A DNA stretch of 26,134 nucleotides from IMG/VR virus record IMGVR_UViG_3300017757_000126, positions 1 through 26,134 of that record. One strand, written 5' to 3'. Shown one piece after another: positions 1-26,134 of this stretch. Under the pieces are notes generated by a model. The model did not search any database. It was not told where the DNA came from and saw only the letters and a list, made by a program, of their open reading frames with translations. The number at the start of each line of letters is the position of its first letter. Within the stretch, counting starts at the first letter, position 1. Made by a program: the position numbers and the translations under genes. The DNA comes from a virus.

Positions 1-14
1 AATCAAGATTTTAA
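1..14 (+). CDS. 3' tip of an upstream gene (possible)
   Basis: Bases 12-14 form a TAA that overlaps the ATG of the next gene as TAATG. The same junction occurs at 7650-7654 and 13592-13596 in this window. Read in that frame, the preceding codons would be Ser-Arg-Phe-stop. Too little is present to say what the gene is, and the TAA could be chance. Confidence 0.3.
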
Positions 15-439
15 TGAGTAAAGCAATAATAGTATCTGGTTACTTTAACCCTATACATAAAGGTCATTTAGAGCTCTTCGCGAAAGCGAGGGCTCAAGGT
101 GATGAATTATGGGTTATTGTTAACAGTGATTTGCAACGTGGATTAAAAGGATCAAAGGAATTCCAATTAGAAGATGAAAGATTATTAATAGTAAATAGTC
201 TTAAAATGGTAGATTTTGCTATGATAGCTATTGATAAAGATAGAACAGTAAGTGAAACACTAAGAGCTCTTAATGTTAAAGCAATAGCTAAAGATCCTAA
301 ATGGGAAATATCATTTGCAAATGGTGGTGATCAAAATAATGATTCTATACCAGAAGCTAGGATATGTCAAGAATTAGGCATATCTTTAATAGAAGGATTG
401 GGTGGAAAAATTCAATCAAGTAGTTGGTTATTAAAATAA
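14..439 (+). CDS. HxGH nucleotidyltransferase, RfaE2/glycerol-phosphate cytidylyltransferase-like
   Basis: A 141-aa single-domain member of the cytidylyltransferase-like superfamily. Such enzymes join a nucleoside triphosphate to a phosphorylated sugar or alcohol and release pyrophosphate. The HxGH signature is His15-Lys-Gly-His18, within GYFNPIHKGHLELF. It is followed by a GDELWVIVNSD strand-loop, a KG pair and an ER pair as in the D-glycero-beta-D-manno-heptose-1-phosphate adenylyltransferase domain of HldE/RfaE. The C-terminus has FANGGD and GGKIQSSSWLL, in the place of the family's terminal ISSTxI-type nucleotide-binding motif. The length fits a stand-alone RfaE2-type domain. The start ATG overlaps a possible upstream stop, and the next gene begins 6 bases after its stop. 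The superfamily assignment is firm. The substrate (heptose-1-P, glycerol-3-P or other) is not settled by the sequence, and an NMN adenylyltransferase role is less likely. Confidence 0.8.
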   Translation: MSKAIIVSGYFNPIHKGHLELFAKARAQGDELWVIVNSDLQRGLKGSKEFQLEDERLLIVNSLKMVDFAMIAIDKDRTVSETLRALNVKAIAKDPKWEISFANGGDQNNDSIPEARICQELGISLIEGLGGKIQSSSWLLK

Positions 440-445
440 TAAAGT

Positions 446-976
446 ATGAAAATAGGTTTATGTGGTACAATGAGTGTAGGTAAAACTACATTAGTTAATA
501 AATTAAAAAAATTAAAGCAATTTAAAGATTATGAATTTGCTACTGAACGTAGTGAATATTTAATGAATTTAGGTATTCCATTAAATACAGATTCAACATT
601 AAATGGTCAAACTATATTTTTAGCAGAACGTGTTGCTGAATTAATGAAAGAAAACGTTATAACTGATAGAACTATATTAGATGTTATAGCATTTACTAAT
701 TTAGCTAAATCAATTGATTTTAAAGATAAAGAATATTTTGAAGATTATGCTAGAGTATTTGTAGGTCAATATGATTATATTTTTTATATTTCTCCTGAAG
801 GAACCGTTATGGAAGATAATGGTATTAGAGAAACTGATTTAGAATATAGGGATAGTATTGATCAAGCAATTATTAGAGCAATGAATACATATGGTCATAG
901 ATGTGAAAATGTTAATATTATAAAAGGTTCAACTGATGAGCGTATTGAGCAAATATTAGGAATAATTCAATTTTAA
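446..976 (+). CDS. P-loop kinase/ATPase, AAA_28 (NadR-kinase-like)
   Basis: A 176-aa P-loop protein with a Walker A loop at residues 7-15 (GTMSVGKTT), a DRTILD segment near residue 73 that resembles the nucleoside-binding DR(S/T) of deoxynucleoside kinases, a DYIFYISPEG strand, and a lid-like region with arginines (GIRETDLEYRDSID). This order matches the AAA_28 family, which includes the ribosylnicotinamide kinase half of NadR and small thymidylate-kinase-like proteins. It probably phosphorylates a nucleoside or a related small molecule. It lies 6 bases after the nucleotidyltransferase gene, so the two are probably co-translated. The pair recalls the two halves of NadR, although the first gene looks more like a sugar nucleotidyltransferase. 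A TATTTATA box follows the stop. The fold is clear and the substrate is not. Confidence 0.7.
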   Translation: MKIGLCGTMSVGKTTLVNKLKKLKQFKDYEFATERSEYLMNLGIPLNTDSTLNGQTIFLAERVAELMKENVITDRTILDVIAFTNLAKSIDFKDKEYFEDYARVFVGQYDYIFYISPEGTVMEDNGIRETDLEYRDSIDQAIIRAMNTYGHRCENVNIIKGSTDERIEQILGIIQF

Positions 977-977
977 A

Positions 978-985
978 TATTTATA
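978..985 (+). promoter_or_regulatory. TATTTATA intergenic box 1
   Basis: TATTTATA preceded by AA. It begins 1 base after the stop of the kinase gene, and 16 bases separate its 7-mer core from the ATG at 1001. It would open the block that runs to the terminase. Confidence 0.45.
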
Positions 986-1000
986 ATAAAATATACTATC

Positions 1001-1696
1001 ATGCAAGATAATTTTAGCGTCCGTAATTGGAAAAATAAAACCCTTTATAAAGAAGAATATTCTCCCGAAATAAATGTATACGGATACCAAACTGAACATT
1101 TTGATATGTGCCCAGGAGCAAAAGCTTTATTTAAAGGTATACTAGCAGGTGATTATACAGATGGTGTACCTTCGGCTAAAGAAGAAGCCTCTGTTATAGC
1201 AATGGCTAAACTTCATGATGCTTTATTTAATATGGAGAAAAAAGCTGAAGGATATGGTGAAGTAGATAGATCATATTTAACCCAAGCTGAAAGATTAGAA
1301 AAAGAAATATATATGCAAGCAAGAAATCTCGATTTAGAAGATGAAGTTAAAGCATATATCCCTGGCCACATAGATAGAATTGCAAATGTTGTAGTTAATC
1401 CTGCAGATGTATCTGAACAAGATGACTTAGAAGCAGATGACATTGAACTTGAAATCCCAGGCGACGAAAGTACAGCTACTGTAGATAAAACAGTTCAAGC
1501 TAAAGCATCTAAACAAGATAAAATTATAAAAGATTACCAACGTCTTAAAGATTTAATGCAAACTGAGCTTGATATGTATAAAAGCTTTGAAAGCCCCGAA
1601 AATAAAGAATTAGCTAAGGAAAGACTAAAAAAATTAACTCCGGAATTTCAGGCAGCTAAAAAAGAATACGAAAAATTAAAGGGTGTCAAAATCTAA
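1001..1696 (+). CDS. Unknown conserved-looking protein upstream of terminase
   Basis: A 231-aa protein I do not recognise with confidence. The N-terminal half (to about residue 130) looks globular, with a FDMCPGAKALF segment around residues 34-44 that seems like a conserved core, and helical Ala/Glu-rich stretches. Residues 138-158 are very acidic (DDLEADDIELEIPGDES), and the last 70 residues are Lys/Glu-rich and probably coiled coil. It is the first gene after an intergenic box, and its 3' end overlaps the next gene by 14 bases. Its place three genes before the large terminase would suit a terminase small subunit or another packaging or structural factor, but no motif shows this. T4 gp16 is shorter (164 aa). 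Confidence 0.7.
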   Translation: MQDNFSVRNWKNKTLYKEEYSPEINVYGYQTEHFDMCPGAKALFKGILAGDYTDGVPSAKEEASVIAMAKLHDALFNMEKKAEGYGEVDRSYLTQAERLEKEIYMQARNLDLEDEVKAYIPGHIDRIANVVVNPADVSEQDDLEADDIELEIPGDESTATVDKTVQAKASKQDKIIKDYQRLKDLMQTELDMYKSFESPENKELAKERLKKLTPEFQAAKKEYEKLKGVKI

Positions 1697-2039
1697 TATA
1701 CTAAATATAATTTTAGCAGTTGTAATTATCTCACTGCTGTATGTAGTATTTTTTACAGGAGATGAAGATTATACTCAAGAATATAATGCTAAAATAGAAG
1801 CATTAGAACAAAAAGTAGATTCTCTTCATCAAAAGAATACTGCTCTAGAATTTGAAGCGGATTCATTAGAATTTGCTATCGAAGAATCAGATAAAAAAAT
1901 AAATAAATTAAACACCAGAATTTATGTTATCAAAAAAGAAACAAAGGAACAGCTTAATGCTGTTGATCTTTTCGGTGATGATGAGCTGGAACAGTTTTTC
2001 GCAAAGCGTTACAGACAGCACACAGATTCAATTAACTAA
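1683..2039 (+). CDS. Small membrane-anchored coiled-coil protein (inner-spanin-like)
   Basis: A 118-aa protein that starts with GTG at 1683 inside the end of the previous gene. Residues 5-25 form one hydrophobic segment (NILNIILAVVIISLLYVVFF), followed by an acidic turn and a long heptad-rich helix (about residues 33-90, with ALEQKVDSLHQKN and similar). It ends in a distinct DDELEQFFAKRYRQ tail. An N-terminal anchor followed by a periplasmic coiled coil is the architecture of inner-membrane spanins (Rz). Its last 116 bases also encode the start of the next gene in another frame, as in Rz/Rz1. The function is inferred from architecture and overlap only. It could instead be another envelope protein, and no endolysin or holin is recognisable nearby. 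Confidence 0.65.
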   Translation: MSKSNILNIILAVVIISLLYVVFFTGDEDYTQEYNAKIEALEQKVDSLHQKNTALEFEADSLEFAIEESDKKINKLNTRIYVIKKETKEQLNAVDLFGDDELEQFFAKRYRQHTDSIN

Positions 2040-2349
2040 GCCGGTTGCTAAGTTAGTTATTAAAGATTTAATCCAATTTGATGGTCTATCCCAAGAAATG
2101 GAGACTATGCAGGTTATTCTTACAGAAACTAATAATAAATTAAACACACAAGGGGAATTAGTTTCAAATTTAAAAATACAGGTTCTAAATTATCAATCTA
2201 TTATTGAAAAAAAAGATCAACAATTTTCAACCCAAGAAGAATTAAGTAAAAGGTTACAACAGGACCTTAAAAAACAAAAAATTCGAACTAAATTAATGGG
2301 TGGTGCTGGTATTGCTATTGCTATAGCTGCAGCTGTTCTGATCAATTAA
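1924..2349 (+). CDS. Secreted coiled-coil protein with C-terminal membrane segment, overlapping the previous gene
   Basis: A 141-aa protein that starts inside the preceding gene in a different frame (116-base overlap). It begins with a classic signal peptide: a basic stretch (MLSKKKQR), a hydrophobic core (LMLLIFSVMM), and SWNSFSQ before a Ser, a cleavage-site style common in flavobacterial exported proteins. A coiled-coil body follows (about residues 45-120), then basic KKQKIRTK, then a C-terminal hydrophobic tail (GGAGIAIAIAAAVLI). Exported at one end and anchored at the other, it could span the periplasm like a unimolecular spanin, or pair with the upstream protein. No lipobox Cys is present, so it is not a standard outer-membrane lipoprotein. 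The start at 1924 is preferred over the ATG at 1957 because it supplies the basic n-region. The stop directly abuts the terminase ATG. Confidence 0.65.
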   Translation: MLSKKKQRNSLMLLIFSVMMSWNSFSQSVTDSTQIQLTKPVAKLVIKDLIQFDGLSQEMETMQVILTETNNKLNTQGELVSNLKIQVLNYQSIIEKKDQQFSTQEELSKRLQQDLKKQKIRTKLMGGAGIAIAIAAAVLIN

Positions 2350-3933
2350 ATGGCCGAGAATTTAAAAAGTATAATAAAAAGTGAATTTATAAAATGCGCT
2401 AAAGATCCAGTGTATTTTATGAAAAAATATTATACTATTCAACACCCACAACGGGGTAGAATTAAATTTAACCTATATCCTTTTCAAGAAAAAGTCCTCA
2501 TGCATATGCATAATGAGGATTATATTGTTATTAATAAATCTAGACAGTTAGGTATATCAACATTGTGTTCTGCATATGCTTTGTGGATGATGTTGTTTCA
2601 AAAAGATAGAAATGTACTGTGTATTGCAACTAAGCAAGAAACGGCTAAGAATATGGTAACTAAAGTACGATTTGCCTATGATCAATTACCATCATGGTTA
2701 AGAATAAAAACTGTTGAACACAATAAACTATCACTACGTCTAGCAAATGGATCACAAATTAAAGCCACAGCAGCAAGTTCAGATGCTGGTAGATCAGAAG
2801 CAGTATCTTTACTATTAATTGATGAGGCAGCTTTTATTGATGGAATTGATGAGATATTCGCTTCAGCACAACAAACACTAGCTACTGGTGGTGGATGTAT
2901 TGCTTTATCTACACCTTATGGTACGGGTAACTGGTTCCACTCAACATGGGTTAAAGCAGAAGCAAGAGAAAATACATTTTTACCAATTAGACTACCATGG
3001 ACTGTACATCCAGAGCGTGGTCAAGAATGGAGAGATGAACAAGACATTATATTAGGACCTAGAATGGCAGCACAGGAATGTGACTGTGATTTTAGCACTT
3101 CAGGAGATACAGTAATTGAACCTGATATATTAAATTTTTATGAAAAAACCTATCTACAAGAACCTGCTGAACGTAGGGGTGTAGATGGAAACTTGTGGGT
3201 ATGGCAAATTCCAGATTACTCTAGAGATTATATGGTAGTAGCTGATGTTGCTCGTGGAGATGGGAATGACTATTCTGCGTTTCATGTATTTGATATAGAA
3301 GAAGCAACACAAGTTGCTGAATATAAAGCACAAATCCAAACAAAAGATTACGGTAATTTATTATTTGCTATAGCTACTGAATATAATGATGCCCTACTAG
3401 TAGTAGAAAATGCTAACATTGGATGGGCTGTAATCCAACAATTAATTGATAGAGGATATAGAAATTTATATTACTCACCTAAAATGGATGTATCTATGAC
3501 TAATGCTGATCAATATCTTTCTAGATATGAAAATGGTCAAGGTATGGTTCCTGGATTTACAACATCAATGAAGACGAGACCACTTGTTGTCTCCAAATTA
3601 GTTTCGTATCTTCACGAAAAATCTGTAATATTTCGTTCAAAGCGTTTATTAGAAGAATTAAGAACATTTATATGGAAACATGGAAAAGCACAAGCACTAT
3701 CAGGATATAATGACGACTTAACTATGGCATTTGGTATATCTATGTTTTTAAGAGATACAGCTTTACACTTTAGACAACAAGGTGTAGATATGGCACGTGC
3801 TTCACTAGGAGGGATACACTCTACTAATTATAAAGCACCTAACATTTACCAAAGTGGTAATCAATTTAAAAATCCATACGAAATGGAAAACCCATATGGT
3901 GATAAGGAAGATATTTCCTGGTTATTGGGGTAA
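2350..3933 (+). CDS. 17: Terminase large subunit (gp17-like)
   Basis: A 527-aa DNA-packaging motor that pumps genome into proheads and cuts the concatemer. The N-terminal ATPase has a deviant Walker A at residues 63-71 (KSRQLGIST, like the SRQLGKT of T4 gp17), Walker B with catalytic Glu at LLLIDEAAF (about 155-162), and a coupling motif at STPYGTGNW (187-195). The C-terminal RNase H-like nuclease shows Asp299 in VADVARGDGNDYSAF, Glu353 in VVENANIGW and Asp455/456 in YNDDLTMAFG. Length and motif order fit the T4 family (gp17 has 610 aa). The ATG follows the previous stop with no gap. It is the last gene of its block and is followed by an intergenic box, then the portal gene. Confidence 0.97.
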   Translation: MAENLKSIIKSEFIKCAKDPVYFMKKYYTIQHPQRGRIKFNLYPFQEKVLMHMHNEDYIVINKSRQLGISTLCSAYALWMMLFQKDRNVLCIATKQETAKNMVTKVRFAYDQLPSWLRIKTVEHNKLSLRLANGSQIKATAASSDAGRSEAVSLLLIDEAAFIDGIDEIFASAQQTLATGGGCIALSTPYGTGNWFHSTWVKAEARENTFLPIRLPWTVHPERGQEWRDEQDIILGPRMAAQECDCDFSTSGDTVIEPDILNFYEKTYLQEPAERRGVDGNLWVWQIPDYSRDYMVVADVARGDGNDYSAFHVFDIEEATQVAEYKAQIQTKDYGNLLFAIATEYNDALLVVENANIGWAVIQQLIDRGYRNLYYSPKMDVSMTNADQYLSRYENGQGMVPGFTTSMKTRPLVVSKLVSYLHEKSVIFRSKRLLEELRTFIWKHGKAQALSGYNDDLTMAFGISMFLRDTALHFRQQGVDMARASLGGIHSTNYKAPNIYQSGNQFKNPYEMENPYGDKEDISWLLG

Positions 3934-3937
3934 TTAA

Positions 3938-3946
3938 TATTTATTA
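3938..3946 (+). promoter_or_regulatory. TATTTATTA intergenic box 2
   Basis: TATTTATTA preceded by AA in the 25-base gap between terminase and portal. It begins 4 bases after the stop, with 14 bases between its 7-mer core and the portal ATG. Confidence 0.45.
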
Positions 3947-3958
3947 TATATACTAAAC

Positions 3959-5881
3959 ATGGCAGATACTTCATTATTCGGTAGATTAAGACGATTATTC
4001 TCTACAGACGTTGTTATTAGAAACGTTGGAGGTAATCAACTTAAAGTGGCTGATTCAAATCAAATTCAATCACTAGGCCAACTGCAAACAAATTCATTAT
4101 TTGATAGATTCAATAAATTATATAGTACAGTAGGTGGTATAAATTATGTTACTCAACAACAAACTAATTTTCCATCTACTAGAATTCAACTATATACTGA
4201 TTACGAAGCGATGGATACAGATGCTATTGTAGCTTCTGCTCTAGATATTGTAGCTGATGAGGCTACTTTACGTAATGATATGAGTGAAGTACTACAAATA
4301 CGTTCATCAGACGAAACAGTACAAAAAATCTTATATAATCTATTTTATGATGTTTTAAATATTGAATTTAACTTATGGAGTTGGACACGTAACATGATCA
4401 AATATGGTGATTTTTATTTAAAATTAGAAATATCTGAAAAATTTGGTGTATTTAATGTTGTACCCTTCTCATCCTATACTATTCTAAGACTAGAAGGCAC
4501 AGATCCTCAAAATCCTTCTGATGTAAAATTCAAATATGATCCAAGTTATTCTGTATCTGAAAATGCTTTAGGATTTCAACAAATAAACCCATCAGTAGGT
4601 GTAAATACTGGTAACGAAGTTATATTTGATAATTATGAAATGGCACACTTCCGCCTATTATCAGACTTTAACTACCTTCCTTACGGAAGATCATATCTAG
4701 AACCAGCTCGCAAAATATGGAAACAAATGACATTGATGGAAGATGCAATGCTTATCCATAGAATTGTTAGAGCGCCTGAAAAACGTACTTTCTTTGTGAA
4801 TGTTGGAAATATTCCACCAAATGAAGTTGAAACTTATATGCAAAGGATGATCAGCAAAATGAAGAAAACACCTTATGTTGATCCAAATACAGGAGATTAT
4901 AATCTAAAATTCAATATGCAAAATATCTTAGAGGATTTTTATATTCCTGTAAGAGGTGGAGATGCAACTACTAGAATTGAAACTACAAAAGGTTTAGATT
5001 ATGCGGCAATTGAAGATGTTACATATCTAAGAGATAAATTATTCTCAGCTCTTAAAGTACCAAAAGCTTATTTAGGGTACGAAGGTGATCTAGAAGGTAA
5101 AGCTACACTAGCTGCTGAAGATATTCGTTTTGCTAGAACAGTAGAACGTATCCAAAGAATACTAATCTCGGAATTAACTAAAATTGCTCTTGTACATTTA
5201 TATTCACAAGGGTATGATGGTGCTGCATTAACCAATTTCGAATTATCATTAACTACCCCTTCTATTATATATGATCAGGAAAGAATAGCATTGTTAAAAG
5301 AAAAAGTAGATCTTGCCCAACAAATGCAAGAAACTAAATTAATGCCAACTGATTGGATATATGATAATATCTTCCACTTTAGTGAAGACCAATATCAAGA
5401 ATACAGAGACTTAATTATCGAGGACCAGAAAAGAAATTTCCGTACAAATCAGATAGCTGAAGAAGGAAATGATCCTGCTGAATCCGGCGAAGCGTATGGT
5501 ACACCACATGCATTAGCTTCATTATATGGAGCAGGTAGATACCCAGGAAGTAAGGGTGTCCCATCAGGATATAGTGTTAATGATCCAGATTATCCAGAAG
5601 GAGCTCTTGGTAGACCTTCTGAAAAAGCATCTGATTATGGAACACAAGATAGTAATTTAGGAAGAGACACATTAGGCAAAGATAGAATGAAAGCTAAATC
5701 TGGAGAAGAAGATAGACCCGGATTATCTAATACAGGTATTACAGTAGAACATTTAAGTACTAAAGCCGTTTATGCTAAAAACCATAAAATGTTAGAGGGA
5801 ATGTTTCCTAAGCAAAAGGTATCACTTTTTGAAGGTGAAAAGTTATTAGACGAAGATCAAATTCGCGAGGAAGTTAAATAA
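3959..5881 (+). CDS. 20: Portal protein (gp20-like)
   Basis: A 640-aa portal, the dodecameric ring at the capsid vertex through which DNA enters and to which the neck attaches. Family hallmarks are YEAMDTDAIVASALDIVADEA (near residues 83-103), MIKYGDFYLKLE, the LPYGRSYLEPARKIWKQM segment (about 240-256), the MEDAMLIHRIVRAPEKRTFFVNVGNI stretch, and the YLRDKLFSALKVPKAYLGYEG region with GKATLAAEDIRFART. T4 gp20 has 524 aa. The extra length is mainly a C-terminal tail after about residue 520 that is rich in Gly, Pro, Ser and Asp and ends in a charged helix. This tail looks like an extension outside the core fold. The gene is alone between two intergenic boxes. Confidence 0.96.
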   Translation: MADTSLFGRLRRLFSTDVVIRNVGGNQLKVADSNQIQSLGQLQTNSLFDRFNKLYSTVGGINYVTQQQTNFPSTRIQLYTDYEAMDTDAIVASALDIVADEATLRNDMSEVLQIRSSDETVQKILYNLFYDVLNIEFNLWSWTRNMIKYGDFYLKLEISEKFGVFNVVPFSSYTILRLEGTDPQNPSDVKFKYDPSYSVSENALGFQQINPSVGVNTGNEVIFDNYEMAHFRLLSDFNYLPYGRSYLEPARKIWKQMTLMEDAMLIHRIVRAPEKRTFFVNVGNIPPNEVETYMQRMISKMKKTPYVDPNTGDYNLKFNMQNILEDFYIPVRGGDATTRIETTKGLDYAAIEDVTYLRDKLFSALKVPKAYLGYEGDLEGKATLAAEDIRFARTVERIQRILISELTKIALVHLYSQGYDGAALTNFELSLTTPSIIYDQERIALLKEKVDLAQQMQETKLMPTDWIYDNIFHFSEDQYQEYRDLIIEDQKRNFRTNQIAEEGNDPAESGEAYGTPHALASLYGAGRYPGSKGVPSGYSVNDPDYPEGALGRPSEKASDYGTQDSNLGRDTLGKDRMKAKSGEEDRPGLSNTGITVEHLSTKAVYAKNHKMLEGMFPKQKVSLFEGEKLLDEDQIREEVK

Positions 5882-5887
5882 TTTTAA

Positions 5888-5895
5888 TATTTATA
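5888..5895 (+). promoter_or_regulatory. TATTTATA intergenic box 3
   Basis: TATTTATA preceded by AA. It begins 6 bases after the portal stop, with 19 bases between its 7-mer core and the next ATG at 5914. Confidence 0.45.
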
Positions 5896-5913
5896 ACTAG
5901 TAGCGCACTACTT

Positions 5914-6762
5914 ATGAAAATAAAACATAATAAATACAAGAACACTGGTATCTTGTTCGAACTGCTAGTACGTAAAATTACTGCAGACACACTCTCCAGT
6001 GGTAATTCTAAAGCAGCCACTTTAGTAAAAAAATACTTTACTAAAAGTGAACTTGCCAATGAGAATAAACTTTATCAGACAATAAATCAATCTATATCCT
6101 TATCAGAAGGTAAAGCTGAATCTGTACTATCTACAGTACTAGATTTATCTAGAAAATTAGATAAGGAAGCCCTATCAAAAGAAAAATACAATCTAATTCG
6201 CGAAATTAAAGAAAATTTCGACATGAATGATTTCTTTGGGGCTAAAATAAAAAATTATAAGCTATTAGCTTCAACATATGTTCTATTAGAATCACATACT
6301 AATAAAAAATTCGCTAATCCCGAATCAATTATTACATCTAAAATCACTATTCTAGAACATATTACTTCTAACCCAGATACTAAAATGTCTTTATCACCAT
6401 TAGTAGAAGAACTAATGTCGTTAGATAAAGGTACACGTGCGCTTACTTATAAAATTATGCTTGAAAAGTATAATGAAAAATTTGATGGGTTATCTAAAGA
6501 ACAAAAAGAAGTATTAAAAGAATATATAAATAGTGCTACGGATGCTCCTAAGCTTAAAGAATTTTTGAATTCTAAGTTCAAGAGTATATCTACTACGCTG
6601 AAAGAAAACGTAGATAAAATAGAGGAGCCGGCACTAAAAATTAAAATCCAAGAAGTTATAAACCTTATTTCTCCTATTCTAGAGACTAGAAAGTTAAAAG
6701 ATGATCATTTAGTTGCGCTACTACAATATCTTGACCTTTCTAATGAAATAGTGGCAGTATGA
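5914..6762 (+). CDS. Head-cluster protein of unknown function
   Basis: A 282-aa, mostly alpha-helical, Lys/Glu-rich protein. The N-terminus (KYKNTGILFELLVRKITADTL, broken here by its initial MKIKHN) looks like a conserved block. Further helices contain DFFGAKIKNYKLLASTYVLLE. It has no signal peptide or membrane segment. In T4 the genes between portal and protease (67 and 68) encode prohead core proteins. This gene has the same position but is longer than either, and I see no direct similarity. A prohead core or portal-linked assembly role is a positional inference. Its TGA overlaps the next ATG by 4 bases (ATGA), which suggests translational coupling. Confidence 0.75.
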   Translation: MKIKHNKYKNTGILFELLVRKITADTLSSGNSKAATLVKKYFTKSELANENKLYQTINQSISLSEGKAESVLSTVLDLSRKLDKEALSKEKYNLIREIKENFDMNDFFGAKIKNYKLLASTYVLLESHTNKKFANPESIITSKITILEHITSNPDTKMSLSPLVEELMSLDKGTRALTYKIMLEKYNEKFDGLSKEQKEVLKEYINSATDAPKLKEFLNSKFKSISTTLKENVDKIEEPALKIKIQEVINLISPILETRKLKDDHLVALLQYLDLSNEIVAV

Positions 6763-7652
6763 AATTAAAAATCAAAGGTTTAAAAAAAGAAATGAGCACC
6801 ACTGGAACTGGTGCTTCCTTTGCAGCTGGTGAAGGTGGGCAAATTGCTACACCTAAAGCATTTAAAATTCGCAAAGATGAAATCGGCGAACCCTTTGATA
6901 TCCCTAACCCTTCAATACCTAATAGAAAATCTAAATTTATAGATTACAAACAACTATTTGAAGACGCTATTGAAGAGTTATCTGAAAAAAAACAATTTAA
7001 CCCTGTAACAGATTTATCTAGTAGTCAGGCTGACGCTGGTTTAAATACAGGATATGATATGGATACTCAAGATGCAGCATCAGTATTAGAATTAGCTAAA
7101 TTTTCAAAGGGAGATTATAAAGTAGGAGATGTACAAACTGAAAAAGGAACTAAATATACTGTAACAAATATAGATTCTGAAACTGGAAGAATTTCTTGGG
7201 ATATAGAATATGTTCCTGCTTGGGATTCTGTTTATAAAGAATTTGACGATTTAAGAAAAGTAATTGCTCAATTAGATAAAAAAACTGACGATAAAGTAGT
7301 AGATGATATTGCTACTAATATTAAATCTGAATTTAATAAATATCGTACACATATTAGAAAAAATTACCCTGAAGCTTATAAAAAATTTACTATAAGTGAA
7401 GCTCGTTATAGCCAATTTAAAAAGAAATCACAATTCCGTACACCTACACAACAATTACATATGGCTGTACGCGAAATGAGACGTAAAATTGATGAAATGA
7501 GTAAAGTTGTTTCATTTACTGAAAGAATGCGTACCGAATTAAAAGCAAGTAACGAAGGCATGACATATTTAAATCGTACTCGTGAAGCTATTACTAAAAT
7601 AAACGAAAAATTACAAGACCTAAATAATAGAATTAAAGGTTTAACTGAATAA
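6759..7652 (+). CDS. Head-cluster protein with a TTGTGASF N-terminal motif, unknown function
   Basis: A 297-aa protein. After a basic start (MKLKIKGLKKEM), residues 13-20 read STTGTGASF-like and continue AAGEGGQIATPKAF. The major capsid protein has nearly the same string directly after its predicted protease cleavage point (residues 64-78). The middle (about 70-135) includes a small beta-rich part (GDVQTEKGTKYTVTNIDSETG). The C-terminal half is a long basic helical region with coiled-coil character (RKVIAQLDKK, MRRKIDEMSKVVSF, EKLQDLNNRI). It is coupled to both neighbours (ATGA before, TAATG after). Position and the shared motif suggest a prohead core or internal capsid component processed by the gp21-like protease, but this is inference. 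Confidence 0.75.
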   Translation: MKLKIKGLKKEMSTTGTGASFAAGEGGQIATPKAFKIRKDEIGEPFDIPNPSIPNRKSKFIDYKQLFEDAIEELSEKKQFNPVTDLSSSQADAGLNTGYDMDTQDAASVLELAKFSKGDYKVGDVQTEKGTKYTVTNIDSETGRISWDIEYVPAWDSVYKEFDDLRKVIAQLDKKTDDKVVDDIATNIKSEFNKYRTHIRKNYPEAYKKFTISEARYSQFKKKSQFRTPTQQLHMAVREMRRKIDEMSKVVSFTERMRTELKASNEGMTYLNRTREAITKINEKLQDLNNRIKGLTE

Positions 7653-7789
7653 TGGCAAAAGGAATTAATTTAGGCAATTACATGGAAAGGCCTAAAAAAA
7701 AGAGACCGGGTGTACATGCAAAAAGTAAAACATCCAAATTAAAAAATAGTAGAAATTACGTCAAGGCCTACAGAGGTCAAGGTAAATAA
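7652..7789 (+). CDS. 45-aa basic microprotein in the head cluster
   Basis: A small gene whose ATG overlaps the previous stop (TAATG) and whose TAA ends 12 bases before the next ATG. It encodes 45 residues: a short start (MAKGINLGNYMERP), then a strongly basic stretch with KKKRPGVHAKSK (about residues 15-26), SKLKNSRNY and a YRGQGK end. Lys/Arg make up roughly a third of the protein and there are no Cys. The KKRPGVHAK...NY...YRGQG pattern looks conserved rather than random, and I believe similar small proteins occur in other phages, but I cannot check this here. The exact fit between two genes on the same strand supports it being real. An RNA/DNA-binding or capsid-interior role is possible, as is a prohead core peptide like T4 gp67/68. 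Function unknown. Confidence 0.75.
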   Translation: MAKGINLGNYMERPKKKRPGVHAKSKTSKLKNSRNYVKAYRGQGK

Positions 7790-7790
7790 A

Positions 7791-7798
7791 TATTTATA
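7791..7798 (+). promoter_or_regulatory. TATTTATA intergenic box 4
   Basis: TATTTATA, one base after the microprotein stop, with only 4 bases between its 7-mer core and the ATG at 7802. It is part of the 12-bp palindrome ATAAATATTTAT (7786-7797). Bases 7784-7805 match 25264-25285 exactly. Confidence 0.45.
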
Positions 7799-7801
7799 TA
7801 C

Positions 7802-8701
7802 ATGACAACACAAGACTTATATACCAAATTATCAACTGGCGATATTACAGAACAAAAGTTTTTGTATGAAGTACGTCGTGATATCAACTTACCATTTATT
7901 ACCCCAATGAATAACTTTAAGGATACTGTAACTATCTTAAAGAATAAGGGTATAATCTCAGAAAAACAAACAAAATTATCTACAGGTAAGCAAGATGTAG
8001 AAATTATATCTAAAACCATTGATATGGTTAACCCATATGAATATTCTAAAGGTATGGATATTGAGCTTGGTGTCGAAAATGAAGCTGTTGGTAATGTAGA
8101 CATTACTGAAGAAGATATTAAAAAAGCACAAAAGAAAGTACTTAAAAATCTTACTAAAGAACCAAATTATTATTCTAAAAAGAATACAGCTACAATGGGT
8201 GATAGTGAATACCCCGTAGAGGTAAACGCTAAATCTATTGCTGCATTAGAAAAGCAAAAAGGTAAAATTATTCGTGAACACGGAGAAGATGCTGAAAGAG
8301 TAGCTGATGTAAATGCTAGTTCTACCATGTTAGAAACAGACGATATTGAAGAACTAGGTAGACTACGTGATTCTATCTACGAAAAATACGCTAAAAAATA
8401 TGGTGTAGATGTAAATGAACTTAAAGATAAAGTTGAAGCTAAAAAATTAGAAACGGAAGATGTAGATAAAACAACAAAATTAGCAATTGCGGATGAAATA
8501 GCTCAATGGAGAAAGGGAAATTTATCTAAAGAACAACTAAGAAAAAGCCTTATGGATTTAAGTGATGGAGAATTTCAATTAGATTCTATTAAAGGATTTA
8601 ATAATGAAACTATAGAAGCAATTGAGGTAGAAGATGAAGATACAGCTATTGCTGTTCAAAAGAAATCTCCTGATTCTGATGTTCGTATAGTAAAAAAGTA
8701 A
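7802..8701 (+). CDS. Unknown helical protein before the prohead protease
   Basis: A 299-aa acidic/Lys-rich protein that is mainly helical. Its N-terminus (TTQDLYTKLSTGDITEQKF followed by LYEVRRDINLPFITPMNNFKD) resembles a short recurring phage motif in which a helix with YEVRRD is followed by an N-F-x-D-T-V-x-I-L-K-N-K-G-I-I segment. The remainder has charged helices and ends in an acid patch (IEVEDEDTAIAV) and a basic tail. It has no signal peptide, membrane segment or catalytic motif. The protease gene begins one base after its stop, so the two are coupled. A prohead core or scaffold-associated role fits the position but is not shown. Confidence 0.7.
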   Translation: MTTQDLYTKLSTGDITEQKFLYEVRRDINLPFITPMNNFKDTVTILKNKGIISEKQTKLSTGKQDVEIISKTIDMVNPYEYSKGMDIELGVENEAVGNVDITEEDIKKAQKKVLKNLTKEPNYYSKKNTATMGDSEYPVEVNAKSIAALEKQKGKIIREHGEDAERVADVNASSTMLETDDIEELGRLRDSIYEKYAKKYGVDVNELKDKVEAKKLETEDVDKTTKLAIADEIAQWRKGNLSKEQLRKSLMDLSDGEFQLDSIKGFNNETIEAIEVEDEDTAIAVQKKSPDSDVRIVKK

Positions 8702-8702
8702 G

Positions 8703-9323
8703 ATGGCTCAAAAATTATTAATAGAATATTCCGTATTTACACCTAAAAACACCCAAATTACAGAGGGTATTGCTGGGTCTAAAAATATGATGGTTGAAGG
8801 TGTTGTTCAGCGTGCTGAAGAATTTAACCATAACGGAAGACGTTATCCATTTGAAATATTAAAAAGAGAAGTAGACAAATATATAGGTGGCCCTATTGCT
8901 GAAAATAGAGCATTAGGTGAATTAGATCACCCAGAATCATCTGTTATTAACCTAAAAAATGCTTCTCACAATATTAAAGAATTATATTGGGATGGAAACG
9001 ATTTAATGGGTAAAATTGAAGTTTTACCTACCCCATCAGGTAATATATTAAAAGAATTATTTAATAATAAAATTACTGTTGGTATTTCATCTCGTGGTAT
9101 GGGTTCTGTTAAACAGTTAGGTGAAGGTAGAGTAGAGGTAGACGATGATTTCGAATTATTGTGTTGGGATTTTGTATCTACACCTTCTACACATGGTGCT
9201 TTTATGAAACCTACTGGATTAAATGAAGGTAGAATACATAAAACAATTAACAAATATTCAAAACTTAACGAAATTATATCTGATATTATTTGCACACAAT
9301 CAGGTATTTGTTGTTTACGTTAA
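8703..9323 (+). CDS. 21: Prohead core protease (gp21-like)
   Basis: A 206-aa maturation protease of the herpesvirus-assemblin-like fold (T4 gp21, peptidase family U9/S80). It cuts scaffold and capsid N-termini once the prohead is built. Visible hallmarks are an RAEEFNHNGRRYP segment (about residues 37-49), the catalytic His76 in GELDHPE, and the nucleophile Ser129 or Ser130 in VGISSRGMG, followed by DFELLCWDFVSTPST (about 149-163). T4 gp21 has 212 aa, so this is full length. It lies directly before the scaffold and capsid genes, the T4 order 21-22-23. A 135-base AT-rich gap follows. Confidence 0.95.
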   Translation: MAQKLLIEYSVFTPKNTQITEGIAGSKNMMVEGVVQRAEEFNHNGRRYPFEILKREVDKYIGGPIAENRALGELDHPESSVINLKNASHNIKELYWDGNDLMGKIEVLPTPSGNILKELFNNKITVGISSRGMGSVKQLGEGRVEVDDDFELLCWDFVSTPSTHGAFMKPTGLNEGRIHKTINKYSKLNEIISDIICTQSGICCLR

Positions 9324-9458
9324 GGTATCCTCAATTTTTTACCCTCCCTATATATTTATCTACAGATAAGATAGATATTCCTAATAATATCTCACTCAGA
9401 TATATAAACTCTTATATTACTTCCCTTAATAAGTAATCCCGACAAAAATTTATTGAAA
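9324..9458 (+). promoter_or_regulatory. Hairpin-rich leader before the scaffold/capsid genes
   Basis: This 135-base gap is the longest in the window. It holds the box at 9353 and then several short inverted repeats: TTATCT/AGATAA (9356-9361 with 9364-9369, loop only 2), GATATT/AATATC (9374-9379 with 9386-9391), ATATAA/TTATAT (9402-9407 with 9412-9417), and a 7-bp stem ATTACTT/AAGTAAT (9416-9422 with 9431-9437, loop 8) that is mutually exclusive with the third. It may be a structured 5' leader for the strongly expressed scaffold-capsid message. Short AT stems can arise by chance, so confidence is low. Confidence 0.3.
9353..9359 (+). promoter_or_regulatory. TATTTAT intergenic box 5
   Basis: TATTTAT followed by C, 29 bases after the protease stop and 99 bases before the scaffold ATG. 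It is the weakest copy because the eighth base is C, not A or T. Confidence 0.35.
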
Positions 9459-10664
9459 ATGTCAAACACAAAGTTTTTCAACGATGCTATCGCTGAAGCT
9501 AAAGCAATCCGTGAGACTGCTCTTGCTAATGCCAAACTTGCTCTAGAAGAAGCTTTTACTCCACAAATTCAATCTATGTTAGAGAAAAAATTAGCTGAAG
9601 AAGCTGATGACATGGATGAAGCTAAAGATATGGACGAGGCGAAAGCCAAGGATATGGATGAAGCAAAAGATATGGACGAAGCTAAGAAAGATGTAGACGA
9701 GGCTAAGAAGGACATGGACGAAGCAAAATCCGATATGGATGAAGCTAAGGACATGGACGAAGCAAAAGAAGTTGACGAAGCCAAAGAGGTGGAGGAAGCT
9801 AAAGCTGACGTAGACGAAGCAAAAGTTGACGAGAAAAAAGACGTAGATGAAGCTAAAGTAGAAGAAGCATCTGTAGAGGAATCTGCAGTTGAAGAAGCTG
9901 CTGTAGAAGAAGCTGCTGTCGAAGAAGGATCAATTGAAGAAATTGATCTAGATGAACTACTTGCTGAACTAGAAGCCGCTGAAGAAGGCTATGGTAAAGA
10001 CAAGATGAAAGACGAAACTGTAGAAGAAGCACCTGTTGCTGAAGAGGCTCCCGTAGCTGAAGCAGAAATCGAAGAAGAAGCTCCCGTAGTGGAAGCTGAA
10101 GCTGACGATGAAGTAGGTGAAATCACAGTAGATGAGCTTAAAGACATTATCAAAGACGTCATGGCTGACGTACTTGGTGGTGGAGCTGAAGGCGGTGAAG
10201 ATATGGAAGTTGACGTAGATGGAGATGGTGACATGGATGTTGCTATTGACGCTGACGGAGACGGAGATATTGAAATCGATGAGATGAAAGATGATAAAGA
10301 AATGGATGAAGTTAAGGCTGAATTAAATGAAGCTGTAAACGTAATCAACACTTTAAAATCAGAACTCAACGAAGTTAATCTTCTAAACGCTAAGCTATTA
10401 TACGTGAACAAATTGTTCCGTAGCAAAACATTAACTGAAGCACAGAAAGTAAAAGTGATCAATGCATTTGATCGTGCTGAATCTGTGAAAGAAGTTAAAA
10501 ATATATTCGAAACAATTAAAGACACAACAACTAAAGCTAAAACGACAGTAAACGAATCTCGTTCATTTGCTTCTAAAGCTGCTGGTGTTGCTGAAACTAA
10601 ACAACCAATTGTTGAGAGTAATGATTTCGTAGCTAGAATGCAAAAGCTAGCCGGTATTATTTAA
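9459..10664 (+). CDS. 22: Acidic prohead scaffold (gp22-like) with DEAK repeats
   Basis: A 401-aa scaffold/core protein around which the capsid assembles and which the gp21-like protease later degrades. I chose the ATG at 9459, not the TTG at 9453, because MSNTKFFNDAI is a natural start. Residues 52-133 carry about a dozen near-copies of MDEAK/VDEAK spaced 6-8 residues apart, giving an extended charged helix. Residues 137-215 are a second low-complexity part (VEEAAVEEA, APVAEEAPVAEAE). Residues 252-258 and 264-270 are DVDGDGD and DADGDGD, which look like calcium-loop motifs. The C-terminal 120 residues (LNEVNLLNAKLLYVNKLFR, LTEAQKVKVINAFDRA, VKEVKNIFETI) form the part I recognise as T4-type gp22. 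It is larger than T4 gp22 (269 aa), mostly because of the repeats. The capsid gene follows 20 bases on. Confidence 0.88.
   Translation: MSNTKFFNDAIAEAKAIRETALANAKLALEEAFTPQIQSMLEKKLAEEADDMDEAKDMDEAKAKDMDEAKDMDEAKKDVDEAKKDMDEAKSDMDEAKDMDEAKEVDEAKEVEEAKADVDEAKVDEKKDVDEAKVEEASVEESAVEEAAVEEAAVEEGSIEEIDLDELLAELEAAEEGYGKDKMKDETVEEAPVAEEAPVAEAEIEEEAPVVEAEADDEVGEITVDELKDIIKDVMADVLGGGAEGGEDMEVDVDGDGDMDVAIDADGDGDIEIDEMKDDKEMDEVKAELNEAVNVINTLKSELNEVNLLNAKLLYVNKLFRSKTLTEAQKVKVINAFDRAESVKEVKNIFETIKDTTTKAKTTVNESRSFASKAAGVAETKQPIVESNDFVARMQKLAGII
9609..9857 (+). repeat. (M/V)DEAK-coding degenerate tandem repeat
   Basis: About twelve imperfect units, mostly 18-21 bases, coding for xDEAKx. Synonymous changes (gatgaagct, gacgaggcg, gacgaagca) keep the protein repeat while the DNA varies, which points to selection on the protein. 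Confidence 0.85.
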
Positions 10665-10683
10665 TTTTTAAAAAACATTTAAA

Positions 10684-12327
10684 ATGTCAAACGTAGTAAA
10701 TCAACTATTAGAGACCGCTAACCCATACAAGTCAGTACAAAAAGACGCTGCTAGACTTGCTGGAAAGTGGGACAAGTCAGGATTACTAGAAGGAATTTCT
10801 GGTGACACTGATAAAGCTAACATGGCAATCATGTTAGAAAACCAAGCTAAACAACTTGTTGTTGAAGCTAATACAACAGGAACAGGCGCAAGCTTTACTC
10901 CTGGAACTGGTGAGCAGTACGCTGCAGTAGCACTACCCCTAGTACGTAAAGTATTTGGACAAATTGCTGCTAAAGAATTTGTTTCTGTTCAACCAATGAG
11001 CCTACCTGCTGGACTAGTATTTTATCTAGACTTCCAGTACGGAACAGCTAAAAAACCATTCGCTGATGGTGATTCAATGTATGGTGATGGATTCACTAAT
11101 GGACACTTTGGTAACACAAACGAAGGTGGACTTTATGGAGCTGGAAGATTCGGATATTCAACTAACGAATTTTCTTCTTCTGTAAATTCAGTAACTGTAT
11201 ATTCTTCTTCATGGAGTGAAGTAAACTTTGATGATGCTTATTCAGCTTCTGTAGCTTCTAATGAAATTAAACACATTAGAATCCCTTCTGCTTCTATTTC
11301 TACTAATATGGATGTTGATGCAGTAAGAGCATTTGTTGTATCTTCAGGATCTATCCTAGAAGCACGTCAATTACCTGCATTCACAAGAACAGTAGGAACT
11401 GCTACAGATGTAAGATTCTACTTTACAGGATCTGCTGCTGAAATCAAAGATGGTAATACTTATGTAATTCACTATTCTAAGAAAACTGCTGATAATGCAA
11501 GAGGTGACTTCGAAGACGGAGCTGCTTATTCTGATCAAGCTGGAGCTGCTGGACAATCTATTTCTATCCCAGAAATTGATGTTCAACTAAGAAGTGAAAC
11601 TATTGCTGCTAAAACACGTAAGTTAAAAGCACAATGGACACCTGAATTCTCTCAAGACTTAAACGCTTTCCATTCACTAGATGCTGAAGCTGAATTGACT
11701 AACATCCTTTCAGAATACATCTCATTGGAAATTGACTTAGAGATCCTAGATATGTTAATTGATAACGTACCTACTTCTCAAGTTGCTAACTGGTCTGCAA
11801 GAGTAGGACAGGAAATCAACGCTGCTGGTACAGCTTTCACATCTAATACAGATGGTGTATACTATACACAAATGAGCTGGTTCCAAACACTTGGAATTAA
11901 ACTACAGAAAATTTCTAACTTGATTCACCAGAAAACTCTACGTGGTGGTGCTAACTTTATGGTAGTATCTCCAACTGTAGCAACTGTACTAGAATCAATT
12001 CCAGGATTTGCTGCTGATACTGATGGTGATGTAACTAAAGCTAACTATGCATTTGGTGTACAGAAAATCGGTGCTTTAAACAGCCGTTACAAAGTGTACA
12101 AGAACCCATACATGACTGAATCTACAATCTTGATGGGCTTTAGAGGAAATCAATTCCTAGAAAGTGGTGCTGTATATGCTCCATATATTCCATTAATCAT
12201 GACACCTCTAGTGTACGATCCAAATACCTTCACTCCAAGAAAAGGTATCATGACTCGTTACGCTAAGAAAATGGTACGTCCTGAATTCTATGGTAAAGTA
12301 AATGTATCTGGATTAAATGTAATCTAA
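10684..12327 (+). CDS. 23: Major capsid protein (gp23-like)
   Basis: A 547-aa HK97-fold capsid subunit. A helical N-terminal delta region (residues 1-61) is followed by VVEANTTGTGASF. Cleavage after Glu61 would match T4 gp23, which is cut after Glu65. Conserved parts are LPLVRKVFGQIAAKEFVSVQPM (about 84-105), IAAKTRKLKAQWTPEFSQDLNAFHSLDAEAEL (broken across the E-loop/P-domain), QKTLRGGANFMVVSP, and the C-terminal PLIMTPLVYDPNTFTPRKGIMTRY. T4 gp23 has 521 aa. The region around residues 150-285 is Ser/Ala-rich and beta-strand-like (SSVNSVTVYSSSWSEV and following) and probably forms a surface insertion. The gene has more G/C at third positions than its neighbours, as expected for strong expression. 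A perfect-stem terminator follows. Confidence 0.96.
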   Translation: MSNVVNQLLETANPYKSVQKDAARLAGKWDKSGLLEGISGDTDKANMAIMLENQAKQLVVEANTTGTGASFTPGTGEQYAAVALPLVRKVFGQIAAKEFVSVQPMSLPAGLVFYLDFQYGTAKKPFADGDSMYGDGFTNGHFGNTNEGGLYGAGRFGYSTNEFSSSVNSVTVYSSSWSEVNFDDAYSASVASNEIKHIRIPSASISTNMDVDAVRAFVVSSGSILEARQLPAFTRTVGTATDVRFYFTGSAAEIKDGNTYVIHYSKKTADNARGDFEDGAAYSDQAGAAGQSISIPEIDVQLRSETIAAKTRKLKAQWTPEFSQDLNAFHSLDAEAELTNILSEYISLEIDLEILDMLIDNVPTSQVANWSARVGQEINAAGTAFTSNTDGVYYTQMSWFQTLGIKLQKISNLIHQKTLRGGANFMVVSPTVATVLESIPGFAADTDGDVTKANYAFGVQKIGALNSRYKVYKNPYMTESTILMGFRGNQFLESGAVYAPYIPLIMTPLVYDPNTFTPRKGIMTRYAKKMVRPEFYGKVNVSGLNVI

Positions 12328-12351
12328 GATAAGAATTTTACTTATTTAAAG

Positions 12352-12380
12352 AATCCCGCCCCGTAAGGCGGGATTTTTTT
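12352..12380 (+). terminator. Rho-independent terminator after the capsid gene
   Basis: AATCCCGCC (12352-12360), loop CCGTAA, and GGCGGGATT (12367-12375) form a perfect 9-bp stem with a GC-rich core, followed by a run of T to 12380. It lies 24 bases after the capsid stop and is the only strong intrinsic terminator I see. It probably isolates the highly expressed scaffold-capsid message. Confidence 0.92.
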
Positions 12381-12382
12381 TA

Positions 12383-12390
12383 TATTTATA
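12383..12390 (+). promoter_or_regulatory. TATTTATA intergenic box 6
   Basis: TATTTATA just after the terminator T-run, with 44 bases between its 7-mer core and the PhoH ATG. Here the box is separated from the upstream stop by 55 bases that include the terminator, so it belongs to the downstream gene. This favours a promoter role over a 3'-end role. An 8-bp palindrome GAACGTTC (12394-12401) follows. Confidence 0.5.
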
Positions 12391-12433
12391 TGTGAACGTT
12401 CTTTCATACATTAACCCTTAAAAAAACCGTTTT

Positions 12434-13168
12434 ATGCCAAGTAAACCCCATACGGATGATGTATATCGTCCAAAGAGGATTCCAAAAAACCCAATCAAAT
12501 TTAAATTACAATTAAACGAGGAGCAAAAAGAAGCAAAAGCTAAAATATTAAATAATACAGTCACACTATTAGCGGGGCAAGCAGGTTCTGGAAAAACGTT
12601 ATTAGCATGTAATATTGCATTAGATGGCCTATTCAGACGACAATACGATAAAGTAATAATCACACGACCAACTGTATCCAAAGAAGAAATTGGATTTTTA
12701 CCTGGAGATTTAAGAGAAAAAATGGATCCTTGGGTTCAACCCATTTATCAAAATATGTTTCTATTATATGATAAAGTAAAAATAGAAAAATTTATTGAAG
12801 ATGGTAAAATAGAAATTGTACCTGTATCCTTTATGCGAGGTAGAACATTTTTAGATTCTATTATTATAGTAGATGAAGCACAAAATGTTACACATGATCA
12901 AATGGAAATGATCTCAACTCGTATCGGAAAACGGTCCAAAATGATTGTATGTGGTGATACACATCAGGTAGATTTAAAGAAAAAAGAAGATTCTGGATTT
13001 AAATTTTTATATAGCGCTGCTAAAAAAGTTAAAAATATGGAATCAATTACTCTATTAACAAATAATAGAAATGAAATAGTGCAGGATTTAATTGATTATT
13101 ACACTGATGCCTACGATAATAAACGAATAGTTGGTACTGCGGGTAGTAGTGGAACACAAAAAAGGTAA
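12434..13168 (+). CDS. phoH: PhoH-like ATPase
   Basis: A 244-aa P-loop ATPase of the PhoH family, common in marine and environmental phages and related to superfamily 1 RNA helicases. Walker A is at residues 48-55 (GQAGSGKT), and Walker B with catalytic Glu is DEAQN (147-151). Other family signatures are ITRPTVSKEEIGFLPGDL (about 76-93), DPWVQPIYQNM, PVSFMRGRTF (130-139) and MIVCGDTHQVDL. The length matches the PhoH core without a PIN domain. Its cellular role in phage infection (RNA metabolism or phosphate stress) is not established. It stands alone between a terminator plus box and another box. Confidence 0.95.
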   Translation: MPSKPHTDDVYRPKRIPKNPIKFKLQLNEEQKEAKAKILNNTVTLLAGQAGSGKTLLACNIALDGLFRRQYDKVIITRPTVSKEEIGFLPGDLREKMDPWVQPIYQNMFLLYDKVKIEKFIEDGKIEIVPVSFMRGRTFLDSIIIVDEAQNVTHDQMEMISTRIGKRSKMIVCGDTHQVDLKKKEDSGFKFLYSAAKKVKNMESITLLTNNRNEIVQDLIDYYTDAYDNKRIVGTAGSSGTQKR

Positions 13169-13169
13169 A

Positions 13170-13178
13170 TATTTATTA
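13170..13178 (+). promoter_or_regulatory. TATTTATTA intergenic box 7
   Basis: TATTTATTA preceded by AA. It begins 1 base after the phoH stop, with 13 bases between its 7-mer core and the ATG at 13190. Confidence 0.45.
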
Positions 13179-13189
13179 ATAAAATAAAC

Positions 13190-13594
13190 ATGGCAGCAGG
13201 AAAATATTCTTTTGTAATTGAAAAAGGAGCTACTACTGATTTCGAAATTCTTTATAAAGACGCATCTGGAACCCCTATTGATTTAAAAGATAATCAAGCT
13301 AGAATGCAATTAAGAGCAGAACAAACAGGATCTAGCGCTTTATATCTAACATTATCTAGTAGTTTAAATGATGATGGCACTGGTTTAAATATAAGTGGTT
13401 CAGGAGGTACTAACCCACCAGAATCAGGTTCAATAGGAATATTTATTTCTTATTTAACATCTTCTATATTAGATTTTGATAAAGCTTATTATGATTTAGA
13501 AATAGCATCAGGTAGTGGTATTAATACAAAAGTAACTCGTATCCTAGAAGGACAAGTACAAGTATCTAAAAATATCACTACAGGATCATTTTAA
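13190..13594 (+). CDS. Small beta-rich structural protein (baseplate/fibre-adaptor-like)
   Basis: A 134-aa protein, probably a beta-sandwich. The layout is EKGATTDFEILYKDASGTPIDL, then QARMQLRAE, a central strand series, then FDKAYYDLEIASG and RILEGQVQVSKNIT. This matches a common phage virion domain (BppU N-terminal-like) in which 'YDLEI ... RILEGxxxVS' closes the fold. Such domains link fibres to the tail or neck. The stop overlaps the start of the collagen-like fibre gene as TAATG, so the two are translationally coupled and probably interact. The role is inferred from the fold pattern and neighbour. Confidence 0.65.
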   Translation: MAAGKYSFVIEKGATTDFEILYKDASGTPIDLKDNQARMQLRAEQTGSSALYLTLSSSLNDDGTGLNISGSGGTNPPESGSIGIFISYLTSSILDFDKAYYDLEIASGSGINTKVTRILEGQVQVSKNITTGSF

Positions 13595-15282
13595 TGGCTA
13601 ATAAAGTCACTATAACACCTAATGCCAGTGATGTCAATCTACAGGCTACAAACAATCAAGTTATTGTTAATGGACAAGCTCTTGATCCAAATGCAGTAGG
13701 TGTTAATATAACTAATCAACAACTTGATCTTCAAACACCACCAGCCAATGAAATAGTAATAAATGAAGATACTAGAAATATTACTATTACTAATAATAAA
13801 ACTGGCACATCAGTAAATTTAACTCAAGAAACTTCTAGAGTAGTTAATATAACTACACCTGGCCCTAAAGGAGACCCAGGTGCTACAGGTACTTCGGGTT
13901 CATCTGGTAGTTCTGGAACATCAGGTATAATAGGACAAGATGGTACTTCTGGTACATCTGGTACATCAAGTACATCAGGTAGTTCTGGTACTGCAGGATC
14001 TTCAGGTTCTTCAGGAACATCAGGTTCTTCAGGTACATCTGGAATAGGAGAAGATGGCTCATCTGGTACATCTGGAAGTTCAGGTTCATCTGGTTCTTCT
14101 GGAAATACTGGTACTTCAGGTACATCTGGAGTACAAGGAGCAGCAGGTACATCAGGTACTTCAGGTTCATCTGGTACTTCTGGAGTACAAGGAGCAGCGG
14201 GTACATCAGGTACTTCAGGAAGCTCAGGTACATCAGGAACAGATGGTACATCAGGAACAGATGGTACCTCGGGAACAAATGGTTCTTCTGGGAGTTCAGG
14301 TAGCTCAGGTACTTCTGGGCAGGATGGAAATTTTGGAGGAGCTACTTTTGATTATACTTTCAATACAAATCCCACAGATTCAGACCCTGGTACTGGTAAA
14401 TTAAAATTAAATGAAAGTACCCAAAGAAATAGTACTCAAATTTATATAGATAACACAGATGATAATGGTAATAGTATAGTAGCTTTTTTACAAACAATAG
14501 ATGCTTCTACTTCTACAATAAAAGGTCATGTAAGAGTATCCAATAAATTAGATGCTGCACAATATCTTTTATTCCAAATTTCAGAATTAACATCTGCAGT
14601 AGGATATTATAAATTAGACCTTAATAATGTAGGTTACTCAGCATATTCTCCTTTTTCTCTTAATGAAGATATTATAGTATCTTTTGTAGTTACTGGTGAA
14701 AAAGGTGATACAGGAGCCGCAGGTACATCTGGTACATCTGGAAGTTCAGGTTCATCTGGTTCTTCTGGAAATACTGGTACTTCAGGTACATCAGGTACTT
14801 CTGCACTTCCAGCTACTACAGGTTCATTTACAGGATCTTTTACAGGTAGTATAGATGCTACTAATGATTTTACTTTTAGTGGTGAAGTACTTAATGTTAT
14901 AGGAGATGTATTTGTTCAAGGTACATTAGATGCAGCAACTAAAAATTTTAGAATAAACCACCCTCAAAAACCAGGATATTGGTTAATGCATTCCTCATTA
15001 GAAGGACCTGAAAGAGGTATTTATTATAGGGGTAAATTAAAAACATCTAATACTATATATTTACCCGATTATTGGGAAGATTTAACAGATGATATTGATA
15101 TTACAGTACAATTAACTCCTATAGGCAATGCTTGTGTACATTTTGTAGAATCAATTAATAAAAAAGAAGTTAAAATTGGATGTGATTGTGGAAAACCACA
15201 TTGTTTTTTTATAGTACATGCCCAAAGATATGATCAAGGTAAATTTGAAGTATTAAAACCTAAAATAAGTAAACCATTATAA
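13594..15282 (+). CDS. Collagen-like fibre protein (position of T4 wac)
   Basis: A 562-aa, probably trimeric, fibre. Residues 1-88 are a beta-rich N-terminal part. Residues 90-249 are Gly-X-Y triplets opening with GPKGDPG, after which X and Y are almost all Ser/Thr. Residues 250-367 form a globular beta domain (FDYTFNTNPTDSDPG...), and 368-403 are more triplets. A C-terminal domain (about 440-562) has FRINHPQKPGYWLMHSSLEG, ERGIYYRGK, a LPDYWEDL strand and FFIVHAQRY...FEV. This resembles a C-terminal domain I recall from phage structural proteins, with an added CDCGKPHC cysteine cluster (about residues 528-535). It lies directly before the gp13-like gene, where T4 has wac (fibritin, the whisker). 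It could be a neck whisker or a host-recognition fibre. Confidence 0.8.
   Translation: MANKVTITPNASDVNLQATNNQVIVNGQALDPNAVGVNITNQQLDLQTPPANEIVINEDTRNITITNNKTGTSVNLTQETSRVVNITTPGPKGDPGATGTSGSSGSSGTSGIIGQDGTSGTSGTSSTSGSSGTAGSSGSSGTSGSSGTSGIGEDGSSGTSGSSGSSGSSGNTGTSGTSGVQGAAGTSGTSGSSGTSGVQGAAGTSGTSGSSGTSGTDGTSGTDGTSGTNGSSGSSGSSGTSGQDGNFGGATFDYTFNTNPTDSDPGTGKLKLNESTQRNSTQIYIDNTDDNGNSIVAFLQTIDASTSTIKGHVRVSNKLDAAQYLLFQISELTSAVGYYKLDLNNVGYSAYSPFSLNEDIIVSFVVTGEKGDTGAAGTSGTSGSSGSSGSSGNTGTSGTSGTSALPATTGSFTGSFTGSIDATNDFTFSGEVLNVIGDVFVQGTLDAATKNFRINHPQKPGYWLMHSSLEGPERGIYYRGKLKTSNTIYLPDYWEDLTDDIDITVQLTPIGNACVHFVESINKKEVKIGCDCGKPHCFFIVHAQRYDQGKFEVLKPKISKPL
13861..14340 (+). repeat. Collagen-like Gly-(Ser/Thr)-Ser coding repeat, block A
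   Basis: About fifty 9-base units coding mostly GTS, GSS and a few GTD, GQD and GAA triplets. Two interruptions are visible: one Gly replaced by Ser in GTSSTSG, and a GIGED insertion. Proline is present only at the very start. Codons vary (ggt/gga, tca/tct/agt), so the array is old enough to have diverged. Confidence 0.9.
14060..14126 (+). repeat. 67-base direct repeat, copy 1
   Basis: Identical base for base to 14726-14792 in the same gene, offset 666 bases (in frame). It spans the triplets around the GNTGTSG unit. Exact identity amid otherwise diverged triplets points to recent duplication or gene conversion. Confidence 0.9.
14695..14802 (+). repeat. Collagen-like coding repeat, block B
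   Basis: Begins GEKGDTGAAG and continues as GTS/GSS triplets to GTSGTSA. It separates the middle globular domain from the C-terminal part of the fibre. Confidence 0.9.
14726..14792 (+). repeat. 67-base direct repeat, copy 2
   Basis: Second copy of the exact repeat at 14060-14126. It makes up most of block B, so the second collagen stalk may have been seeded by copying from the first. Confidence 0.9.
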
Positions 15283-15290
15283 TATTTATA
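15283..15290 (+). promoter_or_regulatory. TATTTATA intergenic box 8
   Basis: TATTTATA directly after the fibre stop (no gap), with 13 bases between its 7-mer core and the gp13-like ATG. Confidence 0.45.
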
Positions 15291-15302
15291 TAAAAACATA
15301 CT

Positions 15303-16454
15303 ATGTCTCAAAATCCCACTATATACACAGGTGAATCTTCATTTATTCCGGGACAAACACCATTTGGATTTTATGATTATGATACTAATTTTCAAGTTGA
15401 TGTTGATAAAGTAGCATCATTTTGTGCTTCTCGTTTAGGATATCCTACAGTAGATGTAGAAATGGGTAGTGGTTCATTCTATGCTTGTTTTGAAGAAGCA
15501 GTTACTACATATGGTAACGAAGTTTATTTATATCAAATACGAAATAACTTTATAAATTTAGAAGCTTCTACAACAGGTTCGGAATTAAATAATAAAATAG
15601 TTAATCCTAATTTAGGAAATGTTATTAGAATAGCTGAAAATTATGGTTCTGAAGCAGGTTCAGGAGGAAATACTACTTGGTATACAGGGTCTATTCCATT
15701 AACAGCATCTATTCAAGAATATGATTTAGATCCTTGGAAAGACGCACAAGGTATTACAGGGTCAATTGAAGTAAAACAAGTTTTTTATCAAAATACTCCT
15801 GCAATTGTAAGATATTTTGATCCTTATGCTGGTACAGGATATGGATCCCAACAATTATTAGATGTATTTGGATTTGGAAATTATTCCCCGGCGATTAATT
15901 TCTTATTAATGCCAATTTATTATGATGTTTCTGTAATTCAAGCTATTGAAATGAATGATCAAATTAGAAAATCAGCATTTTCATTTGAGCTTGTAAATAA
16001 TAAATTAAGAATATTCCCTATACCTAATGCTACTGGACAATTATTTATCCAATATATTAAAGTAGATGAAAGAAATGCACCTACTACTCCTGCATTTTCA
16101 GGAAGTAATATGGTGACAGATATTTCAAATGTACCATATGAAAACCCAACATATCAATATATTAATGCACCTGGAAGATATTGGATATTTGAATATGCCT
16201 TAGCTTTAGCTAAAGAATTATTAGGATATGTAAGAGGTAAATATTCACAAGTACCTGTTCCTGGAGCTGAAGTAACACTAAATCAAGCAGATTTAATTTC
16301 TGCTGCTAATTTAGAAAAAGCTGCCTTAATTGAAAAACTAAGAACTGATTTAGATGAAAATTCTAGAAAAATGCAACTTCAACGTAAAGCTGAAGAAGCA
16401 AATTCAATGAAAACAACATTAGATCAAGTACCTTTACCTATCTTTATAGCATAA
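15303..16454 (+). CDS. 13: Neck protein (gp13-like)
   Basis: A 383-aa head-completion/neck protein that closes the filled head before tail joining. Two stretches align with T4 gp13 as I recall it. Near the N-terminus, SRLGYPTVDVEMGSGSFYACFEEAVTTYG corresponds to T4 [20 protein letters not shown]...LYG. At the C-terminus, FEYALALAKELLGYVRGKYS, PGAEVTLNQADLI and ANLEKAALIEKLR correspond to DWATALAKELNGQILARH, PGGVTIDG and ARLEKEALREEL. T4 gp13 has 309 aa. The extra length is in the middle and in a C-terminal basic/Gln-rich tail (RKMQLQRKAEEA). The gp14-like gene starts 1 base after its stop. Together with gp14 and gp15 it keeps T4 order. Confidence 0.88.
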   Translation: MSQNPTIYTGESSFIPGQTPFGFYDYDTNFQVDVDKVASFCASRLGYPTVDVEMGSGSFYACFEEAVTTYGNEVYLYQIRNNFINLEASTTGSELNNKIVNPNLGNVIRIAENYGSEAGSGGNTTWYTGSIPLTASIQEYDLDPWKDAQGITGSIEVKQVFYQNTPAIVRYFDPYAGTGYGSQQLLDVFGFGNYSPAINFLLMPIYYDVSVIQAIEMNDQIRKSAFSFELVNNKLRIFPIPNATGQLFIQYIKVDERNAPTTPAFSGSNMVTDISNVPYENPTYQYINAPGRYWIFEYALALAKELLGYVRGKYSQVPVPGAEVTLNQADLISAANLEKAALIEKLRTDLDENSRKMQLQRKAEEANSMKTTLDQVPLPIFIA

Positions 16455-16455
16455 T

Positions 16456-16944
16456 ATGGCATTATACGGAAAAAATAGAGATGTATTACTATTTCAAGGG
16501 CTTAATACAGAGCTCTTGCATAGAATTATCGAACAACAGGTTGGATACTACAAGCCTAAATTGGATTCGACACCTGCTAACATTTATGGTGAAGCACAAA
16601 ATAAAACGTGGATAGGCCCTGTTTTAATTAAGTGTTTGCTCGATAGAGGCGAACAAGAAGTAACAAATGATGATTTTGGTGTAGATAGAAACAGATCATT
16701 ATCAGTTCGTTTCTTTAGAAAAGATTTAGTTGATGCAAATGTAGTCCCTGAAATAGGAGATGCAGTTTTATGGAATGAAGATTATTATGAAGTTGATAAT
16801 TTAGTAGAAAATCAATTACTTGTAGGTAAAGATCCATCTTATCCTTATAGTGATACAGTAGATGACTTTGGTACAAGTTTATCAATTATACTAACTTGTC
16901 ATTATACAAGACCAGAACGATTAGGTATTAAAGAACAACGTTAA
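16456..16944 (+). CDS. 14: Neck protein (gp14-like, short form)
   Basis: A 162-aa neck/head-closure protein. The helix TELLHRIIEQQVGYYKP is followed by NIYGEAQNKTWIGPVLIKCLL, LSVRFFRKDLVDANVVPEIGD, and a W-N-E-D-Y-Y-E-V strand with ENQLLVGKDPSYPY. The PEIGD...YEV...GKDP segment resembles PKEGDLIYF...FEINWVEPYDPFYQLG in T4 gp14. T4 gp14 has 256 aa, so this is a reduced version. It lies between gp13- and gp15-like genes with 1-base spacing and a 1-base TAATG overlap, and order is a large part of the case. A generic head-tail connector is the alternative. Confidence 0.72.
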   Translation: MALYGKNRDVLLFQGLNTELLHRIIEQQVGYYKPKLDSTPANIYGEAQNKTWIGPVLIKCLLDRGEQEVTNDDFGVDRNRSLSVRFFRKDLVDANVVPEIGDAVLWNEDYYEVDNLVENQLLVGKDPSYPYSDTVDDFGTSLSIILTCHYTRPERLGIKEQR

Positions 16945-17819
16945 TGGAGTTTAAACCAAGACCATATACAAAACGAGAATTTCTATCTAAATTCCAGGAA
17001 CCTTATAAAAATCCTGATACTAAAGAAGAAATTTTATCTAAACAAGCTCCAGCTTCAATTGAAGTAAATCCGGGTCAACCAGAACATAATAGAGCTTTAG
17101 AAGTATCTATAAAAGATGATACTAAAAATAATACTTTTTCTATTGGTTTAAAAGATATAGATGCCTCTATTTTATATTATCTTGAAAATGTAATTAAACC
17201 CGTAGTTACTCAAAATAATAAACAATTAACTGTTCCTGTAATTTATGGTTCTCCTGAAAGATGGAAATCAATGCAAGCAGATGGTTTTTATAGAGATAAA
17301 AATGGTAAAACAATGGTACCTCTTGTAATGTTTAAAAGAGATAGTTTTACTAAAAATAATACTATAGGTAATAAATTAGATGGTAATAAAGTAAATAATG
17401 TAGAATATTTTGAAACAGGATATTCTAAACGAAATGTTTATGATAATTTTAATGTATTAAGAGGTCAAAAACCTCAAAAAGAATATATTTTAGGTATTAT
17501 CCCTGATTATTTAGATATTACTTATACTATGTCTATTTTTACTGATTATGTAGAACAAGCAAACGAAATAACAGAAGCAATAGAATTTGCTGCTCGTTCA
17601 TATTGGGGTGATCCTGAACGTTTTATGTTTAGAGCAAATATAGATACTTTTAATACACCTATTTTACTAGAAAATGGAAGTGATAGAGCAAATAGAACAA
17701 CAATGAATGTTTTAGTTAATGGATACATTATACCAAGTGGTATAAATGCTGCAATGGCAGGACCTAGTCCTAAGTCATATAACGTTACTAAAACTGTATT
17801 TAAAGAAACAATAATTTAA
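16944..17819 (+). CDS. 15: Tail terminator / sheath stabiliser (gp15-like)
   Basis: A 291-aa protein capping the tail tube and sheath and docking it to the neck. Similarity to T4 gp15 (272 aa) is seen at three points: VPVIYGSPERWKSMQ against VPITYASKEHFMM; DITYTMSIFTDYVEQANEITEAI against KMIYELSIFTRYEDDMFQIVEQI; and NRTTMNVLVNGYIIP against IEWSLTFEVNGWMYPP. The N-terminal 60 residues are an extra, charged arm. The ATG overlaps the gp14 stop as TAATG. Downstream comes a box and then the fibre cluster, so the neck block ends here. Confidence 0.82.
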   Translation: MEFKPRPYTKREFLSKFQEPYKNPDTKEEILSKQAPASIEVNPGQPEHNRALEVSIKDDTKNNTFSIGLKDIDASILYYLENVIKPVVTQNNKQLTVPVIYGSPERWKSMQADGFYRDKNGKTMVPLVMFKRDSFTKNNTIGNKLDGNKVNNVEYFETGYSKRNVYDNFNVLRGQKPQKEYILGIIPDYLDITYTMSIFTDYVEQANEITEAIEFAARSYWGDPERFMFRANIDTFNTPILLENGSDRANRTTMNVLVNGYIIPSGINAAMAGPSPKSYNVTKTVFKETII

Positions 17820-17823
17820 TATA

Positions 17824-17832
17824 TATTTATTA
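17824..17832 (+). promoter_or_regulatory. TATTTATTA intergenic box 9
   Basis: TATTTATTA, 4 bases after the gp15 stop and with only 5 bases between its 7-mer core and the ATG at 17836. If it acts as a -10-like element, the transcript would start at or next to the ATG. Confidence 0.42.
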
Positions 17833-17835
17833 TAT

Positions 17836-18720
17836 ATGGCAACAATAAGTACTTCAGGAATAGCAAGTGGTAGTGTAATAGAACCTACTCACATATTAAG
17901 ACCCATTGAGGCATTGAATGGCGCAACAGGACCCTATGATGTTACTATATCTGGGTCAGTAAATGTATCTGGAAGTCTTAGGATTGCAACAGGTAGTATT
18001 ATAGAAAATAGCAACCATGCTGTAGTATTAGCATATAATACTTCTTCAGGAGATGTATACCATACTAATAGTACATCAGGTACATCTGGTTCTTCAGGGA
18101 CATCAGGTACAAACGGTACTTCAGGAACAAATGGTACATCTGGTACTTCTGGTAATAGTGGTACAAGTGGTTCATCAGGTAGTTCAGGTGCATCAGGTAC
18201 TAATGGTACATCTGGAACATCAGGTTCATCTGGTACTTCAGGTAGTAGTGGAAGTATTTTTGCAGGAACATCAAGTTCAGGTGCTACTATAGCAGTAGGA
18301 TCATTAACAATTACAGCAACTACAGGATTAGCCTATACAACTGGACAATCTATTTCAGTAACTAGTACTGCTAATAAAGCTAATTATATGGTTGGTAGAA
18401 TTACTTCATATAATATAGTAACAGGTCAACTTATAGTAGATGTAACTATTATAGGAGGTAGTGGAACATTCTCTAGTTGGAATACAAATTTAGAATCTAC
18501 TTTAAATATAGGTGGCTTCCCATATACTGGTTCTGCTCAAATTAGTGGGTCTTTAGTAGTAACAGGATCTATGTTTGTTACTGCTTCTAGTGTAATAAGT
18601 TTAGCTCCTTCAAACCCCTTACCAAGTGGTGTTAATTCTGGTTCTTTAGCTGTAACTGGATCTAATTTAGCCTTTTATGATGGTCACCAATGGAAAAAAG
18701 TAACTATTGGAAGTTTCTAG
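17836..18720 (+). CDS. Collagen-like fibre/appendage protein A
   Basis: A 294-aa protein. The N-terminus ATISTSGIASGS (after Met) is nearly identical to that of the protein at 21104, so both probably dock to the same site. SGS-type strand repeats follow (VTISGSVNVSGSLRIATGS, about residues 36-54), then a Gly-Thr/Ser-Ser triplet stalk (about 80-140), then a globular beta domain (GATIAVGSLTITATTGLAY...), and an end with AFYDGHQWKKVTIGSF. It has no S74 chaperone and is therefore shorter than its paralogue. The glycosyltransferase gene follows 33 bases on without an intervening box, so the two are probably co-transcribed and this protein is a natural candidate substrate. It ends in TAG, rare among the stops here. 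Confidence 0.75.
   Translation: MATISTSGIASGSVIEPTHILRPIEALNGATGPYDVTISGSVNVSGSLRIATGSIIENSNHAVVLAYNTSSGDVYHTNSTSGTSGSSGTSGTNGTSGTNGTSGTSGNSGTSGSSGSSGASGTNGTSGTSGSSGTSGSSGSIFAGTSSSGATIAVGSLTITATTGLAYTTGQSISVTSTANKANYMVGRITSYNIVTGQLIVDVTIIGGSGTFSSWNTNLESTLNIGGFPYTGSAQISGSLVVTGSMFVTASSVISLAPSNPLPSGVNSGSLAVTGSNLAFYDGHQWKKVTIGSF
18073..18255 (+). repeat. Collagen-like coding repeat in fibre A
   Basis: About twenty 9-base units coding GTS, GSS, GTN and GNS triplets, without Pro. It is in frame throughout. Confidence 0.9.
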
Positions 18721-18753
18721 GAATATTAAATAAAGGTTATTATATTAAATGTT

Positions 18754-21066
18754 ATGAAAATCCAAGCTCATACGAGTTTTATTGGCACAACAGGGTACGC
18801 TAACCATGCGCAATCATTTTTTACTGAGCTTGATAAATTAACTCCTGTTAAAGTAAGAAATTTTACAGTAGGTAAATCATGGCACGGTTCTAGTAATACT
18901 CCCCATAATAAAGAACCTTATATTACTCCGCAAATGAAAAAGATGCTTCATTTGCAAACATTATGGAATAATAATAATAATTCTAGAAATGATGTCCCCA
19001 TATATTCCCATAAAGATAGTTATTATGCTGATATTGATATTATATTAGAAGAGCATGATCATCATTATTTTTATGATGCTTATGATGGTTATACAATAGG
19101 GTATAATGTTTGGGAATCAACAGAGTATTCCCCACAATTTTTTCAACAATTACTTACTTTAAATGAACTTTGGGTACCAACTGAATGGCAAAAAGATATA
19201 TCCATTAAACAAGGATACCCAGAAAATAAAATATTTGTTATACCTGAAGGAGTAGATGGAAATATATTTAAACCACCATCTAGACCTAAAAAACAAGATA
19301 AATTTCAATTTATTATAGTGGGTAGATGGGATTATAGAAAAGGTATAAAAGAAAGTATAGAAGGTTTTCTCAAAGCATTCCCTAATAATCCAGATGTTGA
19401 ATTATTATTAACTGTAGAAAACCCATATCCTGTAGATGGTATGAATTCTACAGAAGAACGTTTAAAATATCATGGGTTAGAAGATGATAGAATTAAAATA
19501 TTAAAGTTTTTAGACAGAAAACAATATATTTCATTATTACAAAATGCTAATGTATTAATATCTTGTGCCCGTGCTGAAGGATGGAATTTACCTTTAATTG
19601 AATCACTAGCTTGTGGTACTCCCTCAATTTATACTAAATGTTCTGGTCAACTTGAATTTACTAAGGGTGAAGGGTTAGGAGTAGAAATATTAGGTGAAGA
19701 ACCTGCTACAAATAATCAAAATTTATCCTATGAACATAACATCCCAGGTAATTTTTATACTCCTAATTTAGAAGATTTAGTTAAAAAAATTAAAGATTCT
19801 TATAGTAATTATAATATTTGGAAAAAATGGCATTTAAAACGTTCTAAAGAAATAAGACAAGAATTTTCTTGGAAAAACCAAGCTAAAAAGGCATATAATC
19901 GTTTATTAGAAATTGAAATAACTCCTAAAAATAAAATTCCTAGATTAGAAGCAAATTTTGTAGATGGTCCGTATGCTTGTTTACGAGATGCGAATCAAGA
20001 ACATTTAGTAGATTTTATTAATCAAGATACAGGTAAAAGTGAATATCATGTTAGTTTAAAAAATAATCATTGGGGAAAATCTTTTCATAAATTTTTTATA
20101 AATTGGGATATACAAGTTAAAGACCAGAATGGAAAAATAGTTACATCCCACAAATATAATGCATCTAATAAACGTATTTATATATCTTTTGGTTCAAAAT
20201 CACTAGGTGATACATTAGCATGGTTTCCTTATGCTTTAGAATTTAAAAAGAAGCACAATTGTCATATTACTGTATCTACATTTTGGAATAAGTTTTTTCA
20301 AAGTAAATATCCTGAATTAGATTTTGTAGAACCTGGAAGTACTGTTCCTAATTTATATGCAATGTATGAGATAGGATGGTATTATGATAATGATACAAAT
20401 AACTTAGATGGTTTTAAACAACCCTATGATCCTAAACAATTTACTTTGCAACAAACTGCAACTAATATATTAGGATTAGAATATAAAGAAATTATTCCTA
20501 AAATAGATTATCAAATTAAGGATAAACCTATTAAAGAAAAATATGTTTGTATATCACCCCATGCTTCAGCAGGTGCAAAATATTGGCAACATCCTACTGG
20601 ATGGCAAGATATTATAGATTATTTAAATAACAAAGGTTATAAAGTAGTTCAAATATCAAAAGAAAAACATGATAATAGTTGGGAAAATAGAAAATTACCC
20701 CAAGGAAAACCTTTTAAAAATATAATTAATAAAACAGGTGATTTACCCATAGAAGAAATCATAAACTTAATTCACCATTCAGAATTATATATAGGTGTAT
20801 CTAGTGGGTTAGCTTGGTTATCTTGGGCAATTCAAAAACCTGTAGTAATGATTTCGGGATTTAGTTCAAGTTGGACTGAATTTACTACTAATATTCAACG
20901 CATTATTAATAAGGATGTTTGTAATTCTTGTTTTAATAATTTTAAATTAGATGCAGGAGATTGGGATTGGTGTACTGTACATAAAGATACTTCAAGACAA
21001 TTTGAGTGTACTAAGAAAATTTTACCTAAAACTGTAATAGAAGGCATTACTCGTAGCCTTAGTTAA
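18754..21066 (+). CDS. Two-domain glycosyltransferase: GT4 fused to Aah/TibC-type O-heptosyltransferase
   Basis: A 770-aa protein. Residues 1-390 are a GT-B, GT4-type transferase with GTTGYANHAQ near the start, VGRWDYRKG (189-197), and the EX7E element from Glu275 to Glu283 in AEGWNLPLIE. Residues about 400-770 match the bacterial autotransporter heptosyltransferase (Aah/TibC) family, which transfers heptose from ADP-heptose to Ser/Thr of autotransporters in the cytoplasm. Visible are an N-terminal beta part (PYACLRDAN...KFFINWDIQV), SLGDTLAWFPYALEF with Asp486 as the likely catalytic residue, YVCISPHASAGAKYW, GVSSGLAWLSWA, PVVMISGFSSSWTEF, and the four-cysteine iron-finger Cys723-x2-Cys726-x13-Cys740-x11-Cys752 before a RQFEC end. 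The gene lies between two Ser/Thr/Gly-rich fibre genes. I infer that it glycosylates phage fibres. Alternatives are modification of host surface sugars or host adhesins. Confidence 0.92.
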   Translation: MKIQAHTSFIGTTGYANHAQSFFTELDKLTPVKVRNFTVGKSWHGSSNTPHNKEPYITPQMKKMLHLQTLWNNNNNSRNDVPIYSHKDSYYADIDIILEEHDHHYFYDAYDGYTIGYNVWESTEYSPQFFQQLLTLNELWVPTEWQKDISIKQGYPENKIFVIPEGVDGNIFKPPSRPKKQDKFQFIIVGRWDYRKGIKESIEGFLKAFPNNPDVELLLTVENPYPVDGMNSTEERLKYHGLEDDRIKILKFLDRKQYISLLQNANVLISCARAEGWNLPLIESLACGTPSIYTKCSGQLEFTKGEGLGVEILGEEPATNNQNLSYEHNIPGNFYTPNLEDLVKKIKDSYSNYNIWKKWHLKRSKEIRQEFSWKNQAKKAYNRLLEIEITPKNKIPRLEANFVDGPYACLRDANQEHLVDFINQDTGKSEYHVSLKNNHWGKSFHKFFINWDIQVKDQNGKIVTSHKYNASNKRIYISFGSKSLGDTLAWFPYALEFKKKHNCHITVSTFWNKFFQSKYPELDFVEPGSTVPNLYAMYEIGWYYDNDTNNLDGFKQPYDPKQFTLQQTATNILGLEYKEIIPKIDYQIKDKPIKEKYVCISPHASAGAKYWQHPTGWQDIIDYLNNKGYKVVQISKEKHDNSWENRKLPQGKPFKNIINKTGDLPIEEIINLIHHSELYIGVSSGLAWLSWAIQKPVVMISGFSSSWTEFTTNIQRIINKDVCNSCFNNFKLDAGDWDWCTVHKDTSRQFECTKKILPKTVIEGITRSLS

Positions 21067-21075
21067 TATTTATTA
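21067..21075 (+). promoter_or_regulatory. TATTTATTA intergenic box 10
   Basis: TATTTATTA directly after the glycosyltransferase stop, with 30 bases between its 7-mer core and the ATG at 21104. Confidence 0.45.
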
Positions 21076-21103
21076 GGGAATAACTCTTAGGTAAAACACC
21101 AAT

Positions 21104-22984
21104 ATGGCTACAATTAGTACCTCAGGCATCGCAAGTGGAAGTATAATCCGTGCCGAACATGTTAATAGAATAATAAACTCTTTATCTTCAAAAGCAGATA
21201 ATGATATATTAATTTCGGGCTCTCTTGGAATTACAGGAAGCTTTGGTATTAATAGTGGTAGTATATCAGAAACTGATGGTGCTACTTTTCTTTTAGCTTA
21301 TGATACTGGCAGTGGTAATGTAACTTTCTCTGGAAGAGCTACTACATCAGGAACTTCAGGTACTTCAGGTTCATCAGGTAGTTCTGGTACTTCTGGTTCT
21401 TCAGGAACTTCAGGTACATCTGGTTCATCTGGTAGTTCGGGTTCATCAGGTACCTCAGGATCTTCAGGAACATCCGGTACAAATGGTACCTCTGGATCTT
21501 CAGGTACATCAGGAAATAGATTTAAAACTACATCTTCTACAAATTTACCAATTGAAACAGGAGCTGGAAAACAATTAACTATTGAAACTGGTTTATCATA
21601 TATAGCTGGTAACCATGTTATAGTTGTTGATGCTTCTAATGTTGCTAATTATATGACTGGCCCAGTTACTGCTTATAATAGTGGTAATGGTCTTTTAACT
21701 TTTAATAGTGTAGTAATAGGAGGATCAGGAACAAAAAGTAGTTGGAATGTAAATTTAACAGGAGAATACGGTACTGCTGGTACTTCTGGTTCAAGTGGAA
21801 CTTCTGGTTCTTCGGGATCAAGTGGCTCATCAGGTACATCTGGTTCTTCTGGAACTAGTGGTACTTCTGGTTCATCTGGTAGTTCAGGTACATCAGGTAC
21901 ACTTAACGCAACAGGTTCTCAAGCATTATCTGGTTCTTTAATAGTAACAGGTAGTGGTGGAAATGCCCTTAGAGTTAGTGGTAGTACAACATTAACAGGT
22001 AGTTTATTTGTTAGTGGAACAGTAAGCGGATCATTTATAGGAAATGGCTCTGGGTTAACCGGTATAGGAGCTTTCCCATTTACGGGATCTGGAACATTAT
22101 CCGGATCACTTATAGTAACTGGTAGCGGGGCAAATGCTCTTAAAGTTAGTGGTAGCACATCACTATCAGGAAGTTTACTACAAAGTGGTAGCACACAAAT
22201 TACAGGATCTAGTACAGTTTCTGGTTCATTGTTAGTAACGGGTAGTTCAGCTCTAGCAGTAAGAGTTAGTGGTAGCACAGCATTATCCGGAAGTTTATCA
22301 GTTAGTGGTAGTACAATATTATCGGGTAGTTTATTACAAAGTGGAAGTACAAGTATAACAGGTTCAACCGCAATTTCAGGTGCATTATTTGTATCAAGTA
22401 GTAATCTATTTGTTCCCGCATTAAGAGTTACTGGTAGTACAACATTGACAGGTAGTTTATTTGTAAGTGGTAGTACAACAATATCTGGAAGTGTTTTAAT
22501 TGCTACTTCTAGTATTGTTCAAAATAATAACCTTCCCGCTATACTTTCTTATAACACATCTTCGGGAATAATAGCCTATACTACAGGTAGTTTAGGTGGA
22601 GGTGGTGGTAGTGGAGGTCCATTTGTAGAAACTGGATCCTTTTATGCTACTTCAAATAATATCCAAATAACAGGATCATTAAGTGCTACTTCTATTACAG
22701 AAACCTCAGCATTAAGATATAAAAAGGATATTGAAGTTATGGATAGTCAATTAGATATTATCTATAGTTTAAGACCGGTTGATTTTACTTGGAAAGAAAG
22801 TAATGAAGAAGATAAAGGATTTATTGCTGAAGAAGTACAATTATTATACCCAGAATTTGTAACATTAAATGATGATGGTACTACTCAAGGTATAAAATAT
22901 AGTAAATTAGTATCTGTATTAGTTAAGAGTGTTCAAGAATTAAAAGATGAAATAGAGATACTTAAGACACAAGTAAATGGCTAA
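21104..22984 (+). CDS. Collagen-like fibre protein B with S74 chaperone end
   Basis: A 626-aa, probably trimeric, fibre. Its N-terminus is shared with fibre A (ATISTSGIASGS). Two Gly-Ser/Thr-Ser triplet stalks (about residues 81-137 and 223-266) flank a small beta domain similar to that of fibre A. About 270-470 is a long array of strand-like units of the form SGSLxVTGS, RVSGSTxLTGS and LLQSGSTxITGS, with an IGNGSGLTGI element. The end is an intramolecular chaperone of peptidase family S74, with Ser535 and Lys540 in SALRYKKD as the likely self-cleavage pair, then LRPVDFTWK, GFIAEEVQ and a C-terminal coiled coil (VQELKDEIEILK). S74 domains trimerise fibres and release themselves. Its 3' end overlaps the next gene by 8 bases. 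Confidence 0.88.
   Translation: MATISTSGIASGSIIRAEHVNRIINSLSSKADNDILISGSLGITGSFGINSGSISETDGATFLLAYDTGSGNVTFSGRATTSGTSGTSGSSGSSGTSGSSGTSGTSGSSGSSGSSGTSGSSGTSGTNGTSGSSGTSGNRFKTTSSTNLPIETGAGKQLTIETGLSYIAGNHVIVVDASNVANYMTGPVTAYNSGNGLLTFNSVVIGGSGTKSSWNVNLTGEYGTAGTSGSSGTSGSSGSSGSSGTSGSSGTSGTSGSSGSSGTSGTLNATGSQALSGSLIVTGSGGNALRVSGSTTLTGSLFVSGTVSGSFIGNGSGLTGIGAFPFTGSGTLSGSLIVTGSGANALKVSGSTSLSGSLLQSGSTQITGSSTVSGSLLVTGSSALAVRVSGSTALSGSLSVSGSTILSGSLLQSGSTSITGSTAISGALFVSSSNLFVPALRVTGSTTLTGSLFVSGSTTISGSVLIATSSIVQNNNLPAILSYNTSSGIIAYTTGSLGGGGGSGGPFVETGSFYATSNNIQITGSLSATSITETSALRYKKDIEVMDSQLDIIYSLRPVDFTWKESNEEDKGFIAEEVQLLYPEFVTLNDDGTTQGIKYSKLVSVLVKSVQELKDEIEILKTQVNG
21344..21513 (+). repeat. Collagen-like coding repeat in fibre B, stalk 1
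   Basis: About nineteen Gly-Ser/Thr-Ser triplets, without Pro and with one GTN, in frame. Confidence 0.9.
21770..21900 (+). repeat. Collagen-like coding repeat in fibre B, stalk 2
   Basis: About fourteen triplets starting GTAGTSGSSG and ending before TLNATGS, where the SGS strand repeats begin. Confidence 0.9.
21914..22500 (+). repeat. SGS/TGS strand-like coding repeat in fibre B
   Basis: Units of about 8-10 codons of the type S-G-S-L-x-V-T/S-G-S with alternating hydrophobic residues, as expected for stacked beta strands and tight turns. Some DNA segments recur nearly unchanged (gttagtggtagtacaac, ttactacaaagtgg). The same unit types occur in the last gene of the window. Confidence 0.85.
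22629..22682 (+). repeat. 54-base segment shared with the last fibre gene, copy 1
   Basis: Identical to 25905-25958. It codes for the linker just before the S74 chaperone (TGSFYATSNNIQITGSL). Confidence 0.92.
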
Positions 22985-23354
22985 AAATGTTAGAATAGTA
23001 CCTGCATCAGGTTCTATCTTCTTTACAGCAGACAACTTTGATGTTACAGGTTCAATTAGATTACAAACAGTAGGCAGTACAGAAGATGTACAATTTATAG
23101 ATGGTAAAACTAATGAATCTATAATTTTGATCCATAAAGATGCTGCTAGAGTAGGTATAGGATTAACATCCGCATCTGCTAAATTAGAAATTTCTTCCTC
23201 TGTAAATGAAACACCTTTCATAGTTAGCACCCCTAGTAGTAGTTTAAAAATAAATAAAGAAGGTATTTTAGAAATATCTGAATATAATGGAATAGCTACT
23301 CCTATTGATGGAGGTTTAATATATAGTGCATCACAGTTTTTTATTGGAATTTAA
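22977..23354 (+). CDS. Small beta-rich fibre-cluster protein
   Basis: A 125-aa protein that starts 8 bases before the end of the S74 fibre gene. It is rich in short strands and SGS turns (PASGSIFFTADNFDVTGSI, RVGIGLTSASAKLEISSS). The VGIGT-like 'ARVGIGLTSASAKLEI' segment is a common phage fibre motif. It ends in IYSASQFFIGI. It has no signal peptide or catalytic motif. The overlap means it is translationally coupled to the fibre, so it may be a fibre tip, cap or assembly partner. Function not known. Confidence 0.65.
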   Translation: MAKNVRIVPASGSIFFTADNFDVTGSIRLQTVGSTEDVQFIDGKTNESIILIHKDAARVGIGLTSASAKLEISSSVNETPFIVSTPSSSLKINKEGILEISEYNGIATPIDGGLIYSASQFFIGI

Positions 23355-23355
23355 A

Positions 23356-23364
23356 TATTTATTA
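23356..23364 (+). promoter_or_regulatory. TATTTATTA intergenic box 11
   Basis: TATTTATTA preceded by AA, 1 base after the stop, with 22 bases between its 7-mer core and the ATG at 23385. Confidence 0.45.
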
Positions 23365-23384
23365 ATATAATCAAATTATAGGAT

Positions 23385-24368
23385 ATGCCAAGTTGGAAAA
23401 AAGTAATTGTTTCAGGATCTAATGCTGAACTAAATAATTTAAGTGTAGCAAAAGCCTCAGGTTCTTTTTCAGGTTCATATCAAGGTGATGGTTCTAATTT
23501 AACTGCAGTTACTGCAATTTCATCATCTACATCAATATTAGCACAAACAGCATCAGTTGCTACAAGAGCTAATGCTTTGGCACCTACAGTCACAGCAACT
23601 TCAGCTTCAACAGCTGTTAATGCTCAAACAGCCTCTGTTGCACTTAGAGCAAATGCTTTAGCACCAACTGTAACTGCTACTTCAGCTTCTGTAGCTGCAA
23701 GGGCTACAACATTAAGTGCTGACGCAACAGCTTCTTTTGCTAATATTTCTACATTATCTAGAGCAGGTTCAGGTTCATTTAGTGGTTCATTCCAAGGTGA
23801 TGGTTCAGATTTAACAGGAATTGCTACAACCTTAACAATAGATGCTGATTCAGGTGGTACATCAACAGTAAATTTACAAACTCAAACATTTGATATTGCA
23901 GGTACTAGTAATGAAATAGAAACTACTGTATCAGGTCAAACAGTAACAATAGGATTACCTAATGATGTAACAATAGGTCAAGATGTAACAATTACTAGAG
24001 ATGCTATAATTAATAGAAACTTAACAGTTCAAGGTACTGCTTCTTTCCAAAACACAACAGATTTGGATATTGCAGATAGGTTTATTAGATTAGCATCTGG
24101 TTCAAATGCAGTAGGAGAAGGTGGTTTTGTAGTACAACAGGGTTCTAATGGTAGAGGTGTAGTATTTGCTTATGATGTTAATACTTTAAGATTTGGTTCT
24201 ACAAGTTCATTTGATGCTACTCAAAATTTAATTGAACCCGATGTATTTTTTGTAAATGTAGTAGAAGGAGGAAGTGGTGATAATGATCCTACAGATACTG
24301 CTGGCAGATATACTAAAGGGGGTAACATGTTTATAGCAGATAATGGTGAAATTTACATATATTCGTAA
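23385..24368 (+). CDS. Modular fibre/appendage protein with PSWKKVIVSGS start
   Basis: A 327-aa beta-rich protein. Its first ten residues after Met (PSWKKVIVSGS) are shared, with one change, with the protein at 24663, so the two probably use a common attachment or assembly site. GSFSGSYQGDGSNLTAV and GSFSGSFQGDGSDLTGI are copies of the recurrent phage fibre 'GDGSxLTGI' element. Between them (about residues 54-110) lies a two-copy Ala/Thr/Ser-rich repeat with TASVALRANALAPTVTATSAS. The C-terminal half has a parallel-beta look (DVTIGQDVTITRDAIINRNLTVQGTASF) and ends in FIADNGEIYIYS. It is probably a virion fibre component, with no enzymatic motif. Confidence 0.72.
   Translation: MPSWKKVIVSGSNAELNNLSVAKASGSFSGSYQGDGSNLTAVTAISSSTSILAQTASVATRANALAPTVTATSASTAVNAQTASVALRANALAPTVTATSASVAARATTLSADATASFANISTLSRAGSGSFSGSFQGDGSDLTGIATTLTIDADSGGTSTVNLQTQTFDIAGTSNEIETTVSGQTVTIGLPNDVTIGQDVTITRDAIINRNLTVQGTASFQNTTDLDIADRFIRLASGSNAVGEGGFVVQQGSNGRGVVFAYDVNTLRFGSTSSFDATQNLIEPDVFFVNVVEGGSGDNDPTDTAGRYTKGGNMFIADNGEIYIYS
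23543..23695 (+). repeat. Two-copy Ala/Thr/Ser repeat in the 23385 gene
   Basis: Two adjacent copies of about 30 codons containing QTASVAxRANALAPTVTATSAS. They are near-identical in protein but differ at many silent positions. Confidence 0.8.
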
Positions 24369-24387
24369 TTTTTTAAAAAATTTAGTT

Positions 24388-24588
24388 ATGGGTTTTAAAG
24401 CAAATAGTTTACAAGTTCAAAAAGATAATAGAAAACAAACTTCTACTACTGAAGATCTATTATTAAATAAAAAAGATTTAGAGTTCTTATTAAGTTTAGT
24501 TAAAAATTCTACCTTTAAAGGGGAACAAATAGAATTAATCTATAATTTAACTTCTAAACTTCAAAAAGCGTATTTAGAAATAAATTAA
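24388..24588 (+). CDS. Small helical protein in the fibre cluster
   Basis: A 66-aa protein. I chose the ATG at 24388 (MGFKANSLQVQKD), not the in-frame ATG at 24343 that would overlap the previous gene by 26 bases. The chosen start sits 20 bases after the previous stop behind an A/T-rich leader. The protein is charged and helical, with a hydrophobic-heptad core (KKDLEFLLSLVKNSTFKG, EQIELIYNLTSKLQKAYLEI), unlike the beta-rich fibres around it. It could be a small assembly chaperone or a coiled-coil adaptor. I do not recognise the family. Confidence 0.65.
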   Translation: MGFKANSLQVQKDNRKQTSTTEDLLLNKKDLEFLLSLVKNSTFKGEQIELIYNLTSKLQKAYLEIN

Positions 24589-24596
24589 TATTTATA
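24589..24596 (+). promoter_or_regulatory. TATTTATA intergenic box 12
   Basis: TATTTATA directly after the stop of the 66-aa gene, with 67 bases between its 7-mer core and the next ATG. It is followed by a region able to fold. Confidence 0.45.
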
Positions 24597-24602
24597 TTTG
24601 AT

Positions 24603-24653
24603 ATTATTGGCCCTTAAGGGAAGTGGACAGGCAAACCTGTAACCAACCATAAT
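24603..24653 (+). promoter_or_regulatory. Possible three-way-junction leader RNA
   Basis: Between the box and the ATG at 24663 lies an unusually GC-containing stretch. CCC/GGG around TTAA (24611-24620) and ACAGG/CCTGT around CAAA (24627-24631 with 24636-24640) form two hairpins. Flanking ATTAT (24603-24607) can pair with ATAAT (24649-24653), and TTGG (24607-24610) can pair with CCAA (24643-24646), which would enclose both. I recognise no known riboswitch or ribozyme motif. Confidence 0.35.
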
Positions 24654-24662
24654 AGAGTATAT

Positions 24663-25259
24663 ATGCCAAACTGGAAAAAAGTCATTGTTAGTGGCTCCGC
24701 CGCTAATCTATCTACACTTACAATAGATAATAACACTACAGGTGATTCTTTGTTATTAACTACTACAGAAAATTCTTCTACAGCTGCACCTGTAATTACT
24801 CTTAAAAGAAATTCTACTTCCCCCGCAGATTCTGATTATTTAGGTCAAATAAAATTTAAAGGAGAAAATGATGCTGATCAAGAAATAGTATACGCTAAAA
24901 TAACTGGTAAGATTCAGGATGCTAGTGATGGTTCAGAAGATGGTCTTATTGAAATTACAAATAAAAAGGCAGGTTCTAATAATATAGGAGTTAGAATAAA
25001 GTCTGATAAAGTTCAGTTACTTAATGGTACAACCTTAGAAGTAAATGGGCAAGTATCGGCTTCGGCCTATATTGGAGATGGTTCAGGACTAACAGGTATA
25101 AATACTAGTGCTGTAGGATATAGTAATGATATTACTTTATCTGCTGATTATACAACAGCAGCTAATTCTTACAATTCCCTTTATGGACCCTTAACAGTAG
25201 CTAATGGTACTAACATCACCGTTACTGCAGGATCATCTTTAAAAATAGAAGCCTTTTAA
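24663..25259 (+). CDS. Modular fibre/appendage protein, paralogue of the 23385 product at its N-terminus
   Basis: A 198-aa protein with the start PNWKKVIVSGSAANLSTL, near-identical to the product of 23385. The following domain (about residues 20-125) is beta-rich and charged (TTENSSTAAPVITLKRNS, IKFKGENDADQEIVYAKI, LIEITNKKAG), like a phage fibre shaft domain. The YIGDGSGLTGIN element follows near residue 140, and the C-terminus is NITVTAGSSLKIEAF. No S74 chaperone is present. It is probably a minor fibre or an attachment segment. It is the only gene between two intergenic boxes. Confidence 0.7.
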   Translation: MPNWKKVIVSGSAANLSTLTIDNNTTGDSLLLTTTENSSTAAPVITLKRNSTSPADSDYLGQIKFKGENDADQEIVYAKITGKIQDASDGSEDGLIEITNKKAGSNNIGVRIKSDKVQLLNGTTLEVNGQVSASAYIGDGSGLTGINTSAVGYSNDITLSADYTTAANSYNSLYGPLTVANGTNITVTAGSSLKIEAF

Positions 25260-25270
25260 ATAAAAATAAA

Positions 25271-25278
25271 TATTTATA
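25271..25278 (+). promoter_or_regulatory. TATTTATA intergenic box 13
   Basis: TATTTATA within the palindrome ATAAATATTTAT (25266-25277), with 4 bases between its 7-mer core and the ATG at 25282. Together with its flanks it is identical over 22 bases to the box region at 7784-7805. Confidence 0.45.
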
Positions 25279-25281
25279 TAC

Positions 25282-26134
25282 ATGAGTACTTTAAAAGTTA
25301 ATACTATAACCCCCATATCTGGAGATACCGTTAATGTAGATGGTGATTTAACAGTAGGAGGATCACCAGTTTCAGGATTTCCATTTACAGGATCAGCTGC
25401 TATTTCAGGATCCTTTTTAGTAACAGGTAGTTCAACTCTAGCAGTAAGAGTAAGTGGTAGTACAGCATTAACAGGAAGTATCCTAGTTAGTGGCAGTACA
25501 GTATTATCAGGAAGTATATTTCAAAGTGGAAGTAATAATATAACTGGTTCTCAAAAAGTATCGGGTTCATTATTATTAACTGGTAGTAGTGCATTAGCAT
25601 TAAGAGTTAGTGGTAGTACTGCATTAACAGGTAGTTTATTTGTAAGTGGAACAGTAAGTGGTTCATTTATAGGTGATGGTTCTAGTCTAACAGGCATTTC
25701 AGGTTATACTGTAGCAAATTCTGCTAATAATAGAGTAATTACATCAGTAGATGCTACTAATGCAAATGCTGAAGCAAATCTAACATTTGATGGTACTAAG
25801 TTAGGTGTTACAGGTAATGTGTCTGCAAGTGCTGGGTTTAGTGGTTCATTCCAAGGTGATGGTTCGGGTTTAACAGATTTAGCTGGTGGAGGTCCGTTTG
25901 CACAAACTGGATCCTTTTATGCTACTTCAAATAATATCCAAATAACAGGATCATTAAATGCCACTTCTGTTACAGAAACATCAGCTTTAAGATATAAAAA
26001 ATATGTTAAACCCTTAAGATCTCAATCTGATAATGTATATAAATTAAGACCTGTACATTTTAAATGGAAAGATGATAATAGAGGAGATATAGGTTTAATA
26101 GCAGAAGAAGTAGGAGAAATATATCCTGAATTAG
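25282..26134 (+). CDS. Fibre protein with S74 chaperone, cut off by the window end
   Basis: An open frame of 284 codons with no stop before the window edge, so partial at its 3' end. After a short start (STLKVNTITPISGDTV) comes VDGDLTVGGSPVSGFPFTGS, then SGS strand repeats similar to those of fibre B (about residues 36-130: LAVRVSGSTALTGS, VSGSTVLSGS, IFQSGSNNITGS), then FIGDGSSLTGIS and FQGDGSGLTDL elements. The end starts the S74 domain: Ser234 and Lys239 in SALRYKKYV, then LRPVHFKWK and GLIAEEVGEIYPEL, about 50 residues in. It has no collagen-like stalk, unlike fibres A and B. It is probably an alternative or additional trimeric fibre. Confidence 0.85.
   Translation, partial: MSTLKVNTITPISGDTVNVDGDLTVGGSPVSGFPFTGSAAISGSFLVTGSSTLAVRVSGSTALTGSILVSGSTVLSGSIFQSGSNNITGSQKVSGSLLLTGSSALALRVSGSTALTGSLFVSGTVSGSFIGDGSSLTGISGYTVANSANNRVITSVDATNANAEANLTFDGTKLGVTGNVSASAGFSGSFQGDGSGLTDLAGGGPFAQTGSFYATSNNIQITGSLNATSVTETSALRYKKYVKPLRSQSDNVYKLRPVHFKWKDDNRGDIGLIAEEVGEIYPEL
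25388..25680 (+). repeat. SGS/TGS strand-like coding repeat in the last fibre gene
   Basis: Same unit types as in fibre B (gcattaagagttagtgg, ggtagtttatttgtaagtgg), showing that the two genes share a repeat module. Confidence 0.82.
25905..25958 (+). repeat. 54-base segment shared with fibre B, copy 2
   Basis: Identical to 22629-22682. The sequence diverges soon after, inside the S74 domain. Confidence 0.92.

What the first reader, a model, noticed from the sequence alone, without database searches (positions are those of the whole stretch)
18754..21066. Phage GT4-heptosyltransferase fusion placed among Ser/Thr-rich fibres: candidate virion-fibre O-glycosylation system
Seen: residues about 400-770 carry the full Aah/TibC signature set (SLGDTLAWFPYALEF, GVSSGLAWLSWA, PVVMISGFSSSWTEF, the CxxC-x13-C-x11-C iron finger, RQFEC end), fused behind a GT4 domain with RWDYRKG and an EX7E element. 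Known: Aah/TibC enzymes add heptose to Ser/Thr of autotransporters with strand-loop-strand repeats in the cytoplasm. Inference: here the acceptors are the phage's own fibres, which have SGS strand repeats and (G-T/S-S)n stalks and flank the gene. The GT4 half could extend the first sugar. This would be a phage-borne version of an adhesin glycosylation system, with possible roles in fibre stability, protection from proteases or host recognition.
Basis: partly seen in the sequence, partly recalled or inferred. Interest (0 to 1): 0.88.

Follow-up and report, generated by a model that had tools for sequence, protein, structure and literature searches.

The report
Phage enzyme that sugar-coats its fibres
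An uncultured aquatic tailed phage carries a two-part sugar-attaching enzyme, related to one that bacteria use on their adhesins, which probably decorates the serine/threonine-rich, collagen-like stalks of the phage's own fibres; the same enzyme-stalk pairing recurs in very large phages, in one cultured cyanobacterial phage and next to small bacterial lipoproteins.

Summary
ORF 18754-21066 is a GT4 domain fused to a TibC/Aah-type domain (TIGR04414, 319 bits against a cut-off of 200). The C-half model superposes on TibC (Z 37.8, 359 residues), and every quoted motif is in place. At least 183 viral contigs encode relatives. The partner is not the SGS strand repeat. It is a collagen-like (Gly-Thr/Ser-Ser)n stalk ('GTS'). 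Viral contigs picked only for a GTS DNA pattern carry TIGR04414 in 26 of 50 cases, against 0 of 38 and 0 of 24 controls. Among contigs sharing one tail, GTS occurs in 9 of 13 with the enzyme and 0 of 10 without. In eight bacterial genomes, nearly all GTS runs lie within about 7 kb of a stand-alone relative, mostly in small lipoproteins. That clade lacks or has replaced TibC's dodecamer-forming thumb. The fusions also lost the adenine-contacting Arg286, so 'heptose' and 'dodecamer' are unproven. Best reading: cytoplasmic O-glycosylation of collagen-like fibre stalks by a divergent BAHT clade, with GT4 probably extending the first sugar. All of this is inference; no glycan has been seen. The isolate Microcystis phage Mel-JY01 can test it.

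The parts
18754..21066 (+). GT4 - TibC/Aah-like (BAHT) fusion glycosyltransferase, 770 aa
18754..19923 (+). GT4 (GT-B fold) domain, residues 1-390; RWDYRKG 191-197, EX7E 275-283
   Evidence: (3oy2 Z 33.5)
19939..21063 (+). BAHT domain, residues 396-770: N-terminal beta-barrel plus GT-B catalytic domain
   Evidence: 4rb4_B Z 37.8, rmsd 2.9, 359 aligned
20209..20211 (+). Asp486 = TibC catalytic base Asp110; invariant in all rows aligned
20659..20733 (+). Region in place of the TibC beta-hairpin thumb: 29 aa of unrelated sequence (TibC 25, bacterial GTS-type 16); no hairpin in the model. Boundaries approximate
20758..20760 (+). Ile669, at the place of TibC Arg286 (adenine contact)
   Evidence: TibC residue roles from PMC4358343
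20920..21009 (+). Iron-finger cysteines C723, C726, C740, C752 (TibC C339, C342, C358, C370)
17836..18720 (+). Upstream fibre, 294 aa, collagen-like GTS stalk (likely acceptor)
18079..18249 (+). GTS stalk, residues 82-138
21104..22984 (+). Downstream fibre, 626 aa: shares N-terminus with the upstream fibre, two GTS stalks, SGS strand repeats, C-terminal S74 chaperone (likely acceptor)
21350..21511 (+). GTS stalk 1, residues 83-136
21770..21895 (+). GTS stalk 2, residues 223-264
13594..15282 (+). Third collagen-like fibre, 562 aa, GTS runs between residues 96-241 and 374-403 (possible acceptor)

Best explanation
The 770-aa protein is a fused double glycosyltransferase that O-glycosylates the phage's own fibres in the infected cell before assembly. 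The C-terminal BAHT domain attaches the first sugar to Ser/Thr of collagen-like (Gly-Thr/Ser-Ser)n stalks in the flanking fibres. The GT4 domain then adds a second sugar; in relatives a fused FkbM-type methyltransferase could cap it. The glycan probably stabilises, stiffens or shields the stalks, which carry hydroxyls where collagens usually carry proline. Shown: gene, fusion, predicted fold, conserved catalytic residues, adjacency to and co-occurrence with GTS proteins. Inferred: catalysis, acceptor residues, sugar identity, order of action, effect.
For: TIGR04414 and TibC fold with Asp, Lys, Trp and four Cys conserved. All 11 close-relative contigs searched hold GTS runs, as do 24 of 37 fusion contigs in all, many of them short fragments. 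Viral contigs picked only by a (G-T/S-S)4 DNA pattern carry TIGR04414 in 26 of 50 (9 of 11 over 90 kb), against 0 of 38 and 0 of 24 controls. Contigs sharing one tail tube: 9 of 13 with the enzyme have GTS, 0 of 10 without (Fisher p=0.0016). Bacteria: in 8 genomes of 2-9 Mb all GTS runs but one lie near a stand-alone BAHT, mostly in lipoprotein-like ORFs with GTS tails. Isolate Mel-JY01 has GTS ORFs, one over 1000 aa, within about 2 kb of a GT4-BAHT-FkbM fusion. Synonymous codons vary along the repeats, so the protein pattern is what is kept. A GT4-type domain accompanies BAHT in 8 of 9 further BAHT proteins scanned, FkbM in two.
Against: No glycan has been observed. Association is not enzyme-substrate proof: a tree of the shared-tail contigs gives only 4 independent pairs (2-4 agree, none contradict; p about 0.25). 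Many group-B fusions have no GTS ORF in the flank and sit directly upstream of the tail sheath and tube, some among other glycan genes, so those virion proteins could be acceptors. GenBank phage LR756504 has a BAHT and no GTS match. Two controls differ in composition or size from the GTS set. Donor identity is open.
Confidence: 0.68

Rival explanations
1. The enzyme modifies the host surface (LPS or other glycan) to block superinfection, the role proposed for glycosyltransferases in the fibre/host-recognition island of SAR11 myophages.
For: PMC7029224 describes glycosyltransferases, tail fibres and collagen repeats in the structural region, with an island beside gp14, and reads the glycosyltransferases as O-chain modifiers. 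Group-B loci contain several other glycosyltransferases, epimerases and methyltransferases. The C half shares its catalytic fold with LPS heptosyltransferases.
Against: The domain is TibC-type with the beta-barrel and iron finger, a protein-modifying class, not WaaC/WaaF/WaaQ. LPS modification does not predict co-occurrence with (G-T/S-S)n proteins in viruses or bacteria.
Confidence: 0.13
2. It glycosylates virion proteins, but mainly other ones (tail sheath, tube, SGS beta-repeat parts of the fibres), and the GTS link is a by-product of phage lineage.
For: In group B the gene lies directly upstream of an 83-aa gene, tail sheath and tail tube in many distinct loci. Phage-encoded virion glycosylation of capsid and tail tube is reported for mycobacteriophages (Freeman 2023, as cited in PMC12619734).
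Against: Bacterial relatives have no tail genes and their neighbours are lipoproteins with only GTS tails rich in S/T. Contigs sharing the same sheath and tube but lacking the enzyme lack GTS.
Confidence: 0.14
3. It glycosylates modified DNA bases, as T4-type DNA glucosyltransferases do.
For: T4-like phage; GT-B glycosyltransferases acting on DNA are known in phages (general knowledge).
Against: No base-hypermodification gene was recognised in the fragment (not searched exhaustively). Late structural location; TibC-type domain; stand-alone relatives beside bacterial lipoproteins.
Confidence: 0.03

Closest known systems
TibC / AAH bacterial autotransporter heptosyltransferases (BAHT; TIGR04414; PDB 4rap, 4rb4)
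   Same: Sequence family, beta-barrel plus GT-B fold, catalytic Asp/Lys/Trp, four-cysteine iron finger
   Different: Fused behind GT4; no autotransporter partner; beta-hairpin thumb replaced; Arg286 to Ile; collagen-like partner proteins; TibC and the other bacterial BAHTs form a separate clade (99 by SH-aLRT alone, quick tree)
Mycobacteriophage virion glycosylation (Freeman et al. 2023, as cited in PMC12619734)
   Same: Phage-encoded glycosyltransferases thought to modify the phage's own virion
   Different: Capsid and tail tube C-termini as targets; that paper could not be read here and its enzymes were not compared
Mimivirus L230 collagen hydroxylase/glucosyltransferase (PMC9614988)
   Same: Virus-encoded enzyme modifying viral collagen-like protein
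   Different: Acts on lysine to give glucosyl-hydroxylysine; eukaryotic giant virus; different enzyme
BclA glycosylated collagen-like protein of Bacillus spores (PMC8968730)
   Same: Collagen-like surface protein with glycans; threonine is frequent in such bacterial repeats
   Different: Bacterial spore protein, other repeat composition; its glycosylating enzymes were not compared here

Membership tests
TIGR04414 / BAHT (autotransporter strand-loop-strand O-heptosyltransferase) | Score above the curated cut-off (200 bits) | tested here: met
   318.9 bits, residues 416-766
TIGR04414 / BAHT (autotransporter strand-loop-strand O-heptosyltransferase) | TibC fold including N-terminal beta-barrel | tested here: met
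   Model 395-770 against TibC 21-388, Z 37.8, 2.9 A over 359 residues
TIGR04414 / BAHT (autotransporter strand-loop-strand O-heptosyltransferase) | Catalytic Asp110, Lys230, Trp305 | tested here: met
   D486, K609, W688; invariant in all rows tallied
TIGR04414 / BAHT (autotransporter strand-loop-strand O-heptosyltransferase) | Four iron-finger cysteines | tested here: met
   C723, C726, C740, C752 by sequence; metal binding not testable
TIGR04414 / BAHT (autotransporter strand-loop-strand O-heptosyltransferase) | Arg286 contacting adenine of ADP-heptose | tested here: not met
   Ile669; Arg in 16/16 other bacterial BAHTs, in 0/7 group-A and 0/20 group-B fusions
TIGR04414 / BAHT (autotransporter strand-loop-strand O-heptosyltransferase) | Beta-hairpin thumb (Phe265/Val266) for the dodecamer | tested here: not met
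   29-aa unrelated segment; 16 aa in 8/8 bacterial GTS-type and 19/20 group-B; 25 aa in 14/16 others; no hairpin in the model
TIGR04414 / BAHT (autotransporter strand-loop-strand O-heptosyltransferase) | Adjacent strand-loop-strand autotransporter acceptor | tested here: not met
   No autotransporter among the domains found in the window; no NCBIfam strand-loop-strand repeat match in the fibres
TIGR04414 / BAHT (autotransporter strand-loop-strand O-heptosyltransferase) | Heptosyl transfer from ADP-heptose; dodecamer | not testable with these tools
   Needs purified protein
GT4 glycosyltransferase | GT-B fold and EX7E motif | tested here: met
   (E275-E283)
Collagen-like protein (PF01391), flanking fibres | Gly-X-Y triplet run scoring above the Pfam threshold | tested here: met
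   17836 ORF 36.1 bits, 21104 ORF 48.8, 13594 ORF 91.2 against 27.2; triple helix not tested

The most novel reading that the evidence does not exclude
A whole clade of BAHT-type enzymes, mostly without the TibC thumb, is a dedicated prokaryotic collagen O-glycosylation system: it recognises (Gly-Thr/Ser-Ser)n chains in phage fibres (including phages above 500 kb) and in bacterial lipoproteins, with glycosylated hydroxyls stabilising a proline-free collagen-like stalk. Enzyme and substrate repeat travel together.
Probability: 0.5. Interest if true: 0.84.

Novelty: new variant of a known kind. Interest (0 to 1): 0.74.

Why it matters
Glycosyltransferases in the fibre regions of marine myophages have been read as tools to alter host LPS (PMC7029224). 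If this reading is right, at least one class decorates the phage's own fibres instead, giving receptor-binding fibres a sugar coat that sequence alone does not show and that could matter for stability and host recognition. It would also suggest a substrate for a large TibC-like clade for which I found no reported function, and explain how proline-free collagen-like stalks are made stable. It becomes testable at once because a cultured phage (Mel-JY01) carries the pair.

Tried and rejected
ADP-heptose supply: the first window gene (14-439) best matches rfaE_dom_II but at 54 bits against 181.5; a similar weak hit occurs in a record without the enzyme, and only 1 of 30 records passes, so no phage donor pathway is claimed. 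Strand-loop-strand repeats as acceptor: no NCBIfam repeat match. Phase variation: L014, 99.9% identical over 14 kb, has the ORF split at residue 487, but the only change nearby is one T-to-G substitution giving a stop, not slippage. The Gly-Pro-X pattern control is palindromic and selects GC-rich contigs, so a neutral 16-mer sample and a shared-tail sample were added. Phylogenetically independent pairs are too few for significance. Literature: no paper found linking BAHT with phages or GTS collagen, in an open-access subset only.

Full report
WHAT IS THERE. Residues 1-390 are a GT4-fold glycosyltransferase. Residues 396-770 match NCBIfam TIGR04414 (318.9 bits, cut-off 200) and TibC. A model built from 60 family sequences (pLDDT 88.5) superposes on TibC over 359 residues with Z 37.8, N-terminal beta-barrel included, and separately on GT4 enzymes. 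The window is part of a T4-like phage.

HOW COMMON. A scan of viral contigs found 183 stretches with a relative; of the 79 distinct loci kept, most match over nearly the full length. A close group (A, 68% identity or more) has fibres on both sides. A second group (B, about 42%) commonly sits between neck genes and the tail sheath/tube. Stand-alone BAHT genes of about 400 aa occur at the same place, and their identity to the window's C half (mean 45%) exceeds that of group B (mean 38.5%), so domains appear to be shuffled. Other proteins carry a GT4-type domain with BAHT, some with an FkbM methyltransferase. Among 50,697 GenBank phage records four match: Microcystis phage Mel-JY01 and three uncultured-phage records of 636-735 kb.

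THE PARTNER. The three collagen-like fibres of the window carry 97 Gly-X-Y triplets in runs of four or more, with X Thr/Ser in 89 and Y Ser/Thr in 87, written with varied codons. They score as Pfam Collagen. Three tests link this repeat to the enzyme. First, contigs chosen only for a (G-T/S-S)4 DNA pattern carry TIGR04414 in 26 of 50 (9 of 11 above 90 kb), against 0 of 38 chosen for Gly-Pro-X and 0 of 24 chosen for a neutral 16-mer (Fisher 9e-9 and 3e-6). Second, among 23 contigs with the same tail tube, GTS occurs in 9 of 13 with the enzyme and 0 of 10 without (p=0.0016). Third, in eight bacterial genomes (Gammaproteobacteria and one Schekmanbacteria MAG) the GTS pattern falls near a stand-alone BAHT in every case, with one stray hit; the ORFs are mostly 112-226 aa, most with a lipobox-like start and a GTS tail. 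Other BAHT genomes have none, except two Burkholderiaceae; in one of those the runs lie over 200 kb from the BAHT if the contig is the same.

HOW THIS CLADE DIFFERS FROM TIBC. On a quick tree of 88 domains (SH-aLRT support only), TibC and the Acetobacteraceae/Selenomonadaceae enzymes form one group (99), apart from phage and GTS-lipoprotein enzymes (91, weaker). The catalytic Asp, Lys and Trp are kept in every row and the cysteines in nearly all. The thumb that TibC uses to form its ring (PMC4358343) is cut from 25 to 16 residues in 8 of 8 bacterial GTS-type and 19 of 20 group-B rows, and replaced by 27-29 unrelated residues in group A and most stand-alone phage enzymes. A model of the bacterial L169 enzyme still matches TibC (Z 40.7, 1.9 A over 356). 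Arg286, which contacts adenine in TibC, is kept in bacteria but lost in group A and B fusions. A ring built around a folded beta-helix may therefore not be the working form here, and the donor may differ; both are inferences.

MECHANISM. The likely course is cytoplasmic: fibre chains are made, the BAHT half puts a sugar on Ser/Thr of the stalk, and GT4 extends it. Known collagen-like glycoproteins (BclA) and the mimivirus collagen glycosyltransferase make such a modification plausible. Sugar identity, residue choice and effect are not shown.

RIVALS. Host-surface modification is the role that the pelagimyophage authors gave to glycosyltransferases in the same kind of region (PMC7029224); it does not predict the link with GTS proteins. 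Modification of sheath, tube or SGS repeats fits the group-B gene order but not the bacterial lipoprotein loci. DNA modification has little in its favour.

LIMITS. Contigs are fragments; samples are modest; related contigs are not independent (4 independent pairs only); the structures are predictions; the literature search covers open-access papers only.

Noticed in passing
window 14-439 and 446-976: A cytidylyltransferase-like gene (best NCBIfam hit rfaE_dom_II, far under cut-off) followed by an AAA_28/NadR-kinase-like gene; possibly a split nucleotide-salvage pair rather than ADP-heptose synthesis.
   Followed up: partly
L014:6848-9160: A contig 99.9% identical to the window over 14 kb carries a premature stop at about residue 488 of the fusion enzyme, splitting it within the BAHT half.
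   Followed up: yes
L168, L169, L170 around 5900-9100: Recurrent bacterial cassette: divergent lipoprotein-like genes with GTS tails, a gene of about 280 aa with no family assignment made here, then the stand-alone BAHT.
   Followed up: partly
L081:2-3052 and 9152-9986 (Mel-JY01, PP395634.1): The deposited annotation lists a minus-strand hypothetical gene over the long plus-strand GTS ORF, and the second GTS region is read in two overlapping frames; annotation or assembly may be off here.
   Followed up: no
L080, L076 and L131: Group-B enzymes also occur in other gene orders (L080, L076), and in L131 the GT4 half is split between two ORFs.
   Followed up: no
LR756501.1 (735 kb), 103-123 kb, 257-263 kb, 400-405 kb: A very large uncultured phage has 144 GTS pattern matches in several separate loci, suggesting many collagen-like fibres.
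   Followed up: partly
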